A stretch of DNA of 64,000 nucleotides from Limimonas halophila (GTDB taxonomy: Bacteria > Pseudomonadota > Alphaproteobacteria > Kiloniellales > Rhodovibrionaceae): contig NZ_FNCE01000004.1 of assembly GCF_900100655.1 (NCBI RefSeq), positions 62,001 to 126,000 of the forward strand. Reading direction: 5' to 3'. Below are positions 1 through 64,000 of this stretch, one piece after another. The first letter of the stretch is position 1. Every line of letters starts with the position of its first letter. Position numbers and translations under genes: made by a program. The notes below the pieces were generated by a model. The model was not told the origin of the DNA and did no database searches. It saw only the letters and a list, made by a program, of their open reading frames with translations.

Positions 1-159
1 AGCGGCCGCGAAACTGAGCGACGGGGCCAATGCCCCGCCGCTCTCGCCGACGTTCGGTCAAGTTGGTGTCACCCGACTCGCGCATTGGCCCGTCCGTCGG
101 GAAGACCGAACGCTTTCGGCGGGGTCTGCGAGCGAATCGTCGTCGCAAGAGACCCGATC

Positions 160-948
160 TTATTGTTCGCCGGTGGTGCCTTCGCCACCCGTGGCGCCCT
201 CGCCGGTGGCGCCTTCGCCTTCCGGTGCCGCGCCGAACTCGGGCGCGTTCTTGATCTCCTGCTGGGTCAGCGCGGTCTGAAGGCTCTCGCCTTCGAAGCG
301 CATCGTCTGCGAATCCCAGCTCACCCCGACGCGCTTCTCGCCGATGCCGAGGAAGCCGCCGGAGGAGATGACGACGCCCTGGAGGTTCCCCTCGGCGTCG
401 AGCAGCAGGTCGCGGACCGTGCCGACCGTTTCGCCGCCGCCGCCGACGACGCTGGCGCCAATCATGCTTCCGGCCTGCATCATCGCGCCGGGCGAGCCGG
501 CGAGGAAGCCGCCTTCGTCGCCCGCGGCCTCACCTTCCTCGGCCATGGTTTCGCCGGTGCCCTCTTCGGTGGCCTCACCTTCCTCGGCCATGGTTTCGCC
601 GGTGCCCTCTTCGGTGGCCTCGCCTTCCTCGGCCGTGGTTTCGGCGGCGCCTTCGTCAGTGGCCTCGCCTTCCATGGTTTCGGCCTCTTCCATGCCCTCC
701 TCGGGGGTGGCCTCCTGATCCGTGGCGCCGGTTTCGCCGGTCGACTCCTCTTCCATGGTGCCGGACTCGTCCATGCCGCCCTGCTCGGTGTCCTGAGCCT
801 CCGTCTCGGTCTGGGCGAGCTGCTTGCCCGACAGCATGGAGGTGGAAGCCCCGGCGTGGGTGGACAGGGCGAGCGCGGCCGCGACCGCGGTGGTGATCAG
901 CAGCATCTTCGTTCGCGGCAGGGTGTGCGGCTTGGCGGTGGTGATCAT
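160..948 (-). CDS. Exported acidic PRC-barrel domain protein
   Basis: A 262-residue protein with a signal peptide (about residues 1-35, hydrophobic core at 15-30), an extremely Glu/Thr/Gly-rich acidic stretch (about 45-145), a PRC-barrel-like domain (about 160-225, GETVGTVRDLLLDAEGNLQG) and a Gly/Glu tail. The ATG at 948 is chosen because AGGAGG lies 6 bases upstream and the leader begins there; an upstream in-frame start at 1032 has no such support. The acidic part contains two copies of a 15-residue unit. PRC-barrels occur in envelope and stress proteins, but no precise role is visible. Strong acidity fits a protein exposed to high salt outside the cytoplasm, which is an inference. Confidence 0.85.
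   Translation of the reverse strand: MITTAKPHTLPRTKMLLITTAVAAALALSTHAGASTSMLSGKQLAQTETEAQDTEQGGMDESGTMEEESTGETGATDQEATPEEGMEEAETMEGEATDEGAAETTAEEGEATEEGTGETMAEEGEATEEGTGETMAEEGEAAGDEGGFLAGSPGAMMQAGSMIGASVVGGGGETVGTVRDLLLDAEGNLQGVVISSGGFLGIGEKRVGVSWDSQTMRFEGESLQTALTQQEIKNAPEFGAAPEGEGATGEGATGGEGTTGEQ
541..630. repeat. Two 45-bp tandem units inside the PRC-barrel gene
   Basis: Positions 541-585 and 586-630 are two head-to-tail 45-bp copies differing at one base. They encode the 15-residue unit EEGEATEEGTGETMA twice (residues 107-136). Partial related units flank them, so copy number probably varies by slippage. Confidence 0.9.
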
Positions 949-1389
949 CGCGAGCCTCCTTGAAACCGTTCGGCGAGCAGCAATCGATCGACGCAAGCGT
1001 CTCCATCGATCGCGTTCCGCTTCCGGTGACATTCATGTGTCAGCAAAATTGCTTCCGTGTGCGAGCATCTTTTTGCCCGCCCACAACGCAGAAGAACGAT
1101 AACAAATGCTGCCAAAAACAAGTGCGGACATTCGGTCTAAGCCATTTGATATCCGACTTCAGTGGAACAATTGGATTTCGTATTCACGACGCGCGGCATA
1201 TGGGCGTGATCGACGAGTTGCATTCGTCGCTTCGCGGCGGCTGCCCACCTTGGGCGGGTGTGTGCACGAATGTTTCACTACGGTTGCACCTCCGAGGTAA
1301 GCATGGTTTTTCAGCACACCATTCACGTATCGGCAGTCGTGTGCGGTCGGGCTGCGGGTGTGTCGTCCGGTTTTCTACAGGGGGTGCGC
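949..1389. other. Gene-free stretch between PRC-barrel gene and binding protein
   Basis: These 441 bases separate two genes that diverge. No convincing coding frame or RNA was seen. The stretch is less GC-rich than its neighbours and should hold both promoters, but no clear -35/-10 pair was identified. Confidence 0.5.
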
Positions 1390-2145
1390 ATGGCGAGGCT
1401 GCGCGGGTCTTTCGCCGCCGTGCTGCTGGGACTCTTGGCCGTCGCCGCCGCCCCGGGCGCGCAGGCGGCCGTGACGGTGGCGGCGCTGACGGGCTGGCCG
1501 CCGTTCTCGGCCCAACACCTGCGCGCGAAGGGGTTCGCCAACGACATCCTCGCCACGGCATTGCGGCGCACGGGACATGAAGTGCGCGTGGAGATGATGC
1601 CGTGGCCGCGGGCCGTGCGCCTCGTGAAGGCGGGCGAGCGCGACGTGCTGTCTTCGGTCTGGTACACGGACGCGCGCACCCGGAAGATGGCGTTCACGGC
1701 GCCCATCGCCCGCAACCGCCTGGTCTTCGTCACGCGGCGCGCGGACGCGTTCAGCTACACGGGCCTGGACAGCCTCACCGGCAAGACGGTGGGCGTGGCG
1801 GAGGACTACCACTACACGGACGCGTTCATGCAGGCCGAGCATTTCACGCGCACGCCAGCCCCGACCCTGCTCGCCAACCTGTTCAAGGTGGATACCGGGC
1901 AGGTGGACATGACCGTGGCGGACGAACTCATTGCCCGCTACCTGATCGAAGAAAACGAGCCGCGCTTCGAGCACCCCTTCGCGATGACCGACACCGCGCT
2001 CTCCGCCCGCGAGCTGCGCGCGGCCGTGAGCCGCAAGATCGACAACACGCAGGAGATCCTCCGCGCGATCGACAACGGGATCGCCGCGATGCGCGCCGAC
2101 GGCACCTATGCCCACATCAAGCGCGAGCACGGGCTGGCCGAATAG
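1390..2145 (+). CDS. Periplasmic solute-binding protein, family 3 type
   Basis: A 251-residue protein with a clean signal peptide (residues 1-26, cleavage after AQA). The mature part resembles the amino-acid-type family 3 binding proteins: an opening GWPPFS motif, a first lobe with the charged patch MPWPRAVRLVKAGERDV, and a C-terminal DGTYAHIKREHGL. The ATG at 1390 follows AGGGGG and starts the signal peptide. No ABC permease or ATPase gene is adjacent, so it may be an orphan receptor-like binding protein or serve a transporter elsewhere. The ligand cannot be read from the sequence. Confidence 0.82.
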   Translation: MARLRGSFAAVLLGLLAVAAAPGAQAAVTVAALTGWPPFSAQHLRAKGFANDILATALRRTGHEVRVEMMPWPRAVRLVKAGERDVLSSVWYTDARTRKMAFTAPIARNRLVFVTRRADAFSYTGLDSLTGKTVGVAEDYHYTDAFMQAEHFTRTPAPTLLANLFKVDTGQVDMTVADELIARYLIEENEPRFEHPFAMTDTALSARELRAAVSRKIDNTQEILRAIDNGIAAMRADGTYAHIKREHGLAE

Positions 2146-2220
2146 CCCCGTGGATCCGGGCTACCGGGTGTGCCATCCTGAGCGGCAACAGGGGAGCGCC
2201 CGGGCGGTCATGCAAGGCGG

Positions 2221-2234
2221 GGGACGATCGTCCC
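2221..2234. repeat. 14-bp perfect palindrome between convergent genes
   Basis: GGGACGATCGTCCC is a perfect palindrome in the 146-bp gap between the ends of the binding-protein gene and the small secreted-protein gene. It is followed by a GC-rich CGGCCG-type hairpin region. It is probably part of a shared termination zone. Confidence 0.4.
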
Positions 2235-2291
2235 GCCGGCCGCTCGGCCGGTGGGCCGGCGCCCGCTGGTTCGATCCACGGGCGCCGGTTC

Positions 2292-2642
2292 CTATTTCTC
2301 GTCACGAATCCGGATGAAGAATTCCTTCGGCGTCATCTTGGTGTCCGGAACGGGCTTCACACGCCAGACGTCGCCCGTGCCCCAGCCGAAATCGAAGCTG
2401 TGGACGGCTTCCAGCAGCTTGACGTCGACCTTCTCGGGCAGGCGAGCGCAGTTGCCCGTGTCCAGAAGCGCCTTGTAGGCGGCGACTCGACCGTCGCCCT
2501 TGTAGACCTCCTCGAAGGTTTTAAACGCCTTCACCGTTTTGCAGCCGGTCTTGGTCGTCACCATGTCGCCGACCTCGGCATGGGCGGTGGGGGCGAGCGC
2601 CATCCCCGCCATCATCCCGGCGACACAGAGCGTCTTGCGCAT
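2292..2642 (-). CDS. Small secreted protein of unknown function
   Basis: A 116-residue protein with a signal peptide (residues 1-22, cleavage after AHA). The mature part has two Cys (in TGCKT and GNCAR) that could form a disulfide, and it is rich in Lys and Val. The ATG at 2642 has GGGAGG 8 bases upstream. I do not recognise the family. It is convergent with the binding-protein gene on its left and divergent from lysE on its right, so it is probably transcribed alone. Its likely location is the periplasm. Confidence 0.72.
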   Translation of the reverse strand: MRKTLCVAGMMAGMALAPTAHAEVGDMVTTKTGCKTVKAFKTFEEVYKGDGRVAAYKALLDTGNCARLPEKVDVKLLEAVHSFDFGWGTGDVWRVKPVPDTKMTPKEFFIRIRDEK

Positions 2643-2770
2643 TGGCGGCCTCCCTGTAACACGGCACCCGGTCAGATAACGTGCCGCGCCGGCTTTGCAA
2701 ACAGCGGCGGCGGATTGCATGACCGTGCGGATATCGCGAATCAGGGCACCACGTTCGCGGAGGGTCGAGC

Positions 2771-3394
2771 ATGCAGCTCGCCTGGCTGCTGCTGGAAGGA
2801 ATTGGCATCGGCATCGCGGTCGCGGCGCCGGTGGGGCCGGTCGGGCTGCTTTGCATCCAGCGCACCCTGCAGGACGGGGCGACCGTGGGCCTGGCGACGG
2901 GCATCGGCGCCGCCACCGCCGACGGCCTGTTCGGGCTGGTGGCGGCGTTCGGCCTCGCCTCGATCGCGGATTATCTCGTGGCGCACAGCACCTCCCTGAA
3001 GATCGTCGGCGGCGTGGTGCTGCTGGTGCTGGCATGGCGTGCCTGGCAACGGACGCGGCCGCGCATCGAGCCGGACGTGCCGGTGCACGTGCGCGTGCTG
3101 GGCGGCTATTCCACGGGGTTGGCGATCACGCTGTCCAACCCCATGACCATCATGGGCTTCGTCGGCATCTTCGCCGCCCTGGGGCTGGAGGACCTCGCCG
3201 CCGGGACCGGCAACGTCACCGCGCTGGTGATCGGCGTGTTGGCGGGGTCGGCGATGTGGTGGCTGGGACTGTGCGGGGGAACCATCCTGCTCAAGCCGCG
3301 CATCGGCCCGCAGAGCCTGTCGTGGACGAACCGGCTGGCGGCGGTGCTGCTGGCCGTCTTTGGCGTTGTGGCGCTGGTCAGCGGCGCGATGTGA
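2771..3394 (+). CDS. LysE/RhtB family amino-acid exporter
   Basis: A 207-residue integral membrane protein, the usual length of LysE/RhtB exporters. The N-terminal helix carries the family signature PVGPVGLLCIQRTLQDG (residues 21-37), and a second signature SNPMTIMGF follows at about 121-129. About six hydrophobic segments are visible. Members export amino acids such as lysine, threonine or homoserine using the proton gradient; this substrate is not determinable. It appears monocistronic and lies 124 bases before hsp20. Confidence 0.88.
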   Translation: MQLAWLLLEGIGIGIAVAAPVGPVGLLCIQRTLQDGATVGLATGIGAATADGLFGLVAAFGLASIADYLVAHSTSLKIVGGVVLLVLAWRAWQRTRPRIEPDVPVHVRVLGGYSTGLAITLSNPMTIMGFVGIFAALGLEDLAAGTGNVTALVIGVLAGSAMWWLGLCGGTILLKPRIGPQSLSWTNRLAAVLLAVFGVVALVSGAM

Positions 3395-3518
3395 TCCGGG
3401 CGGGGTGCCCCGACCGTTCGTCCTGAAAAAACCGACCGGCCTTCCCACGTGCGGTGTGCGCGCTGGCTGTCTGCCGGCCGCGCGAGTCCGGATCTCCAGC
3501 GCTCCGAGGGAGGCCATC

Positions 3519-4049
3519 ATGGCGGTCAATATCACACCCCGCTCCAGCGGCGAAACGCCCGCGCACGAGCGCGGATTCACGCCCTTCGCCGACCTGCAGA
3601 ACGAAATGAATTCGCTTTTCGACAGCTTCACCCGCACGTTCGGGTTGCCCGCCTGGCACCGCGGCTGGGAGGGGCCGGTGCGGGCCGAGGAAGCGCATCC
3701 GGCCACGGCGGTCGCGGACGTTCGCTTCGAGGTCAGCGAGGCGGACGACGCGTACAAGATCACGGCCGAGGTGCCGGGCCTCACCGAAAAGGACGTCGAC
3801 GTCGAGGTCAGCGGCGACTTCCTGACCGTGAAGGGCGAGAAATCGCACGAGCAGGAGCGCACGGAAGAGACCCACTACGTCCGCGAGCGCTCTTACGGCA
3901 GCTTCCGGCGCAGCTTCCGGCTGCCGGAGGACGTCGACCGCGACAATATCGAGGCCACGGTCGACAAGGGCGTGCTGACGCTCAAGCTGCCCAAGACGCC
4001 CGAGGCGCAGCGGCAGGTGAAGAAGGTCACCGTGAAGCAGGGCGGCTGA
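3519..4049 (+). CDS. Hsp20/alpha-crystallin small heat-shock protein
   Basis: A 176-residue small heat-shock protein. The N-terminal arm contains a Phe-rich LFDSFTRTFGLP segment (about 30-45). The alpha-crystallin domain covers about 68-165, with the conserved EVPGLTEKDVDVEV strand pair and the SYGSFRRSFRLPEDVD and GVLTLKLPK motifs near the end. Hsp20 proteins are ATP-independent holdases that keep unfolding proteins soluble. The ATG at 3519 has GAGGGAGG upstream and gives the normal family length; the frame stays open further upstream without support. Confidence 0.95.
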   Translation: MAVNITPRSSGETPAHERGFTPFADLQNEMNSLFDSFTRTFGLPAWHRGWEGPVRAEEAHPATAVADVRFEVSEADDAYKITAEVPGLTEKDVDVEVSGDFLTVKGEKSHEQERTEETHYVRERSYGSFRRSFRLPEDVDRDNIEATVDKGVLTLKLPKTPEAQRQVKKVTVKQGG

Positions 4050-4077
4050 CGCCCGCGCGCCGGCCGGGTGTGGCGGG

Positions 4078-5010
4078 TCAGCCGTCCCGGCCGGCGTTTG
4101 TCGCGGGCTCGATCAGCCCCGTGCGGCGGAGGAAAGCTCTTGCCGCCGACGACACGCCCGTGTCCTCGCGCACCACGGCGCCGGTGAGCTCGCGCAGCGC
4201 CCCGCCGTCGATGCGTTTGGCGAGCGTTCGCAGGTGGTCGGCAAGCGCCGGGTGCTTGTCGAGCGTCGCGCGCCGCACCCCCACGGCGAGCGTGTGATCG
4301 GGGAAGGCCCCGCGCTCGTCGCGCAGGACGATGAGACCGTCGGCGTGCGTGCGCGCGTCGTTGCGGGGCAGGGACGCGCCCGTGAGCGTGCCGTCCCGCA
4401 GCGCCGCGACCAGCGCCTCGCCGGGCATGCGCCGCAGGCTGTCGCGGGCCACGGGCGGCGGCGCGGCGGCGGCCAGGGCGCGGATGCCGTCCGGCCGCCC
4501 GGCGAAGCCGGTGGTCATGCCGAAGCGCGCATCGTCCTGCCGGCGCAGGTGGCGCAGAAGCGCCGCGATCGTGGCGCTGTCCAGCGCATCGGCGGTGTCC
4601 GCGCGTGCCGCCACCACGGGGCCGCCGCGGGCCTTCGATACGGCGGGCCACGCCACTGGGCCGTCCGCGGCCTTGGCGCGCAACCGGGCGATGCTCGATT
4701 CACGGTCAAGCTTTCGCGCCGCCGCGATCTCCATATCGTGCCGCGTGGTCAGCGCGATGCCCACGCTTTCCCAGGCCAGATCCACCACCCCGTCCTGCTG
4801 CGCGCCCCACAGCGTCGCCGCGCTGAAGCCGGGGTGGACCGAAGCCTGGATGCCCTTCGCATCCAGGTAGTGCGCGGTGACGTGCGCCAGCAGGGCGTGC
4901 CGCAGCTCCGCCTTGGCGCCGACGGCGATCCCGGCCCGCGCCGTGGTGGTGCAGGCGGCGGCGAGCATCATCCCCGCGATGAGCCCACACCGGGTTTCTC
5001 GTGCACCCAT
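4078..5010 (-). CDS. Periplasmic binding protein, OpuAC/ProX-like (osmoprotectant type)
   Basis: A 310-residue exported protein. The leader runs to about residue 26 (MLAAACTTTARA); a lipoprotein cut at the Cys is possible, though the lipobox is weak. The mature part resembles glycine-betaine/choline binding domains: VGAKAELRHALLAHVTAHYL, then an aromatic-lined loop (AATLWGAQQDGVVDLAWES). The ATG at 5010 starts the leader. No permease or ATPase is adjacent. It diverges from the ATP-grasp gene at 5093 with only 82 bases between starts, so the two may be co-regulated. The ligand class is an inference from fold similarity. Confidence 0.7.
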   Translation of the reverse strand: MGARETRCGLIAGMMLAAACTTTARAGIAVGAKAELRHALLAHVTAHYLDAKGIQASVHPGFSAATLWGAQQDGVVDLAWESVGIALTTRHDMEIAAARKLDRESSIARLRAKAADGPVAWPAVSKARGGPVVAARADTADALDSATIAALLRHLRRQDDARFGMTTGFAGRPDGIRALAAAAPPPVARDSLRRMPGEALVAALRDGTLTGASLPRNDARTHADGLIVLRDERGAFPDHTLAVGVRRATLDKHPALADHLRTLAKRIDGGALRELTGAVVREDTGVSSAARAFLRRTGLIEPATNAGRDG

Positions 5011-5092
5011 TCCGGATTGCCTCCCAATCCGCTGCGCGTGTGGCACCATGTGGTGTGCGCGCCGTCGCCGCCATACCGCAGGATCCGCCCGC

Positions 5093-6409
5093 ATGCCGCA
5101 GCCGCTGTTCGTCGTGGGCCTGGACCCCCTCAACCACGGCCATTTGCGCCGGATCGACGGCTACGACCGGCTTTGCGTCAAGCCGGCGCTGGCATACGAC
5201 GAGGTGAAGGGCCGCGACGCCTTCGACTTCGACGCCCTGGTGGAAACGGCGTGCGCGCGCATCCGCGCCGCCGGGGGTGCGGGCGGGATCGTGGGCTGGT
5301 GGGATTTCCCGACGACCTCGCTGGTGCCGGTGCTGTGCCGCGCGTTCGGGCTGCCGGGGCCATCGCTGACCAGCGTGCTCACGTGCGAGCACAAGGTGTG
5401 GAGCCGCCAGCTGCAGCGCGAGGTCGCGCCCGAGTGCGTGCCCGCGTTCCGCGCCGTCGATCCTTTTGCCGACCCGGACCCACCCCTCCCGTATCCCTTT
5501 TGGCTCAAGCCGGTGAAGGGCTTCGCCTCGCAGCTGAGCTTCCGCATCGCCGGCCCGGCCGACTTCGAGACGGCCCTGGCCGCCACGCGTGAGCGCATCG
5601 ACCGCCTGGGCACCCCCTTCGACGCGCTGTTGCGGCGGGTGGAGATGCCGGCGGACGTCGCCCACGTCACCGGGCGCTGGTGCATCGCGGAGGCGGCCGT
5701 CGGCGGGCGCCAGTGCACGCTGGAGGGCTACGTTCACCGGGGCGTGCCGCGCGTCTACGGCGTGGTGGACTCCATACGCCACCGCAACCGCTCCAGCTTC
5801 CGGCGCTACCAGTACCCTTCGCGCCTGCCCACGGCCGTCCAGCGCCGTATGATCCGCGTGGCTGAGCGGGTGATGCGCCACATCGGCTACGACGAGGCCA
5901 CCTTCAACGTCGAGTTCTTCTGGGAGAAGGCGAGCAACAAGCTCTGGCTGCTGGAGATCAACCCGCGCCTGTCGCAGTCCCACGCCGACCTCTTCGCGGA
6001 GGTGCACGGCGTGCCGCACTTCCAGATCATGGTGGATCTGGCGCTGGGGCGCACGCCCGACTGGCCGTCGCGTGTGGGGCCGGCCAACTGTGCTGCCAAG
6101 TTCTTCATCCGCCGCTTCCGCGACGGCCGCGTGACGCGCGTGCCCGATCAGGCGACGCTGGACGCCATCAAGGCGGATTATCCGGACGCGATCGTGGACG
6201 TGCGCGTGCAGCCGGGCGTGGTGCTGTCCGAGCTGCACGACCAGGACGCCTACAGCTACGAGCTGGCGGACGTCTTCCTGGGCGCCCACGACCAGCACGC
6301 GCTGCTCGCCGCGTTTCAGGACATCAAGCGCCGCCTGCGCTTCGGCTTCGCCCCCGCCACCCGGCGCGGCGAAACCCCGCCCCCGGCCACGGCGGGGCAG
6401 GCGGTGTGA
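5093..6409 (+). CDS. ATP-grasp ligase of unknown substrate
   Basis: A 438-residue protein with an ATP-grasp core. A nucleotide-binding Lys sits in PFWLKPVKGFASQ (about 138-150), and the metal/ATP motif LWLLEINPRLSQSHADL falls near residues 284-300. The N-terminal 100 residues look like a preATP-grasp domain with a GWWDFPTTS stretch. Such enzymes join a carboxylate to an amine or thiol through an acyl-phosphate. No partner naming the substrate is present; the divergent neighbour is an osmoprotectant-type binding protein, so an osmolyte or small-peptide product is conceivable but unproven. The ATG at 5093 has AGGA upstream. Confidence 0.75.
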   Translation: MPQPLFVVGLDPLNHGHLRRIDGYDRLCVKPALAYDEVKGRDAFDFDALVETACARIRAAGGAGGIVGWWDFPTTSLVPVLCRAFGLPGPSLTSVLTCEHKVWSRQLQREVAPECVPAFRAVDPFADPDPPLPYPFWLKPVKGFASQLSFRIAGPADFETALAATRERIDRLGTPFDALLRRVEMPADVAHVTGRWCIAEAAVGGRQCTLEGYVHRGVPRVYGVVDSIRHRNRSSFRRYQYPSRLPTAVQRRMIRVAERVMRHIGYDEATFNVEFFWEKASNKLWLLEINPRLSQSHADLFAEVHGVPHFQIMVDLALGRTPDWPSRVGPANCAAKFFIRRFRDGRVTRVPDQATLDAIKADYPDAIVDVRVQPGVVLSELHDQDAYSYELADVFLGAHDQHALLAAFQDIKRRLRFGFAPATRRGETPPPATAGQAV

Positions 6410-6442
6410 TCGGCGTTGGGGTGCTGGGGAGCTCACAAAAGT

Positions 6443-6607
6443 GTTTGCTACAGGACATGACGGCCTTTTCAGAATCAGGCGTGGATGGCCGTTACGGTGA
6501 ACGGCCATGACGGTTCGGGGCGGATTATTTCCAACTCGTCACGCCCGCACACCGTTGCGGGCGTCCACGTACGTGGACACAAAAACGTGTCAGGTCCTGT
6601 AGCAAAC
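6443..6607. repeat. 165-bp multi-hairpin intergenic element
   Basis: The element is closed by 19-bp terminal inverted repeats (6443-6461 and 6589-6607, GTTTGCTACAGGACATGAC, one mismatch). Inside are a 9-bp stem (6485-6493/6500-6508), an 8-bp stem (6541-6548/6557-6564) and a perfect 16-bp palindrome (6563-6578). It lies exactly between two convergent genes, so it could terminate both transcripts. Its compact, closed form also resembles a miniature mobile element, but no target-site duplication was found. Confidence 0.8.
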
Positions 6608-6614
6608 GATTTCA

Positions 6615-8045
6615 TTAACTCTCAGCCTCCGGCGTGACCACGCGCCCCGGGTTCATCAGGTTGTGCGGGTCCAGGGCGCGCTTGATGGCGCGCAGCATCG
6701 CCATCTCTTCCGGCGGCTTGAAGCGGGCGATTTCTCCCATTTTCAGCTGGCCGACCCCGTGCTCGGCGCTGACCGTGCCGCCGTGGGCGTGGACGATGTC
6801 GTGCACGCGCGCGTTCACCGCCTCCCACCGCGCCAGGAAGGCCCCCGGGTCCGCGCCCTCGGGCTGGGTCAGGTTGAAGTGCAGGTTGCCGTCGCCGAGG
6901 TGGCCGAAGGGCACGGGGCGGACGCCGGGGATCATGGCTTCCACCGCCGGCGTCGCCTCGGCCAGGAAGGCGGGCACCGCCGAAACGGGCACGGCGATGT
7001 CGTGCTTGATGGACCCGCCCTCGTGGCGCTGGGCCTCCACGATGGCCTCGCGCAGGTGCCAGAACGCGCGCGCCTGGCCGGCGTTTTCAGCCATCACCAC
7101 GTCGGCGATCTCCCCCGCCTCGTGCGCGGCCATGAGCGCGCCTTCCAGGCCCGCGCGCAGGCCCCCGTCGCCGAAGCCGCCCGTGACCTCGACGAGGACG
7201 GTCCAGGGATGCGCCGCGCCCAGCGGGTCGCGCGCGCCCTCGACGTGCTTGACGGCAAGCTCGACGCCGCGCCGGGCCATCAGCTCGAAGGAGCTGGCGG
7301 CGTGGCCGGTGGCTTCCTGCACGCGGTTGAGCACCGCGAGCGCGGACTCGACGTCGGGAACGCCGGCGAAGGCCGTCGCCGTCTCGCGCGGCTGCGGGTG
7401 CAGGCGCAGCACGGCGGCGGTGATGATGCCGAGCGTGCCCTCCGCGCCGATGAAGAGGTGCTTGAGGTCGTAGCCGGCGGTGTCCTTGCGCAGGCGGCGC
7501 AGGCCATCCCAGACGCTGCCGTCGGCCAGCACGACCTCCAGCCCCAGCACCTGATCGCGCGCCGTGCCGTACTTGAGCACGTTCAAGCCGCCCGCGTTCG
7601 TCGCCAGATTGCCGCCGATTTGGCAGATGCCCTCGGCGGCGAGGCTGAGCGGGAAGAGGCGCCCGTGCGCTTCGGCCGTCTGCTGGAGGTGCTGGAGGAT
7701 GCACCCGGCCTCGACCGTCATGGTGTTGTTGGCGGGATCGACGGCACGTACGCGGTTCAGGCGGTCGGTCGCCACGATGACGGCCGACCCCGAGGCGTCC
7801 GGCACGCCGCCCCCGACGAGGCCGGTTTCCCCACCCTGGGGCACGACGGGCGTGCCGGTTTGCGCGCACGCGGAAACGACGGCCGCGACCTCTTCAGTCG
7901 TGCCGGGGCGCACGCGGGCGCGCGCCGTTCCCCGGTAGCGCTTGCGCCAGTCGATCAGGTGCGGCGCCAGGGCATCGGGATCGGTTTCGACGTAGCGCGC
8001 GCCCACGGCGGCGCACAGACGGTCGAGCAGGGTGTCCTCGGTCAT
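6615..8045 (-). CDS. FAD-binding (D)-2-hydroxyacid dehydrogenase, GlcD/D2HGDH family
   Basis: A 476-residue flavoprotein with a PCMH-type FAD-binding domain (about 40-215; PQGGETGLVGGGVP and NLATNAGGLNVLKYGTARDQVLG) and a C-terminal FAD-oxidase domain. HLGDGNLHFN supplies metal and substrate ligands, and SAEHGVGQLK is followed by the ending LDPHNLMNPGRVV. This architecture is typical of D-lactate, glycolate and D-2-hydroxyglutarate dehydrogenases, which oxidise a 2-hydroxyacid to a 2-oxoacid and pass electrons to quinone or ETF. The substrate cannot be fixed from the sequence; the closest look is to D-2-hydroxyglutarate/D-lactate types. Confidence 0.9.
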   Translation of the reverse strand: MTEDTLLDRLCAAVGARYVETDPDALAPHLIDWRKRYRGTARARVRPGTTEEVAAVVSACAQTGTPVVPQGGETGLVGGGVPDASGSAVIVATDRLNRVRAVDPANNTMTVEAGCILQHLQQTAEAHGRLFPLSLAAEGICQIGGNLATNAGGLNVLKYGTARDQVLGLEVVLADGSVWDGLRRLRKDTAGYDLKHLFIGAEGTLGIITAAVLRLHPQPRETATAFAGVPDVESALAVLNRVQEATGHAASSFELMARRGVELAVKHVEGARDPLGAAHPWTVLVEVTGGFGDGGLRAGLEGALMAAHEAGEIADVVMAENAGQARAFWHLREAIVEAQRHEGGSIKHDIAVPVSAVPAFLAEATPAVEAMIPGVRPVPFGHLGDGNLHFNLTQPEGADPGAFLARWEAVNARVHDIVHAHGGTVSAEHGVGQLKMGEIARFKPPEEMAMLRAIKRALDPHNLMNPGRVVTPEAES

Positions 8046-8185
8046 GGGTCGAGCATGGTGCCGTTGGGCCGCCGCGCCAACGGCAACGCGTGTGTTTCAT
8101 CGGGTGCCGGTGCGGATCGCAACCTTCCCCAAGATTGACGCAAACATCGCGTTACACGGGCGTCCATCAAACTGACAGAAGGGAT

Positions 8186-8203
8186 TAAACATCCTCATGT
8201 TTA
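8186..8203. terminator. First of a pair of hairpins after the sua5 gene
   Basis: TAAACAT-CCTC-ATGTTTA forms a 7-bp stem with a 4-base loop, immediately after the stop codon of the minus-strand sua5 gene. It is probably part of a terminator or a 3'-end stabiliser, although no long U-run follows. Confidence 0.55.
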
Positions 8204-9187
8204 TTAAACACCCTCGTGTTTAGCGCGGTGCAGGCGGTCGTTGATGGCGCGGCCGAGACCATGGTCAGGGATTGCCACGGCGGCGAGGCCGCGCACGGGC
8301 TGTCGGTCGAGATCGCGGAGCATGGCGAAGAGGTTGGCCGCCGCCTCGCGCAGGTCGCCGGCGGGGCTGAGGTTGCGGGTGACGGCGGCGCCGGGCGGCA
8401 CGTCGTCGCCGAAGGCCAGCAGGCCCTCGTCGCCCGCGACCGTGGCCGCGTTCAGGCGCAGGCGGTGGTCCGGGGCATAGTGACTGGTGAGCTGACCGGG
8501 GCTGGCGGGCGCGCCGCCGCTGCCGCCGGGCTCGGCGACCGCGCCCACGACGGCTTCCAGGGCCTCCCGCGGGATGCCGCCCGGCCGCAGCAACACGGGC
8601 GGGGTGCGGGTGGTGTCCACGACCGTGCTTTCCACGCCCACCTCGCACGCGCCGCCGTCGAGGATGAGGTCCAGGCGGCCGTCGAGGGAGTCGGCGACAT
8701 GCTGGGCCGTGGTCGGGCTGACCTCACCGGAGGCGTTGGCACTGGGCGCCGCGAGCGGGCGCTGCGCGGCGGCGATGCCGCGGCGGGCGAGGGGATGGGC
8801 GGGCACGCGCACGGCCACGGTGTCGAGCCCGGCGCTGACCAGCTCGGCGACGGGGCTGTCCGCCCGGCGCGGCAGCACGAGCGTCAGCGGGCCGGGCCAG
8901 AAGCGCTCGGCAAGCGCGCGGGCGACCGTGTTGAGGGTGCCGATGGCCGCGGCGTCCTTGAGGCTGGCGACGTGGACGATCAGCGGGTTGAAGCGTGGCC
9001 GGCCCTTGGCCTCGAAGATTCCGGCGACAGCGCGTGGGTTGGTGGCGTCCGCGCCCAGGCCGTAGACGGTTTCGGTGGGGAACGCGACAAGCCCGCCGCC
9101 GGCGAGGATTTCGCCGGCCCGGGCGATGGCGTCGTCGTCTGCCGCGCGAAGGGGGGCCGCCGCGCGAATGGGGGTGCTGGCTGTCAT
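8204..9187 (-). CDS. Sua5/YrdC L-threonylcarbamoyladenylate synthase
   Basis: A 327-residue protein with an N-terminal YrdC domain (about 15-195; PTETVYGLGADA and KGRPRFNPLIVHV, then SANASGEVSPT) and a C-terminal Sua5 domain (about 215-325, SPGQLTSHYAPD). It makes threonylcarbamoyl-AMP from threonine, bicarbonate and ATP. This is the first step of the t6A37 modification of ANN-decoding tRNAs, so it is probably essential. The two-domain length fits Sua5 rather than the short TsaC. The ATG at 9187 sits just before the conserved start; the last codons overlap a hairpin. Confidence 0.93.
   Translation of the reverse strand: MTASTPIRAAAPLRAADDDAIARAGEILAGGGLVAFPTETVYGLGADATNPRAVAGIFEAKGRPRFNPLIVHVASLKDAAAIGTLNTVARALAERFWPGPLTLVLPRRADSPVAELVSAGLDTVAVRVPAHPLARRGIAAAQRPLAAPSANASGEVSPTTAQHVADSLDGRLDLILDGGACEVGVESTVVDTTRTPPVLLRPGGIPREALEAVVGAVAEPGGSGGAPASPGQLTSHYAPDHRLRLNAATVAGDEGLLAFGDDVPPGAAVTRNLSPAGDLREAAANLFAMLRDLDRQPVRGLAAVAIPDHGLGRAINDRLHRAKHEGV
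8205..8222. terminator. Second hairpin overlapping the sua5 stop
   Basis: TAAACAC-CCTC-GTGTTTA has the same stem length and loop as the hairpin at 8186-8203, with a T-A pair replaced by C-G. It spans the last codons and stop of sua5, so the pair is either a duplicated terminator or a repeated stem-loop. Confidence 0.5.
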
Positions 9188-9453
9188 GGCCGCCGGAGTG
9201 TAGCGGCGCACGCGTGTTTCGCCAGATCAGGATATGGCAACGCGGCCGGCGCGGCGCCCTTTGGGGCATCCCTGCGCCGGCCGCCGCGCCGCAAATCGCG
9301 TGCGGCTGCGATCGCGCCGTGGCTTTCGCCGGGGCGCTGAGTCGACTCTACCCAAACCGGTGTTCGGGGCAAGCCACTTTCCGTGCGGTGCAGCATACAC
9401 TTGCCGTCGCGGGTCGTGGACCGCAGCCTTTCCCCGAACGGGGGAGGGACGCC

Positions 9454-10086
9454 ATGGCGGCACACACGATCGCGCTGGCCCAGCAGAAGGGCGGCGCCGG
9501 CAAGACCACGCTGGCGGCGCACTTGGCCGTCGCGCTGGCCGAGGCGGGGCACGGTGTGGCGGCCGTGGACACGGACCCGCAGGGCTCGCTGGCAGGGTGG
9601 GGCGAGGTGCGCGCGGCGGCCGACACCCGCGCGCCGGTGACGGTGCACAGCGTGGCCGGCTGGCGCTTGGGGCCGGAGTTGTCGCGCCTGCAGCGCGGCC
9701 ACGACCTCGTGGTCATCGACAGCCCGCCGCACGCGGAAACCGACGCGCGCGCCGTCATCCGCGCCGCCGACCTCATGGTGGCGCCGGTGCAGCCCTCGCC
9801 GCTGGATGTGCGGGCGACCGAGCCGACGCTGAGCCTCGCGGCCGACGCGGGCACGCCGGCCCTGGTGGTGCTCAACCGCGTGCCGCCGCGCGCCCGCCTC
9901 ACCGACGCCATGACGGACGCGCTCGGCCGGCTGGATGTGGGGCTGGCGGCGACGCGCATCGGCTCGCGCGTGGCCCTGGCGGAAAGCCTGGCCGAGGGAC
10001 TCGGCGTCACCGAGTCGCAGCCCCGCGGCCGGGCGGCTGGGGAGGTGCGCGCCCTGGCGGAGGAGCTTTTCAAGCGGTTTGGCTGA
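9454..10086 (+). CDS. ParA/MinD-family partition-type ATPase
   Basis: A 210-residue ParA-like protein with the deviant Walker A QQKGGAGKTTLAAHLA (residues 8-23), the switch DTDPQGSL (42-49) and the Walker B-type DLVVIDSPPH (about 84-93). It lacks a DNA-binding extension, and there is no parB nearby. Such solo ParA proteins position cellular cargo or act in conjugation/partition-like systems. The ATG at 9454 follows GGGGAGGG. The sua5 gene diverges upstream and a 64-codon gene follows after two hairpins. The cargo cannot be determined. Confidence 0.88.
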   Translation: MAAHTIALAQQKGGAGKTTLAAHLAVALAEAGHGVAAVDTDPQGSLAGWGEVRAAADTRAPVTVHSVAGWRLGPELSRLQRGHDLVVIDSPPHAETDARAVIRAADLMVAPVQPSPLDVRATEPTLSLAADAGTPALVVLNRVPPRARLTDAMTDALGRLDVGLAATRIGSRVALAESLAEGLGVTESQPRGRAAGEVRALAEELFKRFG

Positions 10087-10115
10087 CCCGCAAGCCGACT
10101 TTTTTGACGAAAGAT

Positions 10116-10165
10116 CGGGGAAAATTCTTCCCCGCCTGCCGGGGATCGGGGAAGACGCTTCCCCG
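10116..10165. terminator. Twin hairpins after the parA-like gene
   Basis: Two stem-loops with the same core stand 31 bases apart: CGGGGAA-N5-TTCCCCG (10116-10134) and CGGGGAAG-ACG-CTTCCCCG (10147-10165). They begin 29 bases after the parA-like stop codon. They probably terminate that transcript. Confidence 0.65.
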
Positions 10166-10328
10166 CTCACGGGGGCGCGCGCAGCAATCTTGTTGGCGGG
10201 CCGGTTTCCGCCATCTTCATGCATTTCCTGCATCTTGGCTATCGGGGATGCACAATTCTCCCGGTGCCTCCTGGCCCCTATATCGATTGCCAGACGAAAG
10301 CGGGACGTTGGTGAAAAGGAGGGTTCCC

Positions 10329-10523
10329 ATGCAGGTCTGGCACAACGGTTCGCTCACCCCCGAGCAGATGAACGGCATCGCGCGTACCGCGCGCCGCGAG
10401 CAGGCTGAGGAGCTGCATCGGTGGCTGGTCGCCGGCGCGGATCGGGTTCGCGCGGCCCTGTCGGGCGTGAGCAAGCTCGTGGCGCACCGGCGCGGCGGCC
10501 CGCAGCGCAAGGCGCGGGCGTAA
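10329..10523 (+). CDS. Small conserved-looking protein (64 aa), unknown
   Basis: A 64-residue, Arg-rich protein with an N-terminal LTPEQMNGIARTARREQAEE helix and a basic tail (HRRGGPQRKARA). AAGGAGGG lies 7 bases before the ATG at 10329, which strongly supports translation. It resembles in style the small amphipathic alphaproteobacterial proteins with an EQM...ARR...A helix, but I cannot assign a family. It is followed by a strong bidirectional terminator. Confidence 0.65.
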   Translation: MQVWHNGSLTPEQMNGIARTARREQAEELHRWLVAGADRVRAALSGVSKLVAHRRGGPQRKARA

Positions 10524-10543
10524 GCTCAACTGCACCGGTCCTC

Positions 10544-10575
10544 GGCCCCGGCCGGCCAGCTCGGCGGCCGGGGCC
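10544..10575. terminator. Bidirectional terminator between small ORF and cysQ
   Basis: GGCCCCGGCCG (10544-10554) pairs with CGGCCGGGGCC (10565-10575), and AAGTTTTA follows. It lies between two convergent genes and should serve both. Confidence 0.8.
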
Positions 10576-10580
10576 AAGTT

Positions 10581-11381
10581 TTATGCCCCGTAGGCGACGA
10601 ATTCGGGATTGGCGAAGTCGGGCTTACCGTAGGTGAAGGGCTGGCCGTCCGTGGTTTCGACCCGGCCGCCGGCCGCCGCGAGCACGGCGTGGCCCGCCGC
10701 CGTGTCCCATTCCATCGTGCGGCCGAAGCGCGGGTAGAGATCCGCCTCTCCGCTGGCGACCAGGCAGAACTTGATCGAACTGCCGGCGTTCTTCGTTTCG
10801 GCGACCGGCTTGCCGCCCAGGAAGGCCTTAAGCGTTTCCGGATCGCCGTGGCGGCGGCTCGCCACGACCGTCAGCCCCTCGGCCGGCGGCGTGCGTGCCG
10901 CGATTTCCTCGGGCTCCGCGCCGTCGTCGATGAAGAGGGCGTGCGCCTCGCCGCTTTGCAGGCGCGCGCCCAGCCAGGTGCGGTTGAGCGCCGGCGCGTA
11001 AACGATCCCCAGCACCGGCTGGCCGTCCTTGATCAGGGCGATGTTCACCGTGAACTCGCCGTTCTGCTCGATGAATTCCTTGGTGCCGTCCAGCGGGTCG
11101 ACCAGCCAGAACAGGCGGTCGACGGCGGGCGCGCCGTGCTGCTCCACGCCTTCCTCGGACACCACGGGGATGTCCGGCGTCGCCTGCTTCAATTCCTCGC
11201 CGATGATGCGGTCGGCGGCCAGATCGGCCTTGGTCAGCGGGGACTCGTCGCTTTTCTCCTGCACCCCCATGTCGGCGTCGGCGCCGTAGTAGACCAGCGT
11301 GGCCTGACCGGCGCGGCCGGCGAGCCGGCGCACGAGATCGACCAGTTCGTTCATGCGCTCGGGGGTGAGATCCTCGGTCAT
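10581..11381 (-). CDS. cysQ: 3'(2'),5'-bisphosphate nucleotidase
   Basis: A 266-residue inositol-monophosphatase-superfamily enzyme. Metal-binding motifs are VSEEG (about 74-78), DPLDGTKEF (about 95-103) and EWDTAAGHAVL (about 222-232). CysQ hydrolyses adenosine 3',5'-bisphosphate (PAP), the by-product of PAPS use in sulfate assimilation and sulfotransfer. That fits the presence of a sulfotransferase at 41.5 kb in the same genome. Length and motifs match CysQ better than SuhB. It is probably monocistronic. Confidence 0.93.
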   Translation of the reverse strand: MTEDLTPERMNELVDLVRRLAGRAGQATLVYYGADADMGVQEKSDESPLTKADLAADRIIGEELKQATPDIPVVSEEGVEQHGAPAVDRLFWLVDPLDGTKEFIEQNGEFTVNIALIKDGQPVLGIVYAPALNRTWLGARLQSGEAHALFIDDGAEPEEIAARTPPAEGLTVVASRRHGDPETLKAFLGGKPVAETKNAGSSIKFCLVASGEADLYPRFGRTMEWDTAAGHAVLAAAGGRVETTDGQPFTYGKPDFANPEFVAYGA

Positions 11382-11525
11382 GGGCTGTCGGGTCCGTGAT
11401 CGTGATGCGGGAGATGTGAGGCTGCGATCCTACCCGCGCCGATGCAACGACCCAAGCCCGTCCCCCGCCGGCCGGGTGGCTGCGCGGCCGCGCGTGCGCT
11501 ATCTGACCGGACGGGAGGACGAGGC

Positions 11526-12233
11526 ATGTGCGGGCGCTATTCCATCACCCAACCGGTTGAGGCCATCCAGCGTGTCTTCAAGGTGGCCGAGCGGCCCAAC
11601 CTGCCGCCGCGCTACAACGTGGCGCCGACGCAGGACGTGCCGGCCGTGCGCCAGGGCGACGACGGCGAACGCCACCTGGCGCTGCTGCGCTGGGGCCTGA
11701 TCCCCTTCTGGGCCGACGACCCGAGCATCGGCAGCCGCATGATCAACGCCCGCGCGGAATCGGCGGCGCAGAAGAACGCCTTCCGGGCCGCGTTCCGGCG
11801 GCGGCGCTGCCTGGTCGTCGCCGACGGCTTCTACGAGTGGAAAAAGCCCGAGACGAAGGGCGGGCGCAAGCAGCCGTACCGCGTGACGCTGACCGACGGC
11901 GGGCTGTTCGCCTTCGCCGGGCTGTGGGAACACTGGCGCGACGAGACCAGCGGCGAGACGGTGGAGAGCTGCACCATCCTCACCACCGACGCCAACGACG
12001 AGCTGGCCGATATCCACGAGCGCATGCCCGTGATCCTGGACCCGGCCAGCTTTGCGACCTGGCTCGACCCGGACACCGAGCCCGAAACCGCGCAGGCGCT
12101 GCTGGGGCCGTACCCGGCCGACAGGCTTACCGCCTATCCCGTATCCACGCGCGTCAACGCCGTCGCCAACGACGATCCGGGCGTGATCGCGCCGTTCGAG
12201 CAGGGCCAGGGCGAGACGCGGCCGCTGTTGTGA
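11526..12233 (+). CDS. SOS response-associated peptidase, YedK/HMCES (SRAP) family
   Basis: A 235-residue SRAP protein. Met is removed so that Cys2 of MCGRYSI becomes the N-terminal nucleophile. NVAPTQDVPAV, the WGLIPFWA motif, the NARAES loop, the catalytic Glu in DGFYEWKK and His in ADIHERMPVIL are all present. The family forms a stable thiazolidine crosslink with abasic sites in single-stranded DNA and so protects forks. The ATG at 11526 is the only start that exposes Cys2. Its TGA abuts the stop of the convergent chemoreceptor gene. Confidence 0.95.
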   Translation: MCGRYSITQPVEAIQRVFKVAERPNLPPRYNVAPTQDVPAVRQGDDGERHLALLRWGLIPFWADDPSIGSRMINARAESAAQKNAFRAAFRRRRCLVVADGFYEWKKPETKGGRKQPYRVTLTDGGLFAFAGLWEHWRDETSGETVESCTILTTDANDELADIHERMPVILDPASFATWLDPDTEPETAQALLGPYPADRLTAYPVSTRVNAVANDDPGVIAPFEQGQGETRPLL

Positions 12234-14381
12234 TCAGATGCCCCGCACGTCCTGGAGGAAGCGGTCGACCTCGCCGCGCAGGTGATCCGCCTGCTCGGTG
12301 AGCGCGCGCACGCTCGCCACCACGTCGCCGGCGGCCTGGTCGGTTTCGTCGGCGGCCGAGGAGACTTCCTCGATGTATTGGCTGGCGTCCTGTGTGCCCT
12401 TGGCGGCGTGCTGGGCGTTGCCGGTGATTTCGGAGGCCGCTTCGCGCTGTTGCTCGATGGCGCCGGCGATCTCGCCGGCCTGGGTGTCGATGCGGCGGAT
12501 GGACTCGCCGATGCGCTCGATGGCGGTGACGGCGTCGCCCGTCTCCGCCTGGACGCGCTGGACGTGTTCGCCGATGTCCTGCGTGGCCTTGGAGGTCTGA
12601 TTGGCGAGGGTTTTCACCTCGTCGGCCACGACGGCGAAGCCCTTGCCGGCCTCACCGGCGCGCGCCGCCTCGATCGTGGCGTTGAGCGCCAGCAGGTTGG
12701 TCTTCTCCGCGATGTCCTGGATCATCGTGACCACCTCGCCGATCTTGTCGGCCGCCTCGGAGAGGCTGCGGACCTGCTCACCGGCGCGGTCGGCTTCCGC
12801 GACGGCGTCGTTGGCCACCTGCGTGGCGTCGCTCACCTGACCCGCGATCGCCTGGATGGAGGCGTCCAGGCGCTCGGCGGCGGTGGCCACGGTCTGCACG
12901 TTGGCGTTGGCTTCCTGCGCGCCGGTGGCGGCCTGCCGGGCCTTGCCGTTCGCGGTCTCGGCGATGGTGTGCACGCGATCCGCCGTGTTGCTCAGCGCGC
13001 TCGTCTGTTGGCCCACGCTTTCCAGTACCTGGGTGGCCGTGCGGTCGAAGGCGTCGGTCAGCTCCGCCAGCTTGCGGGCGCGGGCGGCTTGACGCTCCTG
13101 CTTGGCCTGCTCCTCCTCGGCCAGTTTCTGGGAATCCCGAATGGCGTCGCGGAAGACGGCGCAGGCGTCGGCCATGTCGCCGATCTCGTCGCGGCGGGTG
13201 CGGCCGGGAACCTCGATGTCGGTCGTGCCCTGCGCGATCGTCTTCATGGCATCGGTCATCGCGGCGATGGGCCGCGCGGTGGTGCGGGCGAACAGCCAGC
13301 CCGCCGCCGCGACGAGCCCGCCGGCCAGCGCGATCACCGCCAGCACCCGCCAAACCAGCGCGTTGGCGGGGGCGTTGATCTCGCTCAGGTCCTGTTGGGC
13401 CAGCAGGGCCCAACGCTCGCCGAGCACGGTCACGGGTTCGTAGACCGTGAGGGCGCTGTTGCCGCGCAGGCCGGTCACCTCGGCGGCGCCCGTCCGCCCC
13501 TGCTGCGCCGCCCGAACGGCGGCGTTGTCCACCGAGCGATCGAGGATCTGGGAGCCGTCCAGACCCCGCACGTCGGTGCGCAGGCGGCCGTCGCCGCCGA
13601 CCGCCACGATCTCGCCCGTGCGGCCCAGCCCCGGCGCCTTGGCGGTGAGCTGACTCACGCGCGCGGCGGGCAGGCGGGCGGCGATCACGCCCAGCAGCTT
13701 GCCGTCGGCGCTCAACACGCGCCGGGCGACGAAGCCGCTGGGGGCGCCATTCAGCGGCGCGTAGGCCCGGAAGCCGGTGAAGTGCAGCTTGGGCTCGCCC
13801 TCGGCTTTCCGCGCGGCCGCGTAGACCCGGCCCAGGCCGGTTTTCGCCCACTTGCCGTCGTTCAGGTTGCGGGCGAAGTCGGCGCGCTTGTTCACCGAGT
13901 AGATGACGTCGCCCTTCGCGCTGACGAGATAGATGTCGGCGTAGCCGCGCACCCGGGCGAAGCTGCGGAAGAAGGGATGATGGTTGGCGTGCGGCCGGTT
14001 GTAGGAGGAGGCCGTGCGCCCCTCGGCCTCGATCAGTTCGCTGCGGTTTTCGGGTTTCTTCGGGTTCTGCTCGACAAAAACCTTGCGCAGCATCGCGTTC
14101 TCGTCGAAGCCGAGGCCGGTGTGGGCGATGCGGAAGGCGTCGGCGGCGGCGCGCACCTGCTCGCTCGTCGCCAGCAGCTCCAGGTCGCGTCGGACGGACC
14201 CGGCATAGGCTTCGATTGCCGCCCCGCGCGTCTCCAGCAGGGCCGCCAGGCGCTCTCGGGACGCCTGATAGAGGGAGTCCTTCGCCACCAGGAAGGAGAC
14301 CCCGCCGGTCACGGCCGCCACCATCAACGCGGAAACGGTGACGACGACGGGCAGTTTGGTGGCCAATCGAACGGTGTGCAT
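12234..14381 (-). CDS. Methyl-accepting chemotaxis protein
   Basis: A 715-residue chemoreceptor. TM1 covers about residues 10-32, a large periplasmic double-Cache-like sensor about 35-315, TM2 about 320-345 (VLAVIALAGGLVAAAGWLF), then HAMP (about 345-400) and a long signalling coiled coil (about 440-690). The hairpin tip EKTNLLALNATIEAARAGE is perfectly conserved. It would sense a small extracellular ligand and control CheA. The ATG at 14381 has GGAGG upstream. No che genes are nearby, so it is a stand-alone receptor. Confidence 0.95.
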   Translation of the reverse strand: MHTVRLATKLPVVVTVSALMVAAVTGGVSFLVAKDSLYQASRERLAALLETRGAAIEAYAGSVRRDLELLATSEQVRAAADAFRIAHTGLGFDENAMLRKVFVEQNPKKPENRSELIEAEGRTASSYNRPHANHHPFFRSFARVRGYADIYLVSAKGDVIYSVNKRADFARNLNDGKWAKTGLGRVYAAARKAEGEPKLHFTGFRAYAPLNGAPSGFVARRVLSADGKLLGVIAARLPAARVSQLTAKAPGLGRTGEIVAVGGDGRLRTDVRGLDGSQILDRSVDNAAVRAAQQGRTGAAEVTGLRGNSALTVYEPVTVLGERWALLAQQDLSEINAPANALVWRVLAVIALAGGLVAAAGWLFARTTARPIAAMTDAMKTIAQGTTDIEVPGRTRRDEIGDMADACAVFRDAIRDSQKLAEEEQAKQERQAARARKLAELTDAFDRTATQVLESVGQQTSALSNTADRVHTIAETANGKARQAATGAQEANANVQTVATAAERLDASIQAIAGQVSDATQVANDAVAEADRAGEQVRSLSEAADKIGEVVTMIQDIAEKTNLLALNATIEAARAGEAGKGFAVVADEVKTLANQTSKATQDIGEHVQRVQAETGDAVTAIERIGESIRRIDTQAGEIAGAIEQQREAASEITGNAQHAAKGTQDASQYIEEVSSAADETDQAAGDVVASVRALTEQADHLRGEVDRFLQDVRGI

Positions 14382-14807
14382 GCCGGCCTCCAGCGTTCGT
14401 GCGCGCGCCCCGGCAGTCGGTGGTCCGCGTCGGATGGCCGCCGGGGCGTGCGGCGCGCAAAAAAGGCGCGGCGCGTGACATCCGCTGCACAGGTTCGTGA
14501 ACGTTTGATGACACCCGGGCGCACACGCGGCTCTGTCAAAACAGCCCACCCACACGGCCTGCATGGATGGGGGAGTACAACCAATGCGGCAGGGATGAAA
14601 AAACGCGTTCAATAGTAAATTTAAGAATGCGCAAGGACACCGCGAGGTTGTTTGTTCTTCACCTCTGCGGTGCTCGCGCGGGCGGGGCGAGAACGAAACG
14701 GGATCGCCGCCGGGCTGGGTCTCGGACCGGAGCGTAACCTGCATTTGCGCAAGCTGCGCAGCGCATGCGATCCTTGCGCCGAAAGCGGTAACAACCCCTC
14801 GGTGCCG
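14382..14807. other. Gene-free stretch between chemoreceptor and histidine kinase
   Basis: These 426 bases lie between divergent genes and should hold two promoters. The centre (14590-14635) is AT-rich for this genome. An 11-bp inverted repeat with one bulge (14638-14648 and 14661-14672, CACCGCGAGGT/ACCTCTGCGGTG) forms the only clear hairpin, on the kinase side. Confidence 0.5.
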
Positions 14808-16787
<1,980 letters not shown>

Positions 16788-16790
16788 AAA

Positions 16791-16810
16791 GGGGCCGGCG
16801 AACCGGCCCC
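16791..16810 (+). terminator. Terminator of the histidine kinase gene
   Basis: GGGGCCGG-CGAA-CCGGCCCC is an 8-bp GC stem with a tetraloop, flanked by an A-run before and T-rich DNA after. It lies four bases after the kinase stop codon. It also faces the convergent hicB gene. Confidence 0.85.
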
Positions 16811-16843
16811 CAGTTCGTTTTCCCGTTTTTGAATGCGCTGCCG

Positions 16844-17107
16844 TCAGGCCGCCGGTGGGCGGAGGCAGGCGGCGGCGACGGCGGAGATGCGCGCGGCCTC
16901 GGCCAGCATGCCGTCGGCCGGGCGCGGCGCCGGCGCCGGTTCGCCGCTGGCGTCGAGGTCGGCCAAATGAAGGCGCAACGCCTGTTCGGCTTGGTGAAGG
17001 GCTTCCTCGACCGTCGGCGCGGTGCAGCCGCAGCCGGGCAGGTCGGGGAAGATCACTCGGTAATCGTTGTCCGGCGCGTGCCGAACAATCGCATAATACC
17101 CTTTCAT
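16844..17107 (-). CDS. HicB-like antitoxin-fold protein
   Basis: An 87-residue protein with the HicB partial RNase H fold signature: MKGYYAIVRHAPDNDYRVIFPDLPGCGCTAPTVEEAL, followed by a helix and a short tail. HicB proteins normally neutralise the HicA mRNA interferase and may repress their operon through a C-terminal DNA-binding domain, which is not evident here. No hicA-like gene (about 60 codons) is visible on either side, so this is an orphan or solo HicB. The start at 17107 begins the fold directly, with GGAG upstream. Confidence 0.8.
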   Translation of the reverse strand: MKGYYAIVRHAPDNDYRVIFPDLPGCGCTAPTVEEALHQAEQALRLHLADLDASGEPAPAPRPADGMLAEAARISAVAAACLRPPAA

Positions 17108-17580
17108 GGCTCCATCTTTCCGTGGGGATGGGTTTCCCGGCCGTACATGGCCGGCGGGATGGTGCGCCGGCGCCGGGGCCTCTCCCGCGCCGGCGGTGCC
17201 CGGGCAATGATGGGCGCCGGGCCAATGCATCTTGCACTGCAAAATACCCACCCGTCAGCCGGTGTCAAGTCAACACCCAAATGGGCTGGCGAAATGGTGC
17301 GGAATATTCGGAGCAATGCGCTGGAAAACCGGAGTTTTTGCCGAATCTATCGAGATGGATCTGCGCAGCCCGTCTGGACCCTATCGCGTCCCATCCCGGC
17401 AATCCCGGTTGACATTCGCCCGGCATAGGGTACGCTGCACCGCACATCGGCTAAGGCATTTGCAACGGCACTGCCGCTAGACTGGCAGTGAGCGTTCGGG
17501 GCATGCGGCCGCGACGTGCGGCGCTGTCCCGGCGGGCCTTCGGCCGGCTGGTTCAACAGCTTGAACAGCACATACAGGTT
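17108..17580. other. Regulatory stretch upstream of ectA
   Basis: These 473 bases separate hicB and ectA, which diverge. The stretch contains the ectA promoter candidate at 17409-17436 and a 7-bp stem (17469-17475/17484-17490) in the leader. No additional gene is supported; an in-frame ectA start at 17488 is possible but poorly supported. Confidence 0.6.
17409..17436 (+). promoter_or_regulatory. Sigma70-type promoter for ectAB
   Basis: A perfect -35 TTGACA (17409-17414) is followed after 16 bases by TACGCT (17431-17436). Transcription would begin near 17443 and give a leader of about 140 nt before the ectA start at 17581. Confidence 0.6.
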
Positions 17581-18204
17581 ATGACCCCAGAAAATCTTCA
17601 GAACCGCGTTCAGGCGGATGCGCTGCATCCGGCTGCTCGGGCGGACGTTCAGGACGCGGGCGGGACGGCCACCGCCTCCACGCCCGCCAACCCCCGCAAG
17701 GATGCCAAGCGCTACCGCTTCCGTGCCCCGGAGACGGGCGACGGCGCCGCGATCTACAAGATCGTCGAGGACAGCGGCGTTCTCGACCTCAACTCGGCCT
17801 ACAGCTACCTGATGCTGGGCGAATACCTGGCGGACACCTGCCTGGTCGCCGAGCGCAAGGGCGGGATCGTCGGCTTCGTCTCCGGGCTGGTGCCGCGCAC
17901 GAAGCCGGAAACGCTCTTCATCTGGCAGGTCGCCAGCGCCGAGAGCGAGCGCGGGCGCGGCCTGGCCAAGCGGCTGGTGCACGCCATGCTGTCGCGCCCG
18001 GCGTGCCGCCACGTGCGCTACATCGAGGCGACGGTGACGCCGTCGAACAAACCCTCGAAGCGCCTCTTCCGCGCGCTTGCGCGCGACCTGGATGCCGGCT
18101 TCACCATCGGCCAGGGTTTCGATGCCGATCTCTTTCCCGGCGAGGGCCACGAAAGCGAGCGCCTGATCCGCGTCGGGCCCTTCCAGCCCGCCGCGTCGGC
18201 CTGA
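17581..18204 (+). CDS. ectA: L-2,4-diaminobutyrate acetyltransferase
   Basis: A 207-residue GNAT enzyme. After a non-conserved N-terminal 40 residues come RAPETGDGAAIYKIVEDSG, the acceptor-site LDLNSAYSYLMLGEYLADTC and the acetyl-CoA loop SERGRGLAKRLV, all characteristic of EctA. It acetylates L-2,4-diaminobutyrate on the gamma nitrogen, the second step of ectoine synthesis. ectB follows 41 bases later. The ATG at 17581 is chosen for length; the ribosome site is weak. The extra N-terminus compared with the usual roughly 170-190 residues is unexplained. Confidence 0.92.
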   Translation: MTPENLQNRVQADALHPAARADVQDAGGTATASTPANPRKDAKRYRFRAPETGDGAAIYKIVEDSGVLDLNSAYSYLMLGEYLADTCLVAERKGGIVGFVSGLVPRTKPETLFIWQVASAESERGRGLAKRLVHAMLSRPACRHVRYIEATVTPSNKPSKRLFRALARDLDAGFTIGQGFDADLFPGEGHESERLIRVGPFQPAASA

Positions 18205-18245
18205 CCCGGTTTTTGGTCCCGGTGAACGGGACGAGCGAGGATTTC

Positions 18246-19547
18246 ATGGACACCACCGATCCGCTTCACAGCGTCGAAACGCACGAGTCCGCGGTGCGCA
18301 GCTACAGCCGCGACTTTCCCGTCACCTTCGCCACGGCGAAGGACGCCGTGATGCGCACGCGCGCCGGCGACGCCTACATCGACTTCTTCGCGGGGGCCGG
18401 GGCGCTCAACTACGGCCACAACAACGCGCTCTTGAAGCGCGCGCTGATCGACTACCTGGAAGGCGACAACGTCACCCACAGCCTCGACCTCGTCACCGAG
18501 GCGCGGGCCCGCTTCCTGCAACGCTTCCACGACATCGTCCTGGCCCCGCGCGGGATGGACTACCGGGTCATGTTCCCGGGGCCGACGGGCACGAACTGCG
18601 TGGAGGCGGCGCTGAAGATCGCCCGCAAGGTCACCGGCCGGCGCCCGATCGTCAGCTTCACCAACGCCTACCACGGCATGACACTGGGCGCCCTGGCGGC
18701 CACGGGGAACCGCGGCAAGCGCGGCGGTGCCGGAACGGCGCTGCCGGACGTGGTGTTCGCGCCCCTCGACGGCGCGCTGGGCGCGGGCGTGGACACGCTC
18801 GATCACCTGGAGGCCATGCTCGCCAACACCTCCAGCGGCGTGGACCTGCCCGCCGCCGCCATCGTGGAGACGGTGCAGGGCGAGGGCGGCGTGCATCCCG
18901 CCAGCATGGGCTGGCTCCAGCGCCTCCAGCGCATCTGCCGCGCGCACGGCATGCTGCTGATCGTGGACGACGTCCAGGCCGGCTGCGGGCGCACGGGCAC
19001 CTTCTTCAGCTTCGAGCCGGCGGGCCTGGACCCGGACCTGATCTGCCTGTCCAAGTCCATCGGCGGCTACGGCACGCCGCTGGCGCTGACGCTCATCAAG
19101 CCCGAGCACGACGTCTTCGCCCCAGGCGAGCACAACGGCACCTTCCGCGGCCATAACCCCGCCTTCGTGACGGGTGCGGCGGCGCTGGAGGCCTACTGGC
19201 GCGACGACGCCTTCGAACGCGGCGTGCGCGCCAAGGCCGAGATCGTGCGGGAACGGTTGGAGGCCATCGCCGCCCGGCATCCCGGCCTGAAGCCGTCCGT
19301 GCGCGGGCGCGGGCTGATGCAGGGCCTCGTGCTGGACGTGCCGGGTGCGGCCGAAGCCGTGTCCCACGCCGCCTTCGCGCGCGGGCTGATCCTGGAGACG
19401 GCCGGTGCGCGGGACGAGGTGGCGAAGCTGCTGCCGCCGCTGACGATCGACGAGGCCACGCTCAGCAAGGGCCTGGATATCCTTGCCGACGCCGTGGCCG
19501 CGGTTGCGCGCGAAATGGGCGGCGCCGAGCGGTCGGCCGCGGCGTAA
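18246..19547 (+). CDS. ectB: Diaminobutyrate-2-oxoglutarate transaminase
   Basis: A 433-residue class III PLP aminotransferase of normal EctB length. Motifs: FFAGAGALNYGHNN near the N-terminus, FPGPTGTNCVEAALKIARK (phosphate loop), IVDDVQAGCGRTGTFFSFE, and the PLP lysine in LSKSIGGYG (about residue 271). It converts aspartate-semialdehyde and glutamate to L-2,4-diaminobutyrate, committing carbon to ectoine. GAGG precedes the ATG at 18246. No ectC follows, which breaks the usual ectABC order. Confidence 0.95.
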   Translation: MDTTDPLHSVETHESAVRSYSRDFPVTFATAKDAVMRTRAGDAYIDFFAGAGALNYGHNNALLKRALIDYLEGDNVTHSLDLVTEARARFLQRFHDIVLAPRGMDYRVMFPGPTGTNCVEAALKIARKVTGRRPIVSFTNAYHGMTLGALAATGNRGKRGGAGTALPDVVFAPLDGALGAGVDTLDHLEAMLANTSSGVDLPAAAIVETVQGEGGVHPASMGWLQRLQRICRAHGMLLIVDDVQAGCGRTGTFFSFEPAGLDPDLICLSKSIGGYGTPLALTLIKPEHDVFAPGEHNGTFRGHNPAFVTGAAALEAYWRDDAFERGVRAKAEIVRERLEAIAARHPGLKPSVRGRGLMQGLVLDVPGAAEAVSHAAFARGLILETAGARDEVAKLLPPLTIDEATLSKGLDILADAVAAVAREMGGAERSAAA

Positions 19548-19587
19548 GACGCATGCGCAATGAGCGGAACTCATTGCCTCATTCTGT

Positions 19588-19607
19588 CTTTCTCCTAAAG
19601 GAGAAAG
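19588..19607 (+). terminator. Hairpin 40 bases after ectB
   Basis: CTTTCTCC-TAAA-GGAGAAAG is an 8-bp perfect stem with a tetraloop. It is a candidate terminator or processing stem for the ectAB transcript. Confidence 0.6.
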
Positions 19608-19705
19608 GACCCTGGCGAGGCTCCGCTGCTACATCCTCGGCTTGTCGTAGGTTCCGCTTAATGAGCGTTCGTATAAGACGGATCGCCACGACCCCAAAAC
19701 GACAA

Positions 19706-19731
19706 GCGGGGGCACCGGCCGGTGCCCCCGC
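19706..19731. terminator. 26-bp perfect palindrome, probable terminator
   Basis: Two 13-base arms (GCGGGGGCACCGG and CCGGTGCCCCCGC) abut with no spacer. This very stable structure lies between the convergent ectB and M24 genes and probably terminates transcription, perhaps from both sides. Confidence 0.7.
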
Positions 19732-19791
19732 ACGTCTCAAGACCGACGCAGGCGGTGAACACGCCGGGCGCCCACCGTCTGACTCAGGTTT

Positions 19792-19968
19792 CCACAGATC
19801 GTCTTTGGTCGTGAGTGACCCACTCGTCGCGGCATGACGCCGGTGTCGAGTGACATACGGTTCCAAGTATCATACTTGGTCGTGAGGGACCCATCCGTCG
19901 CCGCGCGACGCCGGTGTCGCGTGACAGAGGGTTCCAAGGATCATCCTTGGTCCAAAGATCATCTTTGG
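19792..19968. repeat. 71-bp tandem repeat carrying four CCAA..TTGG palindromes
   Basis: The palindromes are at 19792-19808 (imperfect), 19863-19879, 19934-19950 and 19952-19968. The first three are exactly 71 bases apart, and the fourth follows 18 bases after the third. The perfect ones are CCAAGTATCATACTTGG, CCAAGGATCATCCTTGG and CCAAAGATCATCTTTGG; their arms vary in a matched way. The bodies between the first three also repeat (GGTCGTGAGNGACCC and GACGCCGGTGTCG). The array ends at the base before the M24 stop codon. Confidence 0.85.
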
Positions 19969-21252
19969 TCAGACTTGCCTACCCAACAATGCATCGTCGT
20001 AGGGGTATTTGGAGAGCAGCTCGACGCCGTCGCCGGTGACGACGACCTCGTCCTCCAGCTTGATGCCCTCGGGGCCATTGGGTTCGCCGATGTAGCTCTC
20101 GACGGAGACGACCATGCCGGGTTGGAGGATGCCGTCGTTGGAGAAGCGGTCGAAGTCGCCGTAGTGGGCGATCATCGGCGTTTCGCCGTGCATGCCGACG
20201 CCGTGAATGACCGAGGGGTAGCGCAGGTCGTAGAAGCGTTCGGGGATCGGCCACGCCTTTTGCGCGATTTCGCGGAAGGACATCCCGGGTTTCAGGATCG
20301 ACATGTTGTACTGCACCTGCTCGTAGGCCATTTGGTACAGCATTTTCTGGTAGCCCGTCGGCCGGCCTGGGCCGCAGTGGAACGACCGCGACATGTCGCA
20401 GTAGTAGCCGTTGCAGCCGATGGTGTCGGTGTCGAGGTCGACCATCTCGCCGGGGCGGATGGGGCGTGAGCTGGCCTCGTTGAACCAGGGGTTGGTGCGC
20501 GGGCCGGAGTTGAGCAGCCGCGTTTCGATGAACTCCCCGCCGCCGCGGATGACGTTCTCGTACATCGTGGCGAAGAGGTCCTGCTCGGTGACGCCGGGGC
20601 GGATCTGGCGCTCGACGGCGGCGACGGCGGCCTCGGACGCCGCCATGCTCTGCGCCAGGCAGGCGACCTCTTCCGGCGTCTTCACCGCGCGGGTCCACAG
20701 GATGCGGGCGTTGCAGTCCTCCACCGTCAGGCCCTGGTTTTCCAGGCCGACGGCGAGCAGGTGGAAGCAGCGGTCCAGGCCGATCTTGGTGGCGCCGCCG
20801 CCGTGCTGGCGCACGAGGTCGGCGATTTCCTCGGCGAAGGGCGCGGCGGCGTCGGTGTCGCGCGCGTTGACCGAGGACCAGACGACCTTGGAGGTACGCG
20901 CCTCGTCGATCGTCTCCAGGTGGGTGGAGACGTGCGCGCTGCCCGGATACTCGAAGAGGATGACCGGCCCTTCCTGCGGCACGTAGATGTAGCGCGTGGA
21001 GTTGCGCAGGAAGTAGCCGAACATGTTGCGCGAGCCCGTGGCGTAGCGCTGGTTGTACGGGTCCAGCAGGACCACGGCCGCCAGGTCCGCTTCGCGCATC
21101 ATTGCCCGCAGGCGCTCCAGCCGTCCCGCCCGGAGCGTCTTGGGGTCGAAGTGCATGGGGATGGAGTCGCTCGTCATCGTGGGGCCGCTGGGCACCACGT
21201 CGAGATGCGCGCGCATCTCCTTGGGTTCGGTCCAGTTGCCGGAATCGTTCAC
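19969..21252 (-). CDS. M24-family metalloenzyme, DddP-like
   Basis: A 427-residue pita-bread (creatinase/aminopeptidase P) protein. Metal ligands are visible at Asp274, Asp276, Asp286, His350, Glu385 and Glu400, spaced as I recall for the DMSP lyase DddP. The stretch SGPRTNPWFNEAS also resembles DddP. Tyr345 matches the DddP active-site Tyr, but the DddP base Asp is Gly356 here, so DMSP lyase activity is doubtful. GTG 21252 is chosen because GAGG lies 7 bases upstream; ATG 21267 is an alternative. It lies downstream of the Fe/2OG gene, after a strong hairpin. Alternatives are a peptidase or another C-N/C-S bond-cleaving hydrolase. Confidence 0.82.
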   Translation of the reverse strand: MNDSGNWTEPKEMRAHLDVVPSGPTMTSDSIPMHFDPKTLRAGRLERLRAMMREADLAAVVLLDPYNQRYATGSRNMFGYFLRNSTRYIYVPQEGPVILFEYPGSAHVSTHLETIDEARTSKVVWSSVNARDTDAAAPFAEEIADLVRQHGGGATKIGLDRCFHLLAVGLENQGLTVEDCNARILWTRAVKTPEEVACLAQSMAASEAAVAAVERQIRPGVTEQDLFATMYENVIRGGGEFIETRLLNSGPRTNPWFNEASSRPIRPGEMVDLDTDTIGCNGYYCDMSRSFHCGPGRPTGYQKMLYQMAYEQVQYNMSILKPGMSFREIAQKAWPIPERFYDLRYPSVIHGVGMHGETPMIAHYGDFDRFSNDGILQPGMVVSVESYIGEPNGPEGIKLEDEVVVTGDGVELLSKYPYDDALLGRQV

Positions 21253-21321
21253 GGCGTGTCCTCGCATGGTTCTGGGCCAAGAGGCCGGGCCGCATCCGTG
21301 TTCTTGCGGAGCACGACCAAT

Positions 21322-21414
21322 CCCCACCCCCTCAATCTCTCCCCCTCCCCTTCGCTGAAGGGGAGGGGGAGACGGCGGCGGGGGCGCTGCCCCGCGCCGA
21401 CAGAGGGGGTGGGG
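21322..21414. terminator. Nested inverted repeats between Fe/2OG gene and M24 gene
   Basis: Outer 12-bp arms (21322-21333 CCCCACCCCCTC, 21403-21414 GAGGGGGTGGGG) enclose inner 16-bp perfect arms (21338-21353/21357-21372, GAAGGGGAGGGGGAGA on the right). The inner hairpin should terminate or attenuate the Fe/2OG transcript before the M24 gene. Confidence 0.8.
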
Positions 21415-21465
21415 TTGCCTCTAAATTAACGTCACAACAATCAGCTCGGTTTTTTAAACGGGCGA

Positions 21466-22365
21466 TCAGTCGCTCAGCTTGTCGCTGCGGCCGGCGTTCG
21501 TCGCTTCTTCCTGGTGGTGCACCTCGGCCGTGCGGCCGAAGAGCTTGCGCGTGCGCTCGGCCTTGCCGATCTGGCCCGGCTGCTTGGCGTAGCCCAGGAT
21601 CACGGTGTGGCGCTCGGACTCGCCCTCGACGCGCGAGACGCGGTGCAGCGAGAAGCGGCCGAAGAAGATCTGCACGTCGCCCGGCTTCACATCCAGCACG
21701 CGCACCTGCGAATGATCGCCGTGCACGACGCGGCCGACCTCGTCGAAATTCTCGTCCTCGCTGGAGCGGATCTCGGGCACGTACTCGAAGCGCCCGCCGG
21801 CCTCGGACTGCTGCGTCATCATCGTGACGATGAACTCGTTGGTGTCGAAGTGCCAGGGATGCTGGCAGTTCGGCTGCAGCACGTTGATGACCAGCCCGGC
21901 AAGCGGGTCCGCGTACTCGTAAATCTCCTCCACGCCCAGCACGTCGGCCAGGAACTGCTGGAAGCCGGGATCGTGGTAGAGGCGGCGGACCTCGGTGTCG
22001 GTCTCGATCAGGTCGCCCGCCACGAAGGCGTTGGTGCGGTCGGCGAAGGTGCGCTTGGGGTGATCCTCGGGCAGGCTGGGATCGTCCGCGCTGTTGTAGG
22101 GGTTCGTGTAGGTGTTGTTGTAGTGCGCCTTGGGCGCGAGGTCCGTCGTCTCCCCGCGCATGCGCTCCAGCGCCTCGGAGCGGACGAAGTCCTTGATGAC
22201 CGCGCAGCCCACGTCGGCGATCTGCTGGCGGTAGAGGTTCACCAGGTCCCAGTAGCGCTGGCTGCCGCGGTCGTGGATCGGATAGCTGTCGGTATCGATC
22301 GTGGTGTGCGCGACCGCGCCGACGGTGGCGTTCCCGGCCGGCTGAACCGTCTGCGGTGCGGACAT
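21466..22365 (-). CDS. Fe(II)/2-oxoglutarate oxygenase, HalD/BesD-like hydroxylase
   Basis: A 299-residue enzyme resembling the HalD/BesD amino-acid halogenase family (NVLQPNCQHPWHFDTNEF, GGRFEYVPEIRS, FFGRFSLHRVSRVEGESER). Iron ligands are His172, Asp174 and His241, with Arg252 for 2-oxoglutarate. Halogenases have Gly in place of the Asp, so this one should hydroxylate. Known relatives act on free amino acids; the substrate here is unknown. GGAGGG precedes the ATG. It diverges from a LysR gene across 195 bases, suggesting control by that regulator. It lacks the EctD signature, so it is not an ectoine hydroxylase. Confidence 0.82.
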   Translation of the reverse strand: MSAPQTVQPAGNATVGAVAHTTIDTDSYPIHDRGSQRYWDLVNLYRQQIADVGCAVIKDFVRSEALERMRGETTDLAPKAHYNNTYTNPYNSADDPSLPEDHPKRTFADRTNAFVAGDLIETDTEVRRLYHDPGFQQFLADVLGVEEIYEYADPLAGLVINVLQPNCQHPWHFDTNEFIVTMMTQQSEAGGRFEYVPEIRSSEDENFDEVGRVVHGDHSQVRVLDVKPGDVQIFFGRFSLHRVSRVEGESERHTVILGYAKQPGQIGKAERTRKLFGRTAEVHHQEEATNAGRSDKLSD

Positions 22366-22560
22366 GCCGTCCCTCCGTGGTGTTTTTTGGCGATCGAAAA
22401 TGGACGCTGTGTCCTTGCCAAGTTCACCGCATACGGTATGGTCGCCTCAGCGATGAGTTAAACGAATATACGAAATCATATCCATTTGGGCCTGCAATAC
22501 AAGGACCGTGACGGTCGGCGGCCGGCCCGGAACGGATCGCACGCCCGAGAGGAGGCAGGG
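22366..22560. promoter_or_regulatory. Divergent promoter region of the catabolic cluster
   Basis: These 195 bases hold promoters for the Fe/2OG gene (left) and lysR (right). An 11-bp palindrome CATACGGTATG (22430-22440) and an AT-rich partly symmetrical stretch (22463-22482) are the best candidates for LysR-type operator sites. Confidence 0.5.
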
Positions 22561-23505
22561 ATGGACCCCGAACTCCTGCGCGCCTTCGTCAGCGTGGCGG
22601 AGAGCCGCGGCTTCACCGCGGCGGCGCGCGCGCTCAACCGCACGCAGTCGGCCGTGAGCCTCCAGATCAAGCGCCTGGAGGAGCAGATCGGCGACAGCCT
22701 GTTCACGCGCACCAGCCGCAGCGTCGAGCTGACCGGCGCGGGCAGCGCGCTTCTGCCCTACGCGCGGCGCATCTTGCGCCTGCAGGACGAGGCGGAAGCC
22801 GCCGTGACCGCCGTCACCGCCACCAAGACGCTGCGCATCGGCATCTCGGAAGAGCAGGCGGCCTTCTACCTGCCTGGCGTGATCCCGACCTTCGCCCGCG
22901 AGCACCCGGACGTGCGCCTGGAGGTCGTCTGCGATCTGAGCAGCCGGCTCGTCGAGCACATGCAGGAGGGCAAGCTCGACCTCGCCCTCACCATCCGCCA
23001 CGAGCCCACCGCGACCGGCGAGGTGATCGGGCAGGAGCGGCTGGTCTGGGTGGCGGGCCACTATTTCCCGGCCGAGCCGGGCACGCCGCTGCCGCTGGCG
23101 CTCAACCCCACGGGCTGCATCTTCCGCGCGCATGCCATCGCGGCGTTGGCCCGGGCGCAGCGGCCCTGGTCGCTGGTCTACATGAGCGCCAGCCCCACCG
23201 GCATGAACCTGGCGCTGGACGCCGGCATGGCGCTGAGCGTGAAGGCCCGCCGCTCGGTGCCGGAAAGCTGCCGCATCGTCGACGAGGCCTTCGACCTGCC
23301 GGCGCTGCCGCCCGTTGACGTCGAGCTGCACCGCTCCGCCACCGCCGTGACCGAGGCCGCCGACACCTTCGCGCGCCTGCTCATGCGCGCGGTGACGGCC
23401 AGCGAAGACGTCACCGCCATGCCCAGCGCGGTGGAGATGGCCCAGGGCCAGGCCCGCGAGTCAGACTCCGAGCCAACGGCCCCCGCATCGGGGTCCACCG
23501 CCTGA
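22561..23505 (+). CDS. LysR-type transcriptional regulator
   Basis: A 314-residue LTTR. The N-terminal winged HTH covers residues 1-62 (ELLRAFVSVAESRGFTAAAR, LNRTQSAVSLQIKRLEEQIG) and the effector domain about 88-290 (LRIGISEEQAAFYLPGVIPTF). It probably senses a metabolite of the cluster's substrate and controls both the minus-strand oxygenase/M24 genes and the plus-strand genes. GAGGAGG precedes the ATG at 22561. A C-terminal tail of about 30 residues is longer than usual. Confidence 0.93.
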   Translation: MDPELLRAFVSVAESRGFTAAARALNRTQSAVSLQIKRLEEQIGDSLFTRTSRSVELTGAGSALLPYARRILRLQDEAEAAVTAVTATKTLRIGISEEQAAFYLPGVIPTFAREHPDVRLEVVCDLSSRLVEHMQEGKLDLALTIRHEPTATGEVIGQERLVWVAGHYFPAEPGTPLPLALNPTGCIFRAHAIAALARAQRPWSLVYMSASPTGMNLALDAGMALSVKARRSVPESCRIVDEAFDLPALPPVDVELHRSATAVTEAADTFARLLMRAVTASEDVTAMPSAVEMAQGQARESDSEPTAPASGSTA

Positions 23506-23514
23506 CACACGAAC

Positions 23515-23540
23515 CGCCGGGGCGGCGCGACACCCCGGCG
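23515..23540 (+). terminator. Hairpin after lysR
   Basis: CGCCGGGG (23515-23522) pairs with CCCCGGCG (23533-23540) across a 10-base loop. It begins ten bases after the lysR stop and ends 21 bases before the dehydrogenase start, so it could attenuate read-through. Confidence 0.5.
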
Positions 23541-23561
23541 CGCGGACCAGGAGAGAGCGCC

Positions 23562-25067
23562 ATGACCGAAGAACTCCCGCACTGGATCGGCGGCACGCGC
23601 ACCGCCGGCGGCAGCGGCCGCACGCTGCCCATCGAGAACCCGGCCACGGGCGAGATCGAGCGCCACGCCCCCATGGCGAACGCGGGCGAGGTGGACGCCG
23701 CCGTTCAGGCCGCCGCGCGCGCCTTTCCGGCGTGGTCGGCGACGCCGCCGGCCAAGCGCGCCCAGGTCATGTTCAAGTTCCGCGAAAAGATCCATCAGCA
23801 CATGGACGAGATCACGGAGCTGGTCTCGCGCGAGCACGGCAAGACGCTGGCCGACGCGCGCGGCTCGCTCATGCGCGGGCTGGAGGTGCTGGAGTTCACC
23901 TGCGGCATCCAGCAGTTCCTCAAGGGTGAGCTGTCGCCGGACGTCGCCACGGGCATCGACCTCAGCGACATCCGCCAGCCGCTGGGCGTCTGCGCCGGGA
24001 TCACGCCCTTCAACTTCCCCGAGATGATCCCGCTGTGGATGTTCCCCATGGCGATCGCCTGCGGGAACACCTTCGTCCTCAAGCCGTCCGAGCAGGACCC
24101 CTCGGCCCCGCTGCGGCTCGCTGAGCTGATGCACGAGGCCGGCCTGCCCGAAGGCGTGCTCAACGTCGTCCACGGCGACCGGGAGGCCGTGGACAGCATC
24201 CTCGACCACCCGCAGATCGAGGGGGTGAGCTTCGTCGGCTCCACCAAGGTCGCCGAGGTGATCCGCCGGCGCGGCACGGCCAACGGCAAGCGCGTTCAGG
24301 CCTTCGGCGGCGCCAAGAACCACATGGTCGTCATGCCCGACGCCGACATGGACCAGGCCGCCGACGCGCTGCTGGGCGCGGGCTACGGCGCCGCCGGCGA
24401 GCGCTGCATGGCCGTCTCGGTGGCCGTGCCCGTGGGCCAGGAGACGGGCGACGCCCTGATCGAGCGCCTGGCCCCGCGCGTGCGCAACCTGAAGATCGGC
24501 CCCTACACCGACACCGAGGCCGACATGGGGCCGCTCATCTCGTCCGCCGCCAAGGAGCGCGTCGAGGGCTACGTCGAAACCGGCATCCAGGAGGGCGCCG
24601 AAGCGGTCGTGGACGGCCGCGGCCTGACGCTCCAGGGCTACGAGAACGGCCACTTCATGGGCGGCACACTCTTCGACCGCGTGACTACGGATATGCGCAT
24701 CTACAAGGAGGAAATCTTCGGCCCCGTGCTCTCGGTCGTGCGGGCGGACACCCCGCAGCAGGCGCTCGACATCACCAACGGGCACGAATACGGCAACGGT
24801 GCCGCCATCTTCACCAGCGACGGCGACACCGCGCGCGCCTTCGCCAACCAGGTGCAGTACGGCATGGTCGGCGTGAACGTGCCCATCCCGGTGCCGCCCG
24901 CCTACCACAGCTTCGGCGGCTGGAAGCGCTCCATCTTCGCCGAGCACGACATCTACGGAGCCGAGGCCGTGCGCTTCTACACCAAGCACAAGACGATCAC
25001 CGCGCGCTGGCCGTCCGGCATCGGTTCCGGCGCCGGCTTCAACTTCAAGGGCTCCAGCGACAGCTGA
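23562..25067 (+). CDS. mmsA: CoA-acylating (methyl)malonate-semialdehyde dehydrogenase
   Basis: A 501-residue aldehyde dehydrogenase with the MMSDH features: GITPFNFPEMIPLWMFP (144-160), EGVSFVGSTKVAE, GGAKNHMVVMPDAD (249-262) instead of the usual ELGGK, and the nucleophile Cys282 in GERCMA. It converts malonate semialdehyde to acetyl-CoA or methylmalonate semialdehyde to propionyl-CoA with NAD and CoA. It is the terminal step of valine, beta-alanine, 3-hydroxypropionate and inositol breakdown. In this cluster it suggests a three-carbon semialdehyde is released. The paralogue label mmsA/iolA is not resolved. Confidence 0.92.
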   Translation: MTEELPHWIGGTRTAGGSGRTLPIENPATGEIERHAPMANAGEVDAAVQAAARAFPAWSATPPAKRAQVMFKFREKIHQHMDEITELVSREHGKTLADARGSLMRGLEVLEFTCGIQQFLKGELSPDVATGIDLSDIRQPLGVCAGITPFNFPEMIPLWMFPMAIACGNTFVLKPSEQDPSAPLRLAELMHEAGLPEGVLNVVHGDREAVDSILDHPQIEGVSFVGSTKVAEVIRRRGTANGKRVQAFGGAKNHMVVMPDADMDQAADALLGAGYGAAGERCMAVSVAVPVGQETGDALIERLAPRVRNLKIGPYTDTEADMGPLISSAAKERVEGYVETGIQEGAEAVVDGRGLTLQGYENGHFMGGTLFDRVTTDMRIYKEEIFGPVLSVVRADTPQQALDITNGHEYGNGAAIFTSDGDTARAFANQVQYGMVGVNVPIPVPPAYHSFGGWKRSIFAEHDIYGAEAVRFYTKHKTITARWPSGIGSGAGFNFKGSSDS

Positions 25068-25090
25068 CGCCCGCCGGCAAACCGGGAAAC

Positions 25091-25122
25091 CCGACGGCCG
25101 CACCCCCCCGTGCGGCCGTCGG
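25091..25122 (+). terminator. Strong hairpin between mmsA and the MFS gene
   Basis: CCGACGGCCGCAC (25091-25103) pairs with GTGCGGCCGTCGG (25110-25122) across a six-C loop, 13 bp of perfect stem. It lies 17 bases before the transporter start and probably limits read-through. Confidence 0.75.
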
Positions 25123-25139
25123 CGTGTGGAGCACGGTCC

Positions 25140-26450
25140 ATGGCCGCCCCTGCGGAAAGGGTGAGCCGCAACGCGACGGTCCAAGCTGCGGGCGGCGTCT
25201 GGGCACTGCTGCTCGGCATGGGGCTGCTCATGCTGGGCAACGGGCTGCAGAGCAGCCTTTTGGGCGTGCGCGCGGCCTCGGAGGATTTCGGCAGCTCGGT
25301 CACCGGCCTGGTGATGTCGGGCTACTACATCGGCTTTCTCGGCGGCTCGCTGCTGACGCCGCGCGCGGTCATCCACGTTGGCCACGTGCGGGTTTTCGCG
25401 GCGATGGCCTCGATCGCCTCGATCGCGATCCTGGTCCACAGCCTCATGGTGACGCCGCCCGTCTGGGCCGTCATGCGCGTGGTCACCGGCTTCGCCTACG
25501 CGGGGCTCTACGTGGTCTCCGAAAGCTGGCTGAACGCCAGCGCGGGGAACGAGTTGCGCGGGCGGCTGCTGTCCGTCTACATGGTGGTGAGCTACACGGG
25601 CATGGGCGGCGGGCAGCTCATGCTCAACGCCGCCGATCCGGGCGCGTTCGATCTCTTCGCCATCTGCTCGGTCATCATCTCGGCAGCGCTGGTGCCCATC
25701 CTGCTCAGCGCCACCTCCCAGCCGGACACCACCACGCCCGCGCCGCTTCCCATCCGCCAGCTCTACCGCATCTCGCCCCTGGGCACGGTGGGCTGCTTCC
25801 TGACCGGCGTGGCCAAGGGCGCGACCTTCGGCATGGGCGCGGTCTATGCCCACATGATCGGCCTGACGGTCGCGGAGGTATCCGCGTTCATGGCCGCGCT
25901 GATCGTTGGCGGGGCGGTTTTCCAGTGGCCGCTCGGCAAGCTGTCCGACCGCATGGACCGCCGCAAGGTTGCCGTCGGGATCGCGCTCGGGGCGGCCGTG
26001 TCCGCCGCGCTGGCAGTCCCCGTGGCGCAAATCAGCACGCTCGGCCTGATCGCGCTGGCCGTGCCGCTGGGCGGGACCATCCTGACGCTGTATTCCGTGC
26101 TCATCGCCTACACCAACGACCATCTGGCCCACGAGCAGATGGTGGCGGCCAGCAGCGGCCTGCTGCTCGCGCTCGGGGCCGGCGCCATCCTCGGCCCGTC
26201 GACGGCCGGCTGGGCCATGGACATCCTCGGCACCGCCGGGTTCCTCTGGTACCTGGCGGCGATCCATCTCGTCGTGGTTGTCTTCGCCCTCTACCGCATG
26301 ATGCGCCGGTCCGTGCCGGTGGCCGTGCGGCGGGCGCTGACCGCCACGGTGCCGACACGGGCGCTGCCGCTGGGCACGGCGTGGTCCGGGCTCACCGCAC
26401 GCTCGTCGACCGAGGGGCGGGACGACGACACGACCACATCGCAGACATGA
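25140..26450 (+). CDS. Major facilitator superfamily transporter
   Basis: A 436-residue 12-TM transporter. The loop 2-3 region (YYIGFLGGSLLTPRAVIHVGHVRVFA) and the second-half motif GKLSDRMDRRKVA are characteristic of the YcaD/MFS_1 type. GGAG precedes the ATG at 25140. In this cluster it probably imports the substrate or exports a toxic intermediate; direction cannot be told. The nitrilase gene follows 37 bases later, so both are likely co-transcribed. Confidence 0.88.
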   Translation: MAAPAERVSRNATVQAAGGVWALLLGMGLLMLGNGLQSSLLGVRAASEDFGSSVTGLVMSGYYIGFLGGSLLTPRAVIHVGHVRVFAAMASIASIAILVHSLMVTPPVWAVMRVVTGFAYAGLYVVSESWLNASAGNELRGRLLSVYMVVSYTGMGGGQLMLNAADPGAFDLFAICSVIISAALVPILLSATSQPDTTTPAPLPIRQLYRISPLGTVGCFLTGVAKGATFGMGAVYAHMIGLTVAEVSAFMAALIVGGAVFQWPLGKLSDRMDRRKVAVGIALGAAVSAALAVPVAQISTLGLIALAVPLGGTILTLYSVLIAYTNDHLAHEQMVAASSGLLLALGAGAILGPSTAGWAMDILGTAGFLWYLAAIHLVVVVFALYRMMRRSVPVAVRRALTATVPTRALPLGTAWSGLTARSSTEGRDDDTTTSQT

Positions 26451-26487
26451 CGGCCCGAGGGCCGTCCGCACGCAGGGGAGGCAGACG

Positions 26488-27369
26488 ATGATCGACGGTG
26501 GCCGCATCAAGGTGGGCGTGGCCCAGATCGAAACCACGCTCGGCGACATCCAGGCCAACAAGCGCAAGCACCTGGAGATGATCGAGCGCGGGCGTGCCGA
26601 AGGCCTGGACATGCTGGTCTTCGCCGAACTCTCGCTCACCGGCTACAGCGTCGGCCACCGCGCCGTCGATCTCGCCATCCACCGCGACAGCCCCGTGGTG
26701 CACGAGCTGGCCGAGGCCGCCGGGCCGATGTGCACGACCTTCGGCACGGTCGAGGAAGGCGTCGCCGCGCAGCTCCACAACAGCGCCATCACCGTGCGCG
26801 ACGGCCGCGTCGCCTTCATCCACCGCAAGCTCCAGCTCGCCAGCTACGGCTTCCTGGAAGAGGAAAAGCACTTCGCCGAGGGGCGCTACATCGACACCTT
26901 CGACCTGGAGCGCACGCCCTGGCGCGCGGGCACGCTGATCTGCGCCGACCTGTGGAACCCCGCCCTCGTTCACCTCGCGGCCGTGCACGGCGCCACGGTG
27001 CTTCAGGTGCCCATCGCCTCGGCCGAGGAAGTCGTCTCCACCGAGTTCTCCAACCCCGACAACTGGCGGTCCACGCTCCAAGTCTTCGCCATGATCTACG
27101 GCATGCCGCTGCTGGTGGCGAACCTGGCCGTGCAGGAGGGCAACGTGCGCTTCTGGGGCGGCAGCCGCATCGTCGATCCCTACGGCACCACGCTCGTCGA
27201 GGCCGGGGAGGGCGAAGAGCTGCTCACCGCCACGGTCGACTACACCGACGTCAAGAAGGCGCGCTACCAGCTCCCCACGGTGCGCGATTCCAACCTCGAC
27301 CTCATCCACCGCGAAGTCGGCCGCCTCGTCTGGAACATCGGCGTCCCACCCGAAAGCCGCCGCACCTAA
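26488..27369 (+). CDS. Carbon-nitrogen hydrolase (nitrilase fold amidase)
   Basis: A 293-residue nitrilase-superfamily hydrolase. The Glu-Lys-Cys triad is complete: Glu47 (FAELSLTGYS), Lys114 (HRKLQLASYG) and Cys152 (LICADLWNPA). The order and the HRKLQL context resemble the amidase/carbamoylase and NAD-synthetase-glutaminase branches rather than true nitrilases. It would hydrolyse an amide or N-carbamoyl bond and release ammonia. GGGGAGG precedes the ATG. Its place at the end of the cluster suggests nitrogen release from the pathway substrate. The substrate is unknown. Confidence 0.88.
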   Translation: MIDGGRIKVGVAQIETTLGDIQANKRKHLEMIERGRAEGLDMLVFAELSLTGYSVGHRAVDLAIHRDSPVVHELAEAAGPMCTTFGTVEEGVAAQLHNSAITVRDGRVAFIHRKLQLASYGFLEEEKHFAEGRYIDTFDLERTPWRAGTLICADLWNPALVHLAAVHGATVLQVPIASAEEVVSTEFSNPDNWRSTLQVFAMIYGMPLLVANLAVQEGNVRFWGGSRIVDPYGTTLVEAGEGEELLTATVDYTDVKKARYQLPTVRDSNLDLIHREVGRLVWNIGVPPESRRT

Positions 27370-27377
27370 CCAACAAA

Positions 27378-27595
27378 GCTTGTTGGATCGCGCCTGTCAG
27401 GCTGATGGACGCCCGCGGAACGAGATGTTTGCGGCTGTCTTGGGGAAGGTGCCGGTCCGAACCGGGGCTTGCTGACGCGGCGTGCCGTCGGCGCGCGAAC
27501 TCGTGCTTGTTGGATCGCGCCTGTCAGGCTGATGGACGCCCGCGTGGTGCGGTGTTTGCGGCTGTCTTAGGGAAGGTGCCGGTCCGAACCGTGGC
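27378..27595. repeat. 91-bp direct repeat, 127-bp period
   Basis: The copies 27378-27468 and 27505-27595 are nearly identical over 91 bases, starting GCTTGTTGGATCGCGCCTGT and ending GGTGCCGGTCCGAACC plus a few bases, separated by 36 different bases. Each contains a GCCTG-T-CAGGC stem. The repeat fills the gap between the convergent nitrilase and yhaN genes; no coding frame is supported. Confidence 0.88.
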
Positions 27596-27616
27596 CCGAT
27601 GATGCGGTGACGGTTT

Positions 27617-30523
27617 TCACGCCGCGGATGTTTGAGTGGCTGTGCCGGCATCCGCGCGCAGGTTGTCGATGACGGTTGCGGGGCCGGCGGTGGCGACGGT
27701 TTCCGCCACCATGGGGTGGCAGGTGAAAAGGATGACCTGGTGGTGCGCGGCGACTTGGTGCAGTTCGCGCGCCATGGCGGTCATGCGCTCGGGGTCGAAG
27801 TTGACCAGGATCTCGTCCATCACCAGCGGCAGCACCGTGCCGCGCTGGGCGAACTCGGCGGCGAGGCCCAGGCGCACGCTGAGGTAGAGCTGTTCGCGCG
27901 TGCCGCGGCTGAGCTGGTCGGGGCGCAGGCGCTCGCCCCGGTGGTCCAGCACGTCGATGCCGCCGCCCTCGCTGTCCTGCACGACGCGGCTGTAGCGCCC
28001 GCCCGTCACGCGGGCGAAGTGGTCTCCGGCGCGCGCCACCACGGCGGGCTGGCGCTCGCGCTCGTAGGTCTTGAGCGTGCGCTCCACGAGCGCGCGGGCG
28101 GTCGTCAGCGTCTGCCAGCGCCGGTAAGCGTCCTGCATCTCCGCGATCAGCGCGTTGCGGCGGGTTTCCAGCTCCGCCACGTCGCTGGCGCGCTCGACGC
28201 GCTCGCGATCGGCCCGCGCCTGCCGCAGGTCGCCGGCGGCGGTTTCCCAGGCCTGCCGCGTTTCCGCGATGGCCGTGTCCAGCTCCGCCGTCTCGCGCGC
28301 CCAGGCGTCCGGGTCGCCGCCCGCCAGATCGGCCTTGAGCGCCGCCGCGCGCTCGCCGTCGTCGCCCGCCTCGCGCGCGATCGCGGCCTCGGCGTCGGCG
28401 ATCGTTTGGATTTGCCGGCGTTCCTCGGCGATGGCATCGGCCTCCTGGGCGAAGGCGTCGATCAGCGCGGTGTCGTCTTCCGGCGCCGTGCGCCCGCGCT
28501 GGTGCAGCACGCCGCGCGCGGCCTCCGTCCAGTCGGCGATGGCCTCGGCAAGTTGGCCGCGCTGGCGTTCGTCGCCGTGGATGGCGCCGACGGTCTCGCG
28601 CGCCGTGTTCAGCTCGCTGGCGAAGTCCAGCACGCCCTGGGGCGAGAGGTGCTCGGGCAGGCCGTGGTCGCGTTTCCAGGCGAGCCAGCGCTCGGCGAGC
28701 GCGTCGCGCGCCTCGACGGCCTCGTCGCGCGCCGTGACCGCAGCTTCCCGGGCCTTTTCGGCCTCGTCCGCCGCCTTCGCCGCGTCGTCCAGGGCGCGCT
28801 TGCGCGCCTCCCACTGTCGGCGGCGGTCCACGGCCGCGTGGGTTTCCGCGAGCGCTGCCGCCGAGCCGGCTTCGTCCGGCGTTGCCGCCAGGCCCGCCTG
28901 TTCGGCGAGGTCGGCGAGACCGGATTCCGCTTGAGCCAGCTCTTGCCGTGCGTGTTCCGCTTCGCGCTCCGCTTCTGTTGCCCGCGCCTCGGCCTCGGCC
29001 GCGTCCGTCCACGCGCGGCGGCGCAGCCAGCGAACCAGCAGCAACAAACCGGCGGCGCCGGCAACGCCGACGCCCGCGACGATGGCGGCGGCCAGCACCG
29101 CGCCCAGGACGTAGAGGCCGGCACCGCCCGCGATCAGCAGCGCGCCCAGCGCCACAGCCGCGAGGCTCCAGGCGCGCCCGGGCACGCGCCGGCTCAGCGC
29201 GTCGGCGTGGGCGCGCCGGTCGGCGGCGGTCTGCTCCAGGTTGCGGACCTTTTCCGCTTGGCTGGCACGCTGGCTCAGCCGGGCGCGCAGGGTTTCCAGC
29301 GCGCGCACGCGGGCCTGGAGCGTCGCCACCGGCTCGGGCGCCTCGCCAAGCTCGTCCAGCTCGCGGGCCAGCCGTTTGCGCTCGCCTTCGGCGCGCTCGG
29401 CCTCGCTCGCCGCCTGCTTCAGGCGCTCCTCGGCCTGCTCCACGGCCTGCGCGTGCTCGCTCAGCGCGCCGTCCCACTGGCGGATTTCCTCGCGCGTGGG
29501 AATGGGCAGGGTGAACGCGGCGACCGCGTCCTCGCTCCAGGCGGTGCCAAGCGTTTCCAGCGTGGCGGTCAGGCGCTCGCGCCGGTCGCGGATTTGCCGG
29601 TCCAGCGCCGCGAGCCGCTCCAGCCGCTCGCGCTGCGGCTCCGCCTGCTGCGCCAGCCGCTCGGCTTCGCGCGCCGTCTCGGTCAAGACCGCGCCGGGCT
29701 CGTCCGGGCGCTCGGGATCGAAGCCGGGCGGGGCGGCCCGCGTTAGCGCGTCCACGGCCGCGCGCCGGTCGCGCCAGGGCGCCCACAGCCGGTCCAGCTT
29801 CGCCAGCCAGTCGCGCCGCGCCTGCTGGCGGTCCAACTGCGCGCGAAAGTCCTGCACGCGCCGCTCCGCGTCGCGCTCGGCGGCGAGGGTGTCGGGGTAG
29901 GCTTCGGCCTCCCGGCGCGCGGCCGTGAGCTTGTCGTCGAGGGTCTTCAGCTCGTTGAGCAGTCCGGCCACGCGGTTGTTCTTGGCCCGGCCGTCGGGCT
30001 TGTAGAGCGCGTCCGCCTGCTCGGTGAGATCGTCCACCGCCTTCCGCGCCGAACGGCCCGCGCCCGCGACGGCGCCGGAGAAGATGCGCTCGCGCACGCT
30101 GTCGTCGGTCAGCGAGCGCAGCGCCTGCAATTCGTCCAGCGTGAAGCCGAAGATGTTGCGGAAAAGGCGGCTGTCGGCGCCGCCGAGAAGCTGCTCCAGC
30201 ACGCCTTCCGGCACGTCCTCGCCGGCGTCGTTGAGGATGCGCGGGGGCTGCTTTTTGTCGGCACGCCTGGCCACGGTGTAGGTGTGCCCGTCGTGTTCCA
30301 GGAACAGGCGACCGCCGTGCTGCCCGCCGTGCACGGGCTCGTAGCGCGGCTCCTTGGAGCGGCCGTCGGGAAAGCCGAAGAGCACGCCGCGGATGAAAGC
30401 GAGCAGCGTCGACTTGCCCGCCTCGTTCGGGCTGCACACCACGGTGACGCCGTCGCCCAGGTCGGTGCGGCGGGTGTCGTGGAAGACGCCGAAGCCGTCG
30501 ATGTGCCAGCCGCGCAGGATCAT
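27617..30523 (-). CDS. YhaN-like SMC/Rad50-type ATPase
   Basis: A 968-residue ATPase. Walker A is in CSPNEAGKSTLLAF (residues 30-43), long coiled coils run through most of the protein, two closely spaced membrane helices lie at about 450-495, and the C-terminal head has LSRGTREQLYLSVRLGLA (ABC signature-like) followed by PLVMDEILVNFD (Walker B). The intra-coil membrane helices fit the YhaN family. With its MRE11-like partner (ATGA overlap at 30520-30523) it forms an SbcCD/Rad50-Mre11-like DNA end-processing complex, probably membrane-tethered. Confidence 0.9.
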   Translation of the reverse strand: MILRGWHIDGFGVFHDTRRTDLGDGVTVVCSPNEAGKSTLLAFIRGVLFGFPDGRSKEPRYEPVHGGQHGGRLFLEHDGHTYTVARRADKKQPPRILNDAGEDVPEGVLEQLLGGADSRLFRNIFGFTLDELQALRSLTDDSVRERIFSGAVAGAGRSARKAVDDLTEQADALYKPDGRAKNNRVAGLLNELKTLDDKLTAARREAEAYPDTLAAERDAERRVQDFRAQLDRQQARRDWLAKLDRLWAPWRDRRAAVDALTRAAPPGFDPERPDEPGAVLTETAREAERLAQQAEPQRERLERLAALDRQIRDRRERLTATLETLGTAWSEDAVAAFTLPIPTREEIRQWDGALSEHAQAVEQAEERLKQAASEAERAEGERKRLARELDELGEAPEPVATLQARVRALETLRARLSQRASQAEKVRNLEQTAADRRAHADALSRRVPGRAWSLAAVALGALLIAGGAGLYVLGAVLAAAIVAGVGVAGAAGLLLLVRWLRRRAWTDAAEAEARATEAEREAEHARQELAQAESGLADLAEQAGLAATPDEAGSAAALAETHAAVDRRRQWEARKRALDDAAKAADEAEKAREAAVTARDEAVEARDALAERWLAWKRDHGLPEHLSPQGVLDFASELNTARETVGAIHGDERQRGQLAEAIADWTEAARGVLHQRGRTAPEDDTALIDAFAQEADAIAEERRQIQTIADAEAAIAREAGDDGERAAALKADLAGGDPDAWARETAELDTAIAETRQAWETAAGDLRQARADRERVERASDVAELETRRNALIAEMQDAYRRWQTLTTARALVERTLKTYERERQPAVVARAGDHFARVTGGRYSRVVQDSEGGGIDVLDHRGERLRPDQLSRGTREQLYLSVRLGLAAEFAQRGTVLPLVMDEILVNFDPERMTAMARELHQVAAHHQVILFTCHPMVAETVATAGPATVIDNLRADAGTATQTSAA

Positions 30524-31782
30524 TCCCCGCCCTCCAGGCGGTCGAGCGCCTCGCTCTCCGCGGCCTCCAGGATTTCGCGCGCCGTCTCCGCGTCCAGGCC
30601 AGACAGAAGGGTGCGTGTCTTGCGGTCGCGCGGCTCCGCCCAGGCGCGCAGCTCGGCGAGCAGGGTTTCGTCGTCCGCCGCGCGCAGGGCGTCGGTTTCC
30701 GTCAGCAGGTCGGCGGCGAAGTCGCCGCGGGCGCGGATGGCGTCGCGGTCGATGGGCGGGGCCGTGGCGTCGGTCAGCTTGTCCCACCACACGCGCCCGG
30801 CCTGTTCGCGCAGCTCGTCCAGCAGGCCGTCCAGGGTGTCCGGCGCGCGGCGCAGCTCGGTGTGCACGGGCGCGCGGCCGGTGAGCGTGACGCGCAGGAT
30901 GATCGTGCGCCCCTCGGCCTCGCGCACGACGCCGTCGGCGAGGTCGGCGAGCGCGTCGCGCAGCCCGGCGAGGTCCGCGATCCCGGCGACGTCCTGCTCG
31001 CGCAGCTCGAAGCGCACGACGTCCAGCGGCAGGAAGCGGGTCTCGGCGATGCGCTCGCCGTCCACCTCCACCAGCGTCGCGCCCTTGGGGCCGGTTTCGG
31101 TCGGCTTGGGGGAACGCCCCTGTAGCACGCCGGGATAGACGGCGCAGGGGCGCTCGGGGATCAGGGTTTCGCGGCCGTGGATGTGGCCGAGCGCCCAGTA
31201 GTCGATGGCTGCCGCGCGCAGGTCGTCCAGGCTGCACGGCGCATAGGCCGCGTGGTCCGGATTGCCGCCGGCGTTGGCGTGCAGCAGGCCGATGGCGAAG
31301 GGCGCGGTGCGCTCGCCGGGGAAGCGCCGGGCCAGGTTCTCGCGCGTGTCGCGGCGGGCGTAGCTGATGCCGTGGACGCGCGCGGCCTCATGCCCCTCGA
31401 CCGTGATGGGGGCGCTTTCCACGCGCTCGTGGCCGAATTCCGTGACCCCCTCCGGCCACGCCCCGATCGCCGACCAGCCCTCGGCGACGGGGTCGTGGTT
31501 GCCGCGCACCAGGAACACCCGGACGCCGCGGTCGCTCAGGCGCTGGAGCCCGTCGCGGAAGCGCAATTGCGCGCGCAGGCCGCGCTCGGGGCCGTCGTAG
31601 ATGTCGCCCGCCAGCAGCAGCGCGTGCGCGCCGTGATCCAGCGTCGCCTGGACGAGGTTGTCCCACGCCTGCAGCGAGGCGTCGCGCAGCAGCCCCGGCA
31701 CCTCGGCGCCCAGGCGGGCGAGGCCGGCGAAGGGGGTGTCCAGGTGCAGGTCGGCGGCGTGAACGAAGCGCCAGCGGGCCAT
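30520..31782 (-). CDS. MRE11/SbcD-like DNA repair exonuclease (YhaO-like)
   Basis: A 420-residue metallophosphoesterase. Metal motifs are FVHAADLHLDTPF (6-18), LLLAGDIYDG, VRGNHDP, a lone His in IGLLHANAGG and the ALGHIHGRE motif, in the Mre11 order. A C-terminal capping and helical region follows. It should cut or resect DNA ends together with the ATPase that overlaps its stop by 4 bases. The ATG at 31782 begins directly with the first strand of the fold; no ribosome site is apparent. Confidence 0.92.
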   Translation of the reverse strand: MARWRFVHAADLHLDTPFAGLARLGAEVPGLLRDASLQAWDNLVQATLDHGAHALLLAGDIYDGPERGLRAQLRFRDGLQRLSDRGVRVFLVRGNHDPVAEGWSAIGAWPEGVTEFGHERVESAPITVEGHEAARVHGISYARRDTRENLARRFPGERTAPFAIGLLHANAGGNPDHAAYAPCSLDDLRAAAIDYWALGHIHGRETLIPERPCAVYPGVLQGRSPKPTETGPKGATLVEVDGERIAETRFLPLDVVRFELREQDVAGIADLAGLRDALADLADGVVREAEGRTIILRVTLTGRAPVHTELRRAPDTLDGLLDELREQAGRVWWDKLTDATAPPIDRDAIRARGDFAADLLTETDALRAADDETLLAELRAWAEPRDRKTRTLLSGLDAETAREILEAAESEALDRLEGGE

Positions 31783-31885
31783 GGCGGGAAACCGTTTGGC
31801 TGGTGAGCCGGAACAGCAGCACGCCCGGGCGGCGGCGTGCAAGGCCAGGGCCGCATGCGCGCCCGGGCCGTTCGCAATCGGGCGC

Positions 31886-33046
31886 TCAGGCCGGGGAGCT
31901 GGCCGGTTCCTCGCGCGGCAGGACGGTCATCGTGCCCACCAGCGCGGCGCAGCACGCCAGCACCGCGGCCATCAGCAGCGGCGCGGCGTGGCCGGGGCCG
32001 GCATACAGCGCGCCGGCGATCGCCGGGCCGACGACGCGCGCGCCCGTCGCCGCGGATTGCGCCGCGCCGAGGGCGACGCCGCGGCCGTTCTCCCCCGCCA
32101 GCCGCGCGAGGGCGGTTTGCAGCGACGGCGCGTGCAGGCCCAGCCCGCCCGTGAAGCACACCATGGCCGGGTAGATCGCCCACCCCTGCTCGAACAGGCC
32201 CGCTGCGACGATCGCCAGCGCGCCAACGGCCAGGCACAGGTGCCCGAGCATCGCCGTGCGCACTTCGCCGATGCGCGGTACCAGCTTGCCGACCAGCCCG
32301 CCCTGGATGCCGGCGTTGGCGATGCCGGCGACGACCAGCAGCGCCCCCACGTCGCCGGCATCGAAGCCGAGTTCGTCGGCGAGGAAGAGCGCCAGTGTCG
32401 CCTCCACGCCCGTGAAGGCCATGAAGACGAGGATGTGGATCGCCAGCAGCTTCGCCCCCGCCCGCGGCAGGACGTGCCAGATGGACGGGCGGTGTGCCTG
32501 CGGCTGCCGGCCGGCGGGCAGGATGGGCACGCTCACCAGCGCCGCCACGCAGAACGCGGCCGCGGTGAAGGCCACGGCGTCCAGCGAGTAGCCGCCCATC
32601 TCCGCCAGCGTCTGGATGCCGGGGCCGATGCTGAAGCCCACACCGAAGGCTGCGCCCACCAGGCCGATGGCGGCGGCGCGCTTGCCGCTGGGCGCGATGT
32701 CGCTGGCCAGCGCCTGCGCCGCCGGCACCCAGCCGAAGCCGAGCCCGGCGATCAGGCGTGCCGCGAACAGCGTCGTCAGGTCGTCGGCCAGCCCGAGCAG
32801 CACGTAGGACACGGCGGAGATCAGCGCCGAGCCCGCCAGCACCGGCCGGCGCCCCTCGCGGTCGGAAATCCGGCCCCAAAACGGCGCGGCCACCAGTGCC
32901 GCCGCGCCGAAGGTGGAGAACAGCAGCCCCACCAGCGCGCCGTCCGCGCCCAGATCCCGCGCCTTGAACGGGATCATCGGGATTACGGCCGCGAGCGCCA
33001 GGATGAAAAGCGCGGTGGTGGCGGAGATCTTGGCGGCCTGACGCAT
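31886..33046 (-). CDS. MFS transporter, drug-exporter type
   Basis: A 386-residue 12-TM protein. The loop 2-3 motif GRISDREGRRPVL (about 59-71) and the helix-5 antiporter-type motif GLVGAAFGVGFSIGPGIQ (about 129-146) mark the DHA1 family of proton-coupled drug or sugar efflux pumps. The end of the protein is acidic and proline-rich. It is followed on the same strand, 103 bases on, by the yhaO-like gene, and could be co-transcribed. The substrate is unknown. Confidence 0.9.
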   Translation of the reverse strand: MRQAAKISATTALFILALAAVIPMIPFKARDLGADGALVGLLFSTFGAAALVAAPFWGRISDREGRRPVLAGSALISAVSYVLLGLADDLTTLFAARLIAGLGFGWVPAAQALASDIAPSGKRAAAIGLVGAAFGVGFSIGPGIQTLAEMGGYSLDAVAFTAAAFCVAALVSVPILPAGRQPQAHRPSIWHVLPRAGAKLLAIHILVFMAFTGVEATLALFLADELGFDAGDVGALLVVAGIANAGIQGGLVGKLVPRIGEVRTAMLGHLCLAVGALAIVAAGLFEQGWAIYPAMVCFTGGLGLHAPSLQTALARLAGENGRGVALGAAQSAATGARVVGPAIAGALYAGPGHAAPLLMAAVLACCAALVGTMTVLPREEPASSPA

Positions 33047-33128
33047 GCTGCTCCTCACCCGGCGGCGACCCGGCTCCCACATGGCGCGTTCACGCCGCGC
33101 CGTAAAGCGCGGTGTCCGCATCGCCGCA

Positions 33129-33542
33129 TCACGACTCCGACCGCAGGCGCGCGAACACGCTGCGGGCGCGGGCTTCCAGTTCGGACGCGGCGGGCGCGCG
33201 CTCGGGGTCGACCTGCGACAGCAGCTGGCGCGAATGCTCGTCGAGCGGCGGGTGCACCGCGTAGACCGAGGCGCGGGCGTCGGCGCCCATGACCACCTGC
33301 AGCTCGAAGTCCAGGTTGCAGCGGGTCAGGTGCGCCAGGACGAGCACGAACGCGCCCGGGGTGCAGAAGTAGCTGGGGCAGGTGAGCACGGCCGAGGCCG
33401 CGGCGTCGTCGTCGCCCGCGGCCAGCGTGTCCACGGCGTTGGTCGATACCCCGGCGGCCTCGCAGGCGTCGGTCAGGGCGATGGCGGGGGCGGCCAGGCG
33501 CACCCACCACGCCTCGCCCAGGCCGGTGAGCGCGCCGCTCAC
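33129..33542 (-). CDS. Unknown protein downstream of ferredoxin
   Basis: A 137-residue protein starting 4 bases after the ferredoxin stop, so translational coupling is likely. It is rich in Ala and Val with a SYFCTPGAFVLVLAHLTRC segment holding two of its Cys, and has an Arg/Ser-rich end. No family is recognised. Its place behind fdx and iscS suggests an accessory role in iron-sulfur or thiol chemistry, but this rests only on position. Confidence 0.6.
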   Translation of the reverse strand: MSGALTGLGEAWWVRLAAPAIALTDACEAAGVSTNAVDTLAAGDDDAAASAVLTCPSYFCTPGAFVLVLAHLTRCNLDFELQVVMGADARASVYAVHPPLDEHSRQLLSQVDPERAPAASELEARARSVFARLRSES

Positions 33543-33546
33543 CGCC

Positions 33547-33876
33547 TCAATCCATCCAGTTCGTGACCTGCTCGGGCAGCTGCACCACGAGCCCGTCGAG
33601 CTTTTCGCTCATCACGATCTGGCAGCCCAGGCGCGAGGTCTTGGTCAGCCCGAACGCGAGGTCGAGCATGTCCTCCTCGTCCTCCGAGGCCTTGGGCAGC
33701 TTCTTGTACCACTTCTTGTCGACGATGACGTGGCAGGTCGAGCAGGCCAGCGAGCCCTCGCAGGCGCCTTCCATGTCGATGTTGTTGCGGTGCGCGATCT
33801 CCAGCACCGACAGGCCGACCGGCGCGTCGACCTCCTTCTTGCTGCCATCCTTCTGAATGAAGGTCATCTTCGGCAT
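33547..33876 (-). CDS. fdx: Adrenodoxin-type [2Fe-2S] ferredoxin
   Basis: A 109-residue ferredoxin with the cluster ligands Cys39, Cys45, Cys48 and Cys85 ([10 protein letters not shown] and LGCQI), the adrenodoxin/ISC spacing. It supplies electrons for iron-sulfur assembly. The start at 33876 gives the standard length. It is part of the iscR-desulfurase cluster, 96 bases after iscS. Confidence 0.94.
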
Positions 33877-33972
33877 GGCTGCGCAAACCTCTCGCCGCAT
33901 GCGGATGTGGTCGCTTCGCACGGGGAAGTAACCGATCGCCCCGCCGGCGGACCAGAGTCGATTGCCACCGCT

Positions 33973-35160
33973 CTACACCGCCAAGCGGCTAACGCCCGCG
34001 GCCCGCAGGCGCTGGGCCGTCGCGGTCAGTTCGTCCACCGCCGCGTCCACCTCGGCCTCGGTGGTGAAGCGGCCCAGGCCGATGCGCAGGCTGGCCGCCG
34101 CGGCCGTGTCGGACAGCCCCATCGCCGTCAGCACGTAGGACGGCTCCACCGACGCCGAGGAGCAGGCCGAGGCGGTGGAGACGGCGACCGTCTCCAGGTT
34201 CTCGATCAGCGTTTCCGCGTCCAGACCCGGGACGGTGACGTTGAGGTTGCCGGGGATGCGGTGGGCCAGATCGCCGTTGATCGCGAGATCGGGAATGCCC
34301 GCTTCCAACCCTGCGCGCAGGCGCTGCTGCAGGTGGGTGAGCCGCGCGCGCTCATTGTCCATCTCCGTCCGGGCGAGGCGGCAGGCTTCGCCCAGCCCCA
34401 CCGCGAGCGGGGCGGGCACGGTGCCCGAGCGCATGCCGCGCTCCTGGCCGCCGCCATCCATCAGCGGGTCCAGGCGGGCGCGCGGGCGGCGGCGGATGTA
34501 GAGCGCGCCGACGCCCTTGGGCCCGTAGACCTTGTGGCCGGACAGCGAGAGCAGGTCGACCTTGGCCGCGTTGACGTCCAGCGGGATCTTGCCGGCGGCC
34601 TGGGCGGCGTCGGTGTGGAAGAGCACGCCGCGCTCGCGGCAGATGGCGCCGATCGACTCGATGTCCTGAACGACGCCCGTTTCGTTGTTCACGGCCATGA
34701 CGGAGACGATGGCCGTGTCGTCGCGGATGGCGGCGCGCAGCGCGTCGAGGTCGACGCGGCCGTTCGCCGCAACGGGCAGGTGGGTGACGGCGAAGCCCTC
34801 GGCCTCCAGCCGCTTGCAGCTTTCCAGCACGCACTTGTGTTCGGTGGCCACGGTGACGAGGTGGCGCTTGCCGAAATGGCGGGCGTGGAAGTGGGCCGCG
34901 CCCTTGATGGCGGTGTTGTTGGATTCCGTCGCGCCCGAGGTGAAGACGATCTCGCGCGCCTGGGCGCCGATCAGGGCGGCGATCTCGGCGCGCGCAGCTT
35001 CCACGGCGTCCCCGGCTTCGCGCCCATAGGCATGGTGGACGCTGTGCGGGTTCCCGAAGGCTTCCGTGAAATACGGCCACATGGCATCGGCCACGCGCCG
35101 GTCGACGGGCGTGGTGGCCTGGTGGTCCAGGTAGATCGGGCGCTGCTGCGGTTCGCTCAT
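33973..35160 (-). CDS. iscS: Cysteine desulfurase, IscS group
   Basis: A 395-residue class V PLP enzyme: YLDHQATTPVD (N-terminal), TSGATESNN, THE cofactor-stacking His in TEHKCVLES, the PLP Lys in SGHKVYGPKG, and the mobile-loop Cys in SACSSASVEPSYV. It takes sulfur from cysteine to give a persulfide and alanine. A second desulfurase gene lies upstream in the same direction, separated by a strong hairpin. The loop sequence and length fit group I (IscS/NifS). Confidence 0.93.
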   Translation of the reverse strand: MSEPQQRPIYLDHQATTPVDRRVADAMWPYFTEAFGNPHSVHHAYGREAGDAVEAARAEIAALIGAQAREIVFTSGATESNNTAIKGAAHFHARHFGKRHLVTVATEHKCVLESCKRLEAEGFAVTHLPVAANGRVDLDALRAAIRDDTAIVSVMAVNNETGVVQDIESIGAICRERGVLFHTDAAQAAGKIPLDVNAAKVDLLSLSGHKVYGPKGVGALYIRRRPRARLDPLMDGGGQERGMRSGTVPAPLAVGLGEACRLARTEMDNERARLTHLQQRLRAGLEAGIPDLAINGDLAHRIPGNLNVTVPGLDAETLIENLETVAVSTASACSSASVEPSYVLTAMGLSDTAAAASLRIGLGRFTTEAEVDAAVDELTATAQRLRAAGVSRLAV

Positions 35161-35184
35161 CGTGTGTGCCCGCCGCGTTATCAA

Positions 35185-35211
35185 CCCTTCTCCCGCCGGC
35201 CGGGAGAAGGG
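35185..35211 (-). terminator. Strong hairpin between the two desulfurase genes
   Basis: CCCTTCTCCCG (35185-35195) pairs with CGGGAGAAGGG (35201-35211), an 11-bp perfect stem with a 5-base loop, just upstream of the iscS start. A second, imperfect 13-bp stem (CAGCGGCTCAGCC/GGCTGAGGCGCTG) follows on its right. They may set the relative amounts of the two desulfurases. Confidence 0.7.
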
Positions 35212-35278
35212 AGGGGCCCAGCGGCTCAGCCCGGCTGAGGCGCTGGGAGGGATGAGGCTCCGTGCTCAGGCCGTGTGC

Positions 35279-36388
35279 TCAGGCCGCGTGCTCGGGCGCG
35301 TGGCGCCGCGCCAGCTTGCCCCAGGCGTCGAGGAAGCGGTCCACGTCGGCTTCGCGCGAAGTCCAGCCCAGGCTGACCCGGATGGCCTCGCCGGCCGCGT
35401 CCTCGTCCAGGCCCATGGCCTTCAGGACGTGGGAGGGGTGAACCTTGCCCGAGGAGCACGCCGAGCCCGAGGACACCGCCACGCCCGCGAGGTCGAGGGC
35501 CATGACCTGCGTTTCCGCGTTCACGCCCGGCAGGCCGATGCAGCTCGTCGTGGGCAGGCGCGGGGCGTCGCCGCCGTGGATCACGGCCTGGGGCGCCATC
35601 GTGCGCACCTCGCGCTCCAGGCGGTCGCGCCAGGCCGCCACGTGGTCGAGCGTTTCGCGCCCCGCCATCTCCGCCGCGACGCCGAAGCCGGCCGCCGCCG
35701 CGACGTTCTCCGTGCCGGGGCGGTAGCCGCGCTCCTGGCCGCCGCCGCCCATGAGCTTGGTGAGCGAGACCTCGCCGGGGATGACGAGCGCGCCCACGCC
35801 CTGTGGCCCGCCGATCTTGTGCGCCGAGAGCGTCAGCAGGTCCACACCCAGGTCGCGCACGTCCACAGCGATCTTGCCGGGGGCCTGCACGGCGTCGCAG
35901 TGCACGAGCGCGCCCGCCGCGTGGGCGATCCCGGCGGCCCGCGCCACGTCGTTGAGCACGCCCGTCTCGTTGTTCGCCAGCATGATGGAGACGACCGCCG
36001 GCCGCGCGTCGTCGGCCAGCATGGCCTGCAGGGCGTCGAGGTCGGTGCGGCCGTCCGCGGTCAGGGGAATGCTTTCGGCGTCGTCGCGGGCGCGCAGGAC
36101 ACAGTCGTGCTCGCCCGCGGAGACGAGCGGGCGCGCGCCCGCCAGACCGCGCAGCGCGAGGTTGTTGGCTTCCGTGCCGCCGCCGGTGAAGATCACTTGC
36201 GACGCCCGCGCGCCCACGAGCGCGGCCACGGCCTCGCGCGCGTCCTCCAGCCGCCGGCGCGCGCCGCGCCCGAAGCGGTGCACGGAGGAGGCGTTGCCCA
36301 CCTCCGCCAGCGCCTCGGCCACGGCCCGCGCCGCCTCGGGGCGGACGGGCGCGGTGGCGTTGTGGTCCAGGTAGACCGGGTCGGCCAT
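35279..36388 (-). CDS. Second cysteine desulfurase, NifS-like
   Basis: A 369-residue class V PLP enzyme with YLDHNATAPV, FTGGGTEANN, GEHDCVLR, the PLP Lys in SAHKIGGPQG and the loop Cys in GSACSSGKVHPSHV. It is shorter than the neighbouring IscS and differs throughout, so this is not a recent duplicate. It starts 16 bases after iscR stops. ATG 36388 is preferred to an in-frame GTG 9 bases earlier. Tandem desulfurases behind iscR are a familiar alphaproteobacterial arrangement. Confidence 0.92.
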   Translation of the reverse strand: MADPVYLDHNATAPVRPEAARAVAEALAEVGNASSVHRFGRGARRRLEDAREAVAALVGARASQVIFTGGGTEANNLALRGLAGARPLVSAGEHDCVLRARDDAESIPLTADGRTDLDALQAMLADDARPAVVSIMLANNETGVLNDVARAAGIAHAAGALVHCDAVQAPGKIAVDVRDLGVDLLTLSAHKIGGPQGVGALVIPGEVSLTKLMGGGGQERGYRPGTENVAAAAGFGVAAEMAGRETLDHVAAWRDRLEREVRTMAPQAVIHGGDAPRLPTTSCIGLPGVNAETQVMALDLAGVAVSSGSACSSGKVHPSHVLKAMGLDEDAAGEAIRVSLGWTSREADVDRFLDAWGKLARRHAPEHAA

Positions 36389-36404
36389 GGCGGGCACCCC
36401 CGGC

Positions 36405-36887
36405 TCAGGCCGGTTCCGGGCTCGATCCCTCGGGGCCCGGCGCGTCCGTGTGCGGGTCGGGCGACTGAGGCGGGACCATGCGCTGCTCGATCACGTCGGC
36501 GATCGTCACCGCCGAGAGATAGAGGTAGATCTGGTTGCCCAGCTGCTCCCACAGGCCGTGGGTCAGGCACTGGATCGTGCTGTCCTTGCAGCCGCATGGC
36601 TGGGCCGGGGTGCAGCGGTTGGTCTCCACCGGCTCGTCCACGGCCAGGATGATGTCCGCCACGCGCGTCCGGGCGGCGGGCTGGGCAAGCCGGTAGCCGC
36701 CGCCGGGACCGCGCACGCTGGTGACGAGCCCCGCCCGGCGCAGCTTGGCGAAGAGCTGTTCCAGGTAGGAGAGGGAGATGTCCTGGCGCTCCGCGATCTC
36801 CGCCAAGGGGATGGGATGTCCCGTGCTGTGGCGGGCGAGATCGGAGAGGGCCATGACCGCGTAGCGGCCCTTGGCGGTGAGCTTCAT
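36405..36887 (-). CDS. iscR: Rrf2-family iron-sulfur regulator
   Basis: A 160-residue Rrf2 protein. The winged HTH covers residues 1-75 (MKLTAKGRYAVMALSDLA, ISLSYLEQLFAKLRRAGLV). The cluster-binding Cys are 92, 98 and 100 or 107 (CTPAQPCGC and QC). IscR carries a [2Fe-2S] cluster and represses its own operon when clusters are plentiful. The desulfurase genes follow directly. A repeated 72-bp structured element lies 38 bases upstream of its start. Confidence 0.92.
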   Translation of the reverse strand: MKLTAKGRYAVMALSDLARHSTGHPIPLAEIAERQDISLSYLEQLFAKLRRAGLVTSVRGPGGGYRLAQPAARTRVADIILAVDEPVETNRCTPAQPCGCKDSTIQCLTHGLWEQLGNQIYLYLSAVTIADVIEQRMVPPQSPDPHTDAPGPEGSSPEPA

Positions 36888-36925
36888 GGCGAGCTGTCCT
36901 CTGCGCCTGCGCTGCAAGCGTGTTC

Positions 36926-36997
36926 AGAGCACGATGGGACGACGCGGAGTCATCCAACGAGCCTCATCGTGCTCTATGTCATTCGTGGGCGGGCATG
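36926..36997 (-). repeat. Copy A of a 72-bp structured element, upstream of iscR
   Basis: Read on the minus strand it starts CATGCCCGCCCACGAATGAC and ends with the right arm of an 11-bp inverted repeat (36926-36936/36965-36975, AGAGCACGATG). It aligns without gaps to 63778-63849 with 57 of 72 bases the same. The arms covary between copies. Confidence 0.85.
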
Positions 36998-37000
36998 TTT

Positions 37001-37017
37001 GCACGCCTCAGGCGTGC
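37001..37017 (-). terminator. Terminator-like hairpin after cysE
   Basis: GCACGCC-TCA-GGCGTGC, a 7-bp stem with a 3-base loop, lies 48 bases downstream of the cysE stop. It probably separates cysE from iscR transcription. Confidence 0.6.
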
Positions 37018-37065
37018 GACTGCGTGTCCAGAGTCCGGACTGTTTCTGTCCAACCTTATCATGCC

Positions 37066-37839
37066 CTAGCACTGACCCTTGGCGTCGTCGGCGGCGCGCG
37101 GCGACTTCGCCGTGTCCTCGCCGACGCCGTGCAAATCCTCCGTGGCGTCCGCGCGCTCGCGTTCCAATTCGTCGACGCGCGTTCGCAGGCGGTGAACCTC
37201 CTGCGACACGCCCTCCAGCGCCCGCGCGACCGGGTCGGGCAGGTCGCCCGTGGGCGTGCCGTAGGCGACGAACTGCGGCTCTTGTTCGCGGCTGGGCTTG
37301 GGCTCGTGCAGCGGCACCTGCTTGGCTGGGATGCCCACCATCGTGGCCTGGGGCGAGACGTCCTTGGTCACCACCGCGTTGGCGCCGATGCGCGCGCAGT
37401 GGCCCACGTGGACGGGGCCGAGCACCTGCGCGCCCGAGCCCACGATGACGTCGTTCTCCAGCGTGGGATGGCGCTTCTGCTCGCGCTGCTCGTCGCTGTT
37501 TTCGCTGGGCGAAACGCCGCCGAGCGTGACGCCGTGGTAGAGCGTCACGTTGTCGCCGATCCAGCTGGTCTCGCCGATCACCACGCCCATGCCGTGGTCG
37601 ATGAAGAAGTTGCGGCCGATGCGCGCGCCCGGGTGGATCTCGATCCCGGTCAGCACCCGGCCGATGTGCGACAGGAAGCGCCCGCCCAGATGAAACCCGT
37701 TCCGCCACAGGCGATTCGCCAGGCGATACACCATCAGGGCCTGGAAACCCGGGTAGCACAGCACGACCTCAAGCCGTGAGCGTGCCGCCGGATCGCGCGC
37801 CATCATGCCGTCGATTTCGGCTCGAAGGGTCTTGAACAT
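37066..37839 (-). CDS. cysE: Serine O-acetyltransferase, EpsC/CysE type
   Basis: A 257-residue left-handed beta-helix acyltransferase. Hexapeptide turns begin at [24 protein letters not shown] (catalytic His in the DHG turn), then [31 protein letters not shown] and ANAVVTKDV, followed by a charged coiled tail. It makes O-acetylserine, the acceptor for sulfide in cysteine synthesis. Its position beside the desulfurases links cysteine supply to iron-sulfur assembly. The ATG at 37839 starts the conserved [20 protein letters not shown] segment. Confidence 0.92.
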
Positions 37840-37995
37840 GACTTCGCCAATCGTGCTAGCGTGCACAGCCCTCGCTGGCGGTCCGGCGCGCGCACGCCAC
37901 CCTGGGCCGTCAGCCTCCATGGCCGATATAGTATGCCTGACCAAATCGATCAAGTTTCCGCGCCGACCGGGGGCTGCCCGGCGGCGCCGGCCCAT

Positions 37996-38067
37996 CGCGC
38001 GGAACGCGCTGCCGAAACCCGCGCGGAACGCGCTGCCGAAACCCGCGCGGAACGCGCTGCCGAAACA
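37996..38067. repeat. Three 24-bp tandem repeats upstream of the hydrolase gene
   Basis: Three head-to-tail units at 37996-38019, 38020-38043 and 38044-38067 share the core GGAACGCGCTGCCGAAAC; only the last base of the third unit differs. They lie in the intergenic region between divergent cysE and the alpha/beta hydrolase, ending 44 bases before the latter's start. Confidence 0.9.
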
Positions 38068-38111
38068 GGGCGCGCGATGCGCCGCGCCCATCAAATGAAG
38101 GCAAGGATGCC

Positions 38112-38780
38112 ATGCCCGACGTGATCTTCGCCGGTCCCGAAGGACGCCTTGAAGGCCGCTACCAGCCGGGGCGCGCGGCCAATGCCCCGATCGCGCTGAT
38201 GCTGCACCCGCATCCCCAGCACGGCGGCACGATGAACAACAAGGTGGTCTACACGCTGTATCAGGCGTTCGCGCGCCAGGGCTTCTCCGTCCTGCGGTTC
38301 AACTTCCGCGGCGTCGGGCGGTCGCAGGGCGAATTCGACCGCGGCGAGGGCGAGTTGTCGGACGCCGCCGCGGCGCTGGACTGGCTGCAGGCCTACAACG
38401 AGAAGGCGTCGCAGTGCTGGATCGCTGGCTTTTCCTTCGGCGCTTGGATCGGCATGCAGCTGCTTATGCGCCGGCCGGAGATCAACGCCTTCGTCTCCGT
38501 GGCACCGCCGGCGAACATGTACGACTTCTCCTTCCTGGCGCCGTGCCCGTCCTCGGGCCTCGTGGTGCAGGGCGACGACGACGACATCGTGCCGGAAAGC
38601 AGCGTCGCCAAGCTGGTGAACAAGCTGTCCCAGCAGCGCGACATCAGCATCGATTACCGCGTCGTGCCGGGCGCCAACCACTTCTTCACCAACCGCCTCG
38701 ACGCCATGACCGGCCACGTCGAGGACTACATCAACCAGCCCCCTCACGAGCCGCAGCCCGGCGAACCGGCCGGGAAATAG
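38112..38780 (+). CDS. Alpha/beta hydrolase (dienelactone hydrolase-like)
   Basis: A 222-residue compact hydrolase with [13 protein letters not shown] (oxyanion region), the nucleophile Ser in [10 protein letters not shown] (about residue 108), the acid region [10 protein letters not shown] and the catalytic His in PGANHFF (about 195). This family is often found beside desulfurase genes in alphaproteobacteria, as here. The substrate is unknown. It diverges from cysE across a repeat-bearing promoter region. Confidence 0.88.
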
Positions 38781-39053
38781 GCTCGCCGCCGGTCGGGGCG
38801 AAACCGGCAGCTCGCCCGCCGTGCCGCCGCGCGTCGACCACCGGGACGCTCGGCCCGGGCGCGTCGATGGACGGCGCGCGGTTTCCCCGTTACGTCTCCG
38901 TGCAATACGCGTACACCGGGCAACGGTTTTCGCCCAATCGGACGTGGGCACCGCTCGTCCAGGATGTTGTGCGCCGGCCCGCTCCGCGTCGGCGGACACC
39001 CGTGGCGTGGACGCACGGGGACGGGAACGCAAACAAAGCTGAGGACAGCGGAC

Positions 39054-40211
39054 ATGCGGGTCTTGGTTCTGGGTGGTGACGGGTTCTGTGGCTGGCCGAC
39101 GGCCCTGCATCTCTCCCGCCAGGGGCACACGGTGGCGATCGTGGACAACCTGTCGCGCCGGAACATCGACAACGAACTGGAAGCGGAGTCGCTGACGCCG
39201 ATCCGGCGATTGGGTGAGCGCCTTCGGGCCTGGAGGCAACTGACCGGCCACGAGATCCCAGCCCACAACATCGACGTGGCGGAACAGTACCACCGCCTTT
39301 ACACGCTCATCCGGGAATGGCGGCCGGACGCGATCGTGCACTTTGCCGAGCAGCGCGCGGCGCCGTATTCGATGAAGTCGAGCTGGCACAAGCGTTACAC
39401 GGTCAACAACAACCTGGCGGCGACGAACAACGTGCTGGCGGCGATCGTGGAGTCCGGCCTGGACATTCACCTTGTCCACCTGGGCACGATGGGAGTCTAT
39501 GGCTACGGCACGGTCGGCGTGACGATCCCCGAGGGCTACCTGTCGGTGAAGGTGGAGGCGGACGACGGCCACGAACTGCGCCAGGAGATCCTGTATCCGC
39601 CGAACCCCGGCAGCATCTACCACATGACCAAAACACAGGATCAGCTGGCGTTCGCTTTCTACAACAAGAACGACGGCGTGCGCGTGACCGACCTGCACCA
39701 GGGGATCGTCTGGGGCACGCAGACCGAGGAGACAGCCCTGGACGAGCGGCTGATCAACCGCTTCGACTACGACGGCGACTACGGCACCGTGCTCAACCGC
39801 TTTCTGATGCAGGGGGCGGTCGGGTATCCGCTGACGGTGCACGGCAGCGGCCACCAGACGCGCGCGTTCATCCACATCCGCGACACCGTGCGCTGCATCG
39901 CGCTGGCGATCGAAAACCCGCCCAAGGCCGGCGACCGGGTGCAGATCTACAACCAGATGACGGAAACCCACCGCCTGATCGACCTGGCGCGGATGGTGTC
40001 CGAGCGCACCGGCGTGGCGATCCAGCACCTGGACAATCCGCGCAAGGAAGCGGACAGCAACGAGTTGGACGTGCGCAACGACACCCTGCTGCGCCTGGGA
40101 CTCGATCCCGTCACCCTGGAAACCGGACTGATGGACGAGGTGACGGACATCGCCCGCAAGTACGCCCATCGCTGCGACCGCACCAAAATCCCCTGCATCT
40201 CGCGCTGGTAA
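39054..40211 (+). CDS. sqdB: UDP-sulfoquinovose synthase
   Basis: A 385-residue short-chain dehydrogenase. It has an N-terminal NAD motif GGDGFCGWPTALHLS, EQRAAPYSMKS (substrate loop typical of SQD1/SqdB), the TMGVYGYG active site, and the YHMTK catalytic Tyr-Lys pair. It joins sulfite to UDP-glucose to give UDP-sulfoquinovose, the head-group donor of the sulfolipid SQDG. GAGGA precedes the ATG. No sqdX/sqdD transferase of classical type is adjacent, but a GT-B-like gene follows 129 bases later. Confidence 0.95.
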   Translation: MRVLVLGGDGFCGWPTALHLSRQGHTVAIVDNLSRRNIDNELEAESLTPIRRLGERLRAWRQLTGHEIPAHNIDVAEQYHRLYTLIREWRPDAIVHFAEQRAAPYSMKSSWHKRYTVNNNLAATNNVLAAIVESGLDIHLVHLGTMGVYGYGTVGVTIPEGYLSVKVEADDGHELRQEILYPPNPGSIYHMTKTQDQLAFAFYNKNDGVRVTDLHQGIVWGTQTEETALDERLINRFDYDGDYGTVLNRFLMQGAVGYPLTVHGSGHQTRAFIHIRDTVRCIALAIENPPKAGDRVQIYNQMTETHRLIDLARMVSERTGVAIQHLDNPRKEADSNELDVRNDTLLRLGLDPVTLETGLMDEVTDIARKYAHRCDRTKIPCISRW

Positions 40212-40340
40212 CTCGGGCCCCTATTGTCTTGCCGCGCGCGGTGCGGAAAGCTTATCCATTCGAGGTAGGCTGACGGACACCCCGGCGCATCGGTCCCCGC
40301 AAGGGGCTGGTGCCACGTTGCTGGCGGTTGGATCCACATC

Positions 40341-41528
40341 ATGCGCATCGGCTTTCTGCTCAACCACGAAGCGGGTCATCAGGTGCTGCACGCTGCACCG
40401 GTGGCGTGCGAGCTTTCCCGCCGCTATCCCGCGTTCGAGGTATTGATCCTGGTAGGCAGCCCCGACGCGGCCACGATGGTGCAGCGCGTGCTAAGCCTGT
40501 ATCCCGATCATCGGTGCCGCGTGGTGCGGCTACGTCAGCCGCGGCTGGTCGCCTGGGCCACGACCGCGGTCTCGCCGATCGTGCACGCTGGCAAGGTGGC
40601 GCGCCTGTCGGCGAACCGGGGTATTTTGCGCCAGCTGGACGTTCTGGTGACCCCGGAAAAGACCAGCCTGAAACTGCGCGAGGATCCCGCGCTGCGCCAT
40701 CTGCTGCTGATCCACACCCGGCACGGTGCCGGCGACCGCCCGGTCGGCTTCGATGCGCGGGCCGCCAACTTCGACCTCGTGCTGGCCGCGGGGGCGAAGA
40801 TCCGGGACCGGCTGGTGGCGAGCGGATCGGTCGCCCCCGAGCGCTGCGCGGTGGTGGGGTACCCCAAGTTCGACGTGGCGCCGGCCTTGGCGACGCCCCG
40901 GAGGCCATTCCCGAACGACAAGCCGGTCGTGTTGTACAATCCCCACTACAGCAACGCCGAAAGCTCGTGGGTGCCCATGGGGAAGGCGGTCATCGACCAC
41001 TTCGTGAACCGCGACGACGTGAACCTGATCTTCGCCCCGCACGTCATTCTCTACAAACGGCCGCTGCGCCATCGTGCGCGGCCGCTGCTCGGGGCCCGGC
41101 GTGCATCGAACATCCACGTCGACACCGGAAGCGCGGCATCCCAGGACATGAGCCACCTGCTGGCCGCGGACATCTACCTGGGCGACGTCTCCAGCCAAGT
41201 CTACGAATTCCTCTACGCGCCACGGCCCTGCATCTTTCTCGACGGCCACAACCTGACCGAGCGGGAGCCGTCGGAGAACCTGCGCGCGTGGTCGGCCGGC
41301 GAGGTCGTGGACAGCGTGCGCGACCTGCCCGCGGCCCTGGCGCGTGCCCGCACCGACCCCGACGGCTACCGCGATCAGCAGCGCCGGCTGTTCGCCGAAA
41401 CCTTCCACCAGTCGGGCGACGGCGCGACCGCCGGCGCGCGGGCGGCGGACGCCATCGCGGCGTTCCTGCGCGCGGGCGATTACGCCGCGTCCGACACCGC
41501 CGACTGGCCGGCCGCCGCCACCGGGTAG
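40341..41528 (+). CDS. GT-B fold transferase, CDP-glycerol glycerophosphotransferase-like
   Basis: A 395-residue protein resembling the CDP-glycerol:poly(glycerophosphate) glycerophosphotransferase and UDP-GlcNAc-epimerase-like GT-B fold. An N-terminal MRIGFLLNHEAGHQ strand-loop is followed by TRHGAGDR, VVGYPKFD, LYNPHYSNAESSW (nucleotide site), IFAPH and ADIYLGDVSSQVYEFLYAPRPCIFL. Placed after sqdB, it could move a sulfosugar or glycerol-phosphate group to a lipid or glycan. Its last 49 bases overlap the end of the convergent sulfotransferase gene. The exact donor is unknown. Confidence 0.78.
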   Translation: MRIGFLLNHEAGHQVLHAAPVACELSRRYPAFEVLILVGSPDAATMVQRVLSLYPDHRCRVVRLRQPRLVAWATTAVSPIVHAGKVARLSANRGILRQLDVLVTPEKTSLKLREDPALRHLLLIHTRHGAGDRPVGFDARAANFDLVLAAGAKIRDRLVASGSVAPERCAVVGYPKFDVAPALATPRRPFPNDKPVVLYNPHYSNAESSWVPMGKAVIDHFVNRDDVNLIFAPHVILYKRPLRHRARPLLGARRASNIHVDTGSAASQDMSHLLAADIYLGDVSSQVYEFLYAPRPCIFLDGHNLTEREPSENLRAWSAGEVVDSVRDLPAALARARTDPDGYRDQQRRLFAETFHQSGDGATAGARAADAIAAFLRAGDYAASDTADWPAAATG

Positions 41529-42451
41529 CCGTATCCGGCCAGGTCCACGTCCAGCATCTCGGTGAGCACGCGATTGCCCGGTGCGTACCGCACGGCCAGC
41601 TCGCGCGCGTGCTCGCGGCCGAACAAGCGCTCCGGCGTCACCTTCGGGCCGGCCAGGGGCGTGCGGTTTACCTGCCGCATCGCCACCTCGTTCACCTTGC
41701 GCGGCATCAAGGGAAGCGGGGTGATGCTGTCCGGCGCGTCGCCCACGGTGACGTGGTTGAGCAGCCGCGCCAGGCGTGCGGTGGTCATGCGGTAGGAGAC
41801 ATTGGTGCCGGAAAAGCTCAGCGCGTCGACGTCGACGTCCAGGCCCAGCAGTGCCGCATAGGTTTTCAGGAAATCGCCCGCGTTCGTGCGGAAGGCTTCA
41901 TAGGGGAAAACGTGCACCTTTTCCCGTCCGAAGATGTTGATGTAATGCTGGATCAGGTTGTGGTAATCCAGGTGTTCCAGGCAAAACATCGGGTTCTTGA
42001 ACGCCTTGGTGCGGTAGCGCCGCACGTGGCGGTAGGGATACAGGAAGCGGCGCACGGTGTGCGTTCCGCCGCGCCGGATGTATTGCAGGTAGGTCGCCGC
42101 GAGCATGTCCAGCTGGTTGCGGATGAAGATCACGACCTGCGCGTCGGGGAAAACGTCGCGCACGCGGTAGGCCACGTCCTTCGACAAGGCCTGCAGCAGG
42201 CCGGCATTGCCGTAGTAGCCGACCAGCGCTTCCTCGCACACCACGGGGCGCATGCCGGCCGGAACCGCCAGGGTGCGGCGCGCCTCGGCGGGATCGAACG
42301 CCAGTGCCGTCGGTTCCAGGAACGCCTGGCGGGTGTTGCGGCGTGTCACCAGATGCGCGCCCTTGCACGCGGGATAGAACGCAGTCTGAAACCAGGTGGA
42401 CGCGGTTTTGTGATACCCGATGTGCACGATGGGGGTGTCCGAGTCCGTCAT
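41480..42451 (-). CDS. Sulfotransferase family protein
   Basis: A 323-residue protein. The 5'-phosphosulfate loop IGYHKTASTWFQTAF (12-26) opens the fold, and the 3'-phosphate motif is FIRNQLDMLAATYLQYI (about 109-125). Such enzymes transfer sulfate from PAPS to sugars or lipids, so this one probably decorates a cell-surface glycan. It is convergent with the GT-B gene (49-bp overlap) and runs in the same direction as ugd upstream. The PAP produced would be cleared by cysQ at 10.6 kb. The substrate is unknown. Confidence 0.82.
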   Translation of the reverse strand: MTDSDTPIVHIGYHKTASTWFQTAFYPACKGAHLVTRRNTRQAFLEPTALAFDPAEARRTLAVPAGMRPVVCEEALVGYYGNAGLLQALSKDVAYRVRDVFPDAQVVIFIRNQLDMLAATYLQYIRRGGTHTVRRFLYPYRHVRRYRTKAFKNPMFCLEHLDYHNLIQHYINIFGREKVHVFPYEAFRTNAGDFLKTYAALLGLDVDVDALSFSGTNVSYRMTTARLARLLNHVTVGDAPDSITPLPLMPRKVNEVAMRQVNRTPLAGPKVTPERLFGREHARELAVRYAPGNRVLTEMLDVDLAGYGYPVAAAGQSAVSDAA

Positions 42452-42562
42452 GGTGCCGATCCTGCGGGTGATGGAACGGAAGAAAGGTTTTTGGGCGGTG
42501 CTCCGGGGGCGCCAGCCGCGTGGAAACCGTCGCATTCGTGGGTGGCGGGTGGTTTGCTGGCG

Positions 42563-43879
42563 TCACCCCGCGCCGGGCGTGATGCGGCCGATCCCGCGAT
42601 AGGCGAAACCGCGGGCCGCCATCGAGGCCGGATCGTAGATGTTGCGCAGGTCGGCGATCCGGGGCTCGGCCAGGGCCGCCTTCATCCGCGCCGGGTCGAG
42701 GTTACGGTATTCGTTCCACTCCGTCAGCACGGCCGCGCACGCCGCCCCTTCCAGGGCTTCATAGGCGTCCCTGCACCACGTGACACCGGGGATGACCTCG
42801 CGCGCCGCCGCCATTCCCGCCGGGTCGTGGGCGCGGATGGTGGCGCCCCAGCTTTGCAGCAGCGGGATGATCACGCGGCTGGGGGCGGCGCGCATGTCGT
42901 CGGTGTTGGGTTTGAAGGTCACGCCCAGCACGGCGATGGTGCGCCCGGCCACGCCGCCGCAATGCGCGGCGATGCGGTGGGCCATGCTCTCCTTGCGGGC
43001 GTCGTTGACCGCGGCCGCGGCCTCCACGATGCGCGTGGGGGCCGCCGCCCCGCGCGCGGTCTGGATGAGGGCGCTGGTATCCTTGGGAAAGCACGAGCCC
43101 CCGTAGCCCGGCCCCGGGTTGAGGAAGCTGCGCCCGATGCGTCTGTCCAGCCCCATGCCGTGCGCCAGGGCGTGCACGTCCGCGCCCACCGCCTCGCACA
43201 GGTCGGCCATCTCGTTGATGAAGGTGATCTTCGTGGCGAGGAAGGCGTTGGCGGCGTACTTGGTCAGTTCGGCCGTCTCCAGGGTGGTGAACACGGTTGG
43301 CGTTTCCAGGCGTGACAACGGCCTGTACAGCTGTTCCAGCACGCTGCGGCTGCGCTCGCTGTTCGCGCCGACGATGACCCGGTCGGGGTGCATGAAGTTG
43401 TCGATGGCGGCGCCTTCGCGCAGGAACTCCGGGTTGGCGGCCACGTGCAGCTCGCGGTCCGGGGCCTCCCGGTGCACCAGCCCCTCCAGCTCCCGGGCGG
43501 TGCCGACCGGGACGGTGGATTTGGTGACGATCACCAGGCCGTCCGGGGCATGCGCCGCGACCGCGCGCGCCGCGTCGTAGACGGCGGACACGTCGGCGTG
43601 GCCGTCGCCCGGCCGGGCGGGGGTGCCAACGGCGAGGAAGGCGGCGTCCGCGCCCGCCACCGCCGAGGCGATGTCGCCGGTGAAGGTCAGCCGCCCGGCG
43701 TCAGCATTGCGCGCCATGAGGTCGGCCAGGCCCGGCTCGTAGATGGGGGCCTCGCCCCGGCGCAGGGCGGCGATCTTGTCGGCGTCGTGGTCGACGCAGA
43801 CCACCTCGGTTCCGAACTCACTGAAGCAAGCGCCCGACACGAGGCCGACGTAGCCGGTCCCGATCATGGCGATCTTCAT
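42563..43879 (-). CDS. ugd: UDP-glucose 6-dehydrogenase
   Basis: A 438-residue enzyme with the NAD motif MIGTGYVGLVSG (5-16), VGTPARPGDGHADVS, STVPVGTA, NPEFLREGAAIDNF, and the catalytic Cys in GPGYGGSCFPKDT (about 263). It oxidises UDP-glucose to UDP-glucuronate, a precursor for acidic surface polysaccharides. It is the first gene of a minus-strand pair with the sulfotransferase (111 bases between), suggesting a sulfated or uronate-rich polymer or glycolipid. Confidence 0.95.
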   Translation of the reverse strand: MKIAMIGTGYVGLVSGACFSEFGTEVVCVDHDADKIAALRRGEAPIYEPGLADLMARNADAGRLTFTGDIASAVAGADAAFLAVGTPARPGDGHADVSAVYDAARAVAAHAPDGLVIVTKSTVPVGTARELEGLVHREAPDRELHVAANPEFLREGAAIDNFMHPDRVIVGANSERSRSVLEQLYRPLSRLETPTVFTTLETAELTKYAANAFLATKITFINEMADLCEAVGADVHALAHGMGLDRRIGRSFLNPGPGYGGSCFPKDTSALIQTARGAAAPTRIVEAAAAVNDARKESMAHRIAAHCGGVAGRTIAVLGVTFKPNTDDMRAAPSRVIIPLLQSWGATIRAHDPAGMAAAREVIPGVTWCRDAYEALEGAACAAVLTEWNEYRNLDPARMKAALAEPRIADLRNIYDPASMAARGFAYRGIGRITPGAG

Positions 43880-44844
43880 CGCGTCTCCTCTTGATCTCGC
43901 ATTGTGCGCCGGCGGCGCCGTGGTCGTGCGGATGGCCCGGCTCGCCGTGCCCGACGTCCCTTCGGGCGCGTGGAAGCCGGTGGCGTTGTGTGCGCCGGAC
44001 CGGGACGGGGCGTATAGCCTTTTTCGCTGTAAGGCAAAATCGATTGCGGTGGAACACCCCGGTCCGGTTCATGCTCCCTGACGGCGGCGTCACGTCGGCC
44101 GGCAGCCCGGCCCGGCGGCGCACCCGTGGGCCGGCCGCAAAAGGCGCCGGATATCTTGGCTTGAGAGATCGGCGGCGATCCCATCATCGCCGGCGAGGCG
44201 GCCGCGTGGGCCTCAGGGGACAGTGCGTGAAAAGCGGATTGCGTTGCGTCGGTGCTCGCGCTCACCGCGGAACGTTCCCGGCGCGCGTGGTGCCGCCAAG
44301 CGGGTTCGCGCCGGCCGGTGTGATCCGTGCTCTCCCGAACGGTGGGGCGAGCCGGCGTGTGCGGCGGCTGCGTGTCGCCAGGCAGCAGGCTGTGAGGACC
44401 AGGGCGAGCCGGATCAGATTCACAAACGCGCCACCACGCATGCGTGCCTCCGGGCGTGTGATGTTTTGTCACACCTACGGCGCGATGGGGGCGCCGCACC
44501 ATCCCGTTGCGTGGTTTTTCCGGCCTTCGTCCCCCGGGCGCGTGAACCGGATTCCCCGAATGCGTGTGCCGCCGCACGCCGCCGGTGTGCGAACATTTGG
44601 TGAAAAAGTTTGGCGTGCCGTCAAGACGGCGGCGGGTTTTTCCGCAACGCACGTGCGGGCTTGCCGCCAAATTTTTGAAGTCCACATGTTCGGTTAACGC
44701 AGCCTGTTGGGCCGGCGAAGTTAGGCGGCACGCGGCCGGGGGAACGGCCGTACCGCCGTTACCGGCCAGCGGCTGTACCGGAACTCGGGTCCGAAGGGTG
44801 GGTATCCGCAGGGTCCCGGGAAACAGGGAAACAGGAGCAGCAAA
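43880..44844. other. 965-bp gene-free stretch upstream of the rhodopsin gene
   Basis: This is the longest non-coding stretch in the window, between divergent ugd and rhodopsin genes. Frames that stay open across it translate to Arg/Pro/Gly-rich strings typical of GC-rich DNA and have no family signature. It should contain the ugd and rhodopsin promoters; no clear -35/-10 was identified. Local AT-rich patches occur at 44025-44050 and 44590-44695. Confidence 0.55.
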
Positions 44845-45612
44845 ATGCCCGTCGACATGACAGTTGGCCAGTACAATCTGGTCTACAACTTCTTCTCGTT
44901 CACGATCGCCGTCATGGCGGCGTCGACCCTCTATTTCTGGATGGGGCGGCCGCTCGTGGCGCAGCCGTACAAGATCGCCGTGACCATCACGGGCTTGGTT
45001 ACCTTTATCGCATTTTATCACTACTTCCGCATTGCCGAGAGCTGGGACGCCGCCTTCACGCTCGCCAACGGAGCCGTCGAGCCGACCGGAAAGCCCTTCA
45101 ACGACGCCTACCGCTACGTCGACTGGCTGCTCACCGTCCCGCTGCTGATGATCGAGCTGATCCTCATCATGCGCCTGCCGCAGAAGGAGACGGTGTCCAA
45201 GGCCACGCGGCTGGGCGTGCTGGCGGCGATCATGATCGTGCTCGGCTATCCGGGCGAGGTCGCGACCGACGACGGCACCCGTTGGCTGTTCTGGGTGCTG
45301 GCGATGCTGCCGTTCATCTGGATCGTCTACGAGCTGGTCGTCGGCCTTTCCAGCGCCATCGACAAGCAGCCCGAGAACGCCAAGGGCCTGGTGAGCGCCG
45401 CGCGCTGGCTCACCGTCGCCGCGTGGCTGTTCTACCCGATCGTCTTCCTCTTCCCGATGATCGGGCTGACGGGTGCAACCGCGGAGACCTTCGTGCAGGT
45501 CGGCTATTCCGTTGCCGACATCGTCGCGAAGGCGGTCTTCGGCGTGCTGATCTTCCAGATCGCCATGCGCAAGACCGAGGCGGAGTACGGCGGCGCCAAG
45601 GCGTCCGGCTGA
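44845..45612 (+). CDS. Light-driven proton-pump rhodopsin, xanthorhodopsin-like
   Basis: A 255-residue seven-helix rhodopsin. Helix C reads RYVDWLLTVPLLMIE, giving the DTE triad Asp93 (proton acceptor), Thr97 and Glu104 (donor). His59 pairs with Asp93, and Lys229 in ADIVAK binds retinal. Leu101 at the spectral-tuning site predicts green absorption. The sequence follows Salinibacter xanthorhodopsin (as I recall it) along helices A-E, but Trp150 replaces the Gly that admits a carotenoid antenna. AGGAG precedes the ATG. The crtEIBY-blh operon behind it supplies retinal. It should pump protons outward in light. Confidence 0.96.
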   Translation: MPVDMTVGQYNLVYNFFSFTIAVMAASTLYFWMGRPLVAQPYKIAVTITGLVTFIAFYHYFRIAESWDAAFTLANGAVEPTGKPFNDAYRYVDWLLTVPLLMIELILIMRLPQKETVSKATRLGVLAAIMIVLGYPGEVATDDGTRWLFWVLAMLPFIWIVYELVVGLSSAIDKQPENAKGLVSAARWLTVAAWLFYPIVFLFPMIGLTGATAETFVQVGYSVADIVAKAVFGVLIFQIAMRKTEAEYGGAKASG

Positions 45613-45621
45613 CCGCCGACC

Positions 45622-45646
45622 GGGGGTGGGGCCAAGCCCCACCCCC
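45622..45646 (+). terminator. Strong hairpin between rhodopsin and crtE
   Basis: GGGGGTGGGGC (45622-45632) pairs with GCCCCACCCCC (45636-45646), an 11-bp perfect stem with a CAA loop, followed by TTCC. It can act as a partial terminator, giving more rhodopsin than pathway mRNA, or as a 3'-end stabiliser. Confidence 0.85.
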
Positions 45647-45682
45647 TTCCCATTCCACCCCGTCTCGCGCTCGGAGCGCCCG

Positions 45683-46693
45683 ATGACCGGAAACGCCGAC
45701 ACCCCCCTCGAGGCCGCGCTGGCGCAAGCACGCACGCAAGCGCCCGCCGTGGAGGCGCGCCTGCGCACCGCCTGGGCGGACACCCCGCTCGCGGCGGCGG
45801 GCGCGGCCCACGATGCCGCCGGCGGCAAGCGCAGCCGCGTGCGCCTGACCCTGACCGCCGCGGCCCTGCTCGGCTGCGACGCGCGCGACGCCGAAGCCGC
45901 CGCAGCGGCGGTCGAGCTGCTGCACAACGCCTCGCTGGTTCACGACGACCTGATCGACGAAGACGCCACGCGCCGCGGCGTGCCGAGCGTCTGGAAGACC
46001 CACGGCACGGCCGGCGCGGTGCTGCTCGGCGACCGCCTGCTCGCCGCCGCGCACGCCGAGGCCGCGGCCACCGGCGCGCCGCGCGAGCTGGTGCAGGCCC
46101 TGAGCGCCACCGCGCGCCGGCTGGTGGACGGCGTCGCCCGCGAACGCGCCCCCGCCGCCACCGCGCCCGGCGACGCGGCGCGCGACGCCTACCTCGATCT
46201 GGCGCGCGACAAGAGCGGCGCGCTCTTCGCCTTCGCCGTGGACGCGGCACTGATCCTGGCCGGGGTGCCGCACCGCGAGCGCCATGTCGCGCGGACGGCC
46301 TTCGAAGCCCTGGGCGCGGCCTACCAGATCGGCGACGATCTGGCGGACCTGGACGGGCACAAGCTCGGCCGGCCGGCGGGCGGCGACGTCGCGGCGGCGC
46401 GGCTGTGCGCCCCCGTCGCGGCGCTGCGCGCCCTCGGCGAGCCGGCGACGGTGGCCGCGTTCGATCGCTTTCTGGCCGCGCCGGAGGATGCCGAGATCTG
46501 GATCGCCCGCCTGCGCGGGGCCGACGTGCGGGCCGAGATCACGGGCTGGCGGGATGGGCTGATGGGTGACGCCGCCTCCGCTGCCGCCCGCCTGCGCCCG
46601 GAGCTGCGCGCGTTCACCGGCTGGGCCGCGACGGCCATCGGCGGCCCCGCCCCCAGCGAGGAGGCGCCGGCATGCGCCGCCGCGACGCCGTAA
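45683..46693 (+). CDS. crtE: Geranylgeranyl diphosphate synthase
   Basis: A 336-residue polyprenyl synthase. The first Asp-rich motif is HDDLIDED (about 91-98) and the second is GDDLADLDG (about 216-224); GGKRSRVRL binds the diphosphate. It condenses isopentenyl diphosphate with allylic diphosphates to C20 GGPP, the substrate of CrtB. It is the first pathway gene behind rhodopsin; crtI starts 22 bases before it ends. Confidence 0.9.
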   Translation: MTGNADTPLEAALAQARTQAPAVEARLRTAWADTPLAAAGAAHDAAGGKRSRVRLTLTAAALLGCDARDAEAAAAAVELLHNASLVHDDLIDEDATRRGVPSVWKTHGTAGAVLLGDRLLAAAHAEAAATGAPRELVQALSATARRLVDGVARERAPAATAPGDAARDAYLDLARDKSGALFAFAVDAALILAGVPHRERHVARTAFEALGAAYQIGDDLADLDGHKLGRPAGGDVAAARLCAPVAALRALGEPATVAAFDRFLAAPEDAEIWIARLRGADVRAEITGWRDGLMGDAASAAARLRPELRAFTGWAATAIGGPAPSEEAPACAAATP

Positions 46694-48195
46694 GCGCGCC
46701 CCACACGGCCGGTCCGCGGCCGCGCGCGGTGGTCGTGGGCGGCGGCTTCGGCGGCATCGCCTCGGCGCTGCGGCTGCGCGCCCGGGGCCACGACGTCACG
46801 CTGGTGGACCGCTGCGCGCGCCTGGGCGGCCGGGCGCAGGTCTACACGGTCGGCGGCGCGTGCATGGACGCCGGGCCGACCGTCATCACGGCGCCGCACC
46901 TCTTCGACGAATTGTTCGCGTTGTTCGGCCACGACCGCGCCGAGTTCGTGCGCTTCCTGCCGGTCTCGCCCTGGTACCGCATCCGCTTCCACGACGGCGA
47001 GCACTTCGACTACGGCCCCACGCCGCGCATCGAGTCCGAAATCGCGCGCCTCTCGCCCGGCGACGTGGACGGCTACCGCCGCTTTGCCGCGCACGCGCGC
47101 AAGCTCTTCGACAAGGGCTTCACCGAGCTGGGCGACCAGCCCTTCCACAGCTTCGGGCGGATGCTGCGCACCGTGCCCGATCTGGCGCGGCTGCGCGCCG
47201 ACCGCTCGCTGTACGGGCTGGTGTCGCGCCACATCCGCGATCCGCGCCTGCGCACGGCGCTCAGCCTGCAGCCGCTGCTGATCGGCGGCGATCCGCACCG
47301 CACCACCTGCATCTACGCCCTCATCCACGAGCTGGAGCGGCGCTGGGGCGTCGTCTTCCCGGAAGGCGGCACGGGCGCGCTGGTGGACGCGCTGACGCGG
47401 CTGCTGGACCTCGCGGGGGTCGAGGTGCGCACGGGCACGACCGTGGAGCGCATCGCCGTGCGCGACGGGCGGGCCGTGGGCGTCGACCTGGCGGGCGGCG
47501 GCCACCTTTCGGCGGATGTCGTGGTGGCGAACGCGGACCCGGCGCGGGTCTACGGCCACATGGTGCCGGATGTCGCCAAGCGCCGCTGGACGGCGCCGCG
47601 CCTGAACCGGCTGCGCTACGGCATGGGCCTCTACGTGCTCTACTTCACCACCGATTGCGCCTATCCCGACGTCGCGCACCACACCATCGCCGTGGGCCCG
47701 GACGAGCGCGACGAGCTGCGCGACATCTTCGACCGTGGGCGGCTGTGCGCGACGCCCAGCGTCTATCTGCACCGCCCGGCGGCGACCGACCCCGGCATGG
47801 CGCCGCACTGCGGCGGGGACAGCTTCTACGCGCTGGCGTGCACGCCCAACCTGCGCGCCGGGATCGACTGGGGCGAGGCGGCAGCGCAGGTGCGCGAGCG
47901 CGTGCTCGACCGCCTGGAAGCCAGCGAGTTGCCGGGCGTGCGCGGCCACATCGCCGCCGAGACGGCGGTGACGCCCGAGCACTTCGCCCACGCCTACCTG
48001 GACCGGCACGGCAGCGCCTTCCGCATCCAGCCGTTGTTCACGCAGTCGGCGTGGTTCCGCTTCCACAACCGCAGCGAGGAGGTGGCGGGGCTGTACTGCG
48101 TCGGCGCGGGCACGCACCCCGGCGCCGGGGTGCCCGGCGTGCTGTGTTCCGCCAAGGTCGTGGAACGCGTGATCGCGGCCGGGGCGCCGGCATGA
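46672..48195 (+). CDS. crtI: Phytoene desaturase (lycopene-forming)
   Basis: A 507-residue flavoprotein with the FAD motif VVVGGGFGGIASALRLRARGH (19-39, shown in part), GGRAQ, DAGPTVIT, and the C-terminal CrtI signature GLYCVGAGTHPGAGVPGV. It should introduce four double bonds into phytoene to give lycopene. GGAGG lies before the ATG, which overlaps crtE by 22 bases; crtB starts on its stop codon (ATGA). Confidence 0.95.
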   Translation: MRRRDAVSAPHTAGPRPRAVVVGGGFGGIASALRLRARGHDVTLVDRCARLGGRAQVYTVGGACMDAGPTVITAPHLFDELFALFGHDRAEFVRFLPVSPWYRIRFHDGEHFDYGPTPRIESEIARLSPGDVDGYRRFAAHARKLFDKGFTELGDQPFHSFGRMLRTVPDLARLRADRSLYGLVSRHIRDPRLRTALSLQPLLIGGDPHRTTCIYALIHELERRWGVVFPEGGTGALVDALTRLLDLAGVEVRTGTTVERIAVRDGRAVGVDLAGGGHLSADVVVANADPARVYGHMVPDVAKRRWTAPRLNRLRYGMGLYVLYFTTDCAYPDVAHHTIAVGPDERDELRDIFDRGRLCATPSVYLHRPAATDPGMAPHCGGDSFYALACTPNLRAGIDWGEAAAQVRERVLDRLEASELPGVRGHIAAETAVTPEHFAHAYLDRHGSAFRIQPLFTQSAWFRFHNRSEEVAGLYCVGAGTHPGAGVPGVLCSAKVVERVIAAGAPA

Positions 48196-49121
48196 GCCAG
48201 GCCGTCGATCCCCTCGCGCCCGCCGACGTGCTGCGCGCCCAGGGGCGCTCCTTCCACTGGGCGGCGCGCTTCATGTCCGCCGCGACGGCCGGCGACGCCG
48301 CCGTGCTCTACGCCTTCTGCCGGCGCATCGACGACCTGGGCGACGAAACCGCGCCGGAGCGCGCGGGGCCGGCGCTGGATGCGGTGTTCGCGGCGCTCGA
48401 CGGCGGCCCGGTGCCCGACCGCGAAACCGAACGCTTTCTGGGGCTGGCGCAGCGGCGCGGCATATCTTTGGACGCCGCCCGCGCGCTGGTGCGGGCCGTG
48501 CGCGCCGATCTGGACGCGCCGCAGCTTCCCGACGGCGACGCGCTGATCCAATACGCCCATGGCGTCGCCGGCACGGTCGGGGTGATGATGTGCCCCGTGC
48601 TGGGCGTGCGTGACCCGCGCGCGTGGCCCTTCGCGGTGGACCTCGGGATCGCCATGCAGCTCACCAACATCGCCCGCGACGTGGGCGAGGACGCGGCCAG
48701 CGGCCGCCGCTACCTGCCGGCGACGTGGCTGGGCGGGCCGCTCAGCCCCGCCGAGTTGTGTGCCGGGGACAGCGAGGTGGACGGCCGGGTGCGCCGGGCG
48801 CTGGCGCGCACGCTGGAAACGGCGGACCGCTACTACGCCAGCGCCGAGCGCGGCATGCGCTTCATCCCCGCGCGGGCGCGGCTGGCGATCTTGGCGGCGC
48901 GGCACATCTACGCCGCCATCGGGCCGCGCGTCCTGGCGGCTCACGATTGGCGCCGGCGGGCCGCCGTGCCGCCGGGCCGCAAGGCGGTGTGCTCCCTGGC
49001 CGCCCTGATGGCATTCGCGCACCCGCGCACGTGGGATGTGGGGTCGCCGTCTGCGCACGATCCCGCGTTGCACGCGTCCATCGCCGGACGCGTGGGCGCC
49101 GACCCGGATGCCCCGGCATGA
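48192..49121 (+). CDS. crtB: Phytoene synthase
   Basis: A 309-residue squalene/phytoene synthase with both Asp-rich motifs (FCRRIDDLGDE, about 42-52; LTNIARDVGEDAASGRRYLP, about 156-175). It joins two GGPP molecules head-to-head to phytoene. It starts with an ATGA overlap on crtI and ends with an ATGA overlap into crtY, so the proteins should be made in step. Confidence 0.95.
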   Translation: MSQAVDPLAPADVLRAQGRSFHWAARFMSAATAGDAAVLYAFCRRIDDLGDETAPERAGPALDAVFAALDGGPVPDRETERFLGLAQRRGISLDAARALVRAVRADLDAPQLPDGDALIQYAHGVAGTVGVMMCPVLGVRDPRAWPFAVDLGIAMQLTNIARDVGEDAASGRRYLPATWLGGPLSPAELCAGDSEVDGRVRRALARTLETADRYYASAERGMRFIPARARLAILAARHIYAAIGPRVLAAHDWRRRAAVPPGRKAVCSLAALMAFAHPRTWDVGSPSAHDPALHASIAGRVGADPDAPA

Positions 49122-50266
49122 GCGCGCGCGTCGTCATCGCCGGCGGTGGGTTGGCGGGCTTGAGCCTCGCGGTGGCATTGCTGGACCGCGATCCGGCGGC
49201 GCGCGTCACCGTGCTGGAGCCGCGCACGGCCTACGCCGACGACCGCACCTGGTGCTTCTGGGATGTGGAGCCCCATCCCTTCCGCGACCTGATCGCTCAG
49301 CGCTGGCGGTCGTGGCGGGTCGCCACGCCGGCCGGCGTGGCCGTCGCCGAAGACGCTGGCGTTCCCTACGCCCGCGTGCGCGCCGGGGACGTCTACGCCC
49401 GCGCCCGCGAGCGCATCGCCGCCGCGCCCAACGCCGAGTTGCGCACCGGCGTCAGCGTGCGGCGCGTGGCCGGCGACCACGTGGAAACCGAGACGGGCGA
49501 GGTGATCGGCGCCGGGGTCGTCTGCGACGGCCGCCCGCCGGCGGCCGATGCGCTGCGCGCGCCCGGCGAACCTTTCCTGTGGCAGGTCTTCGCGGGTGCC
49601 CGTGTCCATGCCCGCCCCGGCACCTTCGCGCCCGGCACGGTGGACCTCATGGACTTCCGCGTGCCCCAGGCCGGCGAGATCCGCTTCCGCTACGTCCTGC
49701 CCGACAGCGACGCCAGCGCCCTCGTGGAACTGACGGCCTTCACGCCCTCGCTGCCCGAGCGGGGGGCGCTGGACGGCGCGCTTGCCGACGCCGTCGCGGG
49801 CGTTGCCGGGAACGCGGCCGAGGTGGTGGCGGGCGAGCAGGGCGCGATCCCCATGACCACGGCACTGCCCCCGGCGCCGGCCGCGCCGGGTGTCATCCCC
49901 ATCGGCACGCGCGCGGGCGCGCCGCGGCCGAGCACGGGCTACGCCTTCCTGCCCATCCAGCGCCATGCCGCGCGGCTGGCCGAGCGCATCCTGGCGGGGG
50001 CGCCGCAACCGCTTCCGATGCGGGGAGCGGGCACCCGCTGGCTGGACCGGATCTTCCTCAACCGCCTGCTAGCCGAGCCGCAGGGCGCACCCGAGCTGTT
50101 CCGGCGGCTGGCGGCCGGCGTGCCGGGCGACGCCCTGGCGCGCTTTCTCATGGAGCGCGCGCGGCCGGCGGATGTGGTTCGGGTGATGGCGGCGCTGCCG
50201 GTCGGCCCCTTCGCCCGCGAGGCCGTGCGCAGCACGACGCCGTGGCCGGCGAGGGCGGCGGGATGA
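49118..50266 (+). CDS. crtY: Lycopene beta-cyclase
   Basis: A 382-residue CrtY-type cyclase. It has the N-terminal FAD motif VVIAGGGLAGLSLAVAL, the DDRTWCFW motif (about 42-49), the FRVPQAGEIRFRYVLP core and the STGYAFLPIQRHAA motif, followed by FLNRLL. It closes both ends of lycopene to beta-ionone rings and gives beta-carotene. It overlaps crtB upstream and blh downstream by 4 bases each. No ketolase or hydroxylase gene is present. Confidence 0.94.
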   Translation: MSARVVIAGGGLAGLSLAVALLDRDPAARVTVLEPRTAYADDRTWCFWDVEPHPFRDLIAQRWRSWRVATPAGVAVAEDAGVPYARVRAGDVYARARERIAAAPNAELRTGVSVRRVAGDHVETETGEVIGAGVVCDGRPPAADALRAPGEPFLWQVFAGARVHARPGTFAPGTVDLMDFRVPQAGEIRFRYVLPDSDASALVELTAFTPSLPERGALDGALADAVAGVAGNAAEVVAGEQGAIPMTTALPPAPAAPGVIPIGTRAGAPRPSTGYAFLPIQRHAARLAERILAGAPQPLPMRGAGTRWLDRIFLNRLLAEPQGAPELFRRLAAGVPGDALARFLMERARPADVVRVMAALPVGPFAREAVRSTTPWPARAAG

Positions 50267-51207
50267 CGGGTGCGGCGGCGCTGCGCGCAACGCACGCGCG
50301 GGCGGCGCTCGGCGTGACCGTCGCCGCCGTGGCGATCGCGACCCTGCTCCCGGCGCCCGGCGCGGCGGCGAAGGCGGCGGTGCTGGCGGCGCTGGTGGCG
50401 GTGCTGGGGCTGCCGCACGGTGCGGTGGACCACCTGGAAGGGCAGACGCTCCTGGCGCCGCGCGTGGGCCGTGCGTGGTGGCTGGTGTTCGGGGCGCTCT
50501 ACGTGGCGGCGGCCACCGTCGTCGTGGCGGCGTGGCTGCTGTGGCCGCCCGGGCTGCTCGTGGGATTCCTGCTGCTCGCGGCGGGGCACTTCGGCGCCGA
50601 GGACGTGGCCGCCGACCCGGCCGCGCCGCGCGGTCCGCTGCGCGTGCTGGAAGCTGGCCTGCGCGGCGCGATCCCGGTGCTGGGGCCGGTGCTCTTCCAT
50701 CCCGAGCGCACGGGGGAGCTGTTCGCGTACCTGCTGCCGGGATCGTCGGCGGCGGGCGTGCAGGCCGTGCTGGTGCCGCTGGCCTGGGGCGCGCCCGTGT
50801 TCGCCGGTGCGCTGGCGGCGTTCGCCGTCATCGCCTGGGCGAGCGGGCGGCGGGGCACGGCCGTGGAGGTGCTGGCGTTGACGGTGGCGGTGGGGGTGCT
50901 GCCGCCGCTGCTGGCCTTCGTCGTCTACTTCTGTCTGTGGCACGCGCCGCGGCACACCCTGACGGTGGCGGCGCGCCTGAGCCCGGCGGACGCGCGGCGC
51001 GGGCTGATCCGCTTCGCGCGCGCGGCCTGGCCGTTGACGCTGGTGACGATCGCGGCGGGCACCTTGGCGTGGTGGGGGCTGACTGGCGCCGTGAACGCCG
51101 TTCCCGCCGCGATCGCCACGGTCTTCGTCGGGCTTGCGGCCCTGACGGTGCCGCACGTGGTCCTGGCGGCCCTGCACGCGCGGTCTCATATCGCCACGGC
51201 CACGTGA
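50263..51207 (+). CDS. blh: Beta-carotene 15,15'-dioxygenase, Brp/Blh family
   Basis: A 314-residue membrane protein with 7-8 hydrophobic helices and the four iron-binding His segments of the family: LPHGAVDH (His52, His57), AAGHFGAED (His109), LWHAPRH and VPHVVLAALH. It cleaves beta-carotene symmetrically into two retinal molecules, the chromophore for the rhodopsin at the operon start. It starts on the crtY stop (ATGA). Confidence 0.93.
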   Translation: MTGAAALRATHARAALGVTVAAVAIATLLPAPGAAAKAAVLAALVAVLGLPHGAVDHLEGQTLLAPRVGRAWWLVFGALYVAAATVVVAAWLLWPPGLLVGFLLLAAGHFGAEDVAADPAAPRGPLRVLEAGLRGAIPVLGPVLFHPERTGELFAYLLPGSSAAGVQAVLVPLAWGAPVFAGALAAFAVIAWASGRRGTAVEVLALTVAVGVLPPLLAFVVYFCLWHAPRHTLTVAARLSPADARRGLIRFARAAWPLTLVTIAAGTLAWWGLTGAVNAVPAAIATVFVGLAALTVPHVVLAALHARSHIATAT

Positions 51208-51214
51208 CAACACC

Positions 51215-51577
51215 TCAGGCGTCGATGGCCTCCTGCAGTTCCTCGTTGCAGTGCTCCTGCACGCTGCTTTCTAGGTTCCAGTCGCGGACGCTCATGGAGA
51301 AGGACTCGGCGAGCTTTTCGCGCTTGTCGTTGGTGTAGCCGTCGAGGGCGGCCAACTTCTTCCCCTCGTCCAGCCAATGCGCCTTGGCTTCCTGCGCGCA
51401 AACGGTTGCAAGGGCGCTCACGCGGGCGTCCTTGACCTCGGCTTTCAGCGTGCCGCTGGTCACAACCCAGCCGGCGGCGAAGCCGGCGATCGTGACCACC
51501 GCGGCGCCGCCCAGCGCGCCGCCGATGACCGGCTTGGCCTTCTCGAAGGCGTCCTCGATTTGGCGTTTCATCTGCAT
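51215..51577 (-). CDS. Small single-TM protein, unknown
   Basis: A 120-residue protein with a glycine-rich membrane segment (about 17-42, GGALGGAAVVTIAGFAAGWVV) and a charged, helical soluble part with two Cys (VCAQ and HCNEE). GGAGGAG precedes the ATG at 51577. It is convergent with blh, ending 7 bases away. I do not recognise the family. One membrane anchor and a soluble helical domain are all that can be seen. Confidence 0.7.
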   Translation of the reverse strand: MQMKRQIEDAFEKAKPVIGGALGGAAVVTIAGFAAGWVVTSGTLKAEVKDARVSALATVCAQEAKAHWLDEGKKLAALDGYTNDKREKLAESFSMSVRDWNLESSVQEHCNEELQEAIDA

Positions 51578-51754
51578 GGCGGCTCCTCCCGCTTCCATTC
51601 GAGCGGTATGAAAGGCCGTCCGGATGACGGTTTTGTGCAGACATGCCGCAGATTGTTTGCGCTGTGATCGAACCGTGACAGGGGCTGAAAAACCGTGTTC
51701 CGGCTCCCCACCTCCGGCATACTTAGGATGAACGTTCGATCGGGGAATACCGGA

Positions 51755-52426
51755 ATGCCTCTCCTGCGGCGCTTGGTGGCTGCTTTGACCGTGTTGAGTC
51801 TCGTGGCGAGCCCGTCGCTTGCCGCCGCCGACCCGTGGAAGGACGAGTCCGGCCACAGCCGCGGCTACGAAGATCGCGGCCCCCACCACGGCAAGAAGCG
51901 GCGCGGCCCGCCGGCGCACGCGGGTCCGCCGGCCCATGCGGGACCGCCGGATCGCGGCCACCGGCAGCGGCACGAGCGCGGGCACGCCCGGCGCGACCGC
52001 GGTTATCTCGACGCGGGCCGATGCAACCGCGAAGCGCTCGGGCGCATCCTGGGTGGCGCGGCCGGCGCCGCGGCCGGGTCGCAGATCGGGGACGGCGACG
52101 AGCGTATTGCCGCCATCATCGGCGGCGCCATCGCCGGGGTGCTCTTGGGCGGCGAGATCGGCCGGGCCATGGACCGGGCCGACCACTTGTGCGTCGATCA
52201 GGCGCTGGAAAACGCCCCGACCGGCCGCACCGTCGAATGGCGGAACCCCGACACCCACCGCCGCCATCAAGTGACGCCGCGCGAAACCTATCAGACGGAA
52301 AGCGGCCGGTACCGCCGCGAGTACACGGCGACATCCACGATCGGCGGCGAAACGGTGCAGACCTATGGCACGGCCTGCCGGCAACCCGACGGCGCCTGGA
52401 AGATCGTCAGCCAGAAACGGCAGTAG
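51755..52426 (+). CDS. Glycine-zipper surface protein (RT0821/Lpp0805-like)
   Basis: A 223-residue exported protein. It has a signal peptide (1-25, cleavage after LAA), a His/Arg/Gly/Pro-rich linker with two PPAHAG repeats (about 45-85), a glycine-zipper membrane-like segment (LGRILGGAAGAAAGSQIGDG and IIGGAIAGVLLGGEIG, about 97-135), and a C-terminal domain with two Cys ending VSQKRQ. This order is typical of the 17-kDa antigen-like outer-membrane family. The start at 51755 is chosen for the signal peptide; ATG 51728 is an in-frame alternative. Confidence 0.78.
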   Translation: MPLLRRLVAALTVLSLVASPSLAAADPWKDESGHSRGYEDRGPHHGKKRRGPPAHAGPPAHAGPPDRGHRQRHERGHARRDRGYLDAGRCNREALGRILGGAAGAAAGSQIGDGDERIAAIIGGAIAGVLLGGEIGRAMDRADHLCVDQALENAPTGRTVEWRNPDTHRRHQVTPRETYQTESGRYRREYTATSTIGGETVQTYGTACRQPDGAWKIVSQKRQ

Positions 52427-52520
52427 ATCCCGGTGACCGTCCTTGGCGGCGGGCAGCCTGAAGCGGCCGCGACGCCGTCGAGATCCGGGTTCGCTCCGCG
52501 ACCGGCTCGAAGCAGATCGT

Positions 52521-53930
52521 TCACGTGGCCCAGGTCATCGCCGGCCGGGCACGAATGTGGTCCGTGTTTGCTTGCTCATACGTCCCCGCCAGCGAGAGAA
52601 CGGCGGCTTCGTCGTGGGCGGGACCGACGATTTGCAGGCCGACGGGCAAGCCGTCGTCGTTGAAGCCGACGGGGAGCGAGGCGGCGGGCTGACCGGTCAG
52701 ATTGAAGGGGTAGGTGAAGGTGGCCCAGGAAACGATGTCCCTGTCTTCATAACCGGGCGGGAGATTGCGTCCGGCCGCGAAGGCCGGAACCGGCACGGTG
52801 GGCGTGAGAAGCAGGTCGTAGGTTTCGAAGAGCTGGCGCACCTTTTCCCGAAAGGCGTAGCGATCGAAGACGCTTTGGTAGTAGGTGTGCAGATCCTGGC
52901 GCAGCGCCTGTTTGAGGACGTCCAAGACGGCGGGGTCGAGAAGCTCGGGCTGCTCCGCGATGATTTTGCGCAGCTTGGTTCCCACGCCCGCGTAGAATTC
53001 CGCGGCCCACAGGGAGAACGGGTCGTCCATCACGTCGTCGAGCCGGTCGACCGCAAAGCCCATGCCCTCGATGCGCCGGACCGCCCGCTCACACAGGCCC
53101 GTCACCTCGGGATCGGCGCGCCCGTACCCGAGCGTGGGACTCCACGCGATTTTCATTTTTCTGGACGTTTTCGTCGCGCCGACGAAATCGGGGACGCCGC
53201 CGGGAAGGGTAAACGGATCGCGCCGGTCATACCCGGCAATCACCGAAAGCACGGTCGCCGTATCTTCCACGGTGCGCGCCACCGGGCCGACATGGGCGAG
53301 GCTCGGCGTGGCGGGCGCGGGAAAAACCGGCACGCGCGCGAAGTGGGCCTTGATGCCGCAAAGACCGGTCAGCGCGGCGGGAATGCGCACCGATCCGCCG
53401 CCATCCGTGCCCAGGGCGTAGGGAACCAGCCCGGCCGCCACCATCGCGGCCGCGCCGCAGCTCGAACCGCCGGGCGTCATCTCGACGTTCCAGGGATTGC
53501 GGGTCGTTCCGCTCAAGGGGCTGTCGCCGACGGCCTTGCTGCCGAACTCACTCGTCGTCGACTTTCCGAGAATGACGGCGCCGGCGTCGCGCAGCCGTTC
53601 CACGCTGGGCGCATCGAGGGACACGGGCGTGTCCGGAACCGCACGCGAGCCGAAACGCTGGGGCATCCCCTTCACGGGGATCAGGTCCTTGATCGCGGTC
53701 GGGATGCCGTCAAGCTCGCTCGACCGGTCGCCGCGCATCATGCGCGTCTCGGCGGCCCGTGCATCCGCCCGTGCGCGGTCGAAATCGACATAACAAAACA
53801 TCTTCAGCTGCGGTTCCAGCTTTTCGGAACGCGCGATGACGTCTTCAAGCAATTCCACGGGCGAAAAGTGCTTGAAGGCCAAGCCGTGGCTGAGCTCGCG
53901 GATGGTTTTAAAAGCAAAATCGGATTTCAT
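52521..53930 (-). CDS. Amidase signature family hydrolase
   Basis: A 469-residue amidase. The Lys-Ser-Ser triad is visible: Lys in TAIKDLIPVKG (about 80), the cis-Ser in PGGSSCGAAA and the nucleophile in GTDGGGSVRIPAALTGLCGIK (shown in part; about 155-195). These enzymes hydrolyse amides; some are GatA, indoleacetamide or peptide amidases. No gatB or gatC is adjacent, and the sequence differs from GatA, so a catabolic amidase is likelier. The ribosome site is weak. It appears monocistronic. Confidence 0.88.
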   Translation of the reverse strand: MKSDFAFKTIRELSHGLAFKHFSPVELLEDVIARSEKLEPQLKMFCYVDFDRARADARAAETRMMRGDRSSELDGIPTAIKDLIPVKGMPQRFGSRAVPDTPVSLDAPSVERLRDAGAVILGKSTTSEFGSKAVGDSPLSGTTRNPWNVEMTPGGSSCGAAAMVAAGLVPYALGTDGGGSVRIPAALTGLCGIKAHFARVPVFPAPATPSLAHVGPVARTVEDTATVLSVIAGYDRRDPFTLPGGVPDFVGATKTSRKMKIAWSPTLGYGRADPEVTGLCERAVRRIEGMGFAVDRLDDVMDDPFSLWAAEFYAGVGTKLRKIIAEQPELLDPAVLDVLKQALRQDLHTYYQSVFDRYAFREKVRQLFETYDLLLTPTVPVPAFAAGRNLPPGYEDRDIVSWATFTYPFNLTGQPAASLPVGFNDDGLPVGLQIVGPAHDEAAVLSLAGTYEQANTDHIRARPAMTWAT

Positions 53931-54182
53931 GGGGTGGCATCCGCTGTCCGGGGGTGTCGCTCGTCCGGTCGATCATCGTGAAACCCGGGCCATCCGGATA
54001 GCGTGACGTGAAAGCACCGGGAACGCCAGGTTTTCGCTCGTCTACGCCGATGGCAACGGCCCCCAAGACGGACGCGCCCGCTTTCGTCGGGGCGGATCAA
54101 GTCGAACAGCACGTCTTGCCCGCGCCGGACGAGGGGACACCCGACACGGCGCGCCACGCCCCGTGCGTCGCCCGCCGCGCGC

Positions 54183-54653
54183 TCATTCCCCGAAGCCCGG
54201 AAAGCGGTTGGGGGCGTAGCGCGCGTGGCAGGCCGTGCACGCCTCGGTCATGTCCCTGAACAGCCGGTGCTGGCGCGCGCGGTCGCGGTCCCGTGCGGCT
54301 TCGGCGAGGTCCGCCGTCAGCTCGTGAAACGCCTTGTCGCGCGCCACGAAGGCTTCGGGAACCGCGTCACGGAACGCCCGGCGGTCGGCGGCCGTCATCT
54401 CCTGTTTCAGGATGAAGCTGTCGTGGATCGCCTGCGCCTTTTCGGCGACCACCTCATCCCGTCCACGTACCAGCGCGTCCAGGATGTCGTGGGTCGCGTC
54501 CAGCACGGCGTTCATTTCCTGAATCAGGAGTCCGCGCACCTTTGCCGGGAGCTTGGGGCCGACCGGCTGCGGCCCGTCGCCAGCGGAAGTTGGCGAAGCC
54601 GCGAGGATCGCGGCCAGCATCGTCAAGGCGCATACGGATTTCGCCGGCGTCAT
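54183..54653 (-). CDS. Class II cytochrome c (c'/c556 type)
   Basis: A 156-residue exported protein. The signal peptide spans 1-24, the mature part is a helical bundle, and the haem site CTACH (Cys139, Cys142, His143) lies near the C-terminus as in class II cytochromes. Met47 in the first helix could be a sixth ligand as in c556; cytochromes c' lack one and bind nitric oxide. GGAGGAG precedes the ATG. It is divergent from nsrR, so a role with nitric oxide is suggested by position. Confidence 0.82.
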   Translation of the reverse strand: MTPAKSVCALTMLAAILAASPTSAGDGPQPVGPKLPAKVRGLLIQEMNAVLDATHDILDALVRGRDEVVAEKAQAIHDSFILKQEMTAADRRAFRDAVPEAFVARDKAFHELTADLAEAARDRDRARQHRLFRDMTEACTACHARYAPNRFPGFGE

Positions 54654-55018
54654 CGGGGTGCTCCTCCGTGCTTTGGTGCGCAGCGCCGCGCGGTTCCCGA
54701 TGGCTCCGCGATGTGTCCACGATGGCAGCGCTGCGGCGTCATGTCCCACCTCTCGCCCGCGCTCGGGCCGGTGCGCGGGCTGCAACCGCTGGCGTGTCGA
54801 GGCGCATGGTGAAGACATGTATTAAATATATATGTGATTCTAGCAGCGCAGAACGGGAGGTCGGTTGGGCGGCGCGTTTGTCCGGCTGATGGCCGGAAAT
54901 GTGGACGTAGCGCTGCATGCGGTCGGCCATGCCGCCTCCGCGAAAAGGTGTTTCGTCTATGGTTCTTTTCGCGCTATCATCGGGTCAGGCTAATTGCAAT
55001 ATCTGTCGTGCAGGTTTT
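54654..55018. other. Divergent regulatory region of cytochrome c and nsrR
   Basis: These 365 bases between divergent starts hold an AT-rich island around 54815-54840 in otherwise GC-rich DNA, and a second AT-rich patch (54985-55018) next to the nsrR start. No additional gene is supported. Confidence 0.55.
54816..54834. promoter_or_regulatory. Candidate NsrR/Rrf2 operator
   Basis: CATGTATTAAATATATATG is a 19-bp partly palindromic AT-rich site (six of nine pairs complementary). It resembles known NsrR boxes in base composition and ATGYATT-type half-sites. It lies about 160 bases upstream of the cytochrome c start and 185 bases upstream of nsrR. Confidence 0.45.
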
Positions 55019-55474
55019 ATGCGGCTCACCACCTACACCGACTACACGCTGCGCACGCTGATCTATCTGGCGCGCGTGGCGCCGGAGAAGGCGACGATCG
55101 CCGGTGTCGCCGGGGCTTACGGCATCTCGCGCAACCACATCATGAAGATCGTCCACGACCTGGGCCGGGCCGGCTACGTCACCACCGAGCGCGGGCGCGG
55201 CGGCGGCGTCCGCCTGGCCTGTCCGCCCGAGACGGTGAACGTGGGCGAGGTCGCGCGCTGGGCCGAAGGCGGCACGCCCCTGGTGGAATGCTTCGCCTCG
55301 GGCAACGCGTGCTGCATCACCCCGGCGTGTGTGCTGCGCACCGCGCTGGCGGAGGCGCGCGAAGCCTTCTTCGCCGTGCTCGACGGCTACACCCTCGCCG
55401 AGTTGACGCGGCCGGGTCGGGCGCTCGACCGCCTGTTGGGGCTACCGACGCAGCCCGGGACCGCGCCGGCATGA
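55019..55474 (+). CDS. nsrR: Rrf2-family nitric-oxide-responsive repressor, NsrR-like
   Basis: A 151-residue Rrf2 regulator with the HTH at 1-70 (RLTTYTDYTLRTLIYLA, GISRNHIMKIVHDLGRAGYV). The cluster Cys region CFASGNACCITPAC gives Cys91, 98, 99 and 104, close to NsrR. NsrR holds an iron-sulfur cluster that reacts with nitric oxide and releases DNA. nnrS follows 10 bases later, which supports the assignment over IscR-type. It probably represses itself, nnrS and perhaps the divergent cytochrome. Confidence 0.88.
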   Translation: MRLTTYTDYTLRTLIYLARVAPEKATIAGVAGAYGISRNHIMKIVHDLGRAGYVTTERGRGGGVRLACPPETVNVGEVARWAEGGTPLVECFASGNACCITPACVLRTALAEAREAFFAVLDGYTLAELTRPGRALDRLLGLPTQPGTAPA

Positions 55475-55484
55475 GGGCGCTGGC

Positions 55485-56666
55485 ATGAGCGTGGGGGCGG
55501 CGGGCGGCCGGCCGCTACCGGCCGTTTTCCAGCACGGGTTCCGGCCCTTTTTCCTCGGCGGCGCCCTCTGGGCGGCCGGCGCGCTGGCGCTGTGGATGGC
55601 GGCGCTGCACGGCACCGGCGCGCCCGCCAGCGCGCTGCCCCCGCTCGTCTGGCACGGGCACGCGATGGTCTACGGCTTCGGGCTCGCGATCGTCGCGGGC
55701 TTCCTGCTGACCGCCGTGCCCAACTGGACCGCGACCGGGCCGTTGCGGGGCGCGCCGCTGGCCGGTCTCGCCGGCCTCTGGCTGCTCGGGCGCGCGGTGA
55801 TGACGCTCGGTGGCGGCCTGCCGGTCGCCGTGGTGGCGGCGACGGACATGGCTTTCGGACTGGTGCTGTTGGGATGGGTGGCGCGCGTGATCGTGGGCAC
55901 CGGCAACTGGCGCAACCTACCGGTGCTGGCGGCCCTGGGCGTGCTGGTCGCGGGCAACGCCGTCGTCCACGTGCAGACCCTTGGCATGGCGCCGCTGGCG
56001 GGTGCCGGGAACCGCCTGGGGATCGCCGCGATCGCGCTGCTCGCCACGCTGATCGGCGGGCGCATCGTGCCCGCGTTCACGCGCAACTGGCTGCGGCAGA
56101 CGGGGCGCGGCGGGCCGTATCCGGCCGAGCCGGACGATCTCGACCGCCTGGGCCTGGTGACGGCCGCGGCGGCGCTCGCGGCCTGGGTGGGGCTGGGCGC
56201 GCACCCGCTGACGGCCGTGCTCGCGGGCTGTGCGGCCGTGCTGACGGCCGTGCGCCTGGCCCGCTGGCGGGGCTGGCGCGCGCACACCGAACCCCTGCTC
56301 TGGGTGCTGCACCTGGGTTATGCGTGGCTGCCCGTAGGCTTTGGGCTGATCGCGCTGCACGCGGCCGGCGCCGTTCCCGCGACGGCCGCCCTCCACGCCC
56401 TGACGGCCGGGCTGATGGGAACGCTGATGCTGGCGATGATGACGCGCGTGCCGCGCGGCCACACCGGACGCCCCTTGCGCGCCGATGCCGTCACGGCCGC
56501 GCTCTACGGGCTGGTGATCGCGTCTGGGCTCTTGCGGGTTGTCGCGGGGATGAGCCCGGCCTTGGCGCCCGGCCTCATGGGGCTCTCGGCAGCGGCGTGG
56601 ATCGCTGCGTTCGGCGGCTATGCGCTCTCCCACGCCCCGATGTTGTTGACGGCGCGTGCCGAGTAG
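55485..56666 (+). CDS. nnrS: NnrS family haem-copper membrane protein
   Basis: A 393-residue membrane protein with about 12 hydrophobic helices and the NnrS motifs: FQHGFRPFFLGG at the start, LVWHGHAMVYGFGLAIVAGF, NLPVL, RIVPAFTRNWL and the MMTRVPRGHTGRPL segment. NnrS proteins bind haem and copper and protect against nitric oxide-derived nitrosative stress. It is in an operon with nsrR (10-base gap). Confidence 0.93.
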   Translation: MSVGAAGGRPLPAVFQHGFRPFFLGGALWAAGALALWMAALHGTGAPASALPPLVWHGHAMVYGFGLAIVAGFLLTAVPNWTATGPLRGAPLAGLAGLWLLGRAVMTLGGGLPVAVVAATDMAFGLVLLGWVARVIVGTGNWRNLPVLAALGVLVAGNAVVHVQTLGMAPLAGAGNRLGIAAIALLATLIGGRIVPAFTRNWLRQTGRGGPYPAEPDDLDRLGLVTAAAALAAWVGLGAHPLTAVLAGCAAVLTAVRLARWRGWRAHTEPLLWVLHLGYAWLPVGFGLIALHAAGAVPATAALHALTAGLMGTLMLAMMTRVPRGHTGRPLRADAVTAALYGLVIASGLLRVVAGMSPALAPGLMGLSAAAWIAAFGGYALSHAPMLLTARAE

Positions 56667-56777
56667 ATGGGGCGTCTGGCCGAGTGCCCGCAAGCGCATC
56701 TTTGATTCAGCGCAAGGCTTCAGCCGGTCGAGGGCGACACGCTGGCCGCGCCGTGTGCTCGCCGAACGGAGAGGGGA

Positions 56778-58142
56778 ATGACGGCCACCGCAGCAGCCTG
56801 GAATCTCGCAAGCAACGGCCTCGACGTTGCGGTCCCGCGCTACACCAGCTTCCCCACCGCCACGCAGTTCGATGGCGCCGTGGGCGACGATACGCTGCGC
56901 GGCTGGCTCGCGGCGCACGACGGCGTCAGCCCGATCTCCCTGTACATCCATGTGCCGTACTGCCGGCAACTCTGCTGGTATTGCGGCTGCCACACGCGCG
57001 CGGCCAGCCGCAACGAGCCGCTGGCGGCCTATGCCGAAACGGTGATCGCGCATCTCCGCCAGCTGACGGCAAGCCTGGGCACCCGCGCGCCCCTGACGCA
57101 CCTGCACTTTGGCGGCGGCACGCCCAGCATCCTGGTGCCGGACAGCTTCCACCGCATCATGGCCGCGGTGGACGACCTGTTCGCGATCCGGCCGGACGCC
57201 GAGCTGGCCATGGAACTGGATCCGCGGACCATCACGCCCGATATGGCCGGGGAGCTCGCGGCGGCGGGGATCAACCGGGTCAGCCTGGGGGTGCAGACCT
57301 TCGACGAAACGGTTCAGGCGGCCATCAACCGGGTGCAACCCTACCGCCAGGTGGCGGAGAGCGTGGCGGCGGTGCGTGCGGCGGGGATCGCCGGCCTCAA
57401 TGTCGACCTGATGTACGGGCTACCGCACCAGACCGCGGCCAGCGTGGCAGAAACGGCCGAGTGCGTGGCTGGGCTGACGCCCGACCGGCTGGCCGTGTTC
57501 GGGTACGCGCACGTTCCATGGGCGAAACCGCATCAGCGTCAGATCGACAGCGGCGCGCTTCCGGGCATGCAAGCCCGGTTGGACCAGGCCCGGACGGCGC
57601 GCACGGTCCTTCAGGCCGCCGGTTACCGCGCCATCGGCATCGACCACTTCGCCAAGCCGGCCGACGGCCTGGCCCGCGCGCACGCTGCCGGCACATTGCG
57701 GCGCAATTTCCAGGGTTACACGGACGATCCGTGCCAGTGGCTGCTCGGGGTGGGCGCGTCGGCGATCAGCGCCGTGCCGCAGGGCTACGCCCAGGCCAGC
57801 CCGCATCTGCGCACCTACCGCCACCGCGTGCGCGACGGCGGCCTCGCCATCCACAAGGGGATTGAGGTGAGCGCCGAAGATGCCTGCCGGCGCAGCGCCA
57901 TCACCACGCTGATGGCGTATCAGACGGTGGACCTTGCGGCCTGCGCCCAGGCGCACGGCTACGCGCCGCAGCTGTTCGCGAACGGCTGGACGGCCTTGGC
58001 GCCGCTCGAGCGGCAAGGCTTGCTGGAGCGCCGGGGGTGGCGGGTCACGCTGGCGCCCGAGGCGTGGCCGTGGACACGCCTGGCATGCAGCGCGTTCGAC
58101 CCCTATTTCGCGCCGAGCGACGGGCACAGCCGCGCGGTATAG
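56778..58142 (+). CDS. hemN: Oxygen-independent coproporphyrinogen III oxidase
   Basis: A 454-residue radical SAM enzyme with the CxxxCxxCxC motif (Cys62, 66, 69 and 71; YCRQLCWYCGCHT), PRYTSFPTA at the N-terminus (a HemN rather than HemW feature), HFGGGTPS and the NRVSLGVQTF motif. It decarboxylates coproporphyrinogen III to protoporphyrinogen IX without oxygen. Following nnrS, it fits haem supply under low oxygen or nitrosative conditions. No FNR box was identified. Confidence 0.94.
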   Translation: MTATAAAWNLASNGLDVAVPRYTSFPTATQFDGAVGDDTLRGWLAAHDGVSPISLYIHVPYCRQLCWYCGCHTRAASRNEPLAAYAETVIAHLRQLTASLGTRAPLTHLHFGGGTPSILVPDSFHRIMAAVDDLFAIRPDAELAMELDPRTITPDMAGELAAAGINRVSLGVQTFDETVQAAINRVQPYRQVAESVAAVRAAGIAGLNVDLMYGLPHQTAASVAETAECVAGLTPDRLAVFGYAHVPWAKPHQRQIDSGALPGMQARLDQARTARTVLQAAGYRAIGIDHFAKPADGLARAHAAGTLRRNFQGYTDDPCQWLLGVGASAISAVPQGYAQASPHLRTYRHRVRDGGLAIHKGIEVSAEDACRRSAITTLMAYQTVDLAACAQAHGYAPQLFANGWTALAPLERQGLLERRGWRVTLAPEAWPWTRLACSAFDPYFAPSDGHSRAV

Positions 58143-58484
58143 CGGCTGTTGAGGCTTTGATGGCGCACGGGGCGCGATGGAACGGAGTCCCCGCAAAAAG
58201 CCGTTTCCGCGACCCGCAGCAGCCACAGGGGGCATTGGCGGGCTTCGCGGAAGGTCGCGGGCTATCCCTGGCGTGCGCAATCCGAGGGCTGTAGCCGGAT
58301 GGCGTGCGTAGGCGACGCACCAGCGCCCAATCGTTGCGCTCGGCTTATGGATACGCTGGCGTATCGGTGGTGGCTTAATCGCGTTCCCAGTCCATTATGG
58401 ACGGCCGCTGTGACCCCAACACGCCCATACACGCTCGCGCCTTGCGAGGCGAACTTTGAAATCCGGCTTTTTCAAGGACTTGAA
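58143..58484. other. Gene-free stretch between hemN and tRNA-Val
   Basis: These 342 bases carry no supported gene. Short inverted repeats occur (for example GTGCGT-N5-ACGCAC near 58305-58320, and CCGCGACC/GGTCGCGG about 50 bases apart). They may terminate hemN and the tRNA. Confidence 0.45.
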
Positions 58485-58559
58485 TGGTGGGCGCGCCTGG
58501 ATTTGAACCAGGGACCTCCTCGGTGTGAACGAGGCGCTCTGCCGCTGAGCTACGCGCCC
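58485..58559 (-). tRNA. tRNA-Val (CAC)
   Basis: The minus strand folds as a full cloverleaf: acceptor GGGCGCG/CGCGCCC with discriminator A and an encoded CCA end, D arm AGCTCAGCGGCAGAGC, anticodon stem CCTCG/CGAGG with loop TTCACAC (anticodon CAC), and T arm CCTGG-TTCAAAT-CCAGG. It reads GTG valine codons. Confidence 0.96.
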
Positions 58560-58736
58560 AAGGGCCGCGGGATCGGCTACCGCGGATGGTTTGCGTTTTC
58601 TAGGCGGCGCCCCGGTGCGGTGTCAACACGCGAACGCCGCCATTGGGGCGGTGGCGATGAGGGGCCACGGCTTGCGCCATGTGAAGCGCGTGGCAGGCTG
58701 GCCGCATCCGCGCCGCGCGTTATCGCGAGGGTCGTC

Positions 58737-59639
58737 ATGCCGGGAACGCTTCGGGGGCTGTGCGCCGCACCGCTGATGGCGGCGTTGCTCGCCACGCCCG
58801 CCACGGCCGAGCAGGTCGGGCTGACCTACAAGCTGTGGGTGGGCGGCCTGCACGGGCTGACGATGAAGGCCCGCGTCGAGCTGGACGCGAATCGCTACGA
58901 CCTGGCGCTCCAGGCGCAGACCAAGGGCTGGACCAGCACGCTCTTCCCCTTCGTGCTGGAAGCCCGCAGCGTCGGCGCCGTCGACGGCGAGCTGCCCGAT
59001 CCCGGGCGCTTCCACACCGCCAGCCGGGAGGGCAGTGAGCGCATCCGCTGGGCCGCGCTGGACTACCCCGCCGGCGACGGCGCACCTACCCTCAAGGCAT
59101 GGCCCGACCCAGCCGACGAGCGCGACCGCGAGGTCGTCCCCGAGCGCGCCCGGCGCGCCACGCTGGACCCCGTGAGCGCGGTCTACACCCTGCTGCGCCA
59201 GGCTGCGGACGGCTGCGACGGCAAAGTGGCCATCTTCGACGGCCGCCGCCGCTTCAACCTGATCGCCCAGGATCAGGGCACCAAGCAGATCCGCAAAAGC
59301 GCCTACACGATGTACAGCGGCCCGGCGCGGGTGTGCGAGCTGACGCTGCGCCGCGTGCACGGCTTCGAGCAGGACAACGGCCGCAACCGCGGCAAGGGCG
59401 GCAGCGGCGGTGGCGGCGAGTCCAAGTACCCCGACACCATCCGCGTCTTCCTGGCGGAGGTGAAGGAGGGGCTGCCCCCGCTGCCGGTGCGCCTGGAAGC
59501 GGTGACGCTCTTGGGCGCGCTGCGCGCCCACCTGGTCACAATGAACGACGGCGATGCCGCGCAGCTGTCAGCGCGCAAGCTACTGCCACTGGCGGACCAT
59601 ACCGACGCCGAGGTTCCGCCCATCCAGGACGGCGGGTAG
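58737..59639 (+). CDS. DUF3108 periplasmic protein
   Basis: A 300-residue exported protein. The signal peptide covers 1-24 (cleavage after TATA), followed by the DUF3108-type strand YKLWVGGLHGLTMKARVEL, LALQAQTKGWTSTLFPF, and a DPVSAVYTLLRQ stretch. A Gly-rich loop (about 220-228) interrupts the second half. GAGGG precedes the ATG at 58737. The family is periplasmic and of unknown function, possibly in lipid handling. Its last 60 bases overlap the end of the convergent gph gene. Confidence 0.85.
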   Translation: MPGTLRGLCAAPLMAALLATPATAEQVGLTYKLWVGGLHGLTMKARVELDANRYDLALQAQTKGWTSTLFPFVLEARSVGAVDGELPDPGRFHTASREGSERIRWAALDYPAGDGAPTLKAWPDPADERDREVVPERARRATLDPVSAVYTLLRQAADGCDGKVAIFDGRRRFNLIAQDQGTKQIRKSAYTMYSGPARVCELTLRRVHGFEQDNGRNRGKGGSGGGGESKYPDTIRVFLAEVKEGLPPLPVRLEAVTLLGALRAHLVTMNDGDAAQLSARKLLPLADHTDAEVPPIQDGG

Positions 59640-60275
59640 AGTGTCGAAGCTGCCGATGACGCGCGCCGCCCCCATGCCCGTCACCGGCATCTCGGTGTAG
59701 CCGTAGGTCACGAGCACCACCGGGATTTCCGCGTTGCGCGCGGCCAGCCGGTCCGTGCGGCTGTCGCCCACCAGCACGCCGCCCTGGTGCGGCACGTCCA
59801 GCGCATCCAGGGTGGTGCGGATGTGGCCGGCGTCGGGCTTCTTCGCGGGCACGCTGTCGCCGCCGACAACGGCGCCGAAGTGCCGGTCCAGATCCAGATC
59901 CGCCAGGATGCGCTCGGCCAGGTGCTGCGGCTTGTTGGTGCACACCGCCAGCCGCCAGCCGTCCGCCGCCAGCGCCGCCAGGGTGTCCGCGACGCCGGGA
60001 AAGGGGCGGCTGTGGGCCGCGGGCGCGGCCGCGTACAGCTCCAGGAAACGTGCCACCAGCCGCTGCCGAGCCTCCTCGTCGGCGGGCGCGTGGCCCACCT
60101 CCGCCAGCCCGCCCGAGACGAGGCCGACCGCGCCGCCGCCGACGAAGCGGCGGATGCGCCGGCGCGACAGCGCCGGATAGCCCAGTTCCGCCAGGAGGCC
60201 GTTCAGCGCCGCCGCCAGATCGGCGACGGTGTCCACGAGCGTCCCGTCCAGGTCGCACAACACGGCGCGGCGCAT
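59580..60275 (-). CDS. gph: Phosphoglycolate phosphatase (HAD family)
   Basis: A 231-residue HAD hydrolase: motif I LCDLDGTLVDTVADL (6-20), motif II CTNKP (about 112-116), motif III Lys in AKKPDAGHI, motif IV VLVGDSRTDRLAA. The N-terminal cap contains FVGGGAVGLVSGGL, typical of Gph. It dephosphorylates 2-phosphoglycolate formed during DNA repair or metabolism. Convergent overlap with DUF3108. Other phosphosugar substrates are possible. Confidence 0.9.
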   Translation of the reverse strand: MRRAVLCDLDGTLVDTVADLAAALNGLLAELGYPALSRRRIRRFVGGGAVGLVSGGLAEVGHAPADEEARQRLVARFLELYAAAPAAHSRPFPGVADTLAALAADGWRLAVCTNKPQHLAERILADLDLDRHFGAVVGGDSVPAKKPDAGHIRTTLDALDVPHQGGVLVGDSRTDRLAARNAEIPVVLVTYGYTEMPVTGMGAARVIGSFDTLPAVLDGRNLGVGMVRQWQ

Positions 60276-60437
60276 CGGTCCTCCAACGGTTTGTTGCGCG
60301 TGCGGCGGCCGCAGGGGTGTGCCACAGCCGCGTGCCCCGATCCAGCCACCAAATGACTACGGCCCCGGCGTTGGCGGGCGCGGTGCGCGCGTGGCAGGCT
60401 CCGGCCTCCGGACGGATCATCCCAGGGAGGCACGACC

Positions 60438-61802
60438 GTGGATATGATGACCCGACCCCGCCGCGCCGTCGTCGTCCTGGCCGCCGGCGAGGGCACGCGC
60501 ATGCGCTCGGCGCGGCCCAAGGTGCTTCATCCCGTCGCCGGCCGGCCCATGCTCAACCACGTGCTGGACGCCGTGGGCGAGTTGGAGCCCGAAAAGGTCG
60601 TCGTGGTCGTCGGCCCGGACATGCACAGCGTCGCCGAAGCGGCGGCGCCGCATCCCGTCGTCGAGCAGACGGAGCGCCTGGGAACAGCCCACGCCGTCGA
60701 GGCCGCGCGCCCGGCGCTGGGCGACATGGCCGACGATCCCAAGGCGGAGGTGCTGGTCGTCTACGGCGACACCCCGCTCGTGACCGGCGACACCCTGGAG
60801 CGCCTGAGCCGCGCGCGCAGCGACTCCGAAGCCGGGCTGGCCATCCTGGGCTTCCGCACGGGCGAGCCGGGGCACTACGGTCGCCTGATCCAGAACGAGG
60901 ACGGCACGGTGCGCCGCATCGTCGAAGCGCGCGACGCCACGGCCGAGCAGTTGGAGATCGGGCTGTGCAACGCCGGCACGCTGTGCGCCCGCGCGCCGCT
61001 TTTGCAGCAGCTTCTCTCCCAGGTGGGCAACCACAACGCCAGCGGCGAGTTCCAACTCACCGATGTCTTCGGGCTGGCGACCGAGGCGGGCGAAACCACG
61101 GCCCTCGCGGAGGCCGACCTGGAAACCGTGCAGGGCGTGAACTCGCGCGCGGAGCTGGCGCAGGCCGAGGCCGCGATGCAGCGCCGCCTGCGCCAGCTTG
61201 CGATGCGCGGCGGCGCCTCGCTGGTCGCGCCCGAGACCGTCTTCCTCAGCCACGACACCGAGCTGGGCGCGGACGTGCTGGTGGAGCCGCACGTCGTCTT
61301 CGGCCCCGGCGTTGCCGTGGACGACGGCGCCACCATCCGCGCCTTCAGCCACCTGGAGGGCGCACACGTCCGCCCGGACGCCAGCGTCGGCCCTTACGCG
61401 CGCCTGCGCCCCGGCACGGACGTCGGCGAGGGCGCGGCCATCGGCAACTTCGTCGAGACCAAGGCGGTCACGCTGGGCGAGGGCGCCAAGGCCAACCACC
61501 TCACCTACCTGGGCGATGCCGAGGTCGGCGCGGGCGCGAACGTCGGCGCGGGCACGATCACCTGCAACTACGACGGCATCGCCAAGCACCGCACGCAGAT
61601 CGGCGCGAACGCCTTCATCGGCTCCAACACCGCGCTGGTGGCGCCGGTCAGCGTGGGCGAGAACGCCATCGTCGGCGCCGGCAGCACGATCACGCTCGAC
61701 GTGGACGCCGACGCCGTGGCCGTCGCCCGCGGCAAGCAGCACAACCGCGCCGGGGCGGCCAGCCGCTTCCGTGCGGCGCGGCGCGAGAGCGAGCGCGGCT
61801 AA
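60438..61802 (+). CDS. glmU: Bifunctional GlmU, UDP-GlcNAc pyrophosphorylase
   Basis: A 454-residue bifunctional enzyme. The N-terminal pyrophosphorylase (LAAGEGTRMRS, VYGDTPL, GTAHAV, NASGEFQLTD) is followed by a C-terminal left-handed beta-helix acetyltransferase (GPYARLRPG, GNFVETK, ANHLTYLGDAEVG, GTITCNYDG). It acetylates glucosamine-1-phosphate and makes UDP-GlcNAc for peptidoglycan and LPS. GTG 60438 is chosen because GGGAGG lies 7 bases upstream; ATG 60444 is the alternative. glmS follows, completing the pathway. Confidence 0.95.
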   Translation: MDMMTRPRRAVVVLAAGEGTRMRSARPKVLHPVAGRPMLNHVLDAVGELEPEKVVVVVGPDMHSVAEAAAPHPVVEQTERLGTAHAVEAARPALGDMADDPKAEVLVVYGDTPLVTGDTLERLSRARSDSEAGLAILGFRTGEPGHYGRLIQNEDGTVRRIVEARDATAEQLEIGLCNAGTLCARAPLLQQLLSQVGNHNASGEFQLTDVFGLATEAGETTALAEADLETVQGVNSRAELAQAEAAMQRRLRQLAMRGGASLVAPETVFLSHDTELGADVLVEPHVVFGPGVAVDDGATIRAFSHLEGAHVRPDASVGPYARLRPGTDVGEGAAIGNFVETKAVTLGEGAKANHLTYLGDAEVGAGANVGAGTITCNYDGIAKHRTQIGANAFIGSNTALVAPVSVGENAIVGAGSTITLDVDADAVAVARGKQHNRAGAASRFRAARRESERG

Positions 61803-61829
61803 CCCGCCACCGGGACCTGGACAGACATC

Positions 61830-63656
<1,827 letters not shown>

Positions 63657-63677
63657 GGGCACTACCCACCTTGGGCA

Positions 63678-63703
63678 GCATCCCTCGGTTCCGCGAGGGA
63701 TGC
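63678..63703 (+). terminator. Terminator after glmS
   Basis: GCATCCCTCG (63678-63687) pairs with CGAGGGATGC (63694-63703), 10 bp with a 6-base loop. It starts 21 bases after the glmS stop. Confidence 0.8.
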
Positions 63704-63736
63704 CGCTTCCCTATACTTCCGCCGCACACCGGCCCA

Positions 63737-63784
63737 GGGCATGATGAGGTCGGGCTGCATCAGCCTGGGCTCTCAATCATGCCC
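63737..63784. repeat. 9-bp inverted repeat preceding the 72-bp element
   Basis: GGGCATGAT (63737-63745) pairs with ATCATGCCC (63776-63784) across 30 bases. The right arm overlaps the first bases of the repeated 72-bp element, so two alternative foldings are possible upstream of the terminal dehydrogenase. Confidence 0.55.
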
Positions 63785-63849
63785 GCACATGAATGACATA
63801 GGGCGGGATGAGGCTCGTCAGGTGATTCGACGTGGTCTCATCGCGCCCT
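63778..63849 (+). repeat. Copy B of the 72-bp structured element
   Basis: It starts CATGCCCGCACATGAATGAC and has 13-bp arms with one mismatch (63800-63812 AGGGCGGGATGAG, 63837-63849 CTCATCGCGCCCT). It matches copy A (36926-36997, opposite strand) at 57 of 72 positions. It ends 22 bases before the next start codon. Confidence 0.85.
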
Positions 63850-63871
63850 AGCGGGCAGGAGGACGACCGCC

Positions 63872-64000
63872 ATGAGCGCCGACGCAGCCGCGCAGCCCGA
63901 GCTTGCCGACCGCGGCCTGCTGCGCCAGCAGTGTTACATCAATGGTGAGTGGGTGAACGCCGTCTCCGGCGCCACCACGCCCGTCACCGATCCCGCTACC
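63872..64000 (+). CDS. Succinate-semialdehyde dehydrogenase-type enzyme, N-terminal part
   Basis: The first 43 codons of a gene cut by the window end. The opening AADRGLLR-type start (here LADRGLLRQQCYINGEWVNA) followed by VSGATTPVTDPAT is typical of NAD(P)-dependent succinate-semialdehyde and glutarate-semialdehyde dehydrogenases (GabD). AGGAGG precedes the ATG at 63872. The active site is outside the window, so the exact substrate is open. Confidence 0.72.
   Translation, partial: MSADAAAQPELADRGLLRQQCYINGEWVNAVSGATTPVTDPAT

Follow-up and report, generated by a model that had tools for sequence, protein, structure and literature searches.

Does the xanthorhodopsin-like gene of Limimonas halophila encode a pump served by a carotenoid antenna, or one that works with retinal alone? 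An initial annotation of the window (the whole stretch of 64,000 nucleotides analysed here) favoured the latter and held that the protein should do so despite its family. Xanthorhodopsins were divided by Vollmers et al. in 2013 into subgroup I, with Gly156 (numbering of Salinibacter xanthorhodopsin, XR) and an antenna, and subgroup II, defined by a retinal-gene cluster, by Trp156 in most members and by the absence of a crtO orthologue (PMC3646047). We consider it highly probable that the opsin of the window is a light-driven outward proton pump of this published subgroup II type, using retinal alone.

The opsin gene and its retinal cassette

The opsin is encoded by an open reading frame running from an ATG at 44845 to a stop at 45612 with no internal stops in its translation, and the ATG is preceded by aacaggagcagcaaaATG. 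Its product matched the Pfam family Bac_rhodopsin at 141.1 bits, the top solved relatives found by phmmer being psXR (9wfa, 252 bits), XR (3ddl, 252 bits), Gloeobacter rhodopsin (GR; 6nwd, 251 bits) and Kin4B8 (7ytb, 223 bits). Over the aligned stretches, identity was 51.9% to Salinibacter XR, 48.6% to GR, 48.1% to Kin4B8 and 44.0% to TR, and reached 77.3% with the homologue of Rhodovibrio sodomensis. Foldseek, queried with an AlphaFold2 model of the opsin (mean pLDDT 93.2; 51 aligned sequences as input), placed XR 3ddl at the top (52% identity, rmsd 1.6, query TM-score 0.91), with psXR and GR also among the best matches. Lys229, which by its position we take to be the retinal Schiff-base lysine, and D225 were invariant in the 51-row alignment. 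The retention of the DTE set and of His59, proposed from the start, was confirmed: H59, D93, T97 and E104 are all present, and the equivalent positions were identical in 80/80 aligned homologues (best 80 of 375).

The gene heads a full retinal cassette on one strand, in the order opsin, crtE, crtI, crtB, crtY and blh, each gene from crtE to blh overlapping its successor (Table 1). A search for the lycopene-cyclase family gave no match and contributed nothing further. The downstream cassette genes include no ketolase, as the initial annotation had noted of the nearby pathway.

Table 1. Features of the opsin locus, in positions of the window.
Feature	Position	Strand	Basis
Xanthorhodopsin subgroup II-type rhodopsin, 255 aa, predicted light-driven proton pump	44845..45612	+	sequence, alignment, tree, model
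Trp150 codon (TGG), equivalent to XR Gly156; fenestration closed	45292..45294	+	alignment
Met154 codon, equivalent to XR Thr160, a published carotenoid contact (PMC3646047)	45304..45306	+	alignment
Phe201 codon, equivalent to XR Tyr207	45445..45447	+	alignment
Lys229 codon, presumed from its position to be the Schiff-base lysine for retinal	45529..45531	+	51-row alignment
crtE-like polyprenyl (GGPP) synthase; earlier GTG at 45626 possible	45683..46693	+	
crtI, phytoene desaturase; the sole one above the family cut-off in the genome	46672..48195	+	
crtB, phytoene synthase; its ATG overlaps the stop codon of crtI	48192..49121	+	
crtY, lycopene beta-cyclase; 77 bits with an NCBIfam model, below its threshold	49118..50266	+	
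blh, beta-carotene 15,15′-dioxygenase (Brp/Blh), makes retinal	50263..51207	+	

The carotenoid site and the carotenoid genes of the genome

Helix E aligned without gaps, opsin GTRWLFWVLAMLPF against XR GTRGLWGFLSTIPF, with both phmmer and MAFFT, so that the correspondence of XR Gly156 to Trp150 put forward initially is borne out. The remainder of the site was scored at ten named keto-carotenoid contacts (XR 156, 160, 191, 194, 197, 198, 201, 205, 207 and 211; PMC3646047, PMC3587595, PMC12308411), a smaller set than the 16 positions used in PMC3646047 itself. The opsin was identical to XR at 3/10 of these, compared with 8/10 for GR, 7/10 for Kin4B8 and 6/10 for TR. A tyrosine at XR 207 is reported in PMC12308411 to be conserved across all known carotenoid-binding rhodopsins; with Phe201 at this position and three contacts out of ten, the case against an antenna therefore has more than one residue behind it. 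Neither of the residues that mark the 4-keto antenna of subgroup I, Gly156 and Tyr207, is found in the opsin, nor is the glycine at Kin4B8 153 that characterizes the Kin4B8 type.

The antenna of Kin4B8 consists of 3-hydroxylated xanthophylls devoid of a keto group (PMC13093654, PMC12308411), and a search for hydroxylases was therefore needed in addition to one for ketolases. The 3.04-Mb genome (26 contigs; listed completeness 100%) yielded no convincing CrtW, CrtO or CrtZ. The CrtO search matched CrtI itself only, far below the cut-off, and the CrtW model reached 19.6 bits at most, on the genome's one FA_desaturase gene, which is DesA-like (324.6 bits, the cut-off of that model being 500). The CrtZ query, named from its motifs and its adjacency to a CrtW-like gene and matched by no NCBIfam model, scored 393 bits against itself, 172.5 in genome G039 and 26.9 (29% identity) in the genome of the window; one of the two FA_hydroxylase genes present is OlsE-like and the other (L087, contig G000:C3), a distant match, has 29% identity to CrtZ over ~120 residues. 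Because these CrtW, CrtO and CrtZ matches were all unconvincing, the genome would make no 4-keto carotenoids, nor, as far as hydroxylases of the CrtZ type are concerned, 3-hydroxy ones, and the ketolase (CrtW or CrtO) expected in a subgroup I genome was not found in it. In a set of ten genomes, too small in number for a test, the CrtW score exceeded 200 bits in two, G069 (Gly, Tyr) and G039 (a distant rhodopsin), and seven gave no match, including G192 (Trp) and G273 (Gly, Phe). We rejected the idea that the opsin shares its genome with a reaction centre, the search for reaction-centre genes finding no match there and one in a control genome. Outside the window, the genome carries a second phytoene synthase (L103:7659-8636, contig G000:C4) with 75.6% identity over 307 aa to the CrtB of the cassette; none of the ORFs of at least 240 aa around it was recognised by eye as a carotenoid gene.

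Given Trp150, Phe201 and a genome without a convincing match for CrtW, CrtO or CrtZ, the absence of an XR-type antenna is well supported, the lack of carotenoid binding being extrapolated from related families and published work; from the same sources, the opsin very probably functions as a retinal-only proton pump. The conclusion of the initial annotation thus stands, and two of its supports fall away. The antenna-less subgroup II is the opsin's own subfamily (PMC3646047), so that working without an antenna is predictable from the subgroup, and "as is usual in its subgroup" is the correct wording in place of "despite its family". The missing ketolase, for its part, is not decisive alone and was discarded as sole proof, since the xanthophylls of Kin4B8 need none (PMC13093654, PMC12308411). 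A carotenoid could also come from an outside source.

That the opsin does carry a carotenoid, bound to its surface elsewhere or with its ring rearranged so as to dispense with the Gly156 hole, appears improbable to us. Carotenoid binding has proved broader than thought, DDR2, a sodium pump with the glycine, binding salinixanthin (PMC10026069), and a myxol-bound chloride pump has been solved, going by the title of structure 9jow; however, the glycine is presented as the primary criterion for binding and bulky substitutes as abolishing it (PMC9151804, PMC12308411), and the route identified in the genome stops at beta-carotene, which carries neither keto nor hydroxyl groups, the ones considered in connection with binding. 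We give still less credence to a role as a light sensor instead of an energy pump, of the kind that has been proposed for the XR of Sphingomonas AAP5, which is expressed at a low level and shares one operon with a histidine kinase (PMC7762795): the cassette partners of the present opsin are retinal synthesis genes only, its D, T and E pump residues are all kept, and light-induced proton efflux was the activity that Vollmers et al. assayed in E. coli with an Octadecabacter subgroup II protein (PMC3646047). Hardly worth entertaining is the possibility that helix E was misaligned by a shift and that the opsin is a xanthorhodopsin with a carotenoid antenna and a glycine at the hole after all; nothing was found in favour of this, two independent alignments concur, and it is refuted by the sequence, glycine being absent from the interval between G144 and P156 (GTRWLFWVLAMLP).

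For the retinal-only pump that we favour, the five downstream genes would make retinal from C5 precursors, crtE leading by way of phytoene and lycopene to beta-carotene, which Blh would then cleave. The retinal would be held as a Schiff base on K229, and light would send a proton to D93, the presumed partner of H59, and then outward, with E104 re-protonating from the inside. Trp150 would plug the hole beside the retinal ring that admits the carotenoid ring in XR, GR and Kin4B8, and with Phe201 standing in for the tyrosine of the site, no antenna would be expected to dock there.

Distribution of the Trp and Gly types

Of 375 confirmed relatives the best 80 were kept, and in these the column of XR 156 held Trp in 57 and Gly in 23 and nothing else, a proportion biased towards Trp by one (WLFWVLAM) of the six search peptides, which includes the residue. 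Two rows with a single stop in the matched stretch (L007 and L048) were retained with the stop masked, and four loci with no ORF through the motif filter (L107, L002, L003 and L004) were left out. With Trp in 57/80 of these homologues, Trp150 is a conserved clade state rather than a stray substitution; nor can it be called surprising, the Trp form having been published in 2013 (PMC3646047). The column of XR 207 held Phe in 55/57 Trp rows and, in the Gly rows, Tyr in 16/23 and Phe in 7/23. Tyr207 is retained alongside Trp in G192, L009 and L047, and Phe201 is therefore not strictly tied to Trp; independent pairs were too few for a paired test of their co-change.

When the trait column was left in, a careful tree placed all 58 Trp rows, that of the opsin among them, in one clade (support 100/77), whereas a quick tree built after removal of four trait columns needed two changes, one being also possible. 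A branch of the careful tree with 100/100 support divides the opsin and the 80 homologues, which include Loktanella and an Octadecabacter MAG, from XR, GR, Kin4B8 and TR, the only four references in the tree, in which long branches were flagged. The opsin is thus placed apart from XR and GR and with Octadecabacter-type sequences, as subgroup II membership entails. Its nearest rows are Rhodovibrio, an Ectothiorhodospiraceae MAG and an alphaproteobacterial MAG, and members of the Trp clade, a good number of which are MAGs, belong, judging by record titles, to Pseudomonadota, Verrucomicrobiota, Acidobacteriota, Armatimonadota, Gemmatimonadota and Chloroflexota. At least one cassette gene accompanied the opsin at 51/57 Trp loci and 18/23 Gly loci, and all five at 16/39 and 4/14, respectively, of those with at least 5.5 kb of downstream DNA. 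No CrtW or CrtZ was found near the opsin in any of the 80 homologue loci, Trp or Gly, so their presence does not separate the types.

A tentative reading, which we would not yet call likely, is that closing of the antenna hole was rare among cassette-borne xanthorhodopsins, perhaps a single event, with one Trp clade having carried its retinal genes into at least the six phyla named above, in most cases bearing a second seal (Tyr207 to Phe). If true, antenna loss would mark a successful mobile lineage as opposed to scattered losses. Such pumps are rare among relatives of the host, matches at E ≤0.001 occurring in 4/58 sampled relative genomes (the window's own and three at 27-28% identity) and, at 1e-30, in 5/385 genomes of the class, the window's genome counted.

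In Rhodovibrio sodomensis (L005), the source of the closest homologue, crtY- and blh-like matches lie downstream of the opsin, and no crtE, crtI or crtB was found within the 12.9-kb locus. Rhodovibrio is an anoxygenic phototroph, and its opsin may draw on a different carotenoid pathway.

Seven of the 23 Gly-type homologues (L050, L062, L066, L068, L069, L078 and L083) combine Gly156 with Phe207, an open hole from which the conserved tyrosine is gone, the state seen in the Octadecabacter MAG; such proteins would be informative as to which residue decides carotenoid binding. Both Gly156 and Tyr207 are kept in the other sixteen (L014, L031, L035, L055, L057, L060, L067, L070, L072, L074, L076, L077, L079, L081, L082 and L084), which include Sphingomonadales and Brevundimonas. 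On their sequences, these are candidates for true antenna binding in a part of the family supposed to lack the antenna.

Comparison with known rhodopsins

The opsin shares its fold and pump residues with the subgroup I proteins Salinibacter XR (3ddl) and GR (6nwd), at 52% and 49% identity, but differs in carrying Trp150 and Phe201; these two proteins, which bind 4-keto carotenoids, show Gly156/Gly178 and Tyr207 at the equivalent positions. It likewise shares the fold of Kin4B8 (7ytb, 8i2z; 48% identity), which binds zeaxanthin and lutein and has Gly153 in place of the Trp (PMC13093654, PMC12308411); replacement of this glycine by a bulkier residue was reported to prevent zeaxanthin binding (PMC12308411). 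A laboratory mimic of the natural state of the opsin is GR G178W, with Trp at the equivalent position, although there it was engineered into a carotenoid-binding background. As described by Chuon et al. in 2022, this substitution blocks the binding of carotenoid (canthaxanthin) and confers better pumping and better resistance to high pH, and Trp occupies the position in 24% of 150 homologues (PMC9151804).

Published work thus already covers the Trp/Gly switch, its effect and the split of the family, and the opsin leaves the known picture unchanged. It is a clean Trp-type example beside that of Rhodovibrio and, because neither a reaction-centre gene nor a convincing xanthophyll gene was found in its genome, a good antenna-free control for carotenoid-rhodopsin work.

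The opsin closely resembles subgroup II as described in PMC3646047 and PMC3832224: a DTE-type pump with a cassette of crtE, crtI, crtB, crtY and, in some, blh, in which XR 156 is Trp in most members, keto-carotenoid contacts are few and a ketolase is lacking. The retinal-gene cluster, the Trp and the few contacts (3/10) are all found in the opsin. Keto-carotenoid binding was inferred by Vollmers et al. to be impossible for subgroup II, and in their account an Octadecabacter member showed no salinixanthin binding despite having the glycine (PMC3646047); the Octadecabacter proteins assayed carry Gly at 156, whereas the present opsin is of the Trp form and from a different organism. Spiribacter, another halophile, has the same opsin type, and its strain UAH-SP71 resembles the genome of the window further in carrying a second crtB away from the cassette (PMC3832224).
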